A program made the position numbers and the translations under genes. This document shows positions 1 to 64,000 of a DNA stretch of 64,000 bases, in pieces; the first letter of the stretch is position 1; every line of letters starts with the position of its first letter. Below the pieces are notes generated by a model. The model made no database searches. It had not been told where the DNA came from and saw nothing but the letters and a program-made list of their open reading frames with translations. This stretch comes from Natronoarchaeum mannanilyticum (GTDB lineage Archaea > Halobacteriota > Halobacteria > Halobacteriales > Natronoarchaeaceae), in contig NZ_BAAADV010000001.1 of NCBI RefSeq assembly GCF_039522665.1, positions 806,001 through 870,000 on the forward strand, given 5' to 3'.

Positions 1-205
1 GGCCAACACCGGCGAGGCCGACCGACTCCGCGACGACATCGAATCGATCGAGGGCGTCGAGCACGCCCGCATCGTCGCCGGCGACGTCGACATCATCGCC
101 AAGGTCGCCGTCGGGACGCCAGCCGAGGTCAAGGACATCGCGGCGACGGCGATCCAGGAGGTCGACGGCGTCGAGGACACGCAGACGTACATCGCTATGG
201 ACTAA
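1..205 (+). CDS. Lrp/AsnC effector-binding (RAM) domain protein, 5' truncated
   Basis: Only the last 67 residues are in the window; the start lies before base 1. The frame opens at base 2 and ends at TAA 203-205. The alternating pattern (IESIEGVEHARIVAGDVDIIAKV, shortened here) is a beta-alpha-beta-beta fold with the 'GDVDII' strand typical of the Lrp/AsnC ligand-binding domain. In haloarchaea this domain often stands alone, without the DNA-binding helix-turn-helix, as a protein of about 75 residues, but I cannot tell whether an HTH lies upstream. Family role: senses amino acids or other small ligands through ring-shaped oligomers. Specific ligand unknown. Confidence 0.75.
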   Translation, partial: ANTGEADRLRDDIESIEGVEHARIVAGDVDIIAKVAVGTPAEVKDIAATAIQEVDGVEDTQTYIAMD

Positions 206-234
206 ATACCACACTACGACCTTTTTCCCGCTCG

Positions 235-329
235 GGTCGCCTTCGGCGACCACTCGCGGCAAAAATCTCGGCCAAAAAGGCTGCTCGCTCACTTCGTTCG
301 CTCGCAGCGAAACGGCGGCGAAGCCGCCG
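235..329. terminator. Three GC-rich hairpins between convergent genes
   Basis: Three stem-loops lie between the end of the Lrp-like gene and the convergent lipoprotein gene: a 7-bp stem at 235-251 with loop TTC, a stem with GCTGC/GCAGC arms at 280-308, and a 7-bp stem at 313-329 with loop GAA. They have the TTCG/GAA loops common in haloarchaeal intergenic DNA. They may act in 3'-end formation or mRNA stability for both convergent genes; this is inference, and no long T-tract follows the last stem. Confidence 0.4.
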
Positions 330-402
330 TATGCTTTTCACCAGCTCTGTCGAAACCCTTTGTGGACCACGGCATTCGATAGAGAGAAGCGATTGCTCGG
401 TG

Positions 403-1143
403 TCATTCGCGTATCTCATCGTCGTCGTCCTCAACGAGGCCCCCTTCGTCGTTCCAACTACACCAATCTCTGTCTGGGCGAGGGTCAGGGCCTGCCCATC
501 CGACTCCATCAGAGTGGATTACAATCTGATCGGGTTTTTCTACACTGGTCTCTGACCATGTCACTTCTTCCTCGTGAACCTCCCCACCAGTCTGAATTTT
601 AAGTGTAGCACGATACTGTCCGTAGGGGTAGTCGTTTCCGTCGGTAAGGGCGGTTTCACTCCTGGCACGGAGGGTTATCGTGTCCTCGAGAAGGAGGCTT
701 CCTTCGTGTTCAATACGTAGATCAACCGTCACATCGGTCTCCATTCCGTTATCTATGACTGGGAGGGTAGCCTCCTTGGGAACGACCTCTTCGCTACGGA
801 GACGCGTGACTCCGTCGTCAGTCGTGACGGTCATATTGTAATAGCGTCCAGTGGCCAGGAGATAGGATTCTTCGATAGAGAGGACCTCATTGAGAATCAG
901 TTCACCGTCAGTCTCGTACACACCGTTTTCGATTGCTGTGTTCGCTTCTTCCTTTGCTGGCTTTGGGAGATCATCCAGAGACACGAACATATCCGGACAC
1001 TGCTCGTACGTGATGGCGTTGTCCTCCTCAGTGGTGTTTTCCGGGTTGTTGGAGTCGTTAGTTTCTCCACTCCGATTCCCAAGGCATCCTGCAAGGCTAG
1101 ATACTACAATCCCAGCGCCGAGAAGGAGTCCACGTCGTTTCAC
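403..1143 (-). CDS. Tat-type haloarchaeal lipoprotein, function unknown
   Basis: About 246 residues. The N-terminus has KRR followed by a hydrophobic stretch and the lipobox LAGC, so the protein should be exported (twin-arginine type) and lipid-anchored at the Cys on the outer face of the membrane. A Thr/Asn/Glu-rich linker follows, then an all-beta-looking domain of roughly 200 residues with no motif I recognise. I chose GTG at 1143 because a TATA-like CTTACA lies about 27 bp upstream, giving a leaderless message; an in-frame GTG at 1152 is the alternative. The C-terminus is a run of Asp/Glu. It converges on the Lrp-like gene. Confidence 0.7.
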   Translation of the reverse strand: MKRRGLLLGAGIVVSSLAGCLGNRSGETNDSNNPENTTEEDNAITYEQCPDMFVSLDDLPKPAKEEANTAIENGVYETDGELILNEVLSIEESYLLATGRYYNMTVTTDDGVTRLRSEEVVPKEATLPVIDNGMETDVTVDLRIEHEGSLLLEDTITLRARSETALTDGNDYPYGQYRATLKIQTGGEVHEEEVTWSETSVEKPDQIVIHSDGVGWAGPDPRPDRDWCSWNDEGGLVEDDDDEIRE

Positions 1144-1362
1144 AGACAACACGTTCCGTCGAACATTGTAAGTGTTTTCTGGTGATCTTACAGGTCAAGC
1201 AGGTGCTGTCAATACGCGTATCTACTGAACGGTTGCTTCGTGGGGGATACTGGTTGACCGAAAGGACCTCTTACTCGGAAACGGCGCCGATGCCGCCGGA
1301 CGCTTGCGGTGCTAAAAGAATCCTGACGACGCCTCGATCCGGCGTGCCGTGGTCGCTCTCCC

Positions 1363-1887
1363 CTACAGCGGCGTCCCGCCGCGATTCGTGGACTCGCTGT
1401 CGGCGTTCTTCTGGGCGCGATTCAGGAGGCCGGCGACCGGCTCGCCGTACTCGTAGCCGGGGATGACGCCCTGGACGTACGTCCCTTCGACGTAGTCGAT
1501 CAGCGCCTTGGCGTCGTCGGCGCCCTGATCCGCGGTCCACGCCTGGACGCCGAAGCGCGCGACGACCTCGTCGTCGAAGCGCTCGATCTCGGGGTCGAGG
1601 CGGTCGCTAGACTTGACAACGTCGTAGGCGTCGTCGAGGCGGCGTTCGAGCGTGTCGAACCAGCCGTCCTCGACGACCTCGGCGACCGTCTCGCTCTCGA
1701 CGACGGCGTCGAGCGACGGCACGCGGACCTCGACCTCGAACGTGGCGTCGCGGTCGCCGGGCGCGGGCGAGAGCGTCGCGACGGCGTCGAACGGCGTCGT
1801 CGTGCAGCGGTACTCGTCGCGTTCTCCCTCGAAGGCGCCGTGGCGCTCCAGCGCTCGGTGCGCGGCGTCGGGTACGTCGTCGGTCAT
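1363..1887 (-). CDS. Conserved haloarchaeal protein, DUF5813-like
   Basis: 174 residues, acidic, no membrane segment or signal peptide. The opening (DAAHRALERHGAF) and the later TYVQGVIPGYEYGEPVAGLL stretch match my recollection of the haloarchaea-restricted DUF5813 family; the label is from memory and was not searched. Function unknown. It is followed (in transcription order it is downstream) by nothing on the same strand until the lipoprotein, and the next gene upstream, at 1928-2311, is on the same strand 40 bp away, so the two may be cotranscribed. Confidence 0.7.
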   Translation of the reverse strand: MTDDVPDAAHRALERHGAFEGERDEYRCTTTPFDAVATLSPAPGDRDATFEVEVRVPSLDAVVESETVAEVVEDGWFDTLERRLDDAYDVVKSSDRLDPEIERFDDEVVARFGVQAWTADQGADDAKALIDYVEGTYVQGVIPGYEYGEPVAGLLNRAQKNADSESTNRGGTPL

Positions 1888-1927
1888 CGTCGAAAACAGG
1901 CGCCGCGCGGTGTTGGGCGTTGTGCTT

Positions 1928-2311
1928 TCAGAGCTCGTCGCGGAGCACTTCCCGGAGCGAAGTAGTGACGTTCTCGAAGTCCTGCATCGTCAGCCCGTCT
2001 GTCGTGACGAACACGCCCTCGCGCTCGTCGGTCACGCGGACGAGGTAGCCGTTGTCGAACGCCCGGATCGTGTAGTTGTAGTTCCCCAGCTCGGTCCCCT
2101 CGTAAGCGGCGTGGGCCGTCTTGAAGTCGTGCCACTCGTGGCCGATGAAGCTCGTCAGATCGGCGTCCTGCTCCAGATCGTCCCGCAGGTACAGCTGGTC
2201 GTAGTCGTCGCGCGTGAAGTACGTCACCGACCGGAGGCTGTCGCCGATCGCCGTCCGGCTGACCGTGACGATCTTGTCGGCCGCCTCGTCCGCGAGTAGG
2301 TTGCTCGCCAT
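1928..2311 (-). CDS. Conserved haloarchaeal protein, DUF7522-like
   Basis: 127 residues. The sequence reads as a single compact alpha/beta domain: an N-terminal helix, SVTYFTRDDYDQLYLRDDL, then strands with GNYNYTIRAFDNGYLVRV and a final helix. This resembles a haloarchaea-only family with roadblock-like flavour that I recall as DUF7522; the label is unverified. No catalytic motif is visible. Starts at ATG 2311, divergent from the sppA-like gene, whose promoter must lie in the shared 180-bp gap. Confidence 0.65.
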   Translation of the reverse strand: MASNLLADEAADKIVTVSRTAIGDSLRSVTYFTRDDYDQLYLRDDLEQDADLTSFIGHEWHDFKTAHAAYEGTELGNYNYTIRAFDNGYLVRVTDEREGVFVTTDGLTMQDFENVTTSLREVLRDEL

Positions 2312-2494
2312 CCTAGCTGGTCCTTGCGGACAGCCCTACAAGAAACTGCCCCCGCCGGCACCCCCTGCCGCACTGCGAACCGCGACGCGGCTCGTTACCG
2401 ACGGTGCGACTCGGCGCCGACGTTGCGGTTCGGCGCCGACGTTTTATGCACGGTCGGGCCCCACACCGGAGTATGCAACGCCGAGGTGGCTGCG

Positions 2495-3499
2495 GTGGGT
2501 GATCGACTCCGCGGGCTCGCGACGCTCGCGGCGGTACTGGCGGGCGCGGCGATCGCCGCCGCGATCGGGTACGTCCTGTTCGTCGAGTTGCCGGTCGGGC
2601 TGGCGGAACTGCTCGGAATCGTCCTGACGCTGGCGCTCGCGCTGCTCGGCGCGAAGCTGGCGGGCAACGCCGTCCGCTCGATGGCGCCGGGCTACGACGT
2701 CGCCGAGGTCGCCGTCGAGGGGCCGATCACGCGCGACGGCGGCGGCGGGCCGCTGCCCAGCCAGCCGGGATCGACGCCGGCCGACGACATCGTCGAGCAG
2801 ATCGAGCGCGCCGACGCCGACGACGCGGTCGACGCCCTGCTGGTCAGGCTGAACACGCCCGGCGGCGAGGTCGTCCCGAGCGACGACATCAAGCTCGCCG
2901 CCGAGGCGTTCGACGGGCCGACGATCGCGTACGCCCAGGACACCTGCGCGAGTGGCGGCTACTGGATCGCCAGCGGCTGCGACGAACTCTGGGCCCGGGA
3001 CGCGACGGTCGTCGGCTCGATCGGCGTGATCGGCTCGACGGTCAACGCCGCCGATCTGGCCGAGAAGGTCGGGCTCAGCTACGAGCGGTTCGCGGCCGGC
3101 GCCTACAAGGACGCCGGAACGCCGCTGAAGGAACTGGACGCCGACGAACGCGAGTACCTCCAGGGGATCGTCGACGACCTCTACGACAACTTCGTCGAGC
3201 GCGTCGCCGAGGGCCGAGACCTCGACGCCGAGGCGATCCGGGACACCGAGGCCCGCGTGTACCTCGGCGAGGACGCCGCCGAGATCGGGCTCGTCGACCG
3301 GCTCGGCACGCGCGAGGACGTCGAAGACGAGCTGTCGGAACGGCTCGGCGTCGACGCGGTCGCGGTCGAGGAGTTCGAGCCCGAGCGGGGCATCGCGGCG
3401 CGCATGCGCGGCGGCGCCGAGCGGGTCGCCTACGCGCTTGGTGCCGGCGTCGCGAGCGTGGCTGCCGACGACCGCGAGATCGACCTGCAACTGCGCTGA
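2495..3499 (+). CDS. sppA: Signal peptide peptidase SppA-type serine protease
   Basis: About 334 residues, a membrane-anchored S49-family protease predicted to cut signal-peptide remnants inside the membrane with the active site on the extracytoplasmic side. One or two N-terminal hydrophobic segments (residues about 5-60) are followed by the ClpP-like fold: LLVRLNTPGG, the nucleophile serine in TCASGGYWIASG, and the general-base lysine in AGAYKDAGTPLKEL. This is the short archaeal/Bacillus-type SppA with one protease domain. A frame open from 2324 would give an implausible 57-residue basic extension; I chose GTG 2495 (alternative GTG 2486) because a TTTTATGC box at 2441-2448 would start transcription near 2470 and the protein then begins just before its membrane segment. 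Confidence 0.88.
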   Translation: MGDRLRGLATLAAVLAGAAIAAAIGYVLFVELPVGLAELLGIVLTLALALLGAKLAGNAVRSMAPGYDVAEVAVEGPITRDGGGGPLPSQPGSTPADDIVEQIERADADDAVDALLVRLNTPGGEVVPSDDIKLAAEAFDGPTIAYAQDTCASGGYWIASGCDELWARDATVVGSIGVIGSTVNAADLAEKVGLSYERFAAGAYKDAGTPLKELDADEREYLQGIVDDLYDNFVERVAEGRDLDAEAIRDTEARVYLGEDAAEIGLVDRLGTREDVEDELSERLGVDAVAVEEFEPERGIAARMRGGAERVAYALGAGVASVAADDREIDLQLR

Positions 3500-3585
3500 G
3501 GCGCCCCCAGAATCGGGGGTGACCGCGCCTTGCAAGATTACGCCGAGACGAGAGTTTTTATTCCGGGGCCGATATGGTTCCGACA

Positions 3586-4767
3586 GTGACAACGCTGGTG
3601 CTCTGCGTCGATCGGGCGAACGACGTCGGCCGCAAGACCGGCCTGGAGACGCCGGTCGTCGGGTGGGAGGCCGTCCGCTCGCTCGTGATCGACGTCGGCC
3701 TCGCGGACCCCGAAGACTCGAGCGTCAACTCGCTGCTCGAGACGCTCTCGGTGGCCCGGGAGCTGCGGGACGGCGACGACGACGCCGTCGTCGCGGTCGT
3801 CTCGGGGGTCAGCGACTCGATGGTCGGCGCCGACCGCACCGTCGCGCGCCAGCTCGACGAGCTGATCGAGACTCACGACCCCGACTCGGCGGTCGTGGTG
3901 ATCGACAGCGCCGAGGACGAGCGCCTGGTGCCGATCGTCGAGAGCCGGCTGCGCGTCGACTCGGTCGACCGCGTCGTCGTCCGGCAGGCCCGCGACATCG
4001 AGTCGACGTACTACCTGATGAAGCAGTTCCTCGCCGACGAGGAGCTGCGCCAGACGGTGCTAGTGCCGATCGGGCTGGCGCTGCTGGCGTTCCCGGCGCT
4101 CACGCTGGTCACCGGCATCGCCGAGGCGATGGCGACGATCACGGCCGTCATCGGCGTGTTCCTGCTGTACAAGGGGATCGGCGTCGACGACGCGCTCCGG
4201 GGGCTGGCGACCCAGGTCCGGGACTCGCTGTACTCCGGGCAGGTGTCGGTGGTGACCTACGTCGTCGCCGCCGGGCTGACGCTGGTCGGCGTGTTCGCTG
4301 GCGCGCTCGGCGTCTCCGATCTCTCGACCACCGGCGACGCGTTCCTGCCGGCGATGACGTTCGCCCACGCGAGCGTCCCCTGGCTGGCGATGGCGGCGCT
4401 GGCGGCCTCGACGGGGCGGCTGCTCGACGAGGTGATCCAGAACGACCGCGTCCGGCCGTCGTACCTCCACCTGCCGTTCGTGGTCGTCGGGCTCGGCCTC
4501 GTCGTCCGGGGGTTCGCGGGCTACTTCCTCGAACGCGCGGGGCAGGTGCCGCCGATCGACGTACCCTCGATCGAGGCCGGGGCGGTGTCGGTCGAGGGGT
4601 TCACGCTCAGCCTGGGCAACCGGCTCGGCGTGTTCGTCGTCAGCGGCGTCCTCGTGACGCTGATCGGCGTCCGCGTCGCCACCTCGCTGAGCGGCTCGGC
4701 GATCGAGGACGCCGAAGCCGAGCTGCCAGAGGGCGACGACGGGAGCCCGTCGAACCCCGATTCGTAG
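3586..4767 (+). CDS. DUF373 family integral membrane protein
   Basis: 393 residues. The cytoplasmic N-terminal half (residues 1-150) opens with TTLVLCVDRANDVG and contains conserved DUF373 patterns (TPVVGWEAVRSLV, VVSGVSDSMVGADR). The C-terminal half has about six membrane segments. Function of the family is unknown; it is widespread in archaea. Start choice: the TATA-like TTTTTATT at 3554-3561 predicts transcription from about 3585, so GTG 3586 gives a leaderless mRNA; ATG 3574 lies too close to the box. Same strand and 86 bp after sppA. Confidence 0.85.
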   Translation: MTTLVLCVDRANDVGRKTGLETPVVGWEAVRSLVIDVGLADPEDSSVNSLLETLSVARELRDGDDDAVVAVVSGVSDSMVGADRTVARQLDELIETHDPDSAVVVIDSAEDERLVPIVESRLRVDSVDRVVVRQARDIESTYYLMKQFLADEELRQTVLVPIGLALLAFPALTLVTGIAEAMATITAVIGVFLLYKGIGVDDALRGLATQVRDSLYSGQVSVVTYVVAAGLTLVGVFAGALGVSDLSTTGDAFLPAMTFAHASVPWLAMAALAASTGRLLDEVIQNDRVRPSYLHLPFVVVGLGLVVRGFAGYFLERAGQVPPIDVPSIEAGAVSVEGFTLSLGNRLGVFVVSGVLVTLIGVRVATSLSGSAIEDAEAELPEGDDGSPSNPDS

Positions 4768-4843
4768 GGTGCGGTCGGTTCCCGCCGCGACGCGGCGGCG
4801 GCGCTTCGACGCATCTATCCTCCGGCGCTCCCGATGGGACGGT

Positions 4844-5572
4844 ATGGCAGACGACGCCGGCCGCTGGGTCAGCCTCTTCTCGGGCGGCAAGGACTCCTCG
4901 TGGGCGCTGTACCGCGCGCTCGAACGCGACCTCGACGTCGGGCGACTCCTGACCGTGCATCCCGAGGGCGACTCCTACATGTACCACGTCCCCGCGACCG
5001 ACCTCGCGAGCCTCGCCGCCGAGAGCGTCGGCGTCCCGCTCGTCGACGTCCGCCCGGACGACTTCGAGGCCGAGGGCGTCGCCGACTCGGGCGCGCAGGG
5101 CGACGCCGAAGTCGAACCGCTGGAGGCCGCGCTGCGGGAGCTCGACGCCGAGCTGGAGGGCGGCGTCGCGGGCGTCACGGCCGGCGCGGTCGAGAGCGAG
5201 TACCAGACTAGCCGGATCGAAGCCCTGTGCGACCGCCTCGGGATCGAGCTGTTCGCCCCCCTGTGGCAGCGCGATCCGCGCGAGCTCGCCGACGAGATGC
5301 TCGACACCGGCTTCGAGATCCGGATCATTCAGGTGGCCGCGCAGGGTCTCGACGAATCCTGGCTCGGACGGCGCCTCGACGCCGACGCGCTGGCCGATCT
5401 GGAAGCGCTCAGCGAGGAGTACGGCGTCCACATCCTGGGCGAGGGCGGCGAGTTCGAGACGCTCGTGACCGACGGCCCGCACATGGATCGGCCGATCGAG
5501 CTGGAGTACGATACGGAGTGGGACGGGACGCGCGGGAGCGTGCGGATCGCGGACGCGGGGCTTGGCGAGTAA
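4844..5572 (+). CDS. dph6: Diphthine-ammonia ligase (Dph6) / PP-loop ATPase
   Basis: 242 residues. The N-terminal P-loop of N-type ATP pyrophosphatases is clear (SLFSGGKDSSWAL), followed by the MYHVPATDLASLAAESVG segment and the C-terminal GEGGEFETLVTDGP signature of the MJ0570/Dph6 family. The enzyme uses ATP and ammonium to amidate diphthine on elongation factor 2, the last step in diphthamide synthesis. Length matches archaeal Dph6 (about 220-250). The open frame extends 75 bp upstream, but that part is arginine-rich and unlike the family; ATG 4844 begins MADDAGRWVSLFSGGKDS. It follows the DUF373 gene by 76 bp. Confidence 0.88.
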   Translation: MADDAGRWVSLFSGGKDSSWALYRALERDLDVGRLLTVHPEGDSYMYHVPATDLASLAAESVGVPLVDVRPDDFEAEGVADSGAQGDAEVEPLEAALRELDAELEGGVAGVTAGAVESEYQTSRIEALCDRLGIELFAPLWQRDPRELADEMLDTGFEIRIIQVAAQGLDESWLGRRLDADALADLEALSEEYGVHILGEGGEFETLVTDGPHMDRPIELEYDTEWDGTRGSVRIADAGLGE

Positions 5573-5614
5573 CTGTACCGGAAGACGAGCCGGCAAAAGA
5601 GCGGAGGCCGCGGG

Positions 5615-6583
5615 CTACCCGCCGTTCGAGATCTGCGTGTGCGCGCCGATCAGCGCGCCCTGGAGGTTCAGCCCGTCCAGGTCCGTCTCCCGGTCGATGA
5701 TCGACGACCGGATGTCACAGTCCCGCAGCGTCGCGTCGGGGAACACGATCGACTGGTCGAGATCGGAGTCGAGCACCTCGGCGTCGGGCATCACGTGGAC
5801 GTTCGTCCCGAGTCGGGAGTTCTCGATCGTCGCCGTCTCGGCGACGTGGTTATCGCCCCCGAGATACCAGGCGATCGCCTCCAGGTAGCTCTCGGGCGTG
5901 CCGATGTCGAACCACGCCTCCTCGAACGTGAACGCGTGGACCGACCGGCGGTCCTGGAGCCACTGGATGAACCAGCCCGGCTCGTCGGGGTTGTTGCCCG
6001 AGTCGAGGTACTCCTCGAGCAGGTCGAGCGCGTCCGCGGGGAAGCCGTAGCACGCGATCGAGACGAGCGTGCTGTTGGGGTCATCGGGCTTCTCCTGGAA
6101 GTCGACGACCTCGTCGCCGTCGATATCGACGAGGCCGTAGGACTTGGCCTTCTCTCGGGAGCCGACGTCGTAGGCGGCCAGCACGGGCGAACCCTTCTCC
6201 TCGAAGAAGTCGACGAACTCGGAGACGTCGAAGCTGATGAGGTTGTCGCCCGCAATCACGACGGTGTCTTCCTCGACGTTCTCGCGGTCGACCAGCTGAG
6301 CGAGCGCGCCGACGACGCCGAACTTCTCGTCCTCCGCCACGGTCTCCTCGATCGTCAGCGTCGGCTTCTCGAAGGGACTCTCGGCGAGGTGCTCGCGGAA
6401 GTCCTCGGCGAAGCGCTCGTTGGTCGAGACGAACACCTCCGAGATGCGGTCGTCGTCCTCCAGATCCGCGAAGATTCGGTCGATAACGGTCGTGTCGCCG
6501 ATCGGGAGAAACATCTTGGGCCGATTCTTCGTGATCGGCCAGAGTCGGGTGGCGTAGCCGCCGGCCAGAACGATCGCTTTCAT
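5615..6583 (-). CDS. Sugar-phosphate nucleotidyltransferase (glucose-1-phosphate type)
   Basis: 322 residues. The N-terminus is the nucleotidyltransferase signature KAIVLAGGYATRLWPITKNRPKMFLPIGD shortened to its key parts: GG, R, and the lysine of RPK. The GDN motif (VVIAGDNLISF) that binds the metal and sugar nucleotide follows, and the last 70 residues form short hexapeptide-like repeats (left-handed beta-helix). Such enzymes make UDP- or dTDP-glucose from glucose-1-phosphate; in haloarchaea the relatives AglF and similar feed S-layer N-glycosylation. The exact nucleotide cannot be read. ATG 6583 is chosen because the family begins MKAIVLAGG; the upstream eight codons are not family-like. 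Confidence 0.85.
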   Translation of the reverse strand: MKAIVLAGGYATRLWPITKNRPKMFLPIGDTTVIDRIFADLEDDDRISEVFVSTNERFAEDFREHLAESPFEKPTLTIEETVAEDEKFGVVGALAQLVDRENVEEDTVVIAGDNLISFDVSEFVDFFEEKGSPVLAAYDVGSREKAKSYGLVDIDGDEVVDFQEKPDDPNSTLVSIACYGFPADALDLLEEYLDSGNNPDEPGWFIQWLQDRRSVHAFTFEEAWFDIGTPESYLEAIAWYLGGDNHVAETATIENSRLGTNVHVMPDAEVLDSDLDQSIVFPDATLRDCDIRSSIIDRETDLDGLNLQGALIGAHTQISNGG

Positions 6584-6739
6584 ACACCAACACTCGTAGA
6601 CCGCCACTAAGGCCTTTTTGCTCCGCGTCGTCGGGCTGCGGTTTTCGACGCGTCGTTCGGCGGGTCGGAGACGGACCGACGCCCCGACGGTCCGGTGTTA
6701 TTACCCGCGCCGTGGAACAGTCGGTGGAGGGACCTGTTC

Positions 6740-8566
6740 GTGAGATGGGGGGTGGTCGCGGCGGGGCAAGTACAGCCGCCGCCGACCGACGCGCTTGTGG
6801 TGTTCGGGCTCGTCGCACTGGCGTTTCTGGCGTTCGTCACCGAGCCGCTGCCGATCGACGTCTCGGCGATCCTGCTGATCGTGCTGCTGGCGGTGCTGGA
6901 GCCCTGGACGGGGATCTCATCGGCCGAGAGCATCTCGGGGTTCGCCAGCGAGGCGACGATCACCGTGCTGGCGATGTTCGTCCTCAGCGAGGGGATCCGG
7001 CGGACCGGGACCGTCCAGTTGCTGAGCCGCCGGATCGTCGCGTTCGCGGGCGGGGACGAGCGAAAGCAGCTCGCGTCGATGATCGGCGTCTCGGGGCTGT
7101 CGTCGGGATTTATCAACAACACGCCGGTCGTCGCCGTGATGATCCCCGTCGCGACCGACGTCGCGAACCGGACGCGCACGTCGCCCTCGAAGCTGCTGCT
7201 GCCGGTGTCGTTCGCGTCGATGTTCGGCGGGATGCTGACGCTGATCGGCACCTCGACGAATCTGCTGGCCTCGGACGTCTCCGCGCGGCTGCTCGGCGAG
7301 CCGTTCTCGATGTTCGAGTTCACGCGACTCGGCGCCGTGGTGCTGGTCACCGCCGCGGTCTACCTGCTCGTCGTGGGCCGGCACCTCGTCCCGGCGCGGA
7401 TCCCGCCCGACGAGGAACTCACCGAAGAGTACGGGATGGGGCCGTACCTGACGGAGGTGGCGGTCGGGGCTGCGGCGCCGCTGGTCGACCAGCGCGTCGC
7501 GAGCGCCGCCGCGCTGGCCGACGTCGAGGTGCTGGAGGTGCTCCGGGGCGGCGAGCCGGTTCCGACCGACGATCCGCGGATCGAAGCCGGCGACCGGCTC
7601 GTCCTGAAGGCCACCGGCGAGGCCGCCGCCGACCTGTCGGAGCTTCGCGGCGTCGACGTTCTGCCGGACGCGAACGTCGGCGACGCCGACCTCGCGACGC
7701 CGCGGGCCGATCGCGACGTGCTGGCTGAGGTCGTGCTGACGCCGCGGACGGGGACGGCGGGCGGGACGCTCGCCGAACTGGAGTTCGGCGCCGAGTTCGA
7801 CGTCGCGGTGCTGGCGCTGCGCCGCGGCGAGACGGTCGTCCACGAGCAGATCGAGGACCTGCGGCTCCGCGGCGGCGACACGCTGCTGGTCCGGGGCGAC
7901 GAGGCGTCGATCCGGCGGCTGCGCGAGCACCGCCACTACGTCGTCGCCCAGGAGATCGCTCGCCCCGCCTACCGCACCGAGCGGATCCCGGTCGCGCTCG
8001 GCATCGTCGGCGGCGTCGTCGCGCTGGCGGCCCTGAACGTCGTCCCGATCCTGACGGGTGCGCTCGCGGGCGTCGTGGCGATGGTCGCGACCGGCTGCGT
8101 CAGACCCGGCGAGATCTACGACGCCGTCGACTGGAGCGTGATCTTCCTACTCGCGGGCGTGATCCCGCTGGGCGTCGCCCTCGAGCAGTCGGGCGGCGCG
8201 GCGTTCCTCGCGAGCCTCGTCGTCGCGGGCGCCGGCGACTACCCGCCGATCGTCGTGCTGGGGCTGTTCTACCTTGCGACGACGCTGATGACCGAGATCG
8301 TCAGCAACAACGCCAGCGTCGTGCTGATGATCCCGGTCGGCGTCGACGCGGCGAGCCGGATCGGCGCGGAACCGTTTGCGTTCGTGCTGGCGGTCACGTT
8401 CGCGGCGAGCACGTCGGTGCTGACGCCGATTGGCTACCAGACGAACCTGATGGTGTACGGCCCCGGCGGCTATCGCTTCTCGGACTACTTCCGGGTGGGC
8501 GCGCCGCTGCAGGCGATCATGCTGGTCGTCACGACGCTGGGCATCGCGTTCTTCTGGGGGGTGTAG
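6740..8566 (+). CDS. SLC13-family permease with two central RCK_C (TrkA-C) domains
   Basis: About 608 residues. Two hydrophobic halves (residues about 10-210 and 420-608, each with paired membrane segments and NNTPVVAVMIP / SNNASVVLMIPVG motifs typical of the ion-transporter/ArsB-NhaD superfamily) flank two cytoplasmic RCK_C domains (about 215-300 and 325-405). Family members carry dicarboxylates, sulfate or similar anions with sodium. The RCK_C insertion suggests ligand gating. GTG 6740 is preferred (TTATTA at 6698-6703 as TATA-like box); GTG 6752 is also possible. Divergent from the nucleotidyltransferase gene. Confidence 0.83.
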   Translation: MRWGVVAAGQVQPPPTDALVVFGLVALAFLAFVTEPLPIDVSAILLIVLLAVLEPWTGISSAESISGFASEATITVLAMFVLSEGIRRTGTVQLLSRRIVAFAGGDERKQLASMIGVSGLSSGFINNTPVVAVMIPVATDVANRTRTSPSKLLLPVSFASMFGGMLTLIGTSTNLLASDVSARLLGEPFSMFEFTRLGAVVLVTAAVYLLVVGRHLVPARIPPDEELTEEYGMGPYLTEVAVGAAAPLVDQRVASAAALADVEVLEVLRGGEPVPTDDPRIEAGDRLVLKATGEAAADLSELRGVDVLPDANVGDADLATPRADRDVLAEVVLTPRTGTAGGTLAELEFGAEFDVAVLALRRGETVVHEQIEDLRLRGGDTLLVRGDEASIRRLREHRHYVVAQEIARPAYRTERIPVALGIVGGVVALAALNVVPILTGALAGVVAMVATGCVRPGEIYDAVDWSVIFLLAGVIPLGVALEQSGGAAFLASLVVAGAGDYPPIVVLGLFYLATTLMTEIVSNNASVVLMIPVGVDAASRIGAEPFAFVLAVTFAASTSVLTPIGYQTNLMVYGPGGYRFSDYFRVGAPLQAIMLVVTTLGIAFFWGV

Positions 8567-8632
8567 CAGTGCCCCCTGACGCCGCGGCTCTACCTCGCGG
8601 CGTCCGACCGCCGTGTGGGGGGTCGTCCCGCT

Positions 8633-10327
8633 TCAGTGCCCCGCGTCGTGGGGGTTCATCTCCGTACCGTACTGCTCGGCGTGGTCGGTGTAGTCGATGA
8701 AGCGCGGCGCGTCGGGGTCGAAGGGGCGCTCCAGCGAGTCGAACGCCTTCTTCTTGTCCCAGCTCTGGAGGCCGCCAACGGCGCCCCGATCCTCCAGATC
8801 GTGGTACTCCAGGTCGGGCTCGGTCAGCTTCCAGGCGTCCAGCCCCGTCTCGGTGCGGACGATCACGCTGGAAAACTCGTCGCTCGAACCGACCGACCCC
8901 ACGGTCAGGTCCGCGCAGTAGCCGGTGAAGTCGGCGCACTCGTCGCAGCCCTTGAGGGCGGCGTCGTGGAAGTTCTCGACGTCCTCGATCAGGAGCGACT
9001 CGCCGTCGTGGTCGTAGACGCGCATCTCGCCGTCGAGCACGTCCATCTTCCCGATCTCGTCGGGTGAGATGCCGCGCTCTTCCTCTAACTGTTCGCCCAT
9101 CAGCGAGTAGTAGTTGAAGTTCTTCGTGCACATCAGCGCGACCGTGTAGTCGATCGCCCGGACGCCGGCGTCCTGACTCTGGTAGTCCCACTCGAAGTCC
9201 TGCAGCGCGCGGATCCCCTCTATCTCGCAGGGCGTGCCCACGAGCGCGAGCGAGAGGTCTTCGGGATCCTCGTCGGGGAGCTTGTGCTCCCACTGGTCGA
9301 GTCCGAGGTTGCCCAGCGCCATCGTCTGGTTGTAGATCGTCCCGGTGTTCTCGATCAGCTCCTCGGGCGTGGTCGCGAGGAAGCTCTCGGCCTTCCAGGC
9401 CTCCTCGTCGGACTCGGTCGCGATCAGCGCGCCGTCGATCTCGCCCGCCTCGAGCAGGTGGATCAGGACGCTCGTGACGACGCCGCCGTCCTGGCTGCCC
9501 TCGCGCCAGTCGTCCTCGACGCGCGCGGAGAACTCCGTGATCGGGTCGCCCGCGCCCGAGACGTTGTCGTCGCCCCCGGTGATCTTCCACTGGCGCTCGT
9601 AGCGCAGCCCGCCGCGCGGGCAGAAGTCCCAGCACAGCGAGCAGCCCGTGCACATCTTGACGAGCTCCGGCAGATCGTCGTCGCCGATGCCGATCGAGTC
9701 GGAGGGGCACGCCGCGACGCAGGTGCCACACTGGATACACCTGCCCTCGTCGATGACGGCCTCGTCGAGCTCCATGAACCAGGTCTTCTCGTCGGGCGTC
9801 TCGATGTCGTTCATCGCCGAGCGGATCTCGTAGCCCGGCGTCTCCAAGTCGGCGCCCTCCGGCAGCTGGACGCGCCTGTCCGGCGGATCGGAGCCCTCGC
9901 CGTCGATCTCCTGACTGACGCCCTCCGCGGGGTCGGTGAACTCGACGTTAACGAGCTGGCCGTCCGGCGAGACGTTGGCGGGCGTCGCTCCGCCGTCCGC
10001 GACTGCCCGCTCGCCTCCGCCGTCGTCGCAGCCGCAGGAACTGCAGCCGCAGTCGTCGCCCGACTCGTCCGGGGTTACCCCGTCAGAAGCGGCGTCCCCG
10101 GCGTCCGTATCGTCCTCCGGTCCGACCTGATCGGCCGGGACCGTTCCCGACTCGGTCGCCGGACGCTCGACGCCGGCGCCGTCGACGCTCGGCACCGACG
10201 CGGCGTCCTCGCGAGGCGACGCCGAGCGAGGGCTCGACGAACTCTGTTCGTCGGCGTCCTCGTCGTCCGCTGTCTCGGGGACGCCGGGGAGTGGCTGATC
10301 GTCGGCGTTCGGGTCCTCGCTAGTCAT
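8633..10327 (-). CDS. FrhB-like coenzyme F420 dehydrogenase beta-subunit family protein with 2[4Fe-4S]
   Basis: 564 residues. Order: an acidic, probably disordered N-terminal region (1-130) containing a dense CGCSSCGC cysteine cluster near residues 92-99; a two-cluster ferredoxin domain (CIQCGTCVAACP, then CTGCSLCWDFCPRGG, about 196-240); then the FrhB N and C domains with NYYSLMGEQL and CDECADFTGYCADLTVG. FrhB/FpoF/HCAR-type proteins bind FAD and pass electrons between F420 (or ferredoxin) and iron-sulfur clusters. Its ATG overlaps the end of the sulfite reductase gene by 8 bp, so the two are almost certainly translated together. I infer an electron donor role for that reductase. One linker segment (DEQSSSSPxSASxRxDA pattern) is an in-frame palindromic insertion. 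Confidence 0.85.
   Translation of the reverse strand: MTSEDPNADDQPLPGVPETADDEDADEQSSSSPRSASPREDAASVPSVDGAGVERPATESGTVPADQVGPEDDTDAGDAASDGVTPDESGDDCGCSSCGCDDGGGERAVADGGATPANVSPDGQLVNVEFTDPAEGVSQEIDGEGSDPPDRRVQLPEGADLETPGYEIRSAMNDIETPDEKTWFMELDEAVIDEGRCIQCGTCVAACPSDSIGIGDDDLPELVKMCTGCSLCWDFCPRGGLRYERQWKITGGDDNVSGAGDPITEFSARVEDDWREGSQDGGVVTSVLIHLLEAGEIDGALIATESDEEAWKAESFLATTPEELIENTGTIYNQTMALGNLGLDQWEHKLPDEDPEDLSLALVGTPCEIEGIRALQDFEWDYQSQDAGVRAIDYTVALMCTKNFNYYSLMGEQLEEERGISPDEIGKMDVLDGEMRVYDHDGESLLIEDVENFHDAALKGCDECADFTGYCADLTVGSVGSSDEFSSVIVRTETGLDAWKLTEPDLEYHDLEDRGAVGGLQSWDKKKAFDSLERPFDPDAPRFIDYTDHAEQYGTEMNPHDAGH
10203..10254 (-). repeat. In-frame palindromic element, type 1, copy A
   Basis: A 52-bp segment inside the FrhB-like gene. 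It matches 42 of 52 positions with 19875-19926 in an unrelated gene, is read in the same frame and strand, and contains a 7-bp stem (GACGAAC / GTTCGTC, loop TCT) whose one changed base pair is compensated in the other copy. Confidence 0.65.
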
Positions 10328-12059
10328 CCGCGGCCACCCCCTTCGACACGGGCGCGTCGGCGTCTCGCATGATCGCCCGGAGCCGGTCGTTGTCGACGCC
10401 GCGAGTCCACTCGTAGAACCGCTCGCCGTCCGCCCGATCCTCCGCGTAGGCGTCGAACAGCTGTTCGAGCGCCGGGATCACGGCGTCCGCTGGGACGGCG
10501 CTCTCGACCCAGTCGAGGAACTCGTTGTCCGACCCGAGGCTGCCGCCCAGCCCGAAGTCCATCCCCTCGACGAGGTCGTCGGCGTCGCCGTCATCGTCGG
10601 TGTCGAGTTGGACGGTCTCCCCCCGAAATCCGATATCGGCGATCTGGGGCTGGGCGCAGGAGGCCGAGCAGCCCGACATGTGCATCCGCACGACGTCCAG
10701 ATCGTCCGGCGTCTCGATCTGCGCGTCGAGCTCGCGCGCCCAGCGCTTCGTGCGCTTCTTGGTCTCGATGATGCCGTAGTTGCAGAACTCGCTGCCCGTG
10801 CAGCCCACCGCGCCGCGCGAGAACGGGCCGGGATCGGGCTGGTAGTCCGCCGCGAACGGTTCCGCGAGGAGGTCGTCGACGTTCTCCGCCGGAATATGGG
10901 TGATCAGGAAATTCTGGTCGGTCGCGAGGCGGACCGTCGACTCGTCGGTGCCGTACTCGCGGGCCGCCCGCGCCGCCGCGGCGAACTCGTCGCCGCCCAT
11001 CCGGCCCGTGATCACGTTGAAGCCGACGTATTTGAGCCCGTCCTCGCGCTGGTCGTGGACGCCGACGTGGTCGCCGGCGTACCCCTCGGTGAGGTCGGTG
11101 CCCCGCTCGTGCAGGTCGACCGAACAGCGCTCGCGGATGGCTTCCTCGAATTTCTCGGGACCGAGCTGCTCGACGAGGTAGCGCATCCGGCAGACGCCGC
11201 GGTTGTTCCGATCGCCCAGCTCTTTGAACGTCTGGGCGACCGCGCGGCAGAACTCGACGGCGTCCTCGGGCAGGACGAACACGTCCAGGTTCGAGGCCAT
11301 CCGCGGACCGTCAGAGAGCCCGCCGCCGACGCGGGCGTGGAAGCCGTAGTACTCCTCGCCACCGTCGGACCCGTCCGACGAGCCTCCGGCTTCGCCGGAG
11401 ACGTCGATCTCCTTCCTGGCGGGCGTCATGCCGACGTCGTTGATCTGGGACTGCGCGCAGTCGTGCTTGCAGCCGGTGATCGTCATCTTGAACTTCCGCG
11501 GAAGGTTGCCGTACTCCCGGTTCTCGGTGAAAAAGTCCGAAACTGTGTCGATGACGGGCTGGGCGTCGAAGCACTCGTGGTCGTCCAGCCCCGCGGCGGG
11601 ACAGCCCAGCACATTGCGCGCCGAGTCGCCGCAGCCCTGGATCGTCGTCAGCCCGACCTCGTCGTACCGGTCCCAGATCTCGGGGACGTCCTCGATCTCG
11701 ACCCAGTGTTTCTGGATGTCCTGGCGCGTCGTGATGTCGAGGTAGGCGTCGCCCCACAGCTCGTTCTGCTCGGCGCCGCCGTGTTCGTCGGGCGCGGTGG
11801 CGTACTCGTCGGCGACCTCGCCGATCACCTCGGCCTGCTCGGGCGTCAGGCGCCCGCCCGGCACCTTCGTCCGCATCATGTAGTAGTCCTCGTGCTTCCC
11901 GTGGGCGTACATCCCGGCCCACTTCAGGCGCTCGAACTCGCCGTCGTCCTCGGCCGCGACGATCTCCTCGAACCCCAGCCCCTTCTCGGCGTACTCCTTG
12001 ACGTCCTCGATGACGTCCAGCGGGTGCTTGTCCTGCTTCCACTGCTCTACCGTATTCAT
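10320..12059 (-). CDS. Assimilatory-type sulfite reductase (siroheme, [4Fe-4S])
   Basis: 579 residues, a duplicated nitrite/sulfite-reductase fold. The siroheme-cluster cysteines are visible as CTGSEFC (C420, C426) and CSASC (C464, C468). The active-site stretch reads PRKFK (K189, K191): plant and bacterial sulfite reductases have Lys-x-Lys here, nitrite reductases Lys-x-Asn, so sulfite is the predicted substrate. It would reduce sulfite to sulfide with six electrons for cysteine synthesis. Start: ATG 12059 with a strong GGAGGTG Shine-Dalgarno 6 bp upstream; an in-frame GTG at 12068 would overlap that site. It overlaps the FrhB-like gene, its likely redox partner. A second in-frame palindromic element lies at residues about 222-235. 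Confidence 0.85.
   Translation of the reverse strand: MNTVEQWKQDKHPLDVIEDVKEYAEKGLGFEEIVAAEDDGEFERLKWAGMYAHGKHEDYYMMRTKVPGGRLTPEQAEVIGEVADEYATAPDEHGGAEQNELWGDAYLDITTRQDIQKHWVEIEDVPEIWDRYDEVGLTTIQGCGDSARNVLGCPAAGLDDHECFDAQPVIDTVSDFFTENREYGNLPRKFKMTITGCKHDCAQSQINDVGMTPARKEIDVSGEAGGSSDGSDGGEEYYGFHARVGGGLSDGPRMASNLDVFVLPEDAVEFCRAVAQTFKELGDRNNRGVCRMRYLVEQLGPEKFEEAIRERCSVDLHERGTDLTEGYAGDHVGVHDQREDGLKYVGFNVITGRMGGDEFAAAARAAREYGTDESTVRLATDQNFLITHIPAENVDDLLAEPFAADYQPDPGPFSRGAVGCTGSEFCNYGIIETKKRTKRWARELDAQIETPDDLDVVRMHMSGCSASCAQPQIADIGFRGETVQLDTDDDGDADDLVEGMDFGLGGSLGSDNEFLDWVESAVPADAVIPALEQLFDAYAEDRADGERFYEWTRGVDNDRLRAIMRDADAPVSKGVAADD
11358..11402 (-). repeat. In-frame palindromic element, type 2, copy A
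   Basis: About 45 bp in the sulfite reductase gene coding SGEAGGSSDGSDGG. Two hairpins in tandem: CCGGC-GAA-GCCGG and GTCGGAC-GG-GTCCGAC, joined by GGCTC. The same layout, with GGCTCGTC between the stems, recurs in the MBL-fold gene at 17633-17684. Confidence 0.55.
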
Positions 12060-12065
12060 TTCAAG

Positions 12066-12072
12066 CACCTCC
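12066..12072 (-). promoter_or_regulatory. Strong Shine-Dalgarno before the sulfite reductase gene
   Basis: GGAGGTG on the minus strand, 6 bp before ATG 12059. Haloarchaeal messages are mostly leaderless or lack such sites, so this one decides the start and implies a 5' leader. Confidence 0.6.
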
Positions 12073-12237
12073 GTTCAACGCGTTTCAGAACCGTGATACT
12101 CGTTGCCATTTGTCGTAGGACGAAACTACGCCCACGCCTAAAGCCCCCCGCGTCACGGCGACACCTGACGCCGGTCCGGGGTGCAGGCGAGTGTCTCCGC
12201 TATCTATGATGGTCGTTGCTGATAGTATCCGTGCCGC

Positions 12238-12921
12238 TCAGGCGTCCAACTCGTCGGCCAACTCGTGGAACGACTCGACCGGCACGTCCGGCTCGATCTC
12301 GTAGGGACCCCACATCGTCCCCGATCGGTTCACCCACGCACCCTGCATCCCGGCGTCGACGGCGCCCGGCACGTCCCACCAGCCCGCCGCGGCGAACGCG
12401 ACGTCCTCGATCGGCTCGCCGATCCGGTCGGCGGCGTGGCGGTACACCTCGGCGTCGGGCTTGAACGTCTCCACCTCGGCGACGCTGATCGCGTCCTCGA
12501 CGTACTCGTCGATGCCGGCGTGATCGAGCAGCGTGTCGAGCATCTCGGGGCTGCCGTTCGAGAGGACGTACAGGTCGTAGCCCGCCTCGTGAAGCCGTTC
12601 CATCCCTTCCGGGGCGTCCTCGAACACGTCCAGTTCGTCGTACGTCGAGAGGATCGCCTCGCGCTCCTCGGCGGTCGTCTCGGCGCCCGCGGCGTCCAGC
12701 GCGTACTCCAGCGCGGCGCGGTTGTACTCGTAGAACGAGTCGTACTCGCCGACGTGGTTGGCGACCATCGCGTAGTTGAGCGAGCGCTCGCGCCAGATCT
12801 TCGAGACGAGTTCGGGCGAGTCGACGTGCTCGGCGAGCGGTTCTTCGACGGTCGTCACGTCGACGATGGTGCCGTAGGAGTCGAACGCGACGGCCTCGAC
12901 GGCGTCCGGATCGAGCGACAT
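12238..12921 (-). CDS. HAD-superfamily hydrolase, haloacid dehalogenase type II-like
   Basis: 227 residues. Motif I is FDSYGTIVD, the D-x-Y-G-T form found in L-2-haloacid dehalogenases (the first Asp is the nucleophile); motif II is VLSNGS; motif III is the lysine in ETFKPDAEVY; motif IV is replaced by AAAGWWDVPGA where many HADs have two acidic residues, as is common in this subfamily. It could remove halogens from 2-haloacids, but most such haloarchaeal proteins are uncharacterised and may act on phosphates. Begins at ATG 12921, directly downstream of ftsY on the same strand (67 bp). Confidence 0.82.
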   Translation of the reverse strand: MSLDPDAVEAVAFDSYGTIVDVTTVEEPLAEHVDSPELVSKIWRERSLNYAMVANHVGEYDSFYEYNRAALEYALDAAGAETTAEEREAILSTYDELDVFEDAPEGMERLHEAGYDLYVLSNGSPEMLDTLLDHAGIDEYVEDAISVAEVETFKPDAEVYRHAADRIGEPIEDVAFAAAGWWDVPGAVDAGMQGAWVNRSGTMWGPYEIEPDVPVESFHELADELDA

Positions 12922-12988
12922 GGGCCGGACTTCGACGCGCTCCGAAAAGAAACGTGGGGCGCCCGTGCGCCGGCGGCGGGCGACCGCG

Positions 12989-14263
12989 CTACCCGTCGAT
13001 GCCGAGCAGGCGATCGACGAGTTCCTCGGGGTCGAACGGCTCGATGTCGTCGTACCCCTGACCGGTCCCCAGGAAGAGGATCGGCTTGCCCGTCACGTGG
13101 GCGATCGAGATCGCCGCGCCGCCCTGCGCGTCGGCGTCGGCCTTCGTCAGGACGGCGCCGTCGATCTCGGCGGCGTCGTTGAACTGCTTGGCGCGCTGGA
13201 CGGCGTCCTGCCCGGCGACGGCCTCGTCGACGAACAGCGTCATGTCGGGATCGACCACGCGGTCGATCTTCGAGAGCTGCTCCATCAGGTCGTCGCTGGT
13301 GTGGAGGCGCCCGGCCGTGTCGCCGAGCACGACGTCGACGTCGTTGGCCTCGGCGTACTCGACGGCGTCGTAGATCACCGCGGCGGGGTCCCCGCCCTGC
13401 TCGTGGGTGATGATCTTCTTGTCCAGCGCCTCGGCGTGCTCCTCGATCTGCTCGTTGGCGCCGGCGCGGTACGTGTCGCCGTTGGCCAGCACCGTCGAGA
13501 GCCCGCGCTCCTCGAAGTAGCGGGCCATCTTGGCGATCGAGGTGGTCTTGCCGACGCCGTTTACCCCCGTAAACACGATCGTCAGGGGCTTGTCGGCCTC
13601 GGCGACGCGCTCGTCGAAGTCGAACTGCCCGACGCTGATCACTTCCAGCAGGGCGTTCTTGAGCGCGCGCTGGACGACGCCGGTCGTCGACTTCGTGAAC
13701 CGGTGGGTCTCGCCGACCAGCTCCTCGCGGAGCGTCGCCATGATCTCCTGGGCGACGCTGAACTCGACGTCGCTCTGGAGCAGCGCCATCTCGAGCTCCT
13801 CGAGGGGCGCTTCGAGGTCTTCCTCCTCGATGACGGTCTGGCCGGTCGCGAACGACTTCGCGCGCTTGGCGAAGCCCGGTCCGCCGTCCTCCTCGTCCTC
13901 GGCGACGGTGTCGGTGACGGCGCCGGCGACGTCCGCGCCGCCGTACTCGTCGGCGTCGCTCGACGCCTCGGCGTCCGTCGACTCGCCGGCGTCGGCCTCG
14001 ATCTCTGTTTCGGCTCCGTGCTCGGCGTCGTCGCCCTCAGGCTGGGTCGCGTCGGACCGGGCCGCCGCGGCGGCCGCTTTGGCGTCTGCGGCATCCGAAT
14101 CGGCGGCACCAGCGTCGGCTTCCGCGGCGTCATCCTCGGTCTCCTCGACCGCTTCGGCTTCCGCGGCCGCGTCCTCGCTCTCGGCTTCCGCCGCCTTCTC
14201 CTCGGCGGTCTCCTCGACGTCCTCCCGGAAGCTCCCGAGCTTGTCCTTCAGGCTGTCGAACAT
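12989..14263 (-). CDS. ftsY: Signal recognition particle receptor FtsY
   Basis: 424 residues. A long acidic Ala/Glu/Asp-rich A domain (residues 1-115) precedes the NG domain. The GTPase motifs are all present: GVNGVGKTTSIAKMA (P-loop), DTAGRLHTSDDLMEQL (G3), and TKADAD (G4). The N domain begins near FAKRAKSFATGQ. FtsY docks the SRP-ribosome complex at the membrane for cotranslational insertion. It follows the prefoldin alpha gene by 3 bp; pfdA-ftsY with L18a upstream is the standard archaeal order. Confidence 0.95.
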   Translation of the reverse strand: MFDSLKDKLGSFREDVEETAEEKAAEAESEDAAAEAEAVEETEDDAAEADAGAADSDAADAKAAAAAARSDATQPEGDDAEHGAETEIEADAGESTDAEASSDADEYGGADVAGAVTDTVAEDEEDGGPGFAKRAKSFATGQTVIEEEDLEAPLEELEMALLQSDVEFSVAQEIMATLREELVGETHRFTKSTTGVVQRALKNALLEVISVGQFDFDERVAEADKPLTIVFTGVNGVGKTTSIAKMARYFEERGLSTVLANGDTYRAGANEQIEEHAEALDKKIITHEQGGDPAAVIYDAVEYAEANDVDVVLGDTAGRLHTSDDLMEQLSKIDRVVDPDMTLFVDEAVAGQDAVQRAKQFNDAAEIDGAVLTKADADAQGGAAISIAHVTGKPILFLGTGQGYDDIEPFDPEELVDRLLGIDG

Positions 14264-14266
14264 GCG

Positions 14267-14734
14267 CTACTCGTCGCCTTCTTCCTCGCCCTGCATCTGC
14301 TGCATCTGCTGTTGCATCTGCTGCTGCTGGAGCTGCTGAGCCTTCTGCTCGAGCTGCTCGCTCTCGGTCTCGAGTTCGGCGATCTCCTCGTTGACCTCGT
14401 CGATGCGGTCGTCGAGCGTCTCCTTCTTGTTCTCGAGCGTGTCGACGGCGTCGCCCTGCTCCTGCTCTGCCGCGTAGCCGCCGCCGAGACTGACGATGAC
14501 CTCGTCGATGTCCTGGACCTCCGCGCGGAGGTAGGCGTCGCCGCCCAGCGGGACCTGCACGGTCGAGCCGGTCTCGAGCGTCTCGATGGCCTCGATGGCC
14601 TCGTCGACCTCGGTCTTCTCCTGCTGCAGATCGTCGACTTCGCCCTCAAGGGCCTCGATCTGCTCCTGGAGCTCCTGGAGCTGCTGGCTGAGTTCCTGCA
14701 GTTGCTGCTGACCGCCGCCGCCACCGCCCATCAT
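14267..14734 (-). CDS. pfdA: Prefoldin subunit alpha
   Basis: 155 residues. Two long coiled-coil helices (about 10-55 and 105-150, very rich in Gln and Glu, ending in Gln-Met repeats) flank a small beta region (TGSTVQVPLGGDAYLRAEV). With the beta subunit it forms the jellyfish-shaped hexamer that hands unfolded proteins to the thermosome. The first ATG (14734) overlaps the L18a stop as ATGA, so translation is probably coupled. A following Met codon and glycine run (MMGGGGGG) are at the N-terminus. Confidence 0.92.
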   Translation of the reverse strand: MMGGGGGGQQQLQELSQQLQELQEQIEALEGEVDDLQQEKTEVDEAIEAIETLETGSTVQVPLGGDAYLRAEVQDIDEVIVSLGGGYAAEQEQGDAVDTLENKKETLDDRIDEVNEEIAELETESEQLEQKAQQLQQQQMQQQMQQMQGEEEGDE

Positions 14735-14904
14735 TGTGCCACCTCGTCGATCTCGATCTGGCGGCGCTTCAGACCGTGCTTGCTGCCGAAGTTCGAGTAG
14801 ACGTACTCCTCGGCGACGTCGTCGTTCTCGGCCTCTACCTCTGTCTGGAACGTTTCCCACCCGTCGCGGGCCTCGAACCGTCCGCTAACCGAATACTGGT
14901 TCAT
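14731..14904 (-). CDS. rpl18a: 50S ribosomal protein L18Ae (LX)
   Basis: 57 residues, beginning MNQYSVSGRFEARDGWETF and ending KRRQIEIDEVAQ; both ends match archaeal LX/L18a. The gene is easy to overlook because of its size. It starts the LX-pfdA-ftsY run, its stop overlapping the prefoldin start by 4 bp. Between 14905 and 15018 there is no obvious TATA box, but a perfect 13-bp inverted repeat (GGAAGA-A-TCTTCC, 14928-14940) sits where the core promoter would be. Confidence 0.93.
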   Translation of the reverse strand: MNQYSVSGRFEARDGWETFQTEVEAENDDVAEEYVYSNFGSKHGLKRRQIEIDEVAQ

Positions 14905-14927
14905 GTCCTAACCTGCGTCGGGGAGTC

Positions 14928-14940
14928 GGAAGAATCTTCC
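14928..14940. promoter_or_regulatory. Perfect 13-bp inverted repeat upstream of rpl18a
   Basis: GGAAGA-A-TCTTCC, 24 to 36 bp upstream of the L18a start codon. The position overlaps the expected TATA/BRE region, so it could be a repressor site or chance. Not recognised. Confidence 0.3.
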
Positions 14941-15018
14941 CTTCCGTACCGGGTCGAGGATCGGCGATCGGAGCGTCGAAATCTGCAGGACAGCGGCGTC
15001 GCGGCCGGCGTTGGCCGA

Positions 15019-15684
15019 TCAGTCGATGTAGCCCAGCGCCGACTCGATCCGACCCAGCTCGGGGCCGGTGGTGTCCTGGCCGACGACGTAGCCGTGCTCG
15101 TTGGCGAGCAGGCCCGAGCCGACCAGCGGCGCGCCGTAGTTGATCGTCCCGACGTCGGCGCGGACGTCGAGCAGGTCCTCGAGGTAGTCGAGTTCGGAGT
15201 CGGACGTCTTGGGGTGACAGAGCACGCCCTCGTCGTTGACGACGGCGGCCGTCCCGACGGTCCGGACGCCCGCGAGGTCGCCCTGCTCGACCGGGACCTC
15301 GAGCGCGCGCTCGACGGCGTCGATCGCTTCCTCGGGCAGCTCCGGGTGGGCGTACGCGCCGTAGTCGTTGGCGAGTACGACGTTCCCGGCGGCGTTGATC
15401 CGACCGGGCAGTTCGACGATCGGGGCGTCGACGGCCTCGGCGAGCCGGTCGCGCTCGCGGTCGGTGACGCGACTGCTGACCAGCAGTCCGTTCTCGTTAC
15501 CGACGGCGAGCGCGCCGACGGTGGCCGAGCCGGCGATCGTCGTGGGCGTGGCCGGCACGCCCAGCTCGTCGCCCAGATCTTCGATCAGATCGTCGTCGGC
15601 GTCGGGACGCACCAGCAGGTGATCGTCCGTGGCGCGCGCGAAGACGCCGACGTACGCCGATCCTGTGAACGCGGCGCGAAGCAA
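15019..15684 (-). CDS. eif6: Translation initiation factor 6 (aIF6)
   Basis: 221 residues with the five-fold pseudo-repeat of eIF6: repeated hydrophobic strands such as [27 protein letters not shown] and [14 protein letters not shown]. aIF6 binds the 50S subunit and keeps it apart from 30S. The reading frame requires a TTG start at 15684 ([17 protein letters not shown]), which fits the usual MLRA-F-GS beginning of archaeal homologues. It follows the L31e stop codon by 2 bp, so it is in the L39e-L31e-eIF6 operon. Confidence 0.93.
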
Positions 15685-15686
15685 AG

Positions 15687-15965
15687 TTACTCTGCGTGCT
15701 CGGCTTCGACGATTGCCTCGCCCTCTTCCTCGAATCGGGCGGCGCGCACGCGGAGCTTGCTCGGCGGTTTCTTGCGGCCCTGGGACCAGATCGCCTCGTT
15801 GATCGAGGGGTCGAGGCGGACCTGCTCTCCGTCGACGGAGAAGTGCTTGGCGAGGTGCTCGCGGAGGAGCTTCATCGCCTTGTCGGCGGCTTCGTGCTTG
15901 GGTGCGGCCTTGGCGTCGCGCAGGGGAACGGTCATGACCCGCTCCTCGAACTCACCGGCGCTCAT
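15687..15965 (-). CDS. rpl31e: 50S ribosomal protein L31e
   Basis: 92 residues. The family stretch [11 protein letters not shown] and the later [23 protein letters not shown] are clear. L31e lines the polypeptide exit tunnel. Its ATG at 15965 shares one base with the L39e stop (TAATG). Acidic C-terminal tail as usual for halophiles. Confidence 0.95.
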
Positions 15966-16117
15966 TATTCGTCAGTGCTCTGGCGCCGCCAGTTGCGCCG
16001 CTTGGGGTTGCGAGTGACTTCACGGTCCGTCTTCAGCATGACCCACGCCGGAACGCGGCTGTTCTGGCGCTCCAGCTTGGAGAGGCGCTTCTTCTTGGCC
16101 TTCGATTTCTTACCCAT
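15965..16117 (-). CDS. rpl39e: 50S ribosomal protein L39e
   Basis: 50 residues, very basic, starting [20 protein letters not shown] and ending [10 protein letters not shown]; this is the full-length archaeal L39e, which sits in the exit tunnel. It is the first gene of the L39e-L31e-eIF6 operon. A TATA-like ATTTTAAG at about 16143-16150 on the minus strand predicts transcription starting almost at the ATG, a leaderless message. Confidence 0.95.
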
Positions 16118-16318
16118 AGTGGGCGCATCTACCCGACCGTAGCTTAAAATCTTGTTCCTTTGCGGGCGGAGCCCCGCCGCGGGCACCGAGGGCGCCGGGG
16201 AGCCACGTCGACGCCGTCGGAGCGACGTCGCGTCGCGCGCTCGCGGTCGACTGCCGCCAACGCTGTTTCTTCCGGCGATCGAACCGATGAAGTGACCGCC
16301 GGGCGAACGCCCGATCGC

Positions 16319-17050
16319 ATGGATTCGTCCGCGCGCGAACGCTCCGGCCCGTTCGGCCGCATGGTCTGGGACTACCACGAGGGCGAGCTCGACGAGCAGC
16401 CCCGCCACCGTCGGGACGACGGCGAGGAGAGCGAGGCGCCTCTGGAGTGGTACTTTTCCGGTCCCGATGCGTGGCCCGAGGTCGAACACGAGGCCTTCGC
16501 GGACGTCAGTGGACGGGTGCTCGACGCCGGTTGCGGCGCCGGGCGCACCGCGTTGTGGCTCCAAAAGCAGGGGTACGACGTCGTCGGCGTCGACCGCAGC
16601 CCCGGCGCCGTCGCGGTGGCGCGCGATCGGGGCGTCGAGAACGCGGTCGTCGGCGACATGGGCGACCCCGGACTGTTCGGGGACAGCTTCGACACGGTGC
16701 TCGTCGCCGGCCAGCAGGTGGGCGTCGCCGGCGATCGGAACGGCGTCCGCGAGCTGTTCGACGCCTTCGCCGAGCTCACGGGGCCGGACGGACGGGTGAT
16801 CGCGGACGTCTCGGACCCGACAGAGGCGCCGCCGGAGTTCCGCGAGTACCTCGGCGACGTCTCGGACGGCACCGCGACGCGGACGTTCCGTACCGTCTAC
16901 GACGGAGCGATCGGCGATCCGATCACCCTGATGATGTTCTCTCCCGACGCGCTCCGTGAGCTCGTCGCCGAGACGCCGTGGTCGATCGAGACGCTGTACG
17001 GCGTGGACGAGGAGGGCGGGCACTTCTACTTCGTGCTGGATAAATCGTAG
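16319..17050 (+). CDS. Class I SAM-dependent methyltransferase
   Basis: 243 residues. After [23 protein letters not shown] comes the Rossmann SAM site [15 protein letters not shown] (motif I), [11 protein letters not shown] (motif II) and [22 protein letters not shown] (motifs III-IV). Substrate unknown; the family is close to small-molecule or quinone-type methyltransferases. ATG 16319 is chosen because the preceding open sequence is arginine-rich and not family-like. Divergent from the L39e operon. Confidence 0.8.
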
Positions 17051-17131
17051 CCGGGATCGGCGTCGGCACGACGCCGATGGCCCTCGCCGCAACCCCACCG
17101 TTTTTCGACGCTGGCGTCCGTCCACCCGCGC

Positions 17132-17794
17132 ATGGACGTCGTCACCGTCACGGCCGACGCCGAGAGTTTCACCTGCAACGCCTACCTCGCGCTGGGCGAG
17201 CGCGACGTGCTGGTCGACGCCGGCGCGATGCCGGGCGTCGAGGACGTCGTCGCCGAGCACACCGATTCGCTGGACGCCGTCGTGCTGACCCACCAGCACG
17301 GCGACCACGTCCAGGAGCTCGACGCCGTGCTCGACGCGTTCGGCGCCGAGCTGTACGCTTACGCCGACCACCCGCGCCGGACGCACGAGATCGCCGACGG
17401 CGACGAAGTGGCGATCGGCGACGAGTCCTTCGACGTGGTCCACACGCCCGGGCACGCGGACGATCACGTCTCGCTGCTCAGCGAGTCGACGATCTTCAGC
17501 GGCGACGTCGTCGTCCACGACGACGGCGCGTTCGACTACGGCAGCTTCGGTCGGACCGACATGGCCGGCCAGTCCCGCGAGGTGCTGATCGAGAGCATCG
17601 AGCGGATTCTGGAGCGGCTTCCCGACTCGGTTAGCGCGAGCGAAGCGAGTGCTGGCTCGTCAGACCGACGGTCTGACGGTGTCGAGCACATGTACGCCGG
17701 CCACGGCGACGAGTTCCACGGGGACGTCGAGGACGTGATCCGGACGGCGCTCGAACGGGCCGAGAAGCGCGAGCCGAAGTACCCCGACGAGTAA
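17132..17794 (+). CDS. Metallo-beta-lactamase-fold hydrolase, glyoxalase II-like
   Basis: 220 residues. The zinc-binding motif is LTHQHGDH, with the later histidines in [11 protein letters not shown], the aspartate in FSGDVVVHD, and MYAGHGDEF. This is the pattern of glyoxalase II-like hydrolases that cleave thioesters or similar. Between residues about 166 and 185 there is an insertion coding [16 protein letters not shown], a palindromic element shared with the sulfite reductase gene; it falls in a loop before the last metal ligand. 82 bp after the methyltransferase. Confidence 0.82.
17633..17684 (+). repeat. In-frame palindromic element, type 2, copy B
   Basis: Two hairpins in tandem within the MBL-fold gene, with GGCTCGTC between them and the second stem GTCAGACC/GGTCTGAC. 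Layout and linker match 11358-11402 (opposite strand), and it is in frame with its host. Confidence 0.5.
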
Positions 17795-17872
17795 TAGCGT
17801 TCTCCGGTCCGAACTGGTCGATTTCGTGATCCGGGCAGCCTGAACGACCGACGAGTGGAGTCGGTGCGATCG

Positions 17873-18313
17873 TCACTCCATCGTCACGTGCTGGCAGTCC
17901 GCCCCCATGCGGAGCTCCGGCGTCCCGTCAGTCCCAGTTTCGATCCAGAGTTCGATCCCGGCCCAGTTGGGATCGTCGCAGGGGAGCTCGGGCTGCTCGA
18001 ACCCCGGCCAGTCGCGTTCGAACCGGGTTCCGTCGACCGTCACGACGACGGTCTCGGGGTCGGTCGCCTCGGGAAACGGAGCGTGCTCGTCGGCCTCGTT
18101 GCTGTCCGAAAGGGCGTAGTCCTTCTCGAAGACGGCGTCGCCGCTGTCGTCTCTCACGGTGACGCCGACGTCGTACGTCTCTTCACGGTCGGCGAGATAC
18201 ACTGTCACCCAGTGGGCGGGCGTCGGCGACGAACTCTGGGTGGTACACCCCGAGACGCCGACGAGTGCCGCCCCCGCACCGGCGAGCAGCGATCGTCTGT
18301 GTATGGAGGGCAT
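17873..18313 (-). CDS. Small Tat lipoprotein, function unknown
   Basis: 146 residues. RRSLLAGAGAALVGVSGC is a twin-arginine signal ending in a lipobox, so the mature protein is lipid-anchored outside the cell. The mature part (about 120 residues) looks like one beta-sandwich with CDD and a final ADCQH, giving two cysteines that could form a disulfide. No family recognised. Starts at ATG 18313; converges on the MBL-fold gene. Confidence 0.72.
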   Translation of the reverse strand: MPSIHRRSLLAGAGAALVGVSGCTTQSSSPTPAHWVTVYLADREETYDVGVTVRDDSGDAVFEKDYALSDSNEADEHAPFPEATDPETVVVTVDGTRFERDWPGFEQPELPCDDPNWAGIELWIETGTDGTPELRMGADCQHVTME

Positions 18314-18425
18314 CCACCGGGAGAAGTCAATTGTCTTACCTTAATCCTGCTATGAGGAGTACATAGCCGAACGTACTCTCACCTCGATTTCGCAGACTAA
18401 TTGCTACTGATTCCGATGGATCTAC

Positions 18426-19178
18426 TCAACCCAGATACGTCTCGAAATCCTGTCCCAACTCGAACCCGTGTTCTTCGGCGGTTTCGACCATCGTTTCCGT
18501 CGGACCGTCGAAAAATTCGTTGACGTGGACGAGGACCGTTCGATCCGCCGCCGCTTCGCCGACTATCTCCACGAAGTCGATCTCGTCGTACAGGTCCTCT
18601 TGAAGGATCGGCGACCCCTCCACGAACAGGAGATCGGCGTCCCGGTATTCGGCGCCTGCAGGTCGATCGGGACAGAATCGTTCGACGTCCGGAGCGTACA
18701 CCACTTTGGTCCCCTCGTGATACACCGCGAATCCGACCGTATCGAACTCCGGTCGACCGTGCGCGACCGGGAACGGAACGACGGTGAGATCTCCGACTGT
18801 GACCTGATCACCGTGTTGGATGGTCTCAACGTCGATATCGTCGACCAGGTACTCGCGTTCGTTTCGGAGATGACTGATTGCAGTTTCGGTCATACGAACG
18901 TCGGTCCCCACGTGCGGCACGAGGAGACCGAGGTCGTCGATGCCGCCGGCGTGATCGTGGTGGAAATGCGTCACGAACGCGGCGTCGAGCGTGTCGATCT
19001 GGGCTTCGAGGACCTGTTCGCGCACGTCAGGACTGACGTCGAGCATGACGGTCGCCGCCGCAGTTTCGACGAGGAGTCCCGGCCGACGGCGTCGTCGTTC
19101 GGCGCCGATCGACTCCAGGTCCGTGAACATCGGCGGGACGCCCGTCATTTCTCCGCTTCCCAGTAGAGTGACATTCAT
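18426..19178 (-). CDS. MBL-fold hydrolase of the PhnP/PqqB type
   Basis: 250 residues. It begins MNVTLLGSGEMTGVPP, like PqqB and phosphoribosyl cyclic phosphodiesterases, and carries the metal site THFHHDHAGG plus VAHGRPE, YAPDVE and the late HVNEFF. The likely role is a phosphodiesterase or related hydrolase; the substrate is not predictable. ATG 19178 fits the family start; the frame is open upstream but in Ser/Thr/Arg-rich nonsense. Confidence 0.78.
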   Translation of the reverse strand: MNVTLLGSGEMTGVPPMFTDLESIGAERRRRRPGLLVETAAATVMLDVSPDVREQVLEAQIDTLDAAFVTHFHHDHAGGIDDLGLLVPHVGTDVRMTETAISHLRNEREYLVDDIDVETIQHGDQVTVGDLTVVPFPVAHGRPEFDTVGFAVYHEGTKVVYAPDVERFCPDRPAGAEYRDADLLFVEGSPILQEDLYDEIDFVEIVGEAAADRTVLVHVNEFFDGPTETMVETAEEHGFELGQDFETYLG

Positions 19179-19287
19179 ATCTTTTCTCTCGAAGAGTCTC
19201 TGAAAAGCGTGCTGGTGGGTGGCCTGCTTACGCGTTTGCTCGCTACTCGGTGATTGGCCACTGAATTCCGGTCGGCCTTTCGGCGAT

Positions 19288-19533
19288 TCACTCGTCGGAG
19301 TCTGGCAGTTCGACCCGGTAGTCGTCGGGATCGTACGAATCGACGAGCGAGAGCAGTAACAGGACGGAAAACGCAACGACGGTGACGTAGAACGCGTCCA
19401 ACGACACCGGTCCGACGCCGATTCGGTGGATGCCCGGTTCGTGGAACGCCAGCGTGTAGGCCAGTCCGACGGCCCCGATCACGGGATGGTGGTAGTAATC
19501 GATCTTCGACAGAATCCGGAGCCAGCGTTCCAT
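19288..19533 (-). CDS. Small two-helix membrane protein
   Basis: 81 residues with two hydrophobic segments (about 17-32 and 43-63) and an acidic C-terminus (DPDDYRVELPDSDE). I recognise no family. It lies 13 bp downstream of the DUF7112-like gene on the same strand, so the pair is probably one transcription unit. Confidence 0.55.
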   Translation of the reverse strand: MERWLRILSKIDYYHHPVIGAVGLAYTLAFHEPGIHRIGVGPVSLDAFYVTVVAFSVLLLLSLVDSYDPDDYRVELPDSDE

Positions 19534-19546
19534 GCTGTAGCCGACC

Positions 19547-20023
19547 TCAGTTGTCTTCCAGTTGCTGTGCGATCGACGCCAGGCTGTCGTCGGGCGCCTC
19601 GGTGGCGTCGTAGAAGACGCGCTCGCCGGGCTCGCGGACGCCGTACTTGAACCCCTCCTCGATCACGTCGACGAGCACCGACTGGCCGAGTTCCAGCCCC
19701 TTGTCGTCGGCCCACTCGACGAGCCGGTTCGACGCCGAGTCCGGATCGCGCGCCATCGAGGGCGCGTCGTAGGCGCCGGGGATCGACCGGTCGCCGGCGT
19801 ACTCCTCGATCTTCGCGTGGCGCTCGCTCCCGTCCACGACGAGGCGGACGACCTCGCCGGCGGGGAACGCGTCGGCGTCCCGACGAGACGACGCCGAGTC
19901 GGGGCTCGACGAGCTTTGCTCGTCGGGAAGTTCGATCGCCGGGCGGCTCGTCGACCCGCGCCGGGCCAGCGTGGCGCGGACGGTCGTGATCGACTCGTGG
20001 TCGGAGGCGACGCGGTCTGCCAT
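19547..20023 (-). CDS. Conserved haloarchaeal protein, DUF7112-like
   Basis: 158 residues. MADRVASDHESITTVRATLARRG, the GEVVRLVVDG segment, RLVEWADDKGLELGQSVLVDVI and ATEAPDDSLASIAQQL match a haloarchaea-only family I recall as DUF7112; unverified. The middle part resembles an AbrB/SPOUT-free beta-barrel; no catalytic residues are seen. ATG 20023 is preferred over GTG 20026. Residues about 35-51 (DEQSSSSPDSASSRRDA) are an in-frame palindromic insertion shared with the FrhB-like gene. Confidence 0.68.
   Translation of the reverse strand: MADRVASDHESITTVRATLARRGSTSRPAIELPDEQSSSSPDSASSRRDADAFPAGEVVRLVVDGSERHAKIEEYAGDRSIPGAYDAPSMARDPDSASNRLVEWADDKGLELGQSVLVDVIEEGFKYGVREPGERVFYDATEAPDDSLASIAQQLEDN
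19875..19926 (-). repeat. In-frame palindromic element, type 1, copy B
   Basis: 52 bp, 42 of 52 identical to 10203-10254. The internal stem is GACGAGC / GCTCGTC with loop TTT: the G-C pair here replaces an A-T pair in copy A, a compensatory change that keeps the hairpin. Confidence 0.65.
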
Positions 20024-20049
20024 CACCGGTTGGTCCGGTCCCGCTGCGC

Positions 20050-20760
20050 TTAAAACGTGCGTCGCCAGATCGCCAGCGCGCCGACGCCGAGCGTCGCCAT
20101 CGCCCCGCCCAGCGCCGCGAGCGCGCCGGGGAGCAGCCAGCCGGCGCCGAACGCCGGTTCCCGGGAGACGGCCCGCGTCAGGCGCTCGGGCGGCGACCGG
20201 AGCCCGTCCGGAACGTCGAGCAGCGACACGTCGATCGGGTCGCCGCCGATCGATCCGGGCGCGTCGGCGTCCGCCGGCGATCCGTTGGCTGTCGCGCCCG
20301 CGACGCCGTCGACGCCCGTGAGGTTCTCCGCGGCGACGAGATCCGACGACCCGTTCGAGAGATCGATGCCGTCGACGGACACGTTCTCGAAGCCGGCGTC
20401 GGACAGATTTCTGATGTCGATCCCATCAGGGAACTCGTCGATCGATGGTGCGGATTCGGCATCGTCACGTTCCGCGTCGCCGCGATCGCGGTCGAGTTCG
20501 GTCACGACGGTTTCGGTCCCGGTGTCGGTATCGAGGACGACGAGGAGTACCGCCCGGCCGTCGTCGAGTTCGTTGACCGAGGCGTCGACGACGTGCGGTT
20601 CGGCAGCGTCGCTCGCAGTGGCGTTTTCGCCCGCTGTCGCGGAGGCCGAACCCGCGACCGCGCCGACCGACGCCGTCGCTACCAGAACGACGCCGACGAC
20701 GATCGCGATCCTGCGGGCGACGCGACCCGCCGCCGCGGATCGATGCCGAAGCTCCCCCAC
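20050..20760 (-). CDS. Predicted secreted, membrane-anchored protein
   Basis: 236 residues from GTG 20760. An N-terminal signal/anchor (RIAIVVGVVLVATASVGAVAGSASA), an acidic Asn/Ser-rich exterior part with several N-glycosylation sequons (NAT, NVS, NGS, NLT), and a C-terminal membrane helix (WLLPGALAALGGAMATLGVGALAI) followed by RR. The topology is a surface protein anchored at the C-terminus. Function unknown; no homologous domain recognised. Confidence 0.62.
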   Translation of the reverse strand: MGELRHRSAAAGRVARRIAIVVGVVLVATASVGAVAGSASATAGENATASDAAEPHVVDASVNELDDGRAVLLVVLDTDTGTETVVTELDRDRGDAERDDAESAPSIDEFPDGIDIRNLSDAGFENVSVDGIDLSNGSSDLVAAENLTGVDGVAGATANGSPADADAPGSIGGDPIDVSLLDVPDGLRSPPERLTRAVSREPAFGAGWLLPGALAALGGAMATLGVGALAIWRRTF

Positions 20761-20913
20761 GTTGTCTCGTAATCATCGACTTCCGTCATTAGTATGCGCA
20801 GCGTGAGGAACGGTAGACGGCGTCTGAACGGGAGTAAAGAGCTTCTACGGCAGTTGCGATCCGAGGAACGGTGCCGCGGCTGTCGGGCGTCGATCGACGA
20901 AAAAGTCGGGGAG

Positions 20914-21330
20914 TTACTCCTCGTCGTCGGCGTCCTCGGCGTCCTCGCCGCCCTCGCCGAGCAGCTCCTCGACGTCGGTGGAGCCGCGACCGGTGATCTT
21001 GGCGTTGATCTGGGCGACCGCGTCGCTGACCTCGGCGCCGCGGACGGTGACGCGCTTGCGCTCGCCGTCGCGGGAGGGGTCGTAGCCGACGCCGCCGGTC
21101 AGCAGCACTTCGCGGAGGTCCGGCCCGTCGACGTCCTCGCGCATCGGGCGCCCGGCGTCGTCGGAGCCGCCGGTGAGTTCGAGCGTGTAGCCGTCGAGGC
21201 CGACGGCGCCGCCGTCGACGTCCTGACCGAGCGATCGGCCGATGAAGCGGTTGGCGTCCTGTCCGTCTACGTCGCGCTGGTACGTCGCGCCCGTTTCGGG
21301 GTCCGCGACGACGACCTGAAAGCTTGCCAT
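20914..21330 (-). CDS. rps6e: 30S ribosomal protein S6e
   Basis: 138 residues. The S6e opening ([20 protein letters not shown]), FIGRSLGQ, and [19 protein letters not shown] are diagnostic. An acidic tail of Glu/Asp closes the protein. Starts at ATG 21330, divergent from the beta-CASP gene across a 99-bp gap. Confidence 0.93.
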
Positions 21331-21429
21331 GAGCGAAAAGAGCGGGTGGCGACTCAAAAGCGTATTGAAACGGCGTTCGGGGCGGGGCGACCGACGAAGG
21401 GAAGCCGCTCGGGTCGCTTTACTCCGGCA

Positions 21430-22662
21430 ATGGAACTCCGGATTCTGGGCGGTGCCCGCGAGGTCGGCCGCAGCGCGATCCTCGTCAACGACTCGCTGCT
21501 GCTGGACTACGGCGTCCTGACGGACAACCCACCGCGGTACCCCGTCGGCGACGTCGATCTGGACGCCGTCGTCGCGAGCCACGGCCACCTCGATCACGTC
21601 GGGGCGATCCCGTCGCTGCTGAGCGGGAGCGCCCGACCGCCGATCCACTGGACGCCGCCGACCCGGGAGCTCGCGCTGACGCTCGCGCGGGACACGTTGA
21701 AGCTTCACGGCGGAACCATGCAGTGTCCGTTCACCGAGAACGACGTCCGGCGCGTGACGCAAGTTTCGGAGCCCCACGGCTACCGGGAGACGTTCGAGGC
21801 GGCGGGCCACGAGGTGACGTTCTTCGACGCCGGCCACATCCCAGGGTCGGCGCACGTGCTCGTCGACGACGGCGAGACGCGACTGTTCTACACGGCCGAC
21901 TTTCACACCGGGGATCAGCGCCTCGTCTCGGGCACCACCGCGCGGCCCGACGCCGACGTCGTGCTCTGCGAAAGCACGTACTCCGACGTCGACCACGAGG
22001 ACCGCTCGGTCGTCGAGGAGCGGTTCGTCGAGAGCGTCGAGACGACGCTGTGGGAGGGCGGGACGGTCGTCGTGCCCGCGTTCGCGATCGGGCGCACCCA
22101 GGAGATGCTGCTGCTCTGCGAGGCCCACGACGTTCCATGCTACGTCGACGGCATGGGCACGGAGGTCACCGAGATGCTCCGCCGCCATCCCGAGTTCGTC
22201 CGCGACGCCGACGCCCTGCGGCGCGCGAAGTCTCACGCCCGCGTCGTCACGGGGCGCGACGGGCAACGGAAACGCATCGCCGACCAGCAGACCGCGATCG
22301 TGACGACGAGCGGGATGCTCTCGGGCGGCCCCGCGATGACGTACATCCCCGAGATCCGTGCCAACCCGACCAACAAGATCACGATGACCGGCTATCAGGT
22401 CGAGGGGACGCCCGGCCGAGACCTTCTGGAGACCGGCAGCGCCGAGATCGACGGCCGCGTGATGCCGGTGAGCGCCCGGGTCGAGCAGTACGACTTCTCG
22501 GCTCACGCCGACCGTGACGGAATCCTGTCCCTGCTCGAGGACTACCGCGACGCCGAGATTCTGGTGAACCACGGCGACCGCTGCGTCGCCTTCGCCGAGG
22601 AACTGCGCGAGGGCGGGTTCGACGCCAGCGCGCCGGAGCTGGGTGACGCGGTCACGGCGTGA
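21430..22662 (+). CDS. Beta-CASP metallo-beta-lactamase RNA exonuclease (aCPSF2/RNase J-like)
   Basis: 410 residues. Metal motifs: [25 protein letters not shown] and TADFHTGDQ. The beta-CASP part follows with [36 protein letters not shown] and VNHGDRC. This architecture, without KH domains, fits archaeal aCPSF2-type 5'-3' exonucleases acting in RNA decay or maturation. ATG 21430 begins [15 protein letters not shown], the family's normal start. Confidence 0.88.
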
Positions 22663-22700
22663 GTCGAAATGCACTCGATCATCCCGACGAAAATACGTCT

Positions 22701-23006
22701 ATGCGACGCGCTTCGCTCGACTTCGAGGGGTACTTCGAGGTCGTCGTGGAGACCGACGACGCCCAGGCCGCCCAGATGACCGTCGACCCCGGCCGCACGG
22801 TCGGCGGGCCGGACAACCGCCACCCCGACAGCGACCAGTGGCTGTTCGCCGCCTCGGGATCGGCGGTCGTCACCGTCGAGGGCGAGGACCACCGAGTCGA
22901 GGCCGGCGATCTGGTCTGCATCGAAGCGGGCGAGGGCCACGAGATCACGAACGACGGCGAGGCGCCGTTCGAGACCGTGAACCTGTACGTCCCGCCGCGG
23001 TCATAG
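22701..23006 (+). CDS. Cupin-domain protein
   Basis: 101 residues from ATG 22701. A single cupin barrel: HPDSDQWLFAASGSAVVTVEGEDHRVEAGDLVCIEAGEGHEI contains the two cupin motifs (one His in the first, GDLVCIEAGEGHEI as the second). Likely binds a metal and a small ligand; substrate unknown. An in-frame GTG at 22659 overlaps the stop of the exonuclease gene and would add 14 residues; either way the gene is probably cotranscribed with it. Confidence 0.75.
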   Translation: MRRASLDFEGYFEVVVETDDAQAAQMTVDPGRTVGGPDNRHPDSDQWLFAASGSAVVTVEGEDHRVEAGDLVCIEAGEGHEITNDGEAPFETVNLYVPPRS

Positions 23007-23012
23007 CGCGAG

Positions 23013-23582
23013 CTACTCTCCGAACCGGTACGCGTGGCCCGCTCTGGCGACCTGGCGGGCCACCCGGAGCGGTTCCGGGCGCCCGCCGGCGGGCGTGAAC
23101 TCCCGCACCAGCCGCTCGGCGGTCTCCTCACCGGCGCCGACGCAGCGCACGAACACCTCCTGGTCGTTCACCTCGACGCGACGCCGCGGCGGCTGGGCGC
23201 GGTACAGTTCGAGCCGCCGCTCCAGCGCGTCGCCCTCGAACGCCTGGGCGATGGCCGCTTCCAGCCCGTCGCTCTCCTCGAACGTTACCGACAGCACCGG
23301 CCGATCGACGGCGTCGTGGACGCCGTACAGGTCGACGACGTTGTACCACGACAGCGCGATACCCGCCAGAAAAACGTAGCGAACGTCCTCGCGCGCGAGC
23401 CGATCGGTCAGCGATCGGACGCTCTCGGTGGCGTCGGTGCCCCCGACCGTACAGCGCTCGAACCGGACTCCGTCGACCGCGCGGTCCGCGCGCACGACCG
23501 CGCCCGCCAGCGTCGACTCCTCGGCATCCCGCGACCCGTCGTACGATTCGGCGACGCCGAGCGCCCGCGTGCCGGGCTTCAA
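23013..23582 (-). CDS. DUF99 family protein
   Basis: 189 residues. The start GTRALGVAESYDGS and the segments YVFLAGIALSWYNVVDL and RPVLSVTFEESDGLE are the DUF99 pattern. DUF99 has an endonuclease V-like fold; its biological role is not established. The start must be TTG 23582, which overlaps the DUF5786-like stop as TTGA, implying coupled translation. Confidence 0.85.
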   Translation of the reverse strand: MKPGTRALGVAESYDGSRDAEESTLAGAVVRADRAVDGVRFERCTVGGTDATESVRSLTDRLAREDVRYVFLAGIALSWYNVVDLYGVHDAVDRPVLSVTFEESDGLEAAIAQAFEGDALERRLELYRAQPPRRRVEVNDQEVFVRCVGAGEETAERLVREFTPAGGRPEPLRVARQVARAGHAYRFGE

Positions 23583-23752
23583 TCGTCTTTGATGTCCTGT
23601 AGCCGATCGAGGAGTTCGTCGTTCGATGCGCCGATCTCGAACTCTACGTCCCCGTCGTGTTCGTTGCTCGACGAGTCTACGCCCTCGTCGTCGATGTCGG
23701 CGTCAAAATCCTGGTTGTCCTGTTCGGACTCATCGTAGCTACCGAATCCCAT
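23579..23752 (-). CDS. Small acidic haloarchaeal protein, DUF5786-like
   Basis: 57 residues, MGFGSYDESEQDNQDFD at the start and ASNDELLDRLQDIKDD at the end, almost all acidic between. This matches a highly conserved haloarchaeal microprotein I recall as DUF5786; function unknown. ATG 23752 is the family start; the frame opens 27 bp earlier. Overlaps the DUF99 start by 4 bp. Confidence 0.8.
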   Translation of the reverse strand: MGFGSYDESEQDNQDFDADIDDEGVDSSSNEHDGDVEFEIGASNDELLDRLQDIKDD

Positions 23753-23928
23753 ACGGGTATGGATAGGGACTTGACCCACAAAAATTCCACGCAGAAATCG
23801 ACACCGTGCCGCGATTGTATTTAGTGTTTGCCATTACCGTCCGCATCGAGAGGCGGTAAGGCGTCCTTGCAGCCGACCACCGCCGACCTTACCGGCGACA
23901 ACCGCTGGCGACCCTACTGGTGCCGACC

Positions 23929-24882
23929 CTACCGATCGACGGCGGGCAGTTCGATCGCCTCGCCGTCGACCTCGACGGTCGGCTCCCGGAGGATGCCGTC
24001 GAGGTGCAGCGGCGCGTCGGTGTCGCCGCCGATGCCCGCGTCGTCACCGATCGCGATGTGGACCGTGCCGCCGGCCTTCTCGTCGAGCAGCACCGACCCC
24101 ACGAGCTCGTCGACCGCGAGGTTCGTGCCGATGCCGAGCTCCGCGAGGTTGTAAGCGTCTCGACCGACTTCTTCGGCGGCCGTCTCGACCTGCTCGCGGA
24201 TCTCGTCGTCCGAGATCTCGGTGACGAAGCCGTCCTCGACCTCGAAGCGAAGCCGCTGGCCCTCGTCGAGCAGCCCGTGGGGGCGCATCGTCCCGTCGAC
24301 GACGAACGTGCCCGTGGCGGTCTCGGGACTGACGAACACCTCGCCGGCGGGCAGGTTCGAGAAGTCGCCGGGCTCGTGGACCATCCCGGTGTCGGCGAGC
24401 CACTCGCGGGCGCCGATGCCGAAGGTGATGTCGGTACCCTGGGGCGTCGTCACGCGGACCTCCTCGGCGTCCTCGACGAGGTCGAGCATCCGGTCGCACT
24501 CGGCGTCGATCGACTCGTAGTCGGCGTCCAGCCCGGCCGTGAAGACGTCCTCGGTGATGCCGGGCAGCGTCGCGCCGCGGGCGCCGGCGTCGCAGGCGTC
24601 CCCGCGAGCGCGGGTGTGACTGATGCTCTTGGTCGTCGGCGCGAGGAACACGTCTGCGTCGGCCATCGCTACGGCGACGGGCGCGGGCGGCTCCTCGCCG
24701 TGCTGGTCGCCCGGGGGGTACCGGAGAATCGTCGCCTCGTCGTCGATCTCGCTGGCGACGTCGTACAGCGCCTCGCCGATCGGCTCGCGCTTGTCGTCGG
24801 TGACGATCACGCAGGACTCCTCGGGGTCGAGCGCCAGGCACTGGCGCACCGCGGTCTCGGCGGCGTCGCGGAGGTCGCTCAT
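23929..24882 (-). CDS. M29-like aminopeptidase family protein
   Basis: 317 residues. The C-terminal part has GIGTNLAVDELVGSVLLDEKAGGTVHIAIGDD and PLHLDGILREPTV, the signatures shared by thermophilic (M29) aminopeptidases and NicX-like ring-cleaving dioxygenases. The ARGDACDAGARGATLPGI segment is also typical. Peptidase activity is the default annotation but not proven for this clade. ATG 24882; the open frame upstream is Arg/Pro-rich and not part of the protein. Confidence 0.78.
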   Translation of the reverse strand: MSDLRDAAETAVRQCLALDPEESCVIVTDDKREPIGEALYDVASEIDDEATILRYPPGDQHGEEPPAPVAVAMADADVFLAPTTKSISHTRARGDACDAGARGATLPGITEDVFTAGLDADYESIDAECDRMLDLVEDAEEVRVTTPQGTDITFGIGAREWLADTGMVHEPGDFSNLPAGEVFVSPETATGTFVVDGTMRPHGLLDEGQRLRFEVEDGFVTEISDDEIREQVETAAEEVGRDAYNLAELGIGTNLAVDELVGSVLLDEKAGGTVHIAIGDDAGIGGDTDAPLHLDGILREPTVEVDGEAIELPAVDR

Positions 24883-25263
24883 GACCGATCCGTCGGCCGG
24901 CACCGGGTTAGGCTTTGCCCTCGGCCGACGAACGGCGTCCGACGCGGGCGGCACCTTGTCTCGCGTCGGGCCGGATTCCCTCGGCTCGCTGGTTCGAAAG
25001 CACGGCCTATGCGAGGTCGATCCGCGATCGAGGTGCGGCGGCGTCGAGCCGCGGCGGCCCGCGCGCCGATCGCGACCGGCGGGATCGGTTCCCGCCGAGT
25101 GCGGATCGTCGCGACGAGAACAATCCAGGATTACCCGACGCCCTCCGGCGGTGTGATAGTCTGTCTCGCTCTCGCACATGAATCCCTATAGCCCCTCCCC
25201 CCGGGGGTGCCCCCTAACCGAATAGCCGATCGAAACTAACGGCTATCGCTGCTATAGGGGAGT
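24883..25263. other. Intergenic region with a three-way-junction-like inverted repeat
   Basis: A 380-bp gap between divergent genes. No gene is supported. At its right end a perfect 9-bp inverted repeat (CCCTATAGC 25184-25192 and GCTATAGGG 25251-25259) encloses two smaller hairpins: C5/G5 around 25196-25206 and ATAGCCG/CGGCTAT at 25222-25228 and 25240-25246. Confidence 0.5.
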
Positions 25264-25308
25264 ATGAACGAGCGAAACCAGTTCAGAACGGGAGTGATTC
25301 GACAGTGA
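25264..25308 (+). CDS. Possible 14-codon leader ORF
   Basis: ATG 25264 opens MNERNQFRTGVIRQ and stops at TGA 25306-25308, which overlaps the ATG of the membrane protein as TGATG. It starts 4 bp after the inverted-repeat structure. It may be a translation-coupling leader; coding status is uncertain. Confidence 0.3.
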   Translation: MNERNQFRTGVIRQ

Positions 25309-25706
25309 TGTGGCAGGACTTCGTCTTCATGGCCGGAAGTTCGCTGTCGGTACTGTTCCTCGCGCCGACGATCCGCGACGCCAGCGCCCGGGTGCCGCTG
25401 GCGACCAGCCTGCCGTCGATGATCGTCGGCGGCGTCTACTCGATGACATTTTTGACCCTCGGGATGACGTTCTCGGCGCTGGGCGCGGCGGCGACCTGCA
25501 CGATGTGGTCGATGATCGCCGCGCTGCGCTCGCCAGAGTCACCGCTGGCCGGCGGCATCCACCAGTCCGACCTGCTCCGTGGCCTCCAGCTGTTCGGCGC
25601 CGACGTCCGGCGGTGGGTTGACGACCTCCGCGGCGGCGACGACCGCCTGCAGGAGTTCGTCGTCGACCCGCAGTCCCACGACGGGTTCCTGCCCGCCGAC
25701 GACTGA
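25308..25706 (+). CDS. Small haloarchaeal membrane protein, function unknown
   Basis: 132 residues from ATG 25308 (GTG 25305 is also in frame). Two or three hydrophobic segments cover residues 5-70 (FVFMAGSSLSVLFLAPTI, MIVGGVYSMTFLTLGMTFSALGAAATCTMWSMI), then a hydrophilic tail with a DVRRWVDDLRGGDD stretch. I do not recognise a family. Preceded by a short leader ORF and a strong inverted repeat. Confidence 0.65.
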   Translation: MWQDFVFMAGSSLSVLFLAPTIRDASARVPLATSLPSMIVGGVYSMTFLTLGMTFSALGAAATCTMWSMIAALRSPESPLAGGIHQSDLLRGLQLFGADVRRWVDDLRGGDDRLQEFVVDPQSHDGFLPADD

Positions 25707-25743
25707 AGGCGGTTTCGTAGCGGCGTCCCTTCGCCGACGCAGG

Positions 25744-27021
25744 TTACCACTCCGCGAGCGCCCGCCGCCCGTGGAGCCGCACGAGGATCGCCAGAAACGC
25801 GCCGACGCCGGTGAGCGCGAACGCGCCGCCGACGTAGAACACCGACGCCATGCTCACCTCGGTCATCAGCCAGCCCCCCAGCAGCGGCGCCGCGACGCTG
25901 CCCGGCCGCCAGACCAGCTCGCGGATGCCGAAGCTCGACGCCACGCCGCCGTCCTCGGTGCCGGCGTCGGCAAAGAGCGCCATGCTCGCGGGCTCGCGGA
26001 AGCTGTCGGCGACGCCGAGCAGCCCCGAGAGCGTCACCAGCGGGAGGAACGCCGGCGAGAGCGGCCCGAGCACGGGTAGGGCGTCCGGCAGCCCCAACGC
26101 TCCGCCGATCGTCGGCGAGAGCGGGACCAGCAGCGCTACGACGCCGTAGGCGCCGCCGCCCGCGAAGACGAACAGCGCGCGGCCGTGGTCGTCCGAGAGG
26201 CGGCCGGTGAACGGCTGGCAGCACATGTTGGTGAACTTCTCGGCGACGACCGTGAGGCTCACCGCAAGCGCGCCGTAGGCCAGTCCGCCCGACGCCGCGG
26301 CGACGCCGGCGTAGATCGGCACCCACGTCCGAACGAGCGTCACGGCGAAGGCGTACTGGAACCGGAAGCTCGTGATCGTGAGGATCCGGCGGTTCAGGGC
26401 GAGATCGGAGAACGGGAAGCCCGAGACGCGCGTCTCGTCGCGTGGGAGGAATCGGAGCGCCACCAGCCACGCCAGCGTCGTCAGCGCGACGATCACGCCG
26501 AAGATCGGGCCGAAGCCGAACTCCTGGTACACCGCGCCGGCGCTGAGGCTGCCGACGATCGAGGCCGCGAACGCCGCGGCGTTCGACTTTCCGATGTAGT
26601 TCGCGCGCGTCCCGTGGTCGGCGAGCTGCCCGACCAGCGACAGCGACATCAGGCTGGTACCGGTGACCGCGACGCCCTGGAGCCCGCGCAGCAGGATAAA
26701 GGAGAGGCTGGAGTCGACCTGCGGGAAGAGCGCGTACGCGACGGCGCCGACGCTCAGCAGCGCCAACAGCACGGTTCGTTTGTCGAACCGGTCACCCGCC
26801 CACGACAGCGGGATCACCGCGAGGGTCTGGGCCAGCGTGAAGCCCGTGGTGTACATCCCGATGACGAAGCCGGCGCCGACGGTGACGCCGAAGATCGACG
26901 TCGCTGAGGGGTCGAGTTCGTTGATGTAGTACGGCAGCAGCGTGATCAGCGCGATGAACCCGAAGCCTTCCGCGAACCGCACGAGGTAGAGCGCGTAGAA
27001 CTGCGACCTGTCGTCGTTCAC
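25744..27021 (-). CDS. Major facilitator superfamily transporter
   Basis: 425 residues, 12 predicted membrane segments. The loop after helix 2 reads GDRFDKRTVLL, the MFS motif A form, and LLRGLQGVAVTGTS is motif-B like. Substrate unknown; a drug or sugar exporter is typical for this group. GTG 27021 (VNDDRSQFYALYLVRFAEGFGF) puts the first helix just after the start; the upstream open part is hydrophilic and arginine-rich. Confidence 0.82.
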   Translation of the reverse strand: MNDDRSQFYALYLVRFAEGFGFIALITLLPYYINELDPSATSIFGVTVGAGFVIGMYTTGFTLAQTLAVIPLSWAGDRFDKRTVLLALLSVGAVAYALFPQVDSSLSFILLRGLQGVAVTGTSLMSLSLVGQLADHGTRANYIGKSNAAAFAASIVGSLSAGAVYQEFGFGPIFGVIVALTTLAWLVALRFLPRDETRVSGFPFSDLALNRRILTITSFRFQYAFAVTLVRTWVPIYAGVAAASGGLAYGALAVSLTVVAEKFTNMCCQPFTGRLSDDHGRALFVFAGGGAYGVVALLVPLSPTIGGALGLPDALPVLGPLSPAFLPLVTLSGLLGVADSFREPASMALFADAGTEDGGVASSFGIRELVWRPGSVAAPLLGGWLMTEVSMASVFYVGGAFALTGVGAFLAILVRLHGRRALAEW

Positions 27022-27107
27022 GCCGGAGAGTGCCGGAGTGTCGACAAATCGGTTTCGAAAGGAAACTCGACTTCGGGGATCGGTTAGGAGAACAAAATTG
27101 CGACGCC

Positions 27108-27644
27108 TTACAGCGATCGGGCGACCATCTCGCCCCACGGCTCGAATCCGTGGCCACGGTAAAACGCCTGCGCGCGCTCGTTGCTCGGGTCGACGTCTAA
27201 CACCAGCCGATCGAGCGGGAGATCCTGGCGCTCGGCGGTCTCGACGGCGGCGTCGAGCAGGTCGTCGGCGACGCCGGTGCCGCGGTACGGCTCGCGGACG
27301 TAGATCTCGTTGAGCACTGCGGCGTCCCAGATCATCGAGAGCTCCTCGGGAAGGACGAAGGCGTAGCCCGCGAGAGCGTCGGCCGATGCAGTCTGCCCGT
27401 CGTCATCGTCCGTCGCGGACTGGTCTTCGGCGTCGACCGCAGCGACGTGAATGCAGCCTTCGTCTTTCTCGACGCACTCGGCGACCCACTCGCGATAGCG
27501 TTCCCTGTAGGTGCGGTCGAGCTTCGCCTCGTAGGAGGCTTCCTTCTCGTCGCCGCCGGTGCTCGCGCCGAGTTCGCGTTCGAAGGCGCTCTTGAGGTCC
27601 CAGAGGTCGTCGAAGTCGTCCGGGTGCTCGTATCGCCTGACCAT
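27108..27644 (-). CDS. GNAT-family N-acetyltransferase
   Basis: 178 residues. The acetyl-CoA site is visible as IYVREPYRGTGVADDLLDAAV (R/Q-x-x-G-x-G/A motif A), followed by LVLDVDPSNERAQAFYRGHGFEPWG (motif B). An acidic insert (AEDQSATDDDDGQTASADA) interrupts the middle of the domain. Substrate unknown. ATG 27644 is the family-like start; the frame is open for 72 bp more. 86 bp upstream of the MFS start, same strand. Confidence 0.82.
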   Translation of the reverse strand: MVRRYEHPDDFDDLWDLKSAFERELGASTGGDEKEASYEAKLDRTYRERYREWVAECVEKDEGCIHVAAVDAEDQSATDDDDGQTASADALAGYAFVLPEELSMIWDAAVLNEIYVREPYRGTGVADDLLDAAVETAERQDLPLDRLVLDVDPSNERAQAFYRGHGFEPWGEMVARSL

Positions 27645-27727
27645 AATTTGGCTGGGAGATGCATCGCCGAAAAGGTTCTCGACCGGCTCCGATTTGCCGC
27701 GTACGGTCGGCGTCACGACGCCGCGGT

Positions 27728-29209
27728 TCAGTCGTCCACGAACTCGGCGTCGCCGTCGGTGTCAGCGGCCGCCGGGCCCGGTCCGGTGCCGGGCTCCTCG
27801 CTCTCCTCGATAACGCCCTCCTGCCAGTTCCCCAGACGGAACCACGCCACCGCCACGAGGAACGACAGGAACGCGCCCGTCGAGAACGCCCACCAGATCC
27901 CCTCGACGCCGATCGCGAACCCGTTCAGGGTGATGTCGACGCCGGGGATCGTCAGCGTCCAGGCGAACGCCAGCGCGATCGCGACGGGCACCCGGAACAC
28001 CCACCGCGAGAGGATCGACAGCGCCATCGCGACCCTGGTGTCGCCCGCGCCCCGAAATCCGCCCTGGATCACCATCACGCCGCCGAAGAAGGCCCAGAAC
28101 GGCGCGATGATCCGGAGAAACAGGACGCCCTCCGCGACGACCGCGGGGTCGTCGATGAAGATCCGCATCGCCTGAGCGGGGAACGCGAACACGACCGCGG
28201 CGACGCTCGCGAGCAGCGCCATCGTCGCCGCGGTGGCGACCCAGGTGACCCTGGCGGCGCGCTCGGGCGTCTTCGCGCCGAGGTTCTGGCCGACGCCGGT
28301 CGCGGTGGCCTGCCCGACGGCGCCAGCGACGCTCCAGGTGATCGACATCAGCCGGATGCCGACGCCGTAGGCCGCGGTCGGCGCGGCGCCGAAGCGCGCG
28401 ACGAACCCGGCCATCACGACCGCGGCGAAACTTCGCGCCCAGCCGTCCAGCGTCGCGGGGTAGCCCACGTCGACGAGCTTCCGGAGAATCGAGAGGTCGG
28501 GCTCCAGGTCGCCCAGCCGCAGCCGGACGCCGAAGCCGCCGCGAAGCAGGACGTAGATGCCGGCCGCGGTCGCGGCGCCGCGCGAGATGAACGTCGCGAC
28601 GGCGGCGCCGAAGGTGCCCCACGCGGGGAACGGCCCCCAGCCGAGCACGAAGAAGGGGTCGATCACGACGTTCAGCCCCGCCGAGAGCAGGACGAGCCAC
28701 ATCGCGGTCTTGGTGTCGCCGGCGCCCTGCAGCGACGCTCTGAACGCGAAAAACAGGAACGTGAACGGCAAGGCGAGGAAGATCACCTCGATGTACGCCA
28801 GCGCCTCGACGAACACCTGGCCGCGCGCGCCGATCAGCCACAGCAGCTCGCGGCGAGCGGCGAAGCCGACCGCGGCGAGCACCGCCGAGACGGCGAGCGT
28901 CAGCAGGATCGTCTGGGCGACGACCCGGTCGGCCTGTCGGTCGTCGCCGGCGCCGACGTGCTGGGAGACCAGCGCGATCGTCGACGCGGTGATCCCCATC
29001 GCCGTCGAGACGAACATCCACGACAGCGGGAACATCAGCGACACCGCGGCGACGGCCTCGGCGCTCACGCGGCCGACCCAGAACATGTCCGCGACGTTGT
29101 AAACGGTCTGGAGCAGGTTCCCCAGCACCAGCGGCCACGCGAGCCGGCCGAGCTTGGGCGCGATCGGCCCCGTCGTCACGTCGACGCGCTTGCGATCGGT
29201 CCCCGCCAC
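27728..29209 (-). CDS. MATE-family efflux transporter
   Basis: 493 residues with 12 hydrophobic segments in two homologous halves, beginning at GTG 29209. PLVLGNLLQTVYNVADMFWVGRV is the typical first-helix signature of the MATE/DinF branch. It probably exports cationic or organic compounds with sodium or protons. The C-terminus is an acidic disordered tail (GPGPAAADTDGDAEFVDD). It sits 83 bp upstream of the acetyltransferase gene on the same strand; acetyltransferase plus exporter may be a detoxification pair (inference). Confidence 0.87.
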   Translation of the reverse strand: MAGTDRKRVDVTTGPIAPKLGRLAWPLVLGNLLQTVYNVADMFWVGRVSAEAVAAVSLMFPLSWMFVSTAMGITASTIALVSQHVGAGDDRQADRVVAQTILLTLAVSAVLAAVGFAARRELLWLIGARGQVFVEALAYIEVIFLALPFTFLFFAFRASLQGAGDTKTAMWLVLLSAGLNVVIDPFFVLGWGPFPAWGTFGAAVATFISRGAATAAGIYVLLRGGFGVRLRLGDLEPDLSILRKLVDVGYPATLDGWARSFAAVVMAGFVARFGAAPTAAYGVGIRLMSITWSVAGAVGQATATGVGQNLGAKTPERAARVTWVATAATMALLASVAAVVFAFPAQAMRIFIDDPAVVAEGVLFLRIIAPFWAFFGGVMVIQGGFRGAGDTRVAMALSILSRWVFRVPVAIALAFAWTLTIPGVDITLNGFAIGVEGIWWAFSTGAFLSFLVAVAWFRLGNWQEGVIEESEEPGTGPGPAAADTDGDAEFVDD

Positions 29210-29317
29210 GAGTCGGTCGGACTGACGGCGCCCCGGCGCTTAAGCCCGGCCCTCGGCGGCGCGGTTGCCGGTTCGGACGGCGTCCGGCGTCGGGTCGGCG
29301 CGGTGGCCCGGTCCGAC

Positions 29318-29539
29318 TCAGAGATGGCGCCGGTACGAACAGCGGTTGCAGGCGAGCACGCCGCCGCGCGCGGTGACCCAGCCGCGGCCGCAGACGGTGC
29401 ACTCCCAGCCGTCCGGCGTGGTCGCGGCGACCCGGCGTTCGAGCTTGGCGACGCGGCGCTCCAGCCTGTCGATCCGAACGAGGGCGTCGCGAAGCTCCTC
29501 GTCGTTCTCCTCCGGAACCGGCGGTTGCACGGGTTTCAT
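29318..29539 (-). CDS. Small coiled-coil zinc-ribbon protein
   Basis: 73 residues from ATG 29539. Residues about 15-45 form an amphipathic coiled coil (LRDALVRIDRLERRVAKLERRV) and the rest is a zinc ribbon with CTVC...CNRC spacing (WECTVCGRGWVTARGGVLACNRCSYRR). Could be a nucleic-acid-binding or assembly factor; no specific family recognised. Confidence 0.65.
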   Translation of the reverse strand: MKPVQPPVPEENDEELRDALVRIDRLERRVAKLERRVAATTPDGWECTVCGRGWVTARGGVLACNRCSYRRHL

Positions 29540-29855
29540 GGTCGTCACGGTGCAGATAGGCGTCCGGGCGAGATGAACTAGCCGCTCGGCATCGGCGTCG
29601 AACCTACCCGACGAAACGCAGGACGGAGCCTCGACAGGTCACCCATCGGTTCCCTCGAACGTGCGATCCGGCGGGCGACGCCGCAGCGGTGCGACGCCGA
29701 CGGCGAGGCGACGCTGACGGCGCAGTAAGGACGTCTTACCCGCGAGGATGCGACGGCGCCGCCCGCCGATTTCGGTGCGGCACCGGCCCGCACGGACCCG
29801 CTCGCGCTCCGCGGGTTCCGAACGGCTCAAATAGCTCCCCCGACTACACGCGTCC
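29540..29855. other. Intergenic region upstream of the helicase
   Basis: 316 bp with no supported gene. Near its right end, CTCAAATAG (about 29827-29835) is a TATA-like box placed to start transcription at the helicase GTG. Nothing else noted. Confidence 0.4.
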
Positions 29856-31907
29856 GTGTCACGGCAGGTACAGCAGGTCGACACGCTGTTCCTCCACGAA
29901 TCCCAGGGGGACTACTACGTCGTCGCTCGCCGCGACGACGCGCGCCTGTTTCGGGCGCGGCTCGACCTCAAGGAGACGTCGGCCGGCCCCCGACCCGGCC
30001 GATTCCGCATCAAGGACGGTTCCAGCGAGGAGCCGCGCAACCCCGACGAGTTCGTCGACATCGCGCGGATGGCCGACCGCATCCGCATCTCCGAGCAGAC
30101 CGCCCCGGAGCACCGCGACCGACTCCGCGAGATGCTGGACGGCTACCAGCTGTCGGCGAAGGTCGTCCGGACCTGCCGGATCTGCGCGTCGGCGGGCCGG
30201 TACTCCCCGCTGACGAGCGAGACGGCGATCCAGAAGGACGACGAGCACGTCTGCCCCGACTGCGCGAAGCAGGAACTGGAGCGCGAACTCTCCTACCAGG
30301 GCGGGCTGACAAGCGCCGCCCAGAATCGCCTCGAAGAGCTCCTGTTGGAGGTCCAGGACTTAGAGCGGATCACGAACCTCCTCAAGGGCGAACTCGACCC
30401 CGATCTCACGAAGTTCGACACGATCAGCGCGACGACCGACGAGGTCGACCCGGTTCCGACCGACTCGCTCGATCTCCACCCCGGCATCCAGAATATGCTG
30501 GAGAACCGGTTCGATACGCTCCTTCCGGTCCAGAGCCTCGCGGTCGAGAACGGACTGTTAGAGGGCGAGGACCAGCTCGTCGTGAGCGCGACGGCGACCG
30601 GCAAGACGCTGGTCGGCGAGATGACCGGCATCGACCGCGTTTTGAATGGCAAGGGGACGATGCTGTTTCTCGTCCCCCTCGTTGCGCTGGCCAACCAGAA
30701 ACACGAGGACTTCGAAGACGAGTACGGCGACATGGTCGACGTGTCGATCCGCGTCGGCGCGAGCCGCGTCAAGGACAACGGCGAGCGGTTCGACCCGAAC
30801 GCCGACGTGATCGTCGGCACGTACGAGGGGATCGACCACGCGCTGCGGACGGGGCGGGATCTGGGCGACATCGGCACCGTCGTCATCGACGAGGTCCACA
30901 CGCTCAAGGAAGAGGAGCGGGGCCACCGCCTCGACGGACTGATCTCGCGGCTCAAGCACTACTGCGAACAGCGCGAGCAAGAACGTCGGGACTACTCCGG
31001 CGCCCAGTACATCTACCTCTCGGCGACGGTGGGCAACCCCCGCGAACTCGCGGAGGGGCTGCGCGCGAACCTCGTCGAGTTCGAGGAGCGCCCGATCCCG
31101 ATCGAGCGCCACGTCACGTTCGCCGACCAGCAAGAAAAGACCAGACTGGAGAACAAGCTCGTTCGGCGGGAGTTCGACAGCGAGTCCTCGAAGGGGTACC
31201 GCGGCCAGACGATCATCTTCACCAACTCGCGGCGGCGCTGCCACGAGATCAGCCGCAAGCTGGAGTACGAGTCGGCGGCGTACCACGCCGGGCTCGACTA
31301 CGGCCAGCGCAAGGCCGTCGAGCGCAAGTTCGGCAATCAGGATCTCGCGGCCGTCGTCACCACGGCGGCGCTGGCGGCGGGCGTCGACTTCCCGGCCTCG
31401 CAGGTGATCTTCGACACGCTCGCGATGGGGATCGAGTGGCTCTCCGTCCAGGAGTTCCACCAGATGCTCGGGCGGGCGGGCCGTCCCGACTACCACGACA
31501 AGGGGACGGTGTACGTGCTCGTCGAGCCCGACACCTCCTACCACTCCAGCATGGAGATGAGCGAGGACGAGGTGGCGTTCAAGCTCCTGAAAGGCGAGAT
31601 GGAGGACGTCCGGACGGTGTACGACGAGCGCGCGGCCGTCGAGGAGACGCTCGCGAACGTCACGGTCGCCGGGAAGGGCGCAAAGCGGCTCAACGACCGG
31701 ATGCTCGGCGACGTGCCGACCAAGCACGCGCTGGGCAAGCTCCTCCAGTACGAGTTCATCGACGGGTTCGAGCCGACCGAACTGGGCCGAGTGGTGACGA
31801 GTCACTTCCTCTCGCCCGGCGACGCGTTCACGATGCTCGACGGGATTCGGAAGGACAAGCATCCCTACGACATCGTCGCCGACATCGAGCTGCAAGACGA
31901 GTTCTGA
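29856..31907 (+). CDS. Ski2-like DEAD/DEAH-box helicase with N-terminal zinc finger (DUF5814 type)
   Basis: 683 residues from a leaderless GTG. The N-terminal part (1-160) has a zinc site CRIC...CPDC (about 107-136). The helicase core follows: SATATGKTLVG (motif I), IDEVHTLKEEERGHRLDG (DEVH, motif II), YLSATVGNP (III), TIIFTNSRRRC (IV), YHAGLDYGQR and QMLGRAGRPDYH (VI). Family: superfamily 2, Ski2/Hel308-like. Substrate, DNA or RNA, unknown. Confidence 0.87.
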   Translation: MSRQVQQVDTLFLHESQGDYYVVARRDDARLFRARLDLKETSAGPRPGRFRIKDGSSEEPRNPDEFVDIARMADRIRISEQTAPEHRDRLREMLDGYQLSAKVVRTCRICASAGRYSPLTSETAIQKDDEHVCPDCAKQELERELSYQGGLTSAAQNRLEELLLEVQDLERITNLLKGELDPDLTKFDTISATTDEVDPVPTDSLDLHPGIQNMLENRFDTLLPVQSLAVENGLLEGEDQLVVSATATGKTLVGEMTGIDRVLNGKGTMLFLVPLVALANQKHEDFEDEYGDMVDVSIRVGASRVKDNGERFDPNADVIVGTYEGIDHALRTGRDLGDIGTVVIDEVHTLKEEERGHRLDGLISRLKHYCEQREQERRDYSGAQYIYLSATVGNPRELAEGLRANLVEFEERPIPIERHVTFADQQEKTRLENKLVRREFDSESSKGYRGQTIIFTNSRRRCHEISRKLEYESAAYHAGLDYGQRKAVERKFGNQDLAAVVTTAALAAGVDFPASQVIFDTLAMGIEWLSVQEFHQMLGRAGRPDYHDKGTVYVLVEPDTSYHSSMEMSEDEVAFKLLKGEMEDVRTVYDERAAVEETLANVTVAGKGAKRLNDRMLGDVPTKHALGKLLQYEFIDGFEPTELGRVVTSHFLSPGDAFTMLDGIRKDKHPYDIVADIELQDEF

Positions 31908-32008
31908 GTGGGCAACGAGAAATTCTAAGTCGGCGCCGAGGGACGGCATCTCGACGCCGTTGTGCGGCGCCCCCGGCGATTAAGCCCGGCGCGGACGCGC
32001 GTTCGAAT

Positions 32009-32170
32009 ATGGCACGGGACACCGACCGACAGAAGCTGTCGCTGTTCGAACCGCTCGTCGACCACCGCGACGAGGGGGACGACACGGCGCCTGACGACCC
32101 CGCCTCGGACGACGATTCCGCAGAGGGAGAGCGACGTCCGGACGCCGTTCCGTACTTCCGCCACCGGTAG
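32009..32170 (+). CDS. Small acidic protein, unknown
   Basis: 53 residues, MARDTDRQKLSLFEPLVDHRD followed by an acidic run and ending PDAVPYFRHR. TATA-like TTAAGC at about 31980 lies 25-29 bp upstream of the ATG. The composition fits haloarchaeal microproteins, but I cannot match a family. It converges with the Nudix gene (13 bp apart). Confidence 0.5.
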   Translation: MARDTDRQKLSLFEPLVDHRDEGDDTAPDDPASDDDSAEGERRPDAVPYFRHR

Positions 32171-32183
32171 CTCGGGGCGGTCC

Positions 32184-32759
32184 CTACAGCAGCCCGTCCT
32201 CTTTCGCCAGCAGGATGCCGTTGAGCGTCGCGTCGTTCGTCGGATTCTCGCGCGCGACGTCGAGCGCGTCCTCGATCGGAACGGATCGTACTTCGAGGAA
32301 CTCGTTGTCGTCCAGATCCGGTTCGACGGGTTCCAGCCCCTCGGCGAACACGATTCCTCGATCGTGCCGGAGGACACCGGTGGCGACCTTGTACTGCTGG
32401 AGCAAGGAGACGCCTGCGGGGTCGAAGCCGGTCTCCTCGCGGAGCTCGCGCGCCGCGGCGGTCGTGTAGGACTCGCCGTCCTCGACGATGCCGGCGGGCA
32501 GTTCGAGTTGCGTCTCGCGGATCGTCGGCCGGTACTGCTCGACGAAGATCACCTCCTCGCCGGTCGAGGCGACGATCACGACCGCCGCCGGGAGGTCGGC
32601 CCAGTAGTAGCGCTTCTCGGTGCCGTCGGGCTGCTCGATGAGGTCGTAGCCGCCGTCGTACCAGCCCGTCTCGTACTCGGTCGCGGACTCGAGGATCGGC
32701 CACTCGGCGTCGGCCGTCTCGACGTCGTTCGGCCCGCCATCTCGCTCGTTGTCGGTCAT
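32184..32759 (-). CDS. Nudix hydrolase, ADP-ribose pyrophosphatase-like
   Basis: 191 residues. The Nudix box is complete: GIVEDGE-x7-RELREETGF. The preceding strand TQLELPAGIV and YRPTIRETQLELP are typical of ADP-sugar pyrophosphatases (NudF type), which hydrolyse ADP-ribose to AMP and ribose-5-phosphate. Substrate specificity inferred only. Starts at ATG 32759. Confidence 0.85.
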   Translation of the reverse strand: MTDNERDGGPNDVETADAEWPILESATEYETGWYDGGYDLIEQPDGTEKRYYWADLPAAVVIVASTGEEVIFVEQYRPTIRETQLELPAGIVEDGESYTTAAARELREETGFDPAGVSLLQQYKVATGVLRHDRGIVFAEGLEPVEPDLDDNEFLEVRSVPIEDALDVARENPTNDATLNGILLAKEDGLL

Positions 32760-32856
32760 CTACTCGGACGTTAGGGGCGATCGCCTCGGGCCTGTCGGTT
32801 CGACGCCGAAACGCGGCGTCGATACGCGATCGAGTAGCGGCGTCCGGCGCGTCCGC

Positions 32857-33135
32857 TCACTCCTCGCGCTCGCGGACGGTGAACCGCTCGAACCCGCCGA
32901 ACGCCAACCCGAGCGCGCCCATCCACCAGTTCCAGCGCTCGGCCGGCGACCCCTCCGGCGCGTCCGCGAGGTTGTCGAGGACGATCTCGACCGTCAGCTC
33001 GTGGTCCGCGGTCTCGGCGTACCGCCCCGAATCAGCGAGGTCGCGGGCCTGTCTGGCGACCACGCGGCGCTCCTCGGGTGTACCGCCGAAGGCGTCGGCG
33101 AGTCGCTCGTCGAGCCGATCGGGGTCGAGACTCAT
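32857..33135 (-). CDS. Small conserved haloarchaeal protein
   Basis: 92 residues, largely helical, MSLDPDRLDERLADAFGGTPEERRVVARQARDLADSG at the start and a Trp-rich middle (RWNWWMGALGLAFGGFERF). No family recognised beyond a haloarchaeal look. It lies between the Nudix gene and the DUF5809-like gene on the same strand, 28 bp downstream of the latter. Confidence 0.65.
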   Translation of the reverse strand: MSLDPDRLDERLADAFGGTPEERRVVARQARDLADSGRYAETADHELTVEIVLDNLADAPEGSPAERWNWWMGALGLAFGGFERFTVREREE

Positions 33136-33163
33136 CGCGGGGGTTGGAGGGCGCTTGTGGCTG

Positions 33164-33580
33164 TCACTCCGCGATGATCTCCCTGTAGATGCGGCCGTAG
33201 GCCTGCCGGCGCAGCGTGCCGACGGCGGCGGTCTCCTCGTCCTGGAACGTCGCCGCGACGGCCTCGCCGTCGGGACCGGCGTGCCAGGCGACGTTGTCGA
33301 CGTGCTCGGCGCCCAGCACGTCGACCTCGCCGTCGTAGTGCTCGGCCCACTCCTCGAACTCCTCGCTCGTGCCGACGCGGACCTCCAGCAGCGAGGCGAA
33401 CATGGCGTCCCGCGCGGTCTCGATCACGTCGGCGTTGACGCGCTCGTCGTACTCCTCGGCGTCGAGTTCCATCGCCTTCGCGACCTCCTTGACGACGACC
33501 TGTGCGCCCGGCCCGACCGACTCGTAGGCCTCGCGGGCGTCGGCCGCGCTCTCCGGTGCGAGAAATCCGTCTGCGTGCAT
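33164..33580 (-). CDS. DUF5809-like protein
   Basis: 138 residues. FLAPESAADAREAYESVGPGAQVVVKEVAKAM, MFASLLEVRVGTSEEF and TLRRQAYGRIYREI fit a haloarchaeal family I recall as DUF5809, often next to DUF5810. Function unknown. It follows the DUF5810-like gene by 25 bp on the same strand, a conserved pair. Confidence 0.72.
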   Translation of the reverse strand: MHADGFLAPESAADAREAYESVGPGAQVVVKEVAKAMELDAEEYDERVNADVIETARDAMFASLLEVRVGTSEEFEEWAEHYDGEVDVLGAEHVDNVAWHAGPDGEAVAATFQDEETAAVGTLRRQAYGRIYREIIAE

Positions 33581-33605
33581 GCTCGAAGAGTCGAGCGCCG
33601 AACAG

Positions 33606-34064
33606 TTACCCGTTGTCGTTCGCGTCGTCGCCTTCCACCTCGGCGTCGTCCTCGTCGTCCCCGTCGTCGAGCATCTGCTCGGTCATCTCGCGGGCTTCGG
33701 CCATCACGTCCTGGGCCTCGGCGCTGAGGTCGCCCCGGCCCGCACCGCGGGTCTGGTGGGCGAGTTCCTGCTCGAACGGCGTCCCCTCGGGCGCGGCGCC
33801 GTGCTGGTGATCGTGGGCGCCGTGATCGTGGCCGTCGTGGTCCTGTGTCGTGTCGTCGAAGATCTGCGGAAACTCGGTTTCGGGGACCGAATCGACGACC
33901 TCCTCCGCGAGCGCTTCGGGGTCGGACTCCTCCCAGCCCGGCGCGTGCTCGTCGAGCCACGACTCGTGGTCCTCGCGGCCGAGCATCGCCGTGAACGCGA
34001 GGTGGTTCGCCAGATGCTCCCCGTTGGCCTGTGGCGCCTCGCAGACCGGACACGCGTATCCCAT
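33606..34064 (-). CDS. DUF5810-like zinc-finger protein
   Basis: 152 residues. The first 20 residues contain a C2H2-like site (YACPVCEAPQANGEHLANHLAFTAM: Cys-x2-Cys then His-x3-His). A HDHGAHDHQHG histidine run in the middle could bind metal. The C-terminus is acidic. The family is haloarchaea-specific, function unknown. Confidence 0.74.
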   Translation of the reverse strand: MGYACPVCEAPQANGEHLANHLAFTAMLGREDHESWLDEHAPGWEESDPEALAEEVVDSVPETEFPQIFDDTTQDHDGHDHGAHDHQHGAAPEGTPFEQELAHQTRGAGRGDLSAEAQDVMAEAREMTEQMLDDGDDEDDAEVEGDDANDNG

Positions 34065-34180
34065 ACTCGACGGGAGGGTGTGTGGCGTGAAAAGGGTTCA
34101 GACTGGACGCGAGAATCCGGATCGAATTCATCAAACACTCCCCACCCTCTTTCCGGCAGCAACAGGCACTTTGTAACGCT

Positions 34181-34629
34181 GAAAGCCCCCGCCGCGCTCG
34201 ACCGATTGCGACTCGCTGCGCGCTTCCTTCGCTTCGCTCAGTCCAGTGCTTGCTTCGTCTCACCGGATCGAGCGCGGCGGCCCCTTTCATTCCCTCCCAA
34301 CCGGCAGCCTCGTCCTCCCCAACCGGTTCGCTCGCTGTCGCTCGCTCACCCCTCGCGCGGCGCTGTCTCGTCACAGGGACTCGACAGCGCGCGCCACCGC
34401 AGCCGCACGGCCCGGTGCGCCCCTGTGGCGCACCGATGGGGAAGGGCCGGGGGGCGCGTGGTCGCCGGCAGGCGACCCGCGCGATGCGATGTGTCCTGGC
34501 GTCCTGCCGAGCGCAGCGAGTCTTCCGGCGGAATGAAAGGGCGAGGCGCGGTCGACGGTTCTCGTTCGGCTCTATCCGACCGAAGGGAGGATATCCGGGC
34601 GAGAACCGTCGAGCGGGCCGAGGGCTTTC
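34181..34629. repeat. 449-bp element with nested terminal inverted repeats
   Basis: Ends: GAAAGCCCCCGCCGCGCTCGAC at 34181 (22 bp; shown in full as 20 bases plus AC) pairs with 34608-34629 at 19 of 22 positions. A perfect 12-bp inner inverted repeat (CCCTTTCATTCC 34282-34293 / GGAATGAAAGGG 34530-34541) lies inside, plus smaller hairpins such as GTGCGCC-CCTGT-GGCGCAC. No transposase. It resembles a MITE or a structured non-coding repeat. Confidence 0.6.
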
Positions 34630-34667
34630 GAGGCAGTCTCAATCACGTCGATAGTAGCTGTTGATAG

Positions 34668-34687
34668 GAGCGGGCCGAGGGCTTTCG
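34668..34687. repeat. Second copy of the right-end sequence
   Basis: GAGCGGGCCGAGGGCTTTCG repeats exactly the 20 bp at 34611-34630, 57 bp further on. It may be a remnant of a second copy of the element. Confidence 0.65.
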
Positions 34688-34764
34688 TCGTCGTGGCACT
34701 CGTAACGCCACGTCCTCGACCCCGTTCCACGTCGCTTATACTCCACCCCCGACGAGAGTCCCGC

Positions 34765-35289
34765 ATGGCAAACGACGATCTCATCACCGCGTTGCGCGAT
34801 GCCGACGCCGTCCAGTACGGGGAGTTCGAGCTCTCCCACGGCGGCACCAGCGAGTACTACGTCGACAAGTACCTGTTCGAGACCGACCCCCACTGCCTCG
34901 GATTGATCGCCGAGGCGTTCGCCGAGCGCCTCGACGACGACAAGCTCGCGGGCGTCGCGCTCGGCGCGGTGCCGCTGGTCGCGGTCACCAGCGTCGAGAC
35001 CGGGCTGCCGTACGTCATCGCGCGCAAGCAAAAGAAGGAGTACGGCACCGCGAACCTGATCGAGGGCGAACTGGAGGAGGGCGAGGAGGTCGTCGTGCTC
35101 GAAGACATCGCCACCACGGGCCAGAGCGCCGTCGACGCCGTCGAGGCGCTGCGCGAGGCCGGCGCCGAGGTCAACCGCGCGCTGGTCGTCGTCGACCGTC
35201 AGGAGGGCGGCGCGGAGAACCTCGCCGAGGTCGGCGTCGAGCTGGAGTCGCTGGTCACCGCCGAGGAACTGCTCGCCGACGAGCGGTAG
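34765..35289 (+). CDS. pyrE: Orotate phosphoribosyltransferase
   Basis: 174 residues. The PRPP-binding motif [21 protein letters not shown] is clear, and [16 protein letters not shown] matches archaeal OPRTase. It makes OMP from orotate and PRPP in pyrimidine synthesis. The start ATG 34765 lies about 27 bp from GCTTATA (34734-34740), so the message is leaderless; the open frame upstream is not family-like. Confidence 0.93.
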
Positions 35290-35322
35290 ATACCGCATAC
35301 CTGCCGAGTAGCGACCGGATTA

Positions 35323-35368
35323 CTACACGCCATCCCGCCCTCGCTCGATACGAGCGACGGTGGTGTAG
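35323..35368 (+). promoter_or_regulatory. Hairpin competing with the tRNA-Gly-like fold
   Basis: CTACAC (35323-35328) can pair with GTGTAG (35363-35368) around the stem CGCTCG-ATA-CGAGCG (35342-35356). This uses the 5' half of the tRNA-like sequence, so the two folds exclude each other. Confidence 0.35.
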
Positions 35369-35425
35369 CAGCGAACACACGGTCCCTCCAGGACCGTACC
35401 GCAGGTGCGAGTCCTGCCCGTCGCA
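35354..35425 (+). tRNA. tRNA-Gly(TCC)-like sequence, non-canonical
   Basis: All four stems form: acceptor GCGACGG/CCGTCGC with discriminator A; D stem GTGT/ACAC; anticodon stem CGGTC/GACCG with loop CCTCCAG, anticodon TCC; T stem GCAGG/CCTGC. Three near-universal positions are wrong, however: C instead of U33, G instead of U55 (loop TGCGAGT), and the D loop AGCAGCGA lacks the G18-G19 pair. It may be a degenerate or specialised tRNA rather than a normal glycine tRNA. No intron, no encoded CCA. Confidence 0.5.
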
Positions 35426-35488
35426 CTTCTCCTACCCGGGATCCCGCGTCGGCGTCCCGACGCCGCCGACCGGTCCCCGGATCACAAT

Positions 35489-35628
35489 CCTTTTAGCCGG
35501 GCCCGCAGTACTCTCGGACCACGATGGCAGGTGTCTGCTTTACAGCGGGGCTCGTCCCCACTCATTAGCCACTCCAGACATCTGCCCGTTTTCCCGCTGG
35601 CGTCCACCGGCCAGCCGGAGGTTTATCA
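35489..35628 (+). promoter_or_regulatory. thrS promoter and leader with upstream ORF and Shine-Dalgarno
   Basis: A TATA-like CTTTTAG (about 35490-35497) predicts transcription near 35520. A 14-codon ORF (ATG 35524 to TAG 35568; MAGVCFTAGLVPTH, two Thr codons) would be leaderless. Then come hairpins GGGG-CTCGT-CCCC and CTGGC/GCCAG, and a strong GGAGGT at 35617-35622, 6 bp before the thrS ATG. The layout suggests control at the translation level. Confidence 0.5.
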
Positions 35629-37578
35629 ATGTCACAGGAAGCAGACTCACAGGACCAGATCGCTGTAGTGCTACCGGACGGCTCGGAACTCGAAGTCCCG
35701 CGGGGGGCGACCCTCGAGGACGTCGCCTTCGAGATCGGTCCCGGCCTCGGCCGGGACACCGTCGGCGGCCGAATCGACGGCGAACTCGTCGGCAAGGAGG
35801 TCCCCGTCACCGAGGACGGGGCCGAGATCGAACTCGTCACGGAAGACAGCGACGAGTACGTTCGCGTGCTGCGCCACACCGCCTCGCACTGCCTCGCCCA
35901 GGCCGTCCAGCGCCTCTACGACGACGTCGAACTGGCGATCGGCCCGCCGACCGACGAGGGCTTTTACTACGACTTCGACGACCTCGACGTCGACGAGGAC
36001 GACTTAGAGGAGATCCTCGCGGAGATGGAGGAGATCATCGAGGCCGACTACGAGGTCGAGTACGAGCAGGTCTCGATCGAGGAGGCGCGCGAGCGCCTGG
36101 CCGACCAGCCCTACAAGCTCGAACTCCTCGAAGAGCTCGCCGAGGGCGGCGAGACCGTCTCGTTCTACAGCCAGGGCGAGTGGGAGGACCTCTGTAAGGG
36201 ACCACACGTCGACTCGACCGGCGAGATCGGCGCCGTCGACCTGCTGGAGATCGCGGCGGCGTACTGGCGCGGCGACGAGGAGAATCCGATGCAGACCCGG
36301 ATCTACGGCACCGCCTTCGAGTCCGAGGAGGATCTGGAGGAGTTCAAGGAGCGCCGGCGCGAAGCCGAGCGCCGCGACCACCGCAAGATCGGTTCCGAGA
36401 TGGACCTGTTCTCGATCCAAGACGTCACCGGCCCCGGCCTACCCCTCTATCACCCGCCGGGCAAGACCATCCTGCGCGAGCTGGAGTCGTTCGTCGAGTC
36501 GCTGAACCTCGACGCCGGCTACGAGTACGTCGAGACGCCCCACGTGTTCAAGACCGACCTCTGGAAGGAGAGCGGACACTACGAGAACTACCAGGACGAC
36601 ATGTTCGTCTTCGACGTCGACGACGACGAGTACGGGCTCAAGCCGATGAACTGCCCGGGCCACGCGACGATCTTCGACGACAGCTCCTGGTCCTACCGCG
36701 ACCTGCCGATGCGCTACGCCGAGAACGGGAAGGTGTACCGCAAGGAACAGCGCGGCGAGCTCTCGGGGCTGTCCCGAGTGTGGGCCTTTACCATCGACGA
36801 CGGCCACCTGTTCGTCCGCCCAGACCAGATCGAGCGCGAGGTCGAACAGACGATGGACATGATCGACGAGGTGCTCTCGACGTTCGATCTCGACTACGAC
36901 GTCGCGCTGGCGACCCGGCCCGAGAAGAGCGTCGGCTCCGACGAGATCTGGGAGCGCGCCGAGTCCCAGCTCCGGGACGTGCTCGACCGCCGCAACCTCG
37001 ACTACGAGGTCGAGGAGGGCGACGGCGCGTTCTACGGGCCGAAGATCGACTTCGGCTTCGAGGACGCCATCGGTCGGCGGTGGGACGGCCCCACCGTGCA
37101 ACTGGACTTCAACATGCCCGAGCGGTTCGACCTGAGCTACGTCGGCGAGGACAACGAGTCCCACAAGCCGGTGATGATCCACCGCGCGCTGTACGGCAGC
37201 TACGAGCGGTTCTTCATGGTGCTGATCGAGCACTACGCGGGCAACTTCCCCCTCTGGCTCGCCCCCGAACAGGTGCGCGTGCTGCCGATCAGCGACGACA
37301 ACCTCGGCTACGCCCACCGCGTCAAAAACGAGTTCGACGAGTTCCGGGTCGAGGTCGACGGCCGGGACTCCACGATCGAGCGCAAGATCCGCGCGGCCCA
37401 CGAGGATCGCGTCCCCTACATGATCGTCGTCGGCGACGACGAGGAAGAGGACGGCAACATCTCGGTGCGCGACCGCTTCGAGGATCAGGAGTACGACGTC
37501 GAGATCGAGGAGTTCCGCGACCACCTGCAAGCCGAACGCGACGAGAAGCGGACCGAACCGGACTTCCTGCAGGACTGA
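35629..37578 (+). CDS. thrS: Threonine-tRNA ligase, bacterial-type
   Basis: 649 residues. TGS domain (about 5-75, with [19 protein letters not shown]), N2 editing domain with HTASH and CKGPH motifs, class II core with [10 protein letters not shown] (motif 2 region), [36 protein letters not shown] and [13 protein letters not shown] (motif 3), and a C-terminal anticodon-binding domain. The HTASH...CxxxH editing pocket is the bacterial form, not the DTD-like domain of many archaea. Start ATG 35629 with strong Shine-Dalgarno. Confidence 0.95.
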
Positions 37579-37722
37579 GCGTCGGCGTCCGGACGAACCG
37601 ATCGACGTTTTTCGACGTTCGAGATGGCTTCGGCGTTCGCCGGATCGGCGGCTTCGAACGGTACTGACACAATTATTGCGACAGCGGCACACTTATGATA
37701 TGTCAGAAGTGAATTGGCTTCA

Positions 37723-40700
37723 ATGAGAATGTTCGCCGCAATTGATAGGCGAATCCTCGCGATCGGGGCCGTTCTACTTTTGATAACGACACCGATCGGA
37801 ACAGCAGCAGGATCGACGGCCGTCGAGCAGTCGTCGGCATCCACGGGAGAGTCGGTCGAATATCAGACGGGAACGGACGTCAAGGGGTCGCTCTCCGATA
37901 TTCGGGAACTCAATCAACGGGTGCGAATCAATCCGCGAGAAGACGTCACGCTCGCCCCCGGACAAAACTATACTGTCGCCGTCGTCACCGCTGTCGACAC
38001 GGGATCCCTCATCGAGAACCCCTCGATCACCGATCCAAAACTCGAGGTGAACGTCTCGGGGACGGGCGACGCCTCCCCGGAGATCACGGGCATCGTCTCC
38101 TCCGAACGCGCTTACGGAGAACGGCACGATCAGCTATCGACTGATAACTTTACGCTGGTGGGCGAGGAGCTATACGCTGGTTCGGTCCACAGAACGATGG
38201 TTCGGATCCACGTCCCCGAGGAAGCTGATACGATCACCGTGGAGGCCCGGGCCGGGCGAAGCGGTTCGTACGACAACACCGCCAACAGCCGCGCCAACCA
38301 GACCTACACGGTTTCGCGTGCGGAGAATCGGACCGAGGAGATAGCGCGGCTCGCCGAGTCGCGCTCCCGAACTGCCGAAGATCTCGCAGAAAAATACGAT
38401 ACACTGATCAACGGTCGTTCGGTCGAAGAGATCGTCGACAGGGGGATGCAACAGACGTTCATCCAGTCGGGACTGTTCGTCAAAGACGTCTACTCGCTCT
38501 CGTTCACCGGGAGCAAGCTCTCGACGGCAACCGGCGCGAAATCGATCGTCACCCAGTTCGATGACTACTACGAAAGTACGCAAACCGAGGAGAAGTTCGA
38601 CGGGCCGTGGGTCGGGCCGATCATTCAGGCGGAAAACCGGATGCTACAAGAGGGACTTCAACAGAAACAGATGACTCGCGTTGAGCGCGCCGGCCGGACG
38701 GGATACGCCTTAGAAAAGCTCGCACAACTCTCTGAAGAGGAGGCGACTGCATGGCGCAACGGAAACCGCGATCGCGCAGTTAAACTCCTCAAAAAACAAC
38801 ACGAGCTCGTAACGATAGAGAAAGACATTCATCCTGACACCATTCTCAAGGATAAGGACGGCAACCATTTCCAACCTGGTGAGTTTCGACTCCCGCAAGA
38901 AGCCTACGACCAGCGACAGGCAGTAGATTACAATCGCAACGAACTGACCTTGTTCACCACGCCCTACTTCAAGGGTGTCGAACAGTACGCAAGTGAGACG
39001 GCATCGGCAATTGGAACCGTCGCGCTTCCGCTGGCACGACCCCCGAAACTACGCGTTGGATTGGAGAACAAGGAGCACGTTGAGCGCCACATGTCGTCGT
39101 CTGGGACGTTCAACGCGACGTTCGCCGTCACGAACGGCGCCCGCGCCGGGGCGACGAGCCGGGAAGCGTATCTCTCGGTCGTCGCTTCCAACGAAACGCT
39201 CTCGATCAAGGACGTGACGCAGGTCGACGACCGCAGCGACGCCGAGCTCCCTGGCACCAACGTTGCGACCGGTGACGACCCGGTGTTCACGCACGACGGC
39301 GACCGCGAGTCGATCGACGGGACGCTGCTGGATATCAACGAACAGTATGACCCCGGCGAGACGAACGTCTACAACGTGACGCTACAGCGGAACGAGAACA
39401 CGGACCAGCAGGCGACGCTCACGTACCGCGCCGCCTTCCAGCCGGCAATCCACGACGGTAACGATCAGTCCGAGTTCGTCCGCCGACCGACGGACGACAT
39501 GTCCGGCGTTGAACGAGGCGTACAGGGCTGGTACGTCTACAACGTCAGCGGCGATTCCACGCCGCCAGAGGCCGCCATCGCAGTCAACAAGGAATCGCCC
39601 AGCGCCGGCGAGCAGGTCACGTTCGACGCCAGCGCCTCGACCGACGACACCGGCATCCGGAGCTACGCGTGGGACCTCGACGACGACGGCGACTACGAGC
39701 GGTACGGGCGGAACGTCACGAAGACCTACTCGGAGTCCGGCAACCAGGGGGCAAGAGTCAAAGTGACGGACGTGGGTGGCAACGTGGACCGGGGGGGCGT
39801 CGAACTCGATGTCAAGCCGGGCGTCGACCTCGTCGTGTCCGATCTACAGGTCAACCGGACGGCGGCGTTCCGCGACCAGCCCGTCCGCGTCACCGCGACG
39901 GTGACCAACGAGGGGACCAAGGCGTCGGACTACGGGTTCAGGCCGCTGTTCGACGGTCAGGGCCCGGCCAAGTTCACGTTCGACGAGCGGATCGAAGAGG
40001 GGGGGTTAGCTCCCGGTGAGACGGCGCAGCTGAACTTCACGGGACGGGTCGGGAGCGCGGGAACGTGGAAACTCAAGATCGACGATTACCTGCACCGAAC
40101 GACGATTCCCGACCCAGTCACCGTCGACGTGCAGGCCAAACCGGTCGTCCGAATCGACCGAACGCCGAATCACGCCACCGTCGGCGAGGAGGTCACCGCG
40201 TCGATCGCGAACTCGACCGATCCGGACGGCGCGATCGACAGCTGGGAGTGGGACCTCGACAACGATGGCACGTTCGAGGAGTCAGGGACCGAACAAACGT
40301 GGACCGCGTCCGAGCCCGGCGTGGAAACGTACCGCGTCCGGCTCACTGACGACGACGGGCACAGCGTCACGCGGACCCGGCAGTTCGCCGTCCATCGCCC
40401 CTCTGACTGGCCGACGGCAGGACGCGAGAACGGCCGAAGCGCGTCGACGGATGCGGTGATGGGGCCGAAGAGCGACGTCGAGGTCGCGTGGGAGAAGAAG
40501 CTCAACGAGTCCCTGACGATTAGCGATTCGCTTCAGGGGACGCCCATCGTCGTCAACGACACCGTGTACGCGGGTATCGAACTCGGGTCCAACGGTCGGG
40601 TCTCCGCCTTCGACAAGCAGACCGGCGAGACGAGGTGGACGAAGTCGATACAGCCGGAGGTGACCGGATCGCCAGTCACCTGGGGAGATACGCTGATCGT

Positions 40701-42552
40701 CCCCGTCGAGAATGGCACCCCGGCCGAAGAAAGTCTCGTGACGTTCGATCGACACACGGGCGAACGACTGTGGCAACAGACGAACGCCAGCGGATCGCCG
40801 GCAATCGTCAACGGGACCGCCTACACGCCGAGCGGCGATGCGGTCGACGTCGACACCGGCGAGATGGTCTGGTCGACCGGACGGACGGCCGATGGCGTCG
40901 CTGTCAGCGACAGCCGTGTGTTCCTGCCGATCGGCAGTCGCCTCGTCGCCCTGCGCGCGTCGAACGGGAGCGTCGCCTGGGACCGAAGGAACGTCCAAAC
41001 CGGCTTCGCTGCGCCCGCAGTCGCCGACGGGACGCTGTTTACCGGGGACGGACGCGTCAGGGCCCTCGATGCGGCGACCGGGGAGACGCGGTGGCAACGC
41101 GCGATCGGCGGCCGGAACACGAGTCAGGAGGTGTCACCGGCCCTCGCGAACGGGACGGTGTACTTCTCGACGCACAACGACAGCCGGGCCGTCGGCGGCC
41201 GGCTCGTCGCGCTGAACGCGTCGACGGGCGACGAGGAGTGGACCGCAACGTACCCCCACTGGGGCGAATCGGCTCCAATCGTCGTCAACGGGACGGTGTA
41301 TGTCGGCAGCAACGCGTGCGAGGAGGTGTGTGACACGACCTACTACCCCGACGGGATCGTCTGGGCGTTTGACGCCGAGACGGGCGAAGAGTACTGGACA
41401 TTCAGGGTCGACGAGCACCTGCGCTCCGCTCCGTCCGCGTCGGACGGCAAACTCTACGTCGGCAACGGGATGGGGACGCTGCGGGCGCTCGGCGGCGATA
41501 CGACGCCGCCCGATAATAGTCCGCCGGACGCCGCCCTGTCAGCCAACGCCACGAACGTCACGGTCAGAACGCCGATCCGGTTCACGGGCGAGTCCTCGTC
41601 CGATCCGGATGGCGACTCGCTCGCCTACGAGTGGGACTTTGACGGCGACGACGCCGTCGACGCGACCGGCGAAACGGTGACCCGCGCGTTCGACGCGTCG
41701 GGGAACTACACCGTCTCGCTGACCGTTTCGGACGGCGAGGCGACCGCGGACGATACGGTCGCGATATCGGTCGCGAACGCGACGAACGAAAGCGGCGGGG
41801 CGACCGACGAGGGGAACGAAAGTGGAGGAAATGAAAGCGGTGGCTCCACCGACGACGGCGAAACCGGCGGTTTGACGCCGACGATCCCGTCAGGAGGTGG
41901 AGGAACGATCGACCCAGTGCCGGACGAGGACCCGTCCACCTCGAACGCGAGCAACGAGTCGGAAGCGAATGCGACGACCGGGCCGAAGAACGGCTCGATC
42001 ACCATCGTCGAGGTGACGCCCGAGACGACGTCGCTGAGCCCCGACGAGACGGTGGGCGTCTCGGTGACCGTCGAACGGACGGCTCGGACGACGGAGGCGG
42101 CGCAGCTGAATCTGACGACCGACGGCCGACGCCTCGACGCGGCCAGCGTCGCGTTCTCGAGTAACGAATCGAGAACCGCGGAGCTCACGGCGACGTTCGA
42201 CGAGCCAGGGACGTATCCGCTGACTGTCGACGGCTCCGAGGCCGCGACGATCACTGTCGAACAGCAGGGAGAGGAGAGCCGGAACGGAACGGCAACGCAC
42301 AACGGGACGGAAGCGGGGAACGGAACGGGGTCAGAGAATGAGACCGCAGCTGGGAACGAGACGGAACCAGCGAACGTATCGGGGACGCAGAACGGTACGG
42401 CGGTCCGCAACGGGACGAGTGCGGAGAACGGTACGGAGGCGACGAACGAATCGGACGCAGCTCAACCTGACTCCGTCCCCGGTTTCGGCGTCGTCCCCGC
42501 GCTCGTCGCGTTCCTCGTTCTGGCGATCGGGGCGCGACGGCGGACGTCGTAG
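37723..42552 (+). CDS. Giant secreted surface protein: PKD, CARDB-like, PQQ-type propeller, PGF-CTERM
   Basis: 1,609 residues. Signal peptide (about 10-30); an unrecognised, partly helical region to about residue 430; PKD-like domains near 610-690, 820-900 and 1255-1340 (each with WDLDDDGDYE- or EWDFDGDDAVDA-type strands); a CARDB-like domain between the first two; an eight-bladed pyrrolo-quinoline-type propeller about 900-1250 (repeated GRVSAFDKQTGETRW, ALDAATGETRW); a Ser/Gly/Asn-rich linker; an Ig-like domain; many N-glycosylation sequons (NGT, NES, NET); and the C-terminal PGFGVVPALVAFLVLAI-RRR archaeosortase A sorting signal. TATA-like CTTATGAT at 37691-37698 gives a leaderless ATG 37723. 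The first 1.4 kb is AT-richer than its neighbours. Likely adhesin or binding protein. Confidence 0.82.
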   Translation: MRMFAAIDRRILAIGAVLLLITTPIGTAAGSTAVEQSSASTGESVEYQTGTDVKGSLSDIRELNQRVRINPREDVTLAPGQNYTVAVVTAVDTGSLIENPSITDPKLEVNVSGTGDASPEITGIVSSERAYGERHDQLSTDNFTLVGEELYAGSVHRTMVRIHVPEEADTITVEARAGRSGSYDNTANSRANQTYTVSRAENRTEEIARLAESRSRTAEDLAEKYDTLINGRSVEEIVDRGMQQTFIQSGLFVKDVYSLSFTGSKLSTATGAKSIVTQFDDYYESTQTEEKFDGPWVGPIIQAENRMLQEGLQQKQMTRVERAGRTGYALEKLAQLSEEEATAWRNGNRDRAVKLLKKQHELVTIEKDIHPDTILKDKDGNHFQPGEFRLPQEAYDQRQAVDYNRNELTLFTTPYFKGVEQYASETASAIGTVALPLARPPKLRVGLENKEHVERHMSSSGTFNATFAVTNGARAGATSREAYLSVVASNETLSIKDVTQVDDRSDAELPGTNVATGDDPVFTHDGDRESIDGTLLDINEQYDPGETNVYNVTLQRNENTDQQATLTYRAAFQPAIHDGNDQSEFVRRPTDDMSGVERGVQGWYVYNVSGDSTPPEAAIAVNKESPSAGEQVTFDASASTDDTGIRSYAWDLDDDGDYERYGRNVTKTYSESGNQGARVKVTDVGGNVDRGGVELDVKPGVDLVVSDLQVNRTAAFRDQPVRVTATVTNEGTKASDYGFRPLFDGQGPAKFTFDERIEEGGLAPGETAQLNFTGRVGSAGTWKLKIDDYLHRTTIPDPVTVDVQAKPVVRIDRTPNHATVGEEVTASIANSTDPDGAIDSWEWDLDNDGTFEESGTEQTWTASEPGVETYRVRLTDDDGHSVTRTRQFAVHRPSDWPTAGRENGRSASTDAVMGPKSDVEVAWEKKLNESLTISDSLQGTPIVVNDTVYAGIELGSNGRVSAFDKQTGETRWTKSIQPEVTGSPVTWGDTLIVPVENGTPAEESLVTFDRHTGERLWQQTNASGSPAIVNGTAYTPSGDAVDVDTGEMVWSTGRTADGVAVSDSRVFLPIGSRLVALRASNGSVAWDRRNVQTGFAAPAVADGTLFTGDGRVRALDAATGETRWQRAIGGRNTSQEVSPALANGTVYFSTHNDSRAVGGRLVALNASTGDEEWTATYPHWGESAPIVVNGTVYVGSNACEEVCDTTYYPDGIVWAFDAETGEEYWTFRVDEHLRSAPSASDGKLYVGNGMGTLRALGGDTTPPDNSPPDAALSANATNVTVRTPIRFTGESSSDPDGDSLAYEWDFDGDDAVDATGETVTRAFDASGNYTVSLTVSDGEATADDTVAISVANATNESGGATDEGNESGGNESGGSTDDGETGGLTPTIPSGGGGTIDPVPDEDPSTSNASNESEANATTGPKNGSITIVEVTPETTSLSPDETVGVSVTVERTARTTEAAQLNLTTDGRRLDAASVAFSSNESRTAELTATFDEPGTYPLTVDGSEAATITVEQQGEESRNGTATHNGTEAGNGTGSENETAAGNETEPANVSGTQNGTAVRNGTSAENGTEATNESDAAQPDSVPGFGVVPALVAFLVLAIGARRRTS

Positions 42553-42635
42553 GCCGCTCCGGCGATCGCCGACTCATCCTAGAAGTTCGACCGCGCGGGG
42601 ACGCCTCGGCGTTCGGAGGCAAACCAGGACGCCGC

Positions 42636-43202
42636 CTAAAACAACGTGATCGCGCCGCCCAGGATCACCAGCGTCACCACCAGACGGCCGAGGCTGCCGA
42701 CGAACGTCGCCGCGGCGAACTTTCCGTAGTCCTCCTCGAGGATGGCGAAGGCGTAGATCGAGATCGTGTCCGGGAAGAATGGGACGCACAGCGCCAGGGC
42801 CATCCCGGCGTAGCCGTACTTGCGAGCGATTTCGACCGTTCGGTTCTCGGACCACTCGACGACGTCGAACCGGGACCGGCGAAGCCAGCGCACGACGGGG
42901 CCGGCTTCCTTCGCCTCCTGGCCGATGTGAAAGGCAAAGAGACTTCCCAGGGCCTTTCCGGTCGCGCTGACCAGCATGATGAGCGAGAGGCTCGTCCATC
43001 CGGGAAGCCCGAGGTCCAGCGGCGCCGCGAGAACGATCTCGCTGGGGCCCGGGAGGACGAACGCGATCAGGAACGAGTACGCGAACACGATACCCATCCC
43101 TGGCCACCCGGTCGCGGTCTCGACGGCAGTCTCGACGCCGTCAACGAACAGCGAAACCACCTCGGCGAGCACTACGGGGACCTGAACCGCCGCTGCGAGC
43201 AC
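42636..43202 (-). CDS. VTT/DedA-type (SNARE-associated) membrane protein
   Basis: 188 residues with four to five hydrophobic segments. The central LPGPSEIVLAAPLDLG and the final CVPFFPDTISIYAFAILEEDYGKFAAATFVG are the VTT pattern, with conserved Gly/Pro and acidic residue in a re-entrant loop. Members are implicated in lipid scrambling or membrane homeostasis. Start is GTG 43202. Convergent with the surface protein gene. Confidence 0.78.
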   Translation of the reverse strand: MLAAAVQVPVVLAEVVSLFVDGVETAVETATGWPGMGIVFAYSFLIAFVLPGPSEIVLAAPLDLGLPGWTSLSLIMLVSATGKALGSLFAFHIGQEAKEAGPVVRWLRRSRFDVVEWSENRTVEIARKYGYAGMALALCVPFFPDTISIYAFAILEEDYGKFAAATFVGSLGRLVVTLVILGGAITLF

Positions 43203-43375
43203 GTGGGATAATCCGTCGAGAGTGTTCGTAAACCTTCGTATTTATCCTCGCGGATCACCCCGTCCCGTTGTCCGGGCGATGCACGGGAAAACCGCGGATC
43301 CGCGCCACGGACTTGCACATGTCTACGCCGGACCCGCACCGAAACCACCATAGTTGTGGAATCGTGCGTGTTCGT

Positions 43376-44095
43376 ATGAACCGCGCAGAGAAAGCTGCCC
43401 TCCAGCTGCGGGCCGTCTCCGTGCTCCGGATGCTCAAGGAGACCCGCACGTACGACGAACTAGCGGAGCTGACCGGCCTGCCGGCGGGCGATCTCAACCG
43501 ATACGTGAACGGCCACGTCCTCCCGAGCGACGAGCGCGCCCGCGAAGTGGTCTCGGGCGTCGGCCGCGAGGCGCTGGCCGGTGAGCTCGAACGGCGCGTC
43601 ACCACCGACGAGGAAGGCTACGTCGACAACTCCGGCGCCGTGTTCGACCAGGCGTTTCTCGATCTGGTCGCGCCGATCGCCGCCGAGGCGTTCGAGTTCG
43701 ATCGGCCCGACGTCGTGCTGACGGCGGCGACCGACGGCATCACGCTCGCCGCGGCGATGGCCAGCTACTACGGCGTGCGCTGCGCCTACGCCAAGCAGTC
43801 CAAGGAGACGGCCGTCGAGGAGTTCATCGAGTCGCGCCAGCGCCTGCAGTCGGGGATCGAACTCACCTACTACCTGCCGGCGTCGTCGATCGACCCCGGC
43901 GAGACGGTGCTGGTCGTCGACGACCTGATCCGCTCGGGCGAAACCCAGGAGCTACTGCTCGACATCGCCGAGCGGGCCGACGCCTCGGTCGGCGGCGTGT
44001 TCACGCTGATCGCGGTCGGTAGGGACGGCGTAGAGCGGGCCGAGGAGCGCACGGACGCGCCGGTCGGCGCGTTGCTGGAGCGGAGTGACGCCTAG
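43376..44095 (+). CDS. gfcR: Transcriptional regulator GfcR
   Basis: 239 residues. The N-terminal HTH (YDELAELTGLPAGDLNRYVNGHVLPSDERAREV) precedes a phosphoribosyltransferase-like domain with the PRPP-loop-like VLVVDDLIRSGETQELL. GfcR is the haloarchaeal regulator of glycolytic and related carbon genes; the PRTase domain is thought to sense a metabolite. The ATG at 43376 lies about 26 bp from ACCATAG, fitting a leaderless start. Confidence 0.85.
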   Translation: MNRAEKAALQLRAVSVLRMLKETRTYDELAELTGLPAGDLNRYVNGHVLPSDERAREVVSGVGREALAGELERRVTTDEEGYVDNSGAVFDQAFLDLVAPIAAEAFEFDRPDVVLTAATDGITLAAAMASYYGVRCAYAKQSKETAVEEFIESRQRLQSGIELTYYLPASSIDPGETVLVVDDLIRSGETQELLLDIAERADASVGGVFTLIAVGRDGVERAEERTDAPVGALLERSDA

Positions 44096-44322
44096 ATGAC
44101 CTGGTGGTCCTCGGGGCCGTCTTCGAGTCGGTGGTGCTGCTCGACGAGGTAGTCCATCAGGCGCTTCGCGGACGCCTCGACGTCCTCGAGCGAGTCCGAC
44201 TCCGATCCCCTGACCGACACGTCCAGTTCGTACAGCGACAGCTCGACCGTCGGCGGATGCTCGGCGGCGTCGTCGCCCGCCTCCGCGTCCTCGTCGGCCG
44301 AAACTGCTTCCTGCTGGGCCAT
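44092..44322 (-). CDS. Small haloarchaeal protein, unknown
   Basis: 76 residues. VELSLYELDVSVRGSESDSLEDVEASAKRLMDYLVEQ is a compact alpha/beta pattern conserved in small haloarchaeal proteins (I recall a DUF7389 label, unverified). The N-terminus is acidic and disordered. It converges with gfcR, overlapping its stop by 4 bp. Confidence 0.65.
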   Translation of the reverse strand: MAQQEAVSADEDAEAGDDAAEHPPTVELSLYELDVSVRGSESDSLEDVEASAKRLMDYLVEQHHRLEDGPEDHQVI

Positions 44323-44374
44323 ACCGCCCTATTGATCGGGCCCGACACATATACTAATTCATCTCCCGGCGCAG

Positions 44375-45028
44375 CTATCCGTTGTCGCCCGCCAACAGCG
44401 TGTTCGACACCAGCGCGTCGGTGCCCCGACGCAGCCGCTCGGTGACGGCCTGATCGGAGACATCCAGCTCCGCTCCCAGATCGGCCGTCGAAGAGCGGCG
44501 AGGGACGTCGTAGTACCCCCGCTCGACGGCGAGCGTCAGCGTCTCGTGCTGGCAATCGGTGAGCCCGTAGCCCGCCGTCCCGTCCGGTTCGTCCGGTGTG
44601 TACACCCGCCGGATCGAGGGATCGAGTCCGCCGTCGCGAAGCTGCGATTGATAGGCCGACAGCGCGTTGCGCGCGGGGAATCTGACCTGAAACTGCCAGT
44701 CTTCGGCTTCGCCGGTCGCCTGCAGCAACTGGCCCCCCTCCGCGCCGATCCCCCCGATCACGCGGTCGGCCCGTCGGTCCCACTCGAGCGTGTACAGGCG
44801 TCGCGCCTCCAGCGTCTGGACCGCGATCAGTTCCTCGACGGCCCCGTGATCGCGGACGCGGCGCTCGAACGCGTCGGCGTCGACGCCGTCGGTCCAGAAC
44901 GACGGAATCGCGCGCTCGCCGGTGGGAATTACCGCTTCGAGCTCTAGCTCCTCGCCCGCTTCGAGTTCGAGGATGCGTCCGAGCTCGAACTCGCTGCTGT
45001 CGAGTCCGAACTCGACGACGACGCTCAT
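44375..45028 (-). CDS. Bat-type HTH (HTH_10) transcriptional regulator
   Basis: 217 residues. The N-terminal 150 residues form an effector-like beta domain; the last 60 (LTDCQHETLTLAVERGYYDVPRRSSTADLGAELDVSDQAVTERLRRG) are the helix-turn-helix of the bacterio-opsin activator family. Such regulators often respond to environmental cues; target unknown. Starts at ATG 45028, next to the tRNA-Leu scar. Confidence 0.82.
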   Translation of the reverse strand: MSVVVEFGLDSSEFELGRILELEAGEELELEAVIPTGERAIPSFWTDGVDADAFERRVRDHGAVEELIAVQTLEARRLYTLEWDRRADRVIGGIGAEGGQLLQATGEAEDWQFQVRFPARNALSAYQSQLRDGGLDPSIRRVYTPDEPDGTAGYGLTDCQHETLTLAVERGYYDVPRRSSTADLGAELDVSDQAVTERLRRGTDALVSNTLLAGDNG

Positions 45029-45142
45029 ACCAAGTGCCAGAAACCCCAGGGACGTATTCCTTGTGACACGGTAACACCCAGATTAGTGGCACAACCAGTA
45101 TCCCATTCATTGCCACCGCTCCCCCGTTCGGTCGAGCCGAAA

Positions 45143-45165
45143 AATGCGAGGAATGGGATTTGAAC
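45143..45165 (-). repeat. Partial copy of the tRNA-Leu 3' end (possible att scar)
   Basis: 23 bp matching the tRNA-Leu 3' end plus one base beyond (45268-45290) at 21 of 23 positions: the same GCGAGG-ATGGGATT-GAAC pattern on the plus strand. Integrases duplicate tRNA 3' ends on insertion, so this is read as an old attachment-site remnant. No integrase gene is present. Confidence 0.55.
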
Positions 45166-45225
45166 TACGCGGAGACGGTCGCCCTCACTCGGTTCGGGCG
45201 CTGCGACTCCTCTCGTTCGAATCCC

Positions 45226-45270
45226 CTCCGTGAGATTGCTGCGGCTCACGGAGTTGTTCGCCGCAGCAAT
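45226..45270. repeat. Interleaved inverted repeats abutting tRNA-Leu
   Basis: CTCCGTGAG (45226-45234) pairs with CTCACGGAG (45245-45253), and ATTGCTGCGG (45235-45244) pairs with CCGCAGCAAT (45261-45270). All are perfect and interleaved, so either a pseudoknot or two alternative hairpins. They end exactly at the tRNA 3' end. Confidence 0.55.
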
Positions 45271-45354
45271 GCGAGGGATGGGATTCGAACCCATGGACCC
45301 CTAAGGGAGCGGATCTTAAGTCCGCCGCCTTTGGCCTAGCTCAGCCACCCTCGC
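45270..45354 (-). tRNA. tRNA-Leu(TAA)
   Basis: 85 nt on the minus strand: acceptor GCGAGGG.../...CCCTCGC, D loop GAGCTAGGCC with the GG pair, anticodon loop CTTAAGA (anticodon TAA), a long variable arm (class II), T loop GGTTCGAATCC, discriminator A. All expected leucine-tRNA features are present; no intron. Confidence 0.95.
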
Positions 45355-45394
45355 GCAGATGCGGATTGCCGCCTCTGTGGCAAGTGGGTTTCGC

Positions 45395-45739
45395 TTACCA
45401 GTCGACCGACAGCGTCCCGTCGCCGTGGGGGTCGGGAGCGAGCTCCTCGTCGGTCCGCCGGTCGATCACGTGGATGCAGCCATCGCCCTTCTTGGCGGGA
45501 CAGACCTCCGCCGCCCGGACGTTGTGATCGAGATCGTCCTCGCCGACGTAGTACGAGCGGGGTTTGGCCATCTCGCTTTTGAGGTCCATCTCCCAGTTCT
45601 TCGAGACCTCGGCGCACTTGCCCGCGCCGAAGCACTTGTTCGCCTCGAAGATGATCTTGTAGGGCTTCTCCTCGACCGGCGGGGCGTCGGCGCTCCCGAC
45701 GTCGCTGGGATCCTGGATCTCGGCATCGAGGTCGCTCAT
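45395..45739 (-). CDS. Ferredoxin, single [4Fe-4S] type
   Basis: 114 residues with exactly four cysteines: C36, C42, C80 and C88, the spacing of single-cluster ferredoxins (CxxxxxC...CPAKKGDGC). It lies 65 bp downstream of the first channel gene on the same strand, so they may form an operon. It is a candidate electron donor for the nitrite reductase of the island (inference). ATG 45739. Confidence 0.8.
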   Translation of the reverse strand: MSDLDAEIQDPSDVGSADAPPVEEKPYKIIFEANKCFGAGKCAEVSKNWEMDLKSEMAKPRSYYVGEDDLDHNVRAAEVCPAKKGDGCIHVIDRRTDEELAPDPHGDGTLSVDW

Positions 45740-45804
45740 TGTTCGTATCTGGGGTCGTTCCGACTTTCAGGTTTCGGTGTTCGATCGAAAGAGCGGCCCG
45801 CCGG

Positions 45805-46644
45805 TCAGTCGTCGTCGCTGACGACGACGTTCCCGGTCTGGGTCGAGGTGTCTTCGAGGCCCCAGTTCCAGGAGTAGCCGTACGACGACGTCACGTAGTA
45901 GTAGGCGGCGCCCATGCAGACGACGCCGCTGACGATGTTGCCCGCCGTGACGATGGTGAGGTTGTACGCCATCCCCTGCCAGGAGACGCCGGCGGCGCCC
46001 GGGACGACGACGTTCGCCAGCCCGAGGATGCTCATGTTGGCGATGCTGTGCTCGAAGCCGGAGCCGACGAACGCCAGCAGGCACCACCAGACCATGATGA
46101 GCTTGGCGACCGGGTTCTCCAGCTGGAAGTTGCTCCACACGGCGAGCACGACCAGCCAGTTACAGAGGATCGCGCGGGTGAACAGCTCGATCGCGGGCGC
46201 GTTCATCTTGTAACTGCCGACCGACGCGAGCAGCGAGCCGTCGGGGAACACGCCCGCGAGGAACGCCAGCCCGACGATCAGCATCGAGCCCATGAGGTTG
46301 CCGATCCAGGAAACGCTCCAGACCGTGCCGAGGTCGCTCCACGTCGTGCGATCGGTGAGCGCGCCGACGGACATGATCATCGCGTTGCCCGTGAACAGCT
46401 CCGAGCCCGCGACGATGACCAGCGACAGCGCGATGCCGAACACCGCGGCCATCACGATGCCGCGGACCGGCTCGAACACCGTCTGGTACAGCGACTGGCC
46501 GAAGATGAACGTCATCACGACGGCGAAGGCGATGTACACGCCCGCCATCCCGGAGTGGACCAGGTACGCCGGGAGGCTCTTCTTGATGAGCTCGACCTGC
46601 GCGGCAGCGGCGTCGCTGATGTCGGTCAGAGAGTCCTCGTACAT
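45805..46644 (-). CDS. Formate/nitrite transporter (FNT) family channel, paralogue 1
   Basis: 279 residues, six hydrophobic segments. FNT hallmarks: GSELFTGNAMIM (the first pore loop, usual motif SELFTGN), a NPVAKLIM stretch and GFEHSIANM with the conserved second-pore-side His. Members carry nitrite, formate, or hydrosulfide as pentameric channels. Given cyanase and nitrite reductase nearby, nitrite or cyanate are candidates; both are small monovalent anions. ATG 46644 is the family start; the upstream 147 bp are open but basic and not family-like. Confidence 0.87.
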   Translation of the reverse strand: MYEDSLTDISDAAAAQVELIKKSLPAYLVHSGMAGVYIAFAVVMTFIFGQSLYQTVFEPVRGIVMAAVFGIALSLVIVAGSELFTGNAMIMSVGALTDRTTWSDLGTVWSVSWIGNLMGSMLIVGLAFLAGVFPDGSLLASVGSYKMNAPAIELFTRAILCNWLVVLAVWSNFQLENPVAKLIMVWWCLLAFVGSGFEHSIANMSILGLANVVVPGAAGVSWQGMAYNLTIVTAGNIVSGVVCMGAAYYYVTSSYGYSWNWGLEDTSTQTGNVVVSDDD

Positions 46645-47146
46645 CCTAGGTACCCCCCTCCGCGCCCGTCGAACGGTGACGCTTCGTCCAGTTTCCGGGG
46701 GCGTCGACGCGAGGTCGTCCACCGACCGCGGCGACAAAGCGGCGAGTGGTTGAACAAATACTGTTTTCCCGCGTATCGGTGCCAAATCCAAACCCTATTT
46801 CCAAGTTTGCTGACTTCATGTTCATATCTCGTCTGCCTTCTCGGATGAATGGCCAACCTGTGCGAACTTAGGTCTATCGATCTAAACGGCTGAAACGGCC
46901 AAATTCATACAGTACAATCCCGGATAACCAGTAATAGCTTCATCAAGACGGTTAATGATTGGTCGAACGTCAACCGTCCGGCAGCGACGGCGACCGCCGG
47001 CGGTTCGGCCGGTGGCCGTCGGATCTCCGGCCCGTAGCCGAGAGCGCCGGGGTCCGACCGCTCCGACCTCCGATACCGAGCCCGACCGAATTCGCCAGCC
47101 GTTTTCGCCGCACGTCGAAAAAGGGGATTCGTTTCCGATCGAACGA
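46645..47146. other. Intergenic region between the two channel genes
   Basis: 502 bp, AT-rich in the middle, no gene. It contains the candidate operator at 46752-46766 and presumably the paralogue-1 promoter; no clean TATA box was found. Confidence 0.5.
46752..46766. promoter_or_regulatory. AACA-N5-TGTT inverted repeat upstream of FNT paralogue 1
   Basis: GAACA-AATAC-TGTTT, 108-122 bp upstream of the ATG. The same spacing and orientation occurs before dabB and nirA. Here it may overlap the TATA box, so its regulatory meaning is weaker. Confidence 0.35.
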
Positions 47147-47992
47147 TCAGTCGTCGTCCTGGGAGGCCGCGGTGCCGGCGCCGACGTTCATCGCGACGTT
47201 GTCCTCCATGCTCCACTCGTACTCGATGCCGTACGAGGTGGAGATGTAGTAGTAGACGGCGCCCAGGCAGAACACGCCGCTGGCGACGTTGCCGGCCGTG
47301 ACGATCGCGATGTTGTACGCCATGCCCGACCACGAGACCGCCGGGTCCGCGATTGGCAGGAGGTTCGCCGAGGTCAGGATCGCCATGTTGGCGATGCTGT
47401 GCTCGAAGCCGGCGCCGATGAACACCAGCAGGCACCAGAAGATCATGATGAGCTTGGCGACCGGGTTCTCCAGGCGGAAGTTACACCACACGGCGAGCAC
47501 GATCAGCCAGTTACACAGCATCGCCCGGAGGAACAGCTCCAGGGGAGCCATGGTCATCTTGGCGGCGCCGATGGCCGCGAACGGTTCGGTCGGCAGCGTT
47601 CCCGAGCCGACGAGCATCGCGGCGATGATCACCGAGCCGATCAGGTTGCCGATCCACGACCACGCCCAGACCTTCAACGTCGCGCCCGCGGGGACGCGGC
47701 CGGTGAGCTGACCGATCGTCATGATCATCGCGTTGCCCGTAAACAGCTCCGAGCCCGCCATGATGACCAGCGACAGCGCGATCCCGAAGCTGGCGCCCAT
47801 CACGATGCCCTGGAACGGCTCGAACTGGGTCCCCATGAGATCGCCCGCGAAGATGAAGGCGATCGCGACCCCGAAGCCGAGGTAGGCCCCGGCTAGCGCC
47901 GAGTGCGCGAGGTACGCCAGTAAGCGTTTGTTGATCAACTCCATCTGCGCGGCCGCCGCGCCCGAGACGTCCTCGATGGTTTCGCTGTACAT
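47147..47992 (-). CDS. Formate/nitrite transporter (FNT) family channel, paralogue 2
   Basis: 281 residues, close to paralogue 1 along its length (GSELFTGNAMIM, NPVAKLIM, GFEHSIANMAIL). Six hydrophobic segments; acidic C-terminal tail. ATG 47992 chosen; GTG/ATG codons up to 48004 add MVLT. Tandem duplication with divergence suggests two substrates or two expression modes. No AACA-N5-TGTT motif was found upstream. Confidence 0.87.
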   Translation of the reverse strand: MYSETIEDVSGAAAAQMELINKRLLAYLAHSALAGAYLGFGVAIAFIFAGDLMGTQFEPFQGIVMGASFGIALSLVIMAGSELFTGNAMIMTIGQLTGRVPAGATLKVWAWSWIGNLIGSVIIAAMLVGSGTLPTEPFAAIGAAKMTMAPLELFLRAMLCNWLIVLAVWCNFRLENPVAKLIMIFWCLLVFIGAGFEHSIANMAILTSANLLPIADPAVSWSGMAYNIAIVTAGNVASGVFCLGAVYYYISTSYGIEYEWSMEDNVAMNVGAGTAASQDDD

Positions 47993-48511
47993 GGTCAGTA
48001 CCACCTCGCTTCGGTCGCACCGGACCGCACTACGGTTGACGTCCGTACGCTGCTGCCCACGTTAGCAGTCGTTTCGGTCATTTGTTTCCAGTTCCGAGAA
48101 TCAATTGAACACATATAACGCTAATCCTTGGATGCCTGCTTTCGCCTTAACCACTATTATGCCACAAAGGGGTTATTCCGCGAATCGACCCGCCGTCCCG
48201 GACGGGCACCCAGCTTCTGGTAGCGAGTCGAGGGACCGACGCCGAAACTCGGGTCGCACCTGCGCCCGCGGAGCACGTCGAGAGTACCCGCGAAAGCTCT
48301 CGAAGCGGGTGATTTCGGTTCATTGTACGTCGCCAGCCCCAGTACTGGCCCGTACGAGTGATCGCCACCGTACCGTCTTTGGAGCGACGCATATCCATAT
48401 TTTTGAGTTATACCTGGACGAACATCCTAATATAGTCCATTTACACTAGCAGACTACCCCTAATATCAGGAGAAAACTTTAATATATCCTCTGCAACCTC
48501 GCAGATGGGAA
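47993..48511. other. Divergent intergenic region between FNT paralogue 2 and cyanase
   Basis: 519 bp. No gene is supported. TTTAATATATCC (48478-48489) is a strong TATA box placed for a leaderless cyanase message. A GTTATATGTG box (about 48110-48119, minus strand) could serve the channel gene. Confidence 0.5.
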
Positions 48512-48976
48512 ATGATCCCACGCAACGAGATCAACGACAAGTCGGAGACGCGCAGCAAGATCCTCGCGGCCAAAGAGGAGAAAGGAATGACGTTCTCGGA
48601 CATCGCCGAGCAGGTGGGCGGCGACAAGACGTTCCTCGCGTCGGCGACCTACGACGCCGCGAGCATGACGAAAGACGACGCGATGGCGTTCGCGGAGGTG
48701 CTCGACCTCGGTCGCGACGTCGTCGAGGAGCTCCAGAAGCCGCCGATGAAGGGCCAGGGCGAGCCGACGATCCCGTCGGACCCGTGTCTCTACCGCTTCT
48801 ACGAGGTCCCGCAGGTGTACGGGCCGGCGATGAAGGCGCTCATCCACGAGGAGTTCGGCGACGGCATCATGAGCGCGATCGACTTCGAGGTCAGCGTGGA
48901 CAAGGAGCCCCACCCGGAGGGCGACCACGTCGTTATCACGTACGACGGGAAGTTCCTGCCGTACAAGCGCTGGTAG
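48512..48976 (+). CDS. cynS: Cyanase (cyanate hydratase)
   Basis: 154 residues. The catalytic triad aligns exactly with the E. coli enzyme offset by one: R95 (LYRFYE), E98 and S121 (IMSAIDF). N-terminal HTH-like domain and the C-terminal YKRW end are normal. Reaction: cyanate plus bicarbonate gives ammonia and two CO2. No CynT carbonic anhydrase or CynX transporter is present. The TATA box at 48478-48489 makes ATG 48512 leaderless. Confidence 0.95.
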   Translation: MIPRNEINDKSETRSKILAAKEEKGMTFSDIAEQVGGDKTFLASATYDAASMTKDDAMAFAEVLDLGRDVVEELQKPPMKGQGEPTIPSDPCLYRFYEVPQVYGPAMKALIHEEFGDGIMSAIDFEVSVDKEPHPEGDHVVITYDGKFLPYKRW

Positions 48977-49167
48977 GCGCCGCCGCGCGGTAGCCGATTT
49001 CTTCTTACGGTTCTATCGATACTGGCGGTTCCGTTCTACGCAGCTTGGTTCCGCTTGTTGCCGGTCGATGTCGGTAGAGCAGTTCATAGCGTGTTCTCGT
49101 ACGCCACCGAATAGAAGTAGTATCGCGGCGCCTTCAGACGTACTGCGTCACTCCTCGATGGCGTGTG

Positions 49168-49530
49168 TTAGTGCCGGTGTTCGTTCTGTCGTTGGGCTTC
49201 CGAGATGAAAAGCAGAAACGCAATCGTTCCCATGAATAAAACCACAAATGGGAGCGTCGTATCGCCTTGTTGCCCGTAGTACTGTGCGAGCGCCATCGGA
49301 CTCACACAGAGGCCGAACAGGCCAATAGCGTAGCCGAGCTTGTCTATTGGGTTGTCGAATTGGGTAGCACTGCCAAGGAGGGAAATATCGTATGCAAAAT
49401 AGAAGTACCCCGCACCAGCGTAAACCGCCGCTATCCCTGCCCCGATAAACCAGTTAGTGGAGAGAAACCAGTACGTACCGAGTCCCACTAACAGCCCACA
49501 GAGGACGGCGAGGGGGAGGTTCTTGTCCAT
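49168..49530 (-). CDS. Small four-helix membrane protein, AT-richer than neighbours
   Basis: 120 residues, four hydrophobic segments (LAVLCGLLVGLGTYWFL, FIGAGIAAVYAGAGYFYF, LGYAIGLFGLCVSPMAL, LPFVVLFMGTIAFLLFI). GC is visibly lower than around it, with AT-rich third positions, suggesting recent acquisition. No family recognised. It sits between cyanase and dabB and may be a passenger. Confidence 0.6.
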   Translation of the reverse strand: MDKNLPLAVLCGLLVGLGTYWFLSTNWFIGAGIAAVYAGAGYFYFAYDISLLGSATQFDNPIDKLGYAIGLFGLCVSPMALAQYYGQQGDTTLPFVVLFMGTIAFLLFISEAQRQNEHRH

Positions 49531-49689
49531 ATCAGCAGTGTATCGAGTAGACGTATAACCCTGGTGCCAGTTGGATAAGTTCGATGTGCGCGGATGTCTT
49601 TCTGCAGACGTTGGATTCGCGGTTCCACTGATCGGGCCGTCGAGTGCAGCCGAAAAAGAAGGACCACAGGGAGCTGCCGATCGCTCGCG

Positions 49690-51123
49690 CTACTCGCTCC
49701 GCGTCGGGATCGTCTTCGGATCGGGCTGGGAGGAGTTCAGCAACGCGACGTAGAGGCGACCGTTCTCGCGGTGCCAGCCGGTTTCGAGCGCGATGTGGCC
49801 GAGCACGAACAGCCCCAGCACGAGCCAGTGGATCGGCGTCATCTCCAGGTGGGGATGGATCATCGGCAGCCCGCCCATCATCGCGGAGATGCCGTTGTAG
49901 ATTCCGGCGTACACCGCGACGGCGGGCAGCAGGGACAGCGGGATCGCCACCGCGCGGGCCAGCGGCGATAGCGACGCCTGCCCGACGAGCGTCCGGGTGC
50001 CCCGCAGCGCCGAGAGCACGACGATCGCGGTGAGGAACACGCCCGTCCCCGGCCCAGTCAGGCTCTTACCGGTGAGCTGGGCGAACAGCACGCCGGCGGC
50101 GATCGCCGCGAGGACGCCGACGCCGAACGTGAGCGCTTTCGATCCGGCACCCTTCTTCGATTTCTTCGGCGGGACCTTCTCGACGCGGGAACCGACCGAG
50201 AGGAACATGTACGCCTTGTAGAACCCGTGGACGATCAGGTGCGTGACGGCCGCGGCGAAGAAGCCGAGCCCGCACTGCAGGATCATAAAGCCCATCTGGG
50301 CCACGGTCGAGCAGCCGAGCCGCCCCTTCGCGGAGGGCTTGACCAGCATCCACGCCTGCGCGAGCACGGCGCTGACCGCGCCGGCGACGACGACCACGAG
50401 CATGACGACGACGTCGCCGGCGAACACGGGCGCCAGCCGGCTCAGCAGGACGCCGCCGGCGTTGACGAAGCCGGCGTGCATCATCGCGGAGGCGGGCGTC
50501 GGGGCGGTCATCGACGACAGTAGCCAATTGTGGAACGGGAACAGCGCGGACTGGATCATCGCGGCGCTCAGGATCAGCCCGGCGGCGACGGCGGTGGTGG
50601 CGGGCGACAGGCCCGCCACGTTCGCCAGGATTTCGGAGATGGCGGTCGCCCCGGTCGCCGCGCTCAGAACGGCCAGCCCGGCCCCGAGCAGGACGCTTCC
50701 GGCGAGGAAGTACCGGCGCGCGAGCCCGCCGGCGGCGTCGGCCTGCGGCCAGTCCCGGACGTGGCCGATCAGGTCGGCCATGATCAGCCCCATCGACGTC
50801 CACGCCAGAACAAAGAGGGCGACGTGGTCGGCCGCGGTCAGCAGCATGACGACCAGCGTCAGCAGGAAGACGAGGCCGAAGAAGCGCTCGACGTCGGGAT
50901 CGGCGGCCATGTACCGACGCGAGAAGCTGTGGACGATCCCGCTGAAGAAGGCGACCGCCACCCACATGACCGCGGTCAGCCCGTCGATGCGGACGATTCC
51001 GTCGATCGTCAGTACGCCCCCCGGCCCCGCCATCCACGCGGCGACGGCCGCGTTGACGACGAACAGCGCCCAGACGAGGCGAGTCGATGCGCTCGGCAAC
51101 CAGTTCACACGTTTGGCGGACAT
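49690..51123 (-). CDS. dabB: DabB: NuoL-like membrane subunit of the DAB inorganic-carbon complex
   Basis: 477 residues, about 13-14 hydrophobic segments, with the proton-conducting transporter pattern: GIVHSFSRRYM, HNWLLSSMTAPTPASAMMHAGFVNAGGVLLSRLAP, and KPSAKGRLGCSTVAQMGFMILQCGLG. The LSSMTAPTPASAMMHAGFVN stretch is close to NuoL/MrpA. DabB moves cations to power DabA. It lies 194 bp downstream of dabA on the same strand; a TATA-like box (CATATATAG, about 51208-51216) and an operator-like repeat suggest its own promoter. ATG 51123. Confidence 0.87.
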   Translation of the reverse strand: MSAKRVNWLPSASTRLVWALFVVNAAVAAWMAGPGGVLTIDGIVRIDGLTAVMWVAVAFFSGIVHSFSRRYMAADPDVERFFGLVFLLTLVVMLLTAADHVALFVLAWTSMGLIMADLIGHVRDWPQADAAGGLARRYFLAGSVLLGAGLAVLSAATGATAISEILANVAGLSPATTAVAAGLILSAAMIQSALFPFHNWLLSSMTAPTPASAMMHAGFVNAGGVLLSRLAPVFAGDVVVMLVVVVAGAVSAVLAQAWMLVKPSAKGRLGCSTVAQMGFMILQCGLGFFAAAVTHLIVHGFYKAYMFLSVGSRVEKVPPKKSKKGAGSKALTFGVGVLAAIAAGVLFAQLTGKSLTGPGTGVFLTAIVVLSALRGTRTLVGQASLSPLARAVAIPLSLLPAVAVYAGIYNGISAMMGGLPMIHPHLEMTPIHWLVLGLFVLGHIALETGWHRENGRLYVALLNSSQPDPKTIPTRSE

Positions 51124-51215
51124 CCGTTTCTACTCATCAAATGTCCATTGTATCGGTTAAATCCTCTGTATAAGACCAACTGCGATCGTTTAATCCCTAA
51201 AACAGAGCTATATAT

Positions 51216-51230
51216 GGACAAACTGTGTTC
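51216..51230. promoter_or_regulatory. Candidate operator upstream of dabB
   Basis: GGACA-AACTG-TGTTC, 93-107 bp upstream of the ATG and about 11 bp upstream of the TATA centre. The 12-mer ACAAACTGTGTT recurs exactly before nirA at 56102-56113. Confidence 0.5.
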
Positions 51231-51317
51231 GCACGTCCAGTTCTTTCGTGCGCTCAGTGATGCCGGTGCGCCCCCGTCGAGAAACCGTCGCCGAAGAACG
51301 GCCCGACCGGTCGGTTC

Positions 51318-53975
51318 TCAGTCCGCGGACGCCGGCGGCGCGGCGGCGGGCGGGACCTCCCGCTCGGACTCCCACTCCAGATCGCCCCGGTAGTGGAACG
51401 CCTCGTTCCCTCGTTCGGGGTCCAGCACGGTCAGTTTCAGCCAACCGTTGTCGAAGAGTCGGCGGACCGCCTCGTTCTCGCTGAGGATCCGTTCGATCCG
51501 ATCGACGGGCGCCTGAATCAGCGTCGTCAGGCGCAGCGGCGAGTGGTACGCCTCGCCGGCGTCGTCGTGGAGCGACTGGAACGGCAGCCCCATCCGGATG
51601 TCGCCGCCGTTGCCCTGGTAGACGCCGACCTTCCCGACGGGGTTGTGCGTGACCTTCGTGCCGCTCCCGTAGACGTCGTTGTCGACCGTCGAGAAGTAGT
51701 ACTGGGCGCTGATCATCTGGACGACGACCAGCGGTCCGACCATGATGTTCTCGAGGGCGTCGCCGTCGGGGTCGGTCGCCCAGTCGTACGTGTGGAGGAA
51801 GGCGCGCCCGTCGAGGTCGGCGTCGCTGGTCAGCTCGCGGCGTCCGATGACGAACCCGGCGTTACCCGAGAGGCCGATCTCGGGGCGCGGTTCGGCCCAG
51901 TCGGCCGCGCGACGCTCGGTCTCCCGCGCGCTCTCGGCGGGCGCCTCGCCGTCGATCGTCTCGACGCGCTCGGCGGTCGCACCCTCTCGGGCCGTCTCGA
52001 GATCCGCTTCGAGCCGCTCGAACACGTCGGGATGGCGCTCCCGGGCGTCCGCGTCGGCAAAGAGGGTGACCTCGTCGGTCGTCGTGTTGTGCTCGGCGGC
52101 GACGAACACCGTCTCCTCGGGGATCTCGTGGCCGCGCTCGCGCAGGTTCGCGCGGACCTCGGGGTCGTTGCAGATCTCGGCCAGCGCGCGGGCGTTCGGG
52201 ACGCCGGAGCTGCCGGCGCAGGCGCCGCAGTCGATGCTCGACTCGTAGGGGTTGTTCACCGTCTGGCTGGCGTGGCCGGCGAACACGACGACCGGTGCAA
52301 ACTCGTCCCAGCCCATCAGATCGAAGGCGGCCTCGGCGTAGTAGGTGCGCTGCTCGGTCGAGATCCCCGCCGGGAGGTCGTGTTCGGGTTCGAGCGCGAG
52401 CGTCTCCTCGGCGGCCGTCTCCGAAGACAGCTCGTCGGCGGGCGGCGACGCGGTCCCGGGTTCGGAGTCGTCCTCGCCCGCCTCGTCGGGATGGTCGACG
52501 CCGGGCTCGCAGAACGCCTCGTCACGCGGCGCGCCCGCGTTCTCCCGGAGGTCGTACATCCGCGAGGGCAGCAGGGTCCGGGCGGTCAGCGCCGCGCCGA
52601 AGAACCCGCCGGCGCCCTCGACGAAGCCGAACGCGCCCGCGACGTCGTTCTTGAGCGACTTCATCAGCTTGTGGCCCGCGTGGGACAGCGAACTCCAGCG
52701 GTCGTGGCGCTCGGCCGGCGCGTCCTCGGTCGGACGCTCGGCGACGCGGTGCTTGGGATCGACCATCACCGGGCAGGAGTCGGTCGAGACGTGCTCGCCG
52801 TACTCCTCGTGTCTGATCGGGATGCCGAAGAAGCCGGCGTACCCGTGGGTCTCGTAGGGCCCGGAGTCCTCGATGTGCCGCCGGATGATCTCCGAGCGGG
52901 TGTCGATGCAGAACACGAGCTGGGCGGCCGGCGCGTCGACGTCGCCGCCGCTGGACGCCGGTTCCGGGTCTGCGTCGGCCACCGTCTCGCCGCCGTCGGG
53001 CGACGCCGTCGCCGCCGCGGCGTCGGCGGACCTCGGCGTCGGCGCGTCGGCGTCCGCCTCGGAACCCGACGTCGACGCGCCGACCGACGCGTCGACGGCG
53101 TCGACGAGATCCCGCCGGTAGCTCTCCTCCCAGGCGTCGAGCCAGACCTCGGGGAGCGGCGGCTCCTCGTCCGCGTCGCCCGTGGACTCGGCGCTCGCCT
53201 CGGGCGCGATCGGCTCGCCCATGTGCTTGGCGAGGATCAGGCGCACCGCGAGGTAGTCGACCAGCGTGATCGGGTAGGCGTCCTGCCAGGGGTTGTTCTC
53301 GTCTTGCTCGCGCTGCTTGATCAGCCCGGTCCAGCCCGGCAGCGCAGCGAGGTGGTGCTCGAAGATCTCCTCCCAGCGCTCCTCGGAGTGGTCGGCGAGG
53401 ACGGCGTACAGCGCCTCCATCGCCGTGTCGGGCAGGTCGGTCAGCCGGTCGCGGTAGAACGACGCCACCGGCGTCTCCGACGCGGGGATGTCGGCGTCGT
53501 ACTTCGCGAGGGCGCTCCAGGCCGCGTAGAACCCCTCCTCCCGGTTCGGCATGGCCCACGCGGTCTCGCCCTGATCGAGGAATGCGGCGAGCCACTTCGA
53601 GAGCAGCCGGTCGAGGGGGTCGTCGCCAGCCTCGCCCGGAGATTCGTCTTCGGCGTCCGCCATCCGGTCGAGCAGCGCCTCGGGGTCGTCCTCGAACCCG
53701 GCGGCAGCGAGGCGCTCGGACAGCAGATCGGGGTCGATCTCGCCGCGCTCCCAGGCCCGCCGGAAGTAGTCGGCGGGCGGGTAGCCGCGGCCGCCGTAGA
53801 GCGCTTCGCCCCGCGTCACCGCCTCGTCGAACGGCAGATCCTCGAATCCCGACAGCGGGTTGGCCGCCACGTCTGCGTACAGCGGCCAGACCCGGCCGAT
53901 GCTCTCGGCCGCGTTGTCGACGCGAGCGCGCACCGAGTGCGGCCCAACAGTGCCCGAGTGGTTGTCTTCACTCAT
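51318..53975 (-). CDS. dabA: DabA (DUF2309): carbonic-anhydrase-like subunit of the DAB complex
   Basis: 885 residues from ATG 53975. The zinc and catalytic residues of DabA are present: C356 and D358 (VFCIDTRSE), H568 (FAGHASQTV) and C583 (IDCGACAG); the 15-residue gap between the last two equals that of the characterised bacterial protein. With DabB it converts incoming CO2 to bicarbonate in an energy-coupled, one-way reaction. Two acidic low-complexity inserts (about 262-350 and 495-540) flank the catalytic Cys, as if halophile-specific. The open frame starts 24 bp earlier but ATG 53975 fits a TATA near 54015. Confidence 0.9.
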   Translation of the reverse strand: MSEDNHSGTVGPHSVRARVDNAAESIGRVWPLYADVAANPLSGFEDLPFDEAVTRGEALYGGRGYPPADYFRRAWERGEIDPDLLSERLAAAGFEDDPEALLDRMADAEDESPGEAGDDPLDRLLSKWLAAFLDQGETAWAMPNREEGFYAAWSALAKYDADIPASETPVASFYRDRLTDLPDTAMEALYAVLADHSEERWEEIFEHHLAALPGWTGLIKQREQDENNPWQDAYPITLVDYLAVRLILAKHMGEPIAPEASAESTGDADEEPPLPEVWLDAWEESYRRDLVDAVDASVGASTSGSEADADAPTPRSADAAAATASPDGGETVADADPEPASSGGDVDAPAAQLVFCIDTRSEIIRRHIEDSGPYETHGYAGFFGIPIRHEEYGEHVSTDSCPVMVDPKHRVAERPTEDAPAERHDRWSSLSHAGHKLMKSLKNDVAGAFGFVEGAGGFFGAALTARTLLPSRMYDLRENAGAPRDEAFCEPGVDHPDEAGEDDSEPGTASPPADELSSETAAEETLALEPEHDLPAGISTEQRTYYAEAAFDLMGWDEFAPVVVFAGHASQTVNNPYESSIDCGACAGSSGVPNARALAEICNDPEVRANLRERGHEIPEETVFVAAEHNTTTDEVTLFADADARERHPDVFERLEADLETAREGATAERVETIDGEAPAESARETERRAADWAEPRPEIGLSGNAGFVIGRRELTSDADLDGRAFLHTYDWATDPDGDALENIMVGPLVVVQMISAQYYFSTVDNDVYGSGTKVTHNPVGKVGVYQGNGGDIRMGLPFQSLHDDAGEAYHSPLRLTTLIQAPVDRIERILSENEAVRRLFDNGWLKLTVLDPERGNEAFHYRGDLEWESEREVPPAAAPPASAD

Positions 53976-54011
53976 TTGCTCTGGACGAACGTAGACCAAC
54001 AGATAAGAGTT

Positions 54012-54025
54012 CTGTATGTATACAG
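54012..54025. promoter_or_regulatory. Inverted repeat at the dabA promoter
   Basis: CTGTAT-GT-ATACAG, a perfect 6-2-6 repeat 37-50 bp upstream of the dabA ATG, overlapping the expected TATA box. A repressor site there would block dabA. Different from the AACA-N5-TGTT motif. Confidence 0.4.
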
Positions 54026-54224
54026 TATTAATCCGCGTACGTCCTAAAACACTATTATCGCGGAGCGGCGTCCGCGCCGATCCGGACAGCGCACGGGCGG
54101 GACTGTTCGGAGTCTCGTCCGATCCCGAATCGGAAGATGGGCGCAGCGGAAGAAACGGGCGTCAGTCGTCGGACTATTCGTCCGATATCACGATCACTCG
54201 GCCCGTACGAGCACTCGCGACCGA

Positions 54225-55997
54225 TTAATCGTCGGACGGAAGCGGCTCGCCGCTCGGATCGGTCGGCGCCGGGCTCTCGCCGTCGGCGAAGGGGTACCAC
54301 GACTGCTTGGCGTCGTTGAGGCAAGGATCCTCGTACCCGTCGGCCTCCTCGGGCTCGGCCAGCTCGACCAGCGCCTCCTCGCCGGTGGCCTCGACCCACT
54401 GGCGGAACGTCTGGCCCTCCTGGCGGTGGGCGGCGAACGCCTGGGTGAGATTCTTGATCAGCCCCGGCACCTCGTCGGCGGGGACGCGCTGGCGGATCCA
54501 GTCGATGAACGTCGGCTCCTCGCCGATGCCGCCGCCGACGCCGACGTCCATCGCCTCGACCATCTCGCCGTCCTTCCGGGCGCGCATTCCCTGAAGGCCG
54601 ATGTCCGCGGTCATCGCCTGCCCGCAGTCGGCCGTGCAGCCCGAGTAGTGGATCTTGATGCGCTCGACGTCGTCCTGCAGGTCGACGTTCTCGCGGAGCC
54701 AGCGCAGCATGCGGGCCATGCGCGCCTTCGTCTCCGTGAGCGCGAGCCCGCAGAACTCCGTGCCCGTGCAGGCGACGGCGCCGCGCTGGAACGGGTTCGG
54801 CTCGGGCTTGTGGGTTTCCAGCAGCGTCTCCTCCAAGAGCGCGTCCAGATCCTCGTCGGGAACGTCCATGATGATCGGGTTCTGGCGGCGGGTGAGCCGC
54901 ACCTCGCCCGAGCCGTACTCCTCGGCGAGGTCGGTGAGCTCGATCGCCTCCTCGGCAGTGATCCGGCCGACCGGCACGCTCAGGCCGACGTAGTTGCGGC
55001 CGTCGGGCTGGTCGTGGACGCCGACGTGATCCGACTTTCCGGCCTGAACCGGGCGACCCGCGTTGTACGTGTACTCGTCGCGGACGTCCTCGCCGGCCTC
55101 CCGTAGCTCGAAGTCGACGTAGTGCTCGTCGAGCACCTTGCGGATCTTGGTCGTGCCCCAGTCGTCGACGAAGAACCGGGCCCGGTTCTTGTTGCGATTT
55201 TCGCGGTTGCCAAGCGCGTGGTACAGCTCGACGAAGCCCCGAACCAGCTCGTAGGCGTTGTCCGGCGTGACGAACACGTCGAGCTCGCGCGCCTCGCGGG
55301 GTTCGCGACCACCCAGGCCGCCGCCGACGCGGACGTTGAATCCGCGGACAGCTTCCCCGTCGATCTCCTTCTCGGCGGGTTCGAGCCCGACGTCGTTGAT
55401 CGAGTCCTGCGCGCAGCCCTCGCAGCAGCCCGTGACGCTGATGTTGAACTTCCGGGGCATGTTCGCGAGCGCGTCGTCGCCCCGCAGGTCCTCCTGCAGG
55501 CGGTCGAGCAGCTCGCGCGTCTCGACGAGTTCGTTCTCGTCCTTGCCGGCGACGGGACAGCCCGAGATGTTGCGCATCGTGTCGCCGCCCGCCGAGCGCG
55601 TCGTGACGCCGACCGATTCGAGCTTGTCCCAGATCTCGGGGACGTCCTCGAGCTTGATCCAGTGGAGCTGGACCGACTGGCGGGTCGTGAAGTCGATCCA
55701 GGCGTCGCCGAACTCGGGGTTCTCGACGGGCCCTTTCGCGTACTCGTCGGCGACCTCGGCGATCGCCCGGAGTTGGCCGGGTTCGAGCATCCCGTCGCAG
55801 TTGGTGAGCCGCATCATGAAGTAGCTCTCCTGGCCGGAGCGCTGGTGGAACACGCCCCAGAACTTGAACCGGGAGAACCACTTGTCGGCCTCTTCGTCGG
55901 GAATCGACTCCCAGCCCTTCTCCGCGAACTCGAGGAGCTTTTCGCGCACTTCGTCGCCGTACATTCCGTCCTTCCACTTCTCTTTTTTGTGAGGCAT
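54225..55997 (-). CDS. nirA: Ferredoxin-nitrite reductase (siroheme, [4Fe-4S])
   Basis: 590 residues. Siroheme-cluster cysteines: CTGTEFC (C410, C416) and CTADC (C454, C458). The active-site stretch is PRKFN (K183, N185): Lys-x-Asn, the nitrite-reductase form. Reduces nitrite to ammonium with six electrons from ferredoxin. The N-terminus MPHKKEKWKDGMYGDEVREK resembles the haloarchaeal assimilatory enzyme. A TATA-like TTCTATAAG (about 56084-56092, minus strand) and an inverted repeat at 56100-56114 lie upstream. No nitrate reductase gene is nearby, so nitrite, not nitrate, may be the intended source. Confidence 0.88.
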   Translation of the reverse strand: MPHKKEKWKDGMYGDEVREKLLEFAEKGWESIPDEEADKWFSRFKFWGVFHQRSGQESYFMMRLTNCDGMLEPGQLRAIAEVADEYAKGPVENPEFGDAWIDFTTRQSVQLHWIKLEDVPEIWDKLESVGVTTRSAGGDTMRNISGCPVAGKDENELVETRELLDRLQEDLRGDDALANMPRKFNISVTGCCEGCAQDSINDVGLEPAEKEIDGEAVRGFNVRVGGGLGGREPREARELDVFVTPDNAYELVRGFVELYHALGNRENRNKNRARFFVDDWGTTKIRKVLDEHYVDFELREAGEDVRDEYTYNAGRPVQAGKSDHVGVHDQPDGRNYVGLSVPVGRITAEEAIELTDLAEEYGSGEVRLTRRQNPIIMDVPDEDLDALLEETLLETHKPEPNPFQRGAVACTGTEFCGLALTETKARMARMLRWLRENVDLQDDVERIKIHYSGCTADCGQAMTADIGLQGMRARKDGEMVEAMDVGVGGGIGEEPTFIDWIRQRVPADEVPGLIKNLTQAFAAHRQEGQTFRQWVEATGEEALVELAEPEEADGYEDPCLNDAKQSWYPFADGESPAPTDPSGEPLPSDD

Positions 55998-56380
55998 GAT
56001 TTGAGGTTCCGTCTGTGTCGGCGTTTGCGGATGGATTAACCAAACGTCCGCGTTTTCACGATATTGGGTACTGGATGTTCACTTATAGAAGTGTCTCTTT
56101 AACAAACTGTGTTATTCGGCTGTTCGTCGAGAGAACGTCGAATGTTCTAGGACCTAAATGCTCTTCGAGCGGTTCAACGGCGGATTGCTCCGGGCGGGAA
56201 CGGTGAAAGACTGGACGAACGTCGAACGCGGTCGGTCGGGAGATCGACGGTCGATAGCGGCGCAGCCGGACGCCGTGCGCGCCGCTGCGCGGCGTCAGTA
56301 CTGCGGTCCCGAAGCTATCAGAACGTCGGCGTCGGGCGAAAGAAGGGGGCGGCGATATCGACGGTTCGAGAGCGGCGTCG
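55998..56380. other. Intergenic region upstream of nirA
   Basis: 383 bp. Holds the nirA promoter and candidate operator. The rest to 56380 contains no supported gene. Confidence 0.5.
56100..56114. promoter_or_regulatory. Candidate operator upstream of nirA
   Basis: TAACA-AACTG-TGTTA, a perfect 5-5-5 inverted repeat centred about 21 bp upstream of the TATA centre and 103-117 bp from the ATG. The dabB copy is one helical turn closer to its TATA box. Confidence 0.5.
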
Positions 56381-56923
56381 TTACTCGTCGTGGACGGTTA
56401 CGGACTCCAGCAGAACCTCCTCGTTGGGGTTGTCCTGCGCGTCGGTCGGCACGGAGCCGAGCTCCTCGACGACGTCCATGCCGTCGGTGACCTTGCCGAA
56501 GACGGCGTGGCGGCCGTCGAGGTGGGGCTGGGCGGCCAGCGTGATGAAGAACTGCGAGCCGTTCGTGTCCGGGCCGCTGTTGGCCATCGAGAGCACGCCG
56601 GGGCCGTCGTGAGAGAGGTCGTCGTGGAACTCGTCTTCGAACTCGTAGCCGGGGCCGCCGCGGCCGGTGCCGGTCGGGTCGCCGCCCTGGATCATGAAGT
56701 CCTCGATGATCCGGTGGAACTCGACGTCGTTGTACAGCGCGTCGCCCCGCACCTCGCCGCTCTGGGGGTCCTCCCACGTCGTCGTCTCGGGCGCGGGCTC
56801 GTCGTCCGCGGCCGGGTCGTGTTTCGCGAGGTTGACGAAGTTCTCGACGGTCGTGGGGACCTTCTCGTCGTACAGCTCGACCTCGATGTCGCCGTGCGTC
56901 GTGTGCAGCGTTGCGTCGCTCAT
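56381..56923 (-). CDS. Cyclophilin-type peptidyl-prolyl isomerase
   Basis: 180 residues. FHRIIEDFMIQGGDPTGTGRGGPGYEF, NGSQFFIT and HLDGRHAVFGKV are the conserved cyclophilin stretches; the catalytic Arg is in FHRIIEDFMIQGGD. An insert near residues 35-60 (DPAADDEPAPETTTWEDPQSGEVRGDAL) is longer than in most cyclophilins. ATG 56923 begins MSDATLHTTHGDIEVELY. Confidence 0.92.
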   Translation of the reverse strand: MSDATLHTTHGDIEVELYDEKVPTTVENFVNLAKHDPAADDEPAPETTTWEDPQSGEVRGDALYNDVEFHRIIEDFMIQGGDPTGTGRGGPGYEFEDEFHDDLSHDGPGVLSMANSGPDTNGSQFFITLAAQPHLDGRHAVFGKVTDGMDVVEELGSVPTDAQDNPNEEVLLESVTVHDE

Positions 56924-57389
56924 ACCCGTCCGGACGGCCGTCGCACTGAAAAAGGCTTGCAGTGTCGCCGCGAGCGAGAGACGCGACACCTCGCCGCGGG
57001 ACCGAGGACGCTAACCATCTCGGTACTCGAAGTTGCATCCCTTCGAAAGCCAGAATCGTCTACCAACTATCGTGTGTAATCTCGGGTTACTCGCCCGTGT
57101 GAGTAGTTAACTGCAGCAAGATGCCGACAGCGCTCGCGCGACACCGACAGCGGGCGCGCGTCACGGCCCTTCGGCGGCGTCTCGGCGCGTCGCTACCTCG
57201 TGACTCCGTCCGCGGCGAGGGCGAACGATACCTCCGCGAGCGTACGCGGTTTCAGGGCGTCGCCCCGAAAGCCGGAGTTATTCGTTCCGTTCGCGACCGT
57301 TCGGTCGGCATCCCCCGTATAACAAACCGGCTCCCGCTCGTACGTCCGACCGAGTACGCCGGACGAGCACCGTCCGGCACCGCACCACC
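56924..57389. other. Intergenic region, no gene supported
   Basis: 466 bp between the divergent cyclophilin and the zinc-finger unit. Open frames on both strands are Arg/Ser-rich and unconvincing. A TATA-like GTATAAC (57317-57323) could drive the small genes to its right. Confidence 0.5.
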
Positions 57390-57464
57390 ATGTCACCACA
57401 CTCTCACCGACTCGCGCGTTCCGCACCGACGCCGCAACCGCCCGCGATCGAGGGAGGTGTCTGA
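57390..57464 (+). CDS. Possible 24-residue leader ORF upstream of the zinc-finger gene
   Basis: ATG 57390 to TGA 57464; MSPHSHRLARSAPTPQPPAI then EGGV. Its last codons contain the Shine-Dalgarno GGGAGGTG used by the next gene, and its stop lies 2 bp before the next start, so termination could feed reinitiation. Coding status uncertain. Confidence 0.35.
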   Translation: MSPHSHRLARSAPTPQPPAIEGGV

Positions 57465-57466
57465 TC

Positions 57467-57625
57467 GTGGCGACCGTCGACAACCGCAGCGTCCTCCGGA
57501 ACCTGGAGGGCGACGAGTGCCCCTGGACGGAAGACTGCTCGGGGGAGCTCGAACGCGGGGAGTACAAGGACACCGACGCGCTCGTCTGTCCGAACTGCGA
57601 CACCCCGATCGTCCGGGTCTGGTAG
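57467..57625 (+). CDS. HVO_A0556-like zinc-finger microprotein
   Basis: 52 residues from GTG 57467 with Shine-Dalgarno GGGAGGTG about 8 bp upstream. Zinc ligands: CPWTEDC near the middle and CPNC near the end (ECPWTEDCSGELERGEYKD, then LVCPNCDTPIVRVW). This matches the haloarchaeal HVO_A0556 zinc-finger family as I recall it. Role unknown; similar haloarchaeal microproteins affect biofilm or motility. Confidence 0.72.
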   Translation: MATVDNRSVLRNLEGDECPWTEDCSGELERGEYKDTDALVCPNCDTPIVRVW

Positions 57626-57636
57626 CGGCGTCGAAC

Positions 57637-58608
57637 CTACTCTTCTTCCGCACTGACGCGACCCGCGAGACCGGAGAGCGGCGTCACCACGTCCGCGGAG
57701 GGATCCGGTCGACCGTCGGCCGCCGCGCCCGACGCCGAAATTCGGTCGGGATGGAGCAGCGCCGCTAGATGTTCGAGCGTGTCGACCAGCCGCGGCCCCG
57801 GGCGGTTCACGAACTCGTGGCCGTCCATCGCATACGCGCGGTCGGTCTTGACCGCACGCAGATCATCCCATCCCGGCCTCGCGGTCAGGTCGTCGAGGTT
57901 CTCGCGGGTCTGGGCGAGGTCGAACCCGCAGGGCGCCGCGATCAGCACGTCCGGGTCGTATTCGCGGATCTCGCCCCACTCGCGGGGCCGCGAGCGCGCG
58001 CCGGGATCGGCCAGCCCGTACTCGCCGCCCGCCCACTCGACCAGTTCGGGCACCCAGTGGCCCGCCACCATCACCGGGTCCATCCAGTCGAGGATCGCTA
58101 CCGAGGGACGCTCTGCGTCCGGAACGCTGGCGGTGGCATCGCGCACGGCGTCGATGCGGGCTTCGAGGTCGTCTATCAACTCCGCGGCGCGCTGTTCGCG
58201 CCCGGTCGCCCGCCCGATCCGCTCGATATCCTCCAGCACGTCCCCGACGCTGTGGGGGTCGGTAGTGAGAATCTCGGGATCGGCGTCGATCCGGTCGACG
58301 GCCTCGGCGACGAGCACCGAGTCGACCGCGCAGACGTCGCAGATCCCCTGCGTGACGATCAGATCCGGGTCGGCACGGTCGAGCGCCTCGACGTCGATCT
58401 CGTAGACGCCGCCGTGGTCCCGCTCGGCGCGGACGACCTGCTCGTTGATCGCCTCGCTGCTCGCCCCGGCGTCGATCCGCGACCGGTTGATCGACGGCCG
58501 CTCGGCGGCCTCGGGCGGGACGTCGCACTCGTGGGAGACGCCGACCGGCTCGATCCCCAGCGCGTAGACGATCTCGGTCCCCGAGGGCAGCAGCGAGACG
58601 ACGTTCAT
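57637..58608 (-). CDS. Cobalamin-binding (BtuF-like) protein
   Basis: 323 residues, no signal peptide. VVSLLPSGTEIVYALGIEPVGVSHECDVPPEA is the BtuF-family opening; the class III binding-protein fold follows (DWMDPVMVAGHWVPELVEWAGG, PGPRLVDTLEHLAALLHPD). Without an export signal it may be a cytoplasmic corrinoid-binding or scavenging protein rather than a true transport partner. No BtuC/BtuD gene is adjacent. Confidence 0.8.
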   Translation of the reverse strand: MNVVSLLPSGTEIVYALGIEPVGVSHECDVPPEAAERPSINRSRIDAGASSEAINEQVVRAERDHGGVYEIDVEALDRADPDLIVTQGICDVCAVDSVLVAEAVDRIDADPEILTTDPHSVGDVLEDIERIGRATGREQRAAELIDDLEARIDAVRDATASVPDAERPSVAILDWMDPVMVAGHWVPELVEWAGGEYGLADPGARSRPREWGEIREYDPDVLIAAPCGFDLAQTRENLDDLTARPGWDDLRAVKTDRAYAMDGHEFVNRPGPRLVDTLEHLAALLHPDRISASGAAADGRPDPSADVVTPLSGLAGRVSAEEE

Positions 58609-58702
58609 GGGTCGACTCTGGGACGGCGCGGTGTTAAAGCTGTGTTCGGCCGCTCGAAGGGGAACAACCGCAGTTGGTCACCACAAACGTCGTCGAAAGC
58701 CC

Positions 58703-60526
58703 CTACAGCCGCCGATCCAGGAAGTCAGCCAGGATCTCGAACAGCCGGATCTTCTGGTCGATATCCGACGAGGCGTGGCCCTCCTCGCCGAGTTCGACGT
58801 ACTCGAAGTCGCCGTCCTCGCCCTCCGCGAACCCCAGGTCGAGCAGTTCATCCCGGAAGATACGGGCCTGCGAGACGGGGACGCGGCGGTCGTTGACGCC
58901 GTGGACCATCAGTAGCGGCGCCGAGAGGTTCTCGGCGTGGGTGACGGGACTACGATCGCGGTAGAGGTCGGGGTTCTCCTCGGACGTGCCGATGTTCTTC
59001 TCCAGCAGCTCCGTCCGGTAGTGGGGCATCGTGTTCTCGTACATGTCCTCCAGGTCGGTCAGGCCGATCCAGGCCACGCCGGCGTCGTACAGCTCGGGAT
59101 ACATCGTCATCTGGCAGTACGTCGAGTAGCCGCCGTAGGAGCCGCCGAACGCCGCGATCCGGTCCTCGTCGATCCACTCCTTCTCGCCCAGTAGCCGTGC
59201 GCCTTCGGCGATGTCGGCCTGCTCGTCGCCGCCCCAGTCGTCGTACAGCAGTTCCACGAACTCCCGGCCCCGGCCGGTCGAGCCGCGGTAGTTCACTTCC
59301 AGCACGCTGTACCCCTGGCTGACGAGGAACTGGGTGTACAGATCGAAGCTTCGGGTGTCCTGGCCGCGCGGGCCGCCGTGGGGTTTGACGATCGCCGGCG
59401 AGGGCCGTTCGCCCGAGTCGTACAGCAGCGCCTCGATCTCCAGCCCGTCGTGACTCTCGAACGTGAAGAACTCGGCGTCGGCGAACCGGTCCGGATCGAG
59501 GTCGCCGTACTCGGCTTCGAGCAGCGGCTCGTACTCGTCGGCATCGAGGTCGTACGCGAGCAGTTCCGGGCGCCGGTCGGCGGTGGTCTGGGTGAGCAGC
59601 ACGCGGTCGTCCCCGAGGACCGGGTCGCCGCCCTGACGACCGTGGTACTGCGTGACGCCCTCGGGGACGTCGAGTTCGCGCCCCTCTCCGGTCGCGACGT
59701 CGTACACCAGCGGGACGACCGCGGCGTCGCGCGTCCGGTGAGCGAGGAAGCGATCGCCGTCGGGCAGAAAGGCGACCGGTTCCTCGACGGCGTCGAGGTC
59801 GCCGTACCACGTCACTTCGTCGGCGTCCAGGTCGTAGACGCCGCAGCGCGAGAGGTCTTCGGTGTTGTCCGAGACGAGCAGCCGGTCGGCGTCCGGACCC
59901 CAGTCGGCCGGGGCCGCTTCGGCCCCCGTCTCTCCGATTTCCAGGTTTCGGGGGTCCGAGCCGTCGACGTTCGCGACGTACGCGTCCACGTTCTCGTAGA
60001 CGTCCGTCTCGTTGGTCGCGTACGCCATCCGGTCGCAGTCGGGCGAGAGCAGGCCGCCGTAGGCGGCGCGCTCGTAGTCGGTCACCTTCGCCGTCTCGCC
60101 GGTCGACAGGTCGTGGCGGTAGAGGTTCATCTGGCCCCCCGCCGAGGAGCCGACCAGCAGCGTCTCGCCGTCCTCGCCGACGTCCGCGAGCGCGACCTGC
60201 CCGTCCATCTCGACGACGGGCTCGACCGATCCGTCGCGGTCGATCGCGTACACGTCGTTTTGCTCGTTGCCGGCGTCGTCGAGGTGAAAGTACACCCGCT
60301 CGCCGTCGGCGTCCCATTCGAGGGGCCAGCGGGCGTTGCGGGGCACCTCGCCGTCGCTGACCTGCGTCAGTTCGCCGGTCTCGGCGTCGAGCAGGTGGAG
60401 CTCGTTCCGTCCCGTGACGTCGTAGTAGATCGCCACCTCGTCGCCGTCGGGCGACGCCGTCGGATGGTGAAACGTCGGGAGGCTCGCGAGTTCTTCGAGG
60501 AGGTCGCGGTCGCTGTCGTCGGTCAT
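58703..60526 (-). CDS. S9-family (prolyl oligopeptidase-type) peptidase
   Basis: 607 residues. An N-terminal seven-bladed propeller-like region (1-340) precedes the alpha/beta-hydrolase domain. Catalytic Ser in GGSYGGYSTY, Asp in VHGVNDRRVPV and His in GEEGHASSD. Cleaves short peptides or acyl-amino acids. Starts at ATG 60526; no signal peptide, so cytoplasmic. Two further peptidase genes follow upstream, suggesting a peptide-recycling region. Confidence 0.88.
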   Translation of the reverse strand: MTDDSDRDLLEELASLPTFHHPTASPDGDEVAIYYDVTGRNELHLLDAETGELTQVSDGEVPRNARWPLEWDADGERVYFHLDDAGNEQNDVYAIDRDGSVEPVVEMDGQVALADVGEDGETLLVGSSAGGQMNLYRHDLSTGETAKVTDYERAAYGGLLSPDCDRMAYATNETDVYENVDAYVANVDGSDPRNLEIGETGAEAAPADWGPDADRLLVSDNTEDLSRCGVYDLDADEVTWYGDLDAVEEPVAFLPDGDRFLAHRTRDAAVVPLVYDVATGEGRELDVPEGVTQYHGRQGGDPVLGDDRVLLTQTTADRRPELLAYDLDADEYEPLLEAEYGDLDPDRFADAEFFTFESHDGLEIEALLYDSGERPSPAIVKPHGGPRGQDTRSFDLYTQFLVSQGYSVLEVNYRGSTGRGREFVELLYDDWGGDEQADIAEGARLLGEKEWIDEDRIAAFGGSYGGYSTYCQMTMYPELYDAGVAWIGLTDLEDMYENTMPHYRTELLEKNIGTSEENPDLYRDRSPVTHAENLSAPLLMVHGVNDRRVPVSQARIFRDELLDLGFAEGEDGDFEYVELGEEGHASSDIDQKIRLFEILADFLDRRL

Positions 60527-60631
60527 ACCTTCACGTGCAGCCGTTCCAGCGATAAATGTACGTGCAGCGGAAAGAACCGAGGGCGTCGATCGGGGCGGCG
60601 CGGTGCAGACGGAGAGGCTCGACGCCGGGCC

Positions 60632-62146
60632 TCAGACGCCGTATAGCTCGCCGTACTTCTCGGTGACGTGATCGACGAAGTAGTCCGCGGTCAGTTCCTC
60701 TCCGGTCGCGCGCTCGATCAGCTCGTCGGTGGTGTACCGGCAGCCGTGGGAGTGGACGTTCTCGGTGAGCCACTCGTGGATCGGCTCGAACTCGCCCTCG
60801 CGGACGAGCTCGTCGACGTCCAGCTCCTCGCGGACGGCGGCGTCGATCTGGGCGGCCAGCACGCTGCCGAGCGTGTACGTCGAGAAGTAGCCGAAGCTGC
60901 CGTGGCTCCAGTGGATGTCCTGCAGGCAGCCGTCGGCGTCGGTGTCGGGGCGGATCCCGAGGTACTCCTCGTACTTGTCGTTCCAGGCCTCGGGGACGTC
61001 CTCGACGTCTAGCTCGCCGCGGATGAGCTGCTTCTCGATCTCGAAGCGCACCACGATGTGCATGTGGTAGGTCAGCTCGTCCGCCTCGACGCGGATCAGG
61101 TTATCGTCGTACACCTGGTTGGCGGCCTCGTGGGCTTCCTCGACGGTGACGTCCTCGATCTGGGGGAACTGCTCTTTCATCGCCGGCAGCATCAGCTCCC
61201 AGAACGCTCGGGTGCGCCCGACGTGGTTCTCCCAGAACCGGGACTGCGATTCGTGGACCGAGAGGTCCCGGGACTCGCCCAGCGGCGTCCCGTAGTGCTC
61301 GTCGGGCAGGCCTTGGGTGTAGGTGGCGTGGCCGAACTCGTGGACGGTGCTCAGCAGCGCGCCCATCGGATCGTCCTCGTTGAACCGCGTGGTGATGCGG
61401 GCGTCGAACTGCGTCCCCGACGAGAACGGGTGGGGCGCGGTGTCGAGCCGGCCGCGGTCCCAGTCGTAGCCCAGCTCGTCGAGCACGTCGCGGACGAACG
61501 ACTCCTGCTTGTCCTCCGGATACTGGCCCGAGAACGCGTCGGTAGCCAGATCGGCGTCCGAATCCGCGACGTCGTCGATCAGGGGCACCAGCTCCTCCTT
61601 GAGCCGGGTCAGCACGCGATCCGCGGTGTCGATGTCGAGGTACGGCTCGTACTCCGCGAACAGCACCGCGTAGGGGTCGGCGTCGGGATCGACGTGCTCG
61701 GCGTACTCGCGCTTGAGCTCGACCAGCTTCTCCAGGGTGGGCGCGAAGATCGAGAAGTCGTCCTCCTCGCGGGCTTGCTTCCACTTGGGGTGGGCCTCGC
61801 TGGTCGTCTTCGAGATCTCCTCGACGAGCTCGGTCGGCACGCTCGTCGCCCGGTCGTACTCCCGGCGGACCTCGCGGACGTTCGCGCGCTGGTCGCCGTT
61901 CAGGTCGGCCGCTTCCAGCGCGTCGAGGTACTCGCCGGTCTCCTCGTCGGTCAGCAGCTCGTGGCTCACCGCCGAGAGCGCCGAGAGCTGCTGGGAGCGG
62001 GCGGGCGTGCCGCCCTCGGGCATCATCACTTCCTGGTCCCAGTTGAGGATCCCCGCCGCGTTCCGGACGTTCGTCAGTCGCTTGACCGTGCCGAGAAACG
62101 CCTCGTACTCCTCGGGCGTCTCCTCCGCTGTCGCGTCTGTTGCCAT
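60632..62146 (-). CDS. M32 carboxypeptidase (Taq type)
   Basis: 504 residues, all helical. Zinc motif HEFGH within LLSTVHEFGHATYTQG, and the following HESQSRFWENHVGR is diagnostic of M32 metallocarboxypeptidases, which remove C-terminal residues of peptides in the cytoplasm. Length matches the family. ATG 62146. Confidence 0.92.
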   Translation of the reverse strand: MATDATAEETPEEYEAFLGTVKRLTNVRNAAGILNWDQEVMMPEGGTPARSQQLSALSAVSHELLTDEETGEYLDALEAADLNGDQRANVREVRREYDRATSVPTELVEEISKTTSEAHPKWKQAREEDDFSIFAPTLEKLVELKREYAEHVDPDADPYAVLFAEYEPYLDIDTADRVLTRLKEELVPLIDDVADSDADLATDAFSGQYPEDKQESFVRDVLDELGYDWDRGRLDTAPHPFSSGTQFDARITTRFNEDDPMGALLSTVHEFGHATYTQGLPDEHYGTPLGESRDLSVHESQSRFWENHVGRTRAFWELMLPAMKEQFPQIEDVTVEEAHEAANQVYDDNLIRVEADELTYHMHIVVRFEIEKQLIRGELDVEDVPEAWNDKYEEYLGIRPDTDADGCLQDIHWSHGSFGYFSTYTLGSVLAAQIDAAVREELDVDELVREGEFEPIHEWLTENVHSHGCRYTTDELIERATGEELTADYFVDHVTEKYGELYGV

Positions 62147-62275
62147 GGTCGCGAGTTAGAGGGCGACCACGTATGAATCCAACTGTCGCAGAAGATCATT
62201 CGGAATACGGCGACGAATCGGCCGACGGCAACGCGTCGACGGCCTCCCTCGACCGACCGCCGCGCGACGACGTCA

Positions 62276-63394
62276 CTACTCGGCCGGCCACAGCTCGGCG
62301 ACGCCGCGGTAGAGCTCGTAACACCGCTCCAGCACGTCGAGCGAGACCGACTCGTCGGCGGTGTGTGCCTCGCCCGGTTCCGCCGGGCCGCAGACCACGC
62401 ACGTCGTTCCCGCCTGCGCGAGCCACCCGGCGTCGGTGGCGTGGGGCTTGGTCACGAGTGCGGGCTCGCCCTCGGCGTCCCCCGGGACGGCGTCGTGCGC
62501 TTCCGCGGCGGCGTCAAGCGCGGCCTCGGCGAACGCGTCGTCGTCGCAGCGCATCGGCGGGAGATCCTGCTCGATCTCGACGTCGACGCCGGAGACCGTC
62601 TCGACGCGCTCGATCGGTGCGCGCTCCCCCGGAACCGTGCGCTCGTCGACGGTCACCTCGCAGGCGTCGGGGACGACGTTCCAGGCCGTCCCTCCATCGA
62701 TCTCCGTGGCGACGAGGCTCCCCGAGAGCTCCTCGCCCGCGACCTCGACAGTCGGCGGTGCGATCGCGCGCAGCTCGTCGACGGCGTCGGTCGCGCGGTA
62801 GATCGCGTTCTCGCCCTCCTCGGGACTGCTCGCGTGCGCGCTCGCCCCGCTCGCGCGGATCGTGCTCGCGCGGCGACCCTTGTGCGCCACCGCCACGTCC
62901 GTCACGCCGGGCGCCGAGTAGCCCGTCGAGCCCTCGCCGACGACCGCGTAGTCGGGCGCAAACCCCTCGTCGATCGCCGCGCGGGCGCCGACGCCGCCCT
63001 GCTCCTCGCCGGCGAAGCTGGCGAAGACGAGCTCGATCGCGGGCTCCGCGTCGCGGAACGCCAGTAGCATCGCCGCCACGGCGCCTTTCATGTCCGCGCT
63101 CCCGCGGCCGTACAGTCGGCCGTCGCGGCGCTCGACGGCGTATTCCGTCTCGCCGCCGTCGGTCTCGTCCACGACCTGCGAGTCGTCCGGCGGCACGACG
63201 TCGTGGTGGCCGACGAGCGCCAGCGACCGATCGCCGTCGCCCGTCCGCGCGATCACGTTTCCGCTGTCGTCGATCTGCACCGACGCCGCGGTCTCCTCGG
63301 CCAGCCACTCCGCGATCGCCTCGCCCGCCTCGCGCTCGTCCTCGTGGCTCGGGATCGCGACGAGGTCCGCCGCGAGTCGATCGAGTTCGTTCAC
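62276..63394 (-). CDS. M20-family metallopeptidase (ArgE/DapE/ACY1 type)
   Basis: 372 residues from GTG 63394. Metal ligands: HHDVVPPDD, GRGSADMKGAV, the catalytic SFAGEEQGGVGA, and the dimerisation domain around GASAHASSPEEGENAI. Substrate could be an N-acyl-amino acid, succinyl-diaminopimelate or a dipeptide; not distinguishable. The third peptidase in this stretch. Confidence 0.87.
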   Translation of the reverse strand: MNELDRLAADLVAIPSHEDEREAGEAIAEWLAEETAASVQIDDSGNVIARTGDGDRSLALVGHHDVVPPDDSQVVDETDGGETEYAVERRDGRLYGRGSADMKGAVAAMLLAFRDAEPAIELVFASFAGEEQGGVGARAAIDEGFAPDYAVVGEGSTGYSAPGVTDVAVAHKGRRASTIRASGASAHASSPEEGENAIYRATDAVDELRAIAPPTVEVAGEELSGSLVATEIDGGTAWNVVPDACEVTVDERTVPGERAPIERVETVSGVDVEIEQDLPPMRCDDDAFAEAALDAAAEAHDAVPGDAEGEPALVTKPHATDAGWLAQAGTTCVVCGPAEPGEAHTADESVSLDVLERCYELYRGVAELWPAE

Positions 63395-63668
63395 GCCCGG
63401 ACGTTGTCCCGCCGCAGCAAAAATTCGTGGCTACCGGAGCGAGGATGGCGCGGCTGCGACGCCGTCGCAGCCGCCTCCCAGAAACGAACGCGCCACGCGA
63501 TGGTGCGAACTGGCTGCGACGAGTGGCGGGTTGCGTTCGGTCGGTTCGCGTAGGTCCGGGTTGCTCGCGGATACTGACTGGTTCCGTACCCGACGCACGC
63601 GAGCTTACTACGCCGGCTTCTAGCTACCCGCGCCATTACTTTGGGTGCTACGCGGGTTCAGTGACACG

Positions 63669-64000
63669 ATGCACAGCGACGCGCTCGACGCCACGTACGA
63701 GGTGCGCCGGTACCGTCCGGAGGATCGGTCCGGCGTGCTCGCCCTCGACGAGGCGGTGTGGGACCGCAACAGGGGCGGGCGCTGGTTCGACTGGAAGTAC
63801 GGCCAGAATCCCTACGTCGACCACGTGCCGCTGTTCGTCGCGGTCACCGACGACGAGGTCGTCGGCGCGCGTCCGTTCATGGCGTTTCAGCTGCGGGCTG
63901 GCGACGAAACCGCGCTGGCGCTCCAGCCCGCCGACACGATGGTCCACCCCGACCACCGCCGGCAGGGGCTGTTCACGCGGATGACCGAGCGCGCGCTGGA
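63669..64000 (+). CDS. GNAT-family N-acetyltransferase, 3' truncated
   Basis: 110 residues are in the window and the gene runs off its right edge. ADTMVHPDHRRQGLFTRMTERAL is the acetyl-CoA-binding motif A (Arg-Arg-Gln-Gly); the earlier VTDDEVVGARPFMAF strand is motif D. The N-terminus YEVRRYRPEDRSGV is typical of the enhanced-intracellular-survival-like GNAT branch. Substrate unknown. Confidence 0.75.
   Translation, partial: MHSDALDATYEVRRYRPEDRSGVLALDEAVWDRNRGGRWFDWKYGQNPYVDHVPLFVAVTDDEVVGARPFMAFQLRAGDETALALQPADTMVHPDHRRQGLFTRMTERAL

Follow-up and report, generated by a model that had tools for sequence, protein, structure and literature searches.

In a 64,000-nucleotide window of the Natronoarchaeum mannanilyticum genome (contig NZ_BAAADV010000001.1, positions 806,001–870,000), the island around the cyanase gene cynS consists of two layers, a nitrite unit of FNT and nirA genes and, added to it, cynS with a second, distinct dabAB pair; cynS and this second pair are tied to each other. 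Cyanase consumes cyanate and bicarbonate and releases ammonium and two CO2. A cyanase-DAB partnership, put forward in an earlier note on this DNA, was supported by the co-occurrence of the genes, a private DabA clade, a common promoter element, and a residue change, confined to the clade, at the putative exit gate for bicarbonate. Together with the intact catalytic residues, these make the recapture of CO2 by DAB for cyanase the best explanation in our view and, judging from the sequences, a rather probable one. The earlier note knew of no described partnership of this kind, and we likewise found no earlier description.

All of the genes named in that note were confirmed at their place by profile and PDB matches (Table 1), the ferredoxin only weakly: its Fer4_15 match (20.3 bits) is below the Pfam cut-off and a PDB search gave no match, and a counterpart with 89% identity lies at the equivalent place in the second species of the genus (genome G180). 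CynS scores above both curated NCBIfam cyanase cut-offs (PRK02866, 188 bits with a cut-off of 150; TIGR00673, 169 bits with a cut-off of 113), and its catalytic triad of R95, E98, and S121 is intact, as had been claimed, and invariant among the cluster relatives. The Form_Nir_trans domain of the FNT channels is above its cut-off, and the NirC equivalog cut-off of NCBIfam was missed (189 vs. 293 bits), so that model does not give their substrate. Channel 2 is 91% identical to the sole cluster FNT of G180, and channel 1 is an extra copy, the nearest relative having only one FNT in the cluster. NirA has both the NIR_SIR domain (168 bits) and the ferredoxin-like half domains, and among solved structures its closest matches are plant nitrite reductases; it falls under the NCBIfam equivalog cut-off (432 vs. 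594 bits), and its nearest relatives and the linkage to FNT point to nitrite rather than sulfite as the substrate. DabB is NuoL-like, is encoded next to dabA, and has the DabB2 of Halothiobacillus neapolitanus as its best solved relative. For dabA, an alternative upstream TTG start would lie at 53999. A tblastn search of the related clusters with the 120-aa membrane protein gave no match. A single operon was rejected: the directions of the genes differ, with gaps of about 160–250 bases, cynS and FNT are divergently oriented, and in other genera the dab genes have the inverted orientation.

Table 1. Genes and TWTTAGG sites of the cynS island, in positions of the window
Feature	Position	Strand	Matches and remarks
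Ferredoxin-like protein	45395–45739	(-)	Weak Fer4_15; candidate NirA electron donor
FNT channel 1 (NirC-like)	about 45805–46644	(-)	PF01226, 202 bits; solved NirC family, E 4e-49
FNT channel 2 (NirC-like), divergent from cynS	about 47147–47992	(-)	PF01226, 197 bits
TATTAGG, cynS promoter, distal site	48426–48432	(-)	
TATTAGG, cynS promoter, proximal site	48459–48465	(-)	
cynS, cyanase, 154 aa	48512–48976	(+)	PRK02866, TIGR00673; PDB cyanases, E 4e-32
120-aa membrane protein	49168–49530	(-)	No Pfam/NCBIfam match; not conserved
dabB, membrane proton-conducting subunit	49690–51123	(-)	PF00361; DabB2 (9rd0 chain B), E 3e-38
TTTTAGG, dabB promoter	51196–51202	(-)	
dabA, CO2-hydrating subunit of the DAB complex	51318–53975	(-)	PF10070, 842 bits; 9rd0 chain A, E 9e-102
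TTTTAGG, dabA promoter	54043–54049	(-)	
nirA, ferredoxin-type nitrite reductase	54225–55997	(-)	PF01077/PF03460; plant nitrite reductases, E 4e-84

Because the same genes are linked in G180 and, in a different order, in three Haloarcula-type genomes (G302, G387, and Haloarcula rara), the cluster is more than a chance arrangement. Gene order and strand vary between genera and the set is maintained; in a further genome, G337, 570 kb separate the dab pair from cynS, and both are retained. The earlier note had drawn nirA into one island with the other genes, a view that did not hold, as all four related genomes of the group g43 carry FNT-nirA and lack both cynS and this type of DAB, and neither nirA nor FNT shares the promoter element described below in the six cynS clusters. 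On the strength of these g43 genomes, a tie of the DAB to nirA or FNT was rejected. Nitrate assimilation was also rejected as the role of the locus: no molybdopterin reductase was found in the genomes of the window, G180, and G387 (assemblies 95%–99% complete), so that, to judge from these assemblies, nirA has no dedicated nitrate reductase supplying it there.

The survey proposed in the earlier note, of haloarchaeal cynS genes for dabAB within 10 kb, was run with a profile of the DabA clade on 394 haloarchaeal genomes. The cynS gene is rare (10/394), and the five top matches to the profile (1528–1656 bits) were exactly the five genomes with an FNT-linked cynS, which belong to three genera and three families and are the only ones in the sample with the special DabA; the next match scored 1175 bits. 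Since the profile was built from those five genomes and H. rara, the gap between 1528 and 1175 bits is partly built in, and the DabA tree serves as the independent check. The special dab pair was thus present in 5/5 genomes with FNT-linked cynS, within 10 kb in four, and in none of those with the other type of cynS (one other genus and one broken copy). H. rara is a sixth case, from beyond the survey. The probability that the same three of 86 genera share cynS and the special DabA by chance, computed by genus, is ∼1e-5. The small number of independent lineages with the pairing (three genera) counts against the CO2-recapture reading.

In the tree, the cynS-linked DabA proteins form a clade of their own (SH-aLRT 99), sister to 36 ordinary haloarchaeal DabA. 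The protein of the window aligns over nearly its full length with the solved DabA2 of H. neapolitanus (9rd0), and the zinc ligands C364, H576, and C591, the D366/R368 dyad, and the coupling residue E461 are all conserved, in line with the earlier statement that the metal and catalytic residues are intact. The residues of the substrate tunnel (T1) are those of ordinary haloarchaeal DabA. At the proposed bicarbonate exit gate (T2), all six cynS-linked DabA have isoleucine (I708; this residue and M762 are numbered on the 893-aa reading), whereas all 62 ordinary haloarchaeal DabA have tryptophan. In the protein of the window, a second tryptophan is replaced by methionine (M762). Both tryptophans, Trp656 and Trp710 in DabA2, are invariant in the 36 ordinary haloarchaeal and in four bacterial DabA, the one at the T2 gate being a conserved feature of the relatives and not a family-defining criterion in the literature. 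The H. neapolitanus DAB2 (DabA2/DabB2) shares its family, zinc site, dyad, and coupling glutamate with the DAB of the window and differs in these two residues and in serving carbon fixation.

The 7-mer TWTTAGG, first spotted by eye, was found in the promoters of cynS, dabA, and dabB in all six cynS-cluster genomes (18/18), including the unlinked pair of G337. In the same genomes it was seen in none of six nirA promoters, none of seven FNT promoters, and two of 266 promoters of other genes. It is the sole one-degenerate 7-mer present in all nine promoters of the three lineages, the maximum in 300 shuffles being six. A motif common to DAB genes in general was rejected, as only one of 24 ordinary dabB promoters has it. 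With 93 sites genome-wide, the 7-mer is too numerous to define a regulon. Its TTAGG core equally makes up one half of the iron-box palindrome found upstream of siderophore genes, a point that we counted, like its discovery by eye, against the CO2-recapture reading.

If CO2 is recaptured for cyanase, the locus would represent a cyanate-use module (cynS and its own second DAB) added to a nitrite-assimilation unit (FNT and nirA). Cyanate would probably enter by an FNT channel; NirC has been proposed as a cyanate importer (PMC12342949). The CO2 released may escape from the cell faster than it is rehydrated, depriving cyanase of the bicarbonate that it requires, and in E. coli the beta-carbonic anhydrase (beta-CA) of the cyn operon guards against such depletion (PMC7321114). 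From its conserved residues and the solved homolog, DabAB is predicted to use the proton gradient to hydrate CO2 one way to intracellular bicarbonate; DAB operates toward bicarbonate only (PMC13144422). TWTTAGG would act as the common switch for cynS, dabA, and dabB, and the ordinary DAB and the beta-CA encoded elsewhere would serve general metabolism. Cyanate inhibits ordinary beta-CA (KI in the range 0.25–0.89 mM, E. coli CynT2; PMC7321114). We tentatively consider, as a possibility somewhat less likely than not, that a specialized DAB has evolved for cyanate use; this carbonic anhydrase would be driven by protons, altered at the gate through which bicarbonate leaves, coregulated with cyanase, and perhaps cyanate-tolerant.

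The proposal that DAB replaces CynT proved too strong, because the genome also encodes a beta-CA (PF00484, one gene only, 157 kb away) and, on another contig, a DAB of the ordinary type. A cell with no other carbonic anhydrase was likewise rejected. No beta-CA gene lies near cynS, as one would in a CynT-type cyn operon, and neither cynT, cynX, nor cynR was found in its vicinity. Beta-CA was detected in 9/10 of the cynS-bearing haloarchaea, the base rate being 89/98. A dedicated DAB is then a third system beside the two already there, which we counted against the CO2-recapture reading.

An unlikely alternative, although the strongest, is that the second DAB belongs to a nitrogen-stress regulon and supplies bicarbonate for nitrogen assimilation generally (carbamoyl phosphate, arginine, pyrimidines, and anaplerosis), with cynS as a mere co-member. 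The element may indeed mark a wider nitrogen control, since one TATTAGG site lies 76 bases upstream of glutamate synthase in the genome of the window; two of the four nirA promoters of g43, where cynS is absent, contain the 7-mer, and in G337 cobA and arginine genes follow nirA. Such a general role is opposed by the absence of this DAB clade from the relatives that have FNT-nirA and lack cynS, and by the nirA and FNT genes of the cynS clusters, which lack the element.

It is much less probable that the cluster was transferred between lineages in one piece, with dab carried along and having no functional tie to cynS. The rarity of cynS and the patchiness of the clade are what horizontal transfer predicts, but the set is kept despite differences in order and strand between genera, and G337 retains cynS and dab though they are unlinked, with the promoter element common even to that pair. 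We give about as little, if not slightly less, credence to a changed substrate, in which the replacements at the gate and at the second tryptophan (W to I and W to M, at otherwise invariant positions) would let the DAB handle another small molecule, for example cyanate, instead of making bicarbonate; the zinc ligands, the dyad, the proton-coupling glutamate, and the T1 residues, which are as in ordinary haloarchaeal DabA, speak against it.

Among known systems, the cyn operon of E. coli (cynT-cynS-cynX) likewise pairs cyanase with a dedicated CO2-to-bicarbonate enzyme at the level of the cluster. CynT is a soluble, reversible beta-CA, whereas the partner in the window is predicted to be a membrane-bound, proton-driven, one-way DAB; an energy-coupled carbonic anhydrase could thus occupy the place of the bacterial soluble one. 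The cynS-nirC/FNT pairs of Nitrospirales and Acinetobacter (PMC12342949; plasmid NZ_CP059387.1) also have FNT adjoining cynS, divergently in Acinetobacter as in the window, but no DAB complex is shown for them. In the plasmid nitrate-assimilation cluster of Deinococcus gobiensis, cyanase again lies within a nitrite/nitrate assimilation locus; that cluster differs in having nirBD, a molybdopterin oxidoreductase, and an ABC transporter, and neither DAB nor FNT.

Haloarchaeal DAB complexes have so far been annotated by homology, with no known use, and the cyanase-tied clade suggests a specific role for one of them that can be tested. The replacement of Trp656 by isoleucine provides a natural gate variant for probing bicarbonate release. 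If the reading is true, a cyanate-specialized DAB would be the first known to us to serve one enzyme alone, as opposed to carbon fixation or general growth at low CO2. The ordinary haloarchaeal dabAB (e.g., HVO_2410/HVO_2411; PMC8305020), of which the genome of the window has a copy, is the same two-gene complex, 52%–54% identical to the proteins of the window, but retains both tryptophans and often has a beta-CA gene adjacent. Its genes stand in the order dabB-dabA and, in the three loci examined, follow a gene for an Lrp-type regulator.

The earlier note had placed cyanase (cynS), FNT channels, the DAB complex (CO2-hydrating DabA and membrane proton-conducting DabB) and a nitrite reductase (nirA) in one island; its gene calls were correct, and all the genes it names were located where it had put them.

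Genes of the cyanase cluster and one further gene of the window
Feature	Position	Strand	Remark
nirA	55997-54225	-	first of the minus-strand genes in reading order
dabA	53975-51318	-	after nirA
dabB	51123-49690	-	after dabA
120-aa membrane protein gene	49530-49168	-	after dabB
cynS	48512-48976	+	sole plus-strand gene of the cluster
FNT2	47992-47147	-	back to back with cynS
FNT1	46644-45805	-	after FNT2
Ferredoxin-like protein gene	45739-45395	-	after FNT1
tRNA-Leu			next past the ferredoxin-like gene in minus-strand reading order
582-aa protein gene	10320-12068	-	N-terminus resembles that of NirA; may be another enzyme like nitrite/sulfite reductase

In G180, a second species of the genus, the gene order is the same except for the presence of one FNT gene instead of two. 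The surveyed genomes G302 and G387 and Haloarcula rara SHR3 carry the same gene set as FNT< cynS> dabA< dabB> nirA>, with dabA and dabB divergent, whereas in the window they stand in line. In G337, from another family, cynS is flanked by a conserved upstream gene on one side and by FNT-nirA-cobA on the other; the dabA-dabB pair, again divergent, is 570 kb away. FNT-nirA occupies the same spot without cynS in four genomes of that genus and is thus a separable unit, to which cynS and dab are additions; the sampled relatives of this kind carry only ordinary DabA, the usual haloarchaeal form. The other haloarchaeal cynS type, about 42-51% identical, occurs in one genus and as a broken copy in G243, and none of the FNT, dab or nirA neighbors was found at its loci. 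The G243 copy (L051, about 9796-10306) is split across two frames, by breakage or sequencing error.

DabA is present in 242 of 394 haloarchaea and cynS in 10. A profile of the cynS-linked DabA gave scores of 1528-1656 bits in the five genomes that carry FNT-linked cynS, and in no others; scores in the rest did not exceed 1175 bits, a gap inflated because the profile was built including those very proteins. In a tree independent of the profile, the six linked DabA form one clade (SH-aLRT 99) separate from the 36 DabA of the ordinary haloarchaeal kind and the four from bacteria, and the linked cynS likewise form one group (support 94/92). Counted by genus, the linked DabA and the FNT-linked cynS coincide in three of 86, with a chance of about 1e-5. 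Already known, each on its own, are the cynS-FNT pairing, the presence of cynS in nitrite clusters and haloarchaeal dabAB, and cyanate lyase has been listed without context in some Haloarcula (PMC12029414). Our literature search found no paper pairing cyanase with DabA, or DUF2309 with nitrite reductase; as far as could be found, the cynS-specific DAB lineage is new.

Upstream alignments showed TTTTAGG 5' of dabA and dabB, and TATTAGG, on either strand, 5' of cynS. TWTTAGG was initially spotted by eye, in promoters that are A+T-rich. When sites no more than 150 bases from the start codon are counted, it occurs in all dabA, dabB and cynS promoters (6/6 each), in none of the nirA (0/6) or FNT (0/7) promoters, and in 2 of 266 other genes. 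One of these two is the ordinary dabB of the window's genome, the only such case among 24 ordinary dabB promoters. All 7-mers with a single degenerate position were searched exhaustively across nine promoters (three genes in three lineages): TWTTAGG alone was present in every one, and 300 dinucleotide shuffles reached six at most. Of the 93 TWTTAGG sites in the whole genome (3.57 Mb), four fall between cynS and the dabA promoter, a 5.7-kb stretch with an expectation of 0.15. The earlier note overstated the place of nirA, which is a neighbor in nitrogen supply and lacks the shared element in the cynS clusters.

The TTAGG core also makes up one half of the iron-box palindrome preceding siderophore genes; the cynS and dab sites have no second half. 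The iron-box sites, TTTTAGGCTAACCTAAAA-like (DtxR/IdeR-like) palindromes at G000:C1:959256-959273 and 960485-960502 in the window's genome (loci L205, L227 and L229), precede genes for siderophore-binding proteins and a metal-dependent-type regulator, and their half-site overlaps TWTTAGG. TATTAGG also lies 76 bases 5' of the glutamate synthase large subunit gene (L225, G000:C1:888189), a hint of a broader nitrogen regulon that may include cynS and dab.

Aligned with the solved DabA2 of Halothiobacillus neapolitanus (9rd0), the window's DabA keeps C351, D353, R355, E444, H524 and C539 as C364, D366, R368, E461, H576 and C591. Linked DabA has I708 and M762 at two positions (Trp656 and Trp710 of DabA2) where Trp is invariant in ordinary and bacterial DabA; the first is Trp in 62/62 other haloarchaeal DabA. 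In DabA2, Trp656 acts together with Arg653 and Leu629 as the gate of tunnel T2, through which bicarbonate is proposed to leave (PMC13144422). The remaining zinc-site, T1-tunnel and coupling positions checked match ordinary haloarchaeal DabA, and the Trp changes suggest altered bicarbonate release rather than lost function. H. neapolitanus DabB2 has a Lys235/Asp185 ion pair; the window's DabB has Gln and Ser, respectively, at these positions, and shares the Gln with ordinary haloarchaeal DabB (L052).

Cyanase uses up bicarbonate and gives off CO2, and the carbonic anhydrase of the E. coli cyn operon (CynT) prevents bicarbonate exhaustion (PMC7321114). DAB hydrates CO2 in one direction only, powered by the proton gradient (PMC13144422), and the linked DAB would fill the role of CynT with energy input. 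The earlier proposal that DAB replaces CynT applies to the gene cluster alone, since the genome also encodes a beta-carbonic anhydrase and ordinary dabAB (L052). A separate enzyme might be favored because cyanate inhibits beta-carbonic anhydrases (KI in the range 0.25-0.89 mM for CynT2; PMC7321114), or because one-way hydration would retain bicarbonate in a CO2-leaky cell. Cyanate may enter through FNT, judging from the cynS-nirC pairs of Nitrospirales (PMC12342949) and the cynS-FNT pairing of Acinetobacter, which resembles that of the window; the original FNT substrate was likely nitrite, because FNT-nirA stands without cynS.

A search for molybdopterin oxidoreductases in G000 (the window's genome), G180 and G387 found none, so these genomes, as far as their 95-99% complete assemblies show, have no nitrate reductase of their own; G302 has NasA about 9 kb from the cluster. 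The top-scoring short NirC-like FNT sit at FNT-nirA loci, and many of the haloarchaeal FNT proteins have frames of 600-650 aa (e.g., G180:C1:200204), probably with an extra domain. By eye, about 15/98 haloarchaeal genomes (e.g., G004:C11, G005:C1, G062:C3, G077:C2, G086:C1, G092:C1, G076:C18 and G078:C1) have a beta-carbonic anhydrase gene no more than 3 kb, and mostly 200-500 bases, from ordinary dabA. A second ordinary dabA in G049 (L091, about 8743-11391) has a TGA stop inside one matching stretch, and may be decaying or start further in. Another link of DAB to a nitrogen signal is seen on Nitrobacter hamburgensis plasmid 1 (L167), where the gene after dabA encodes a PII nitrogen regulator, with RuBisCO near.
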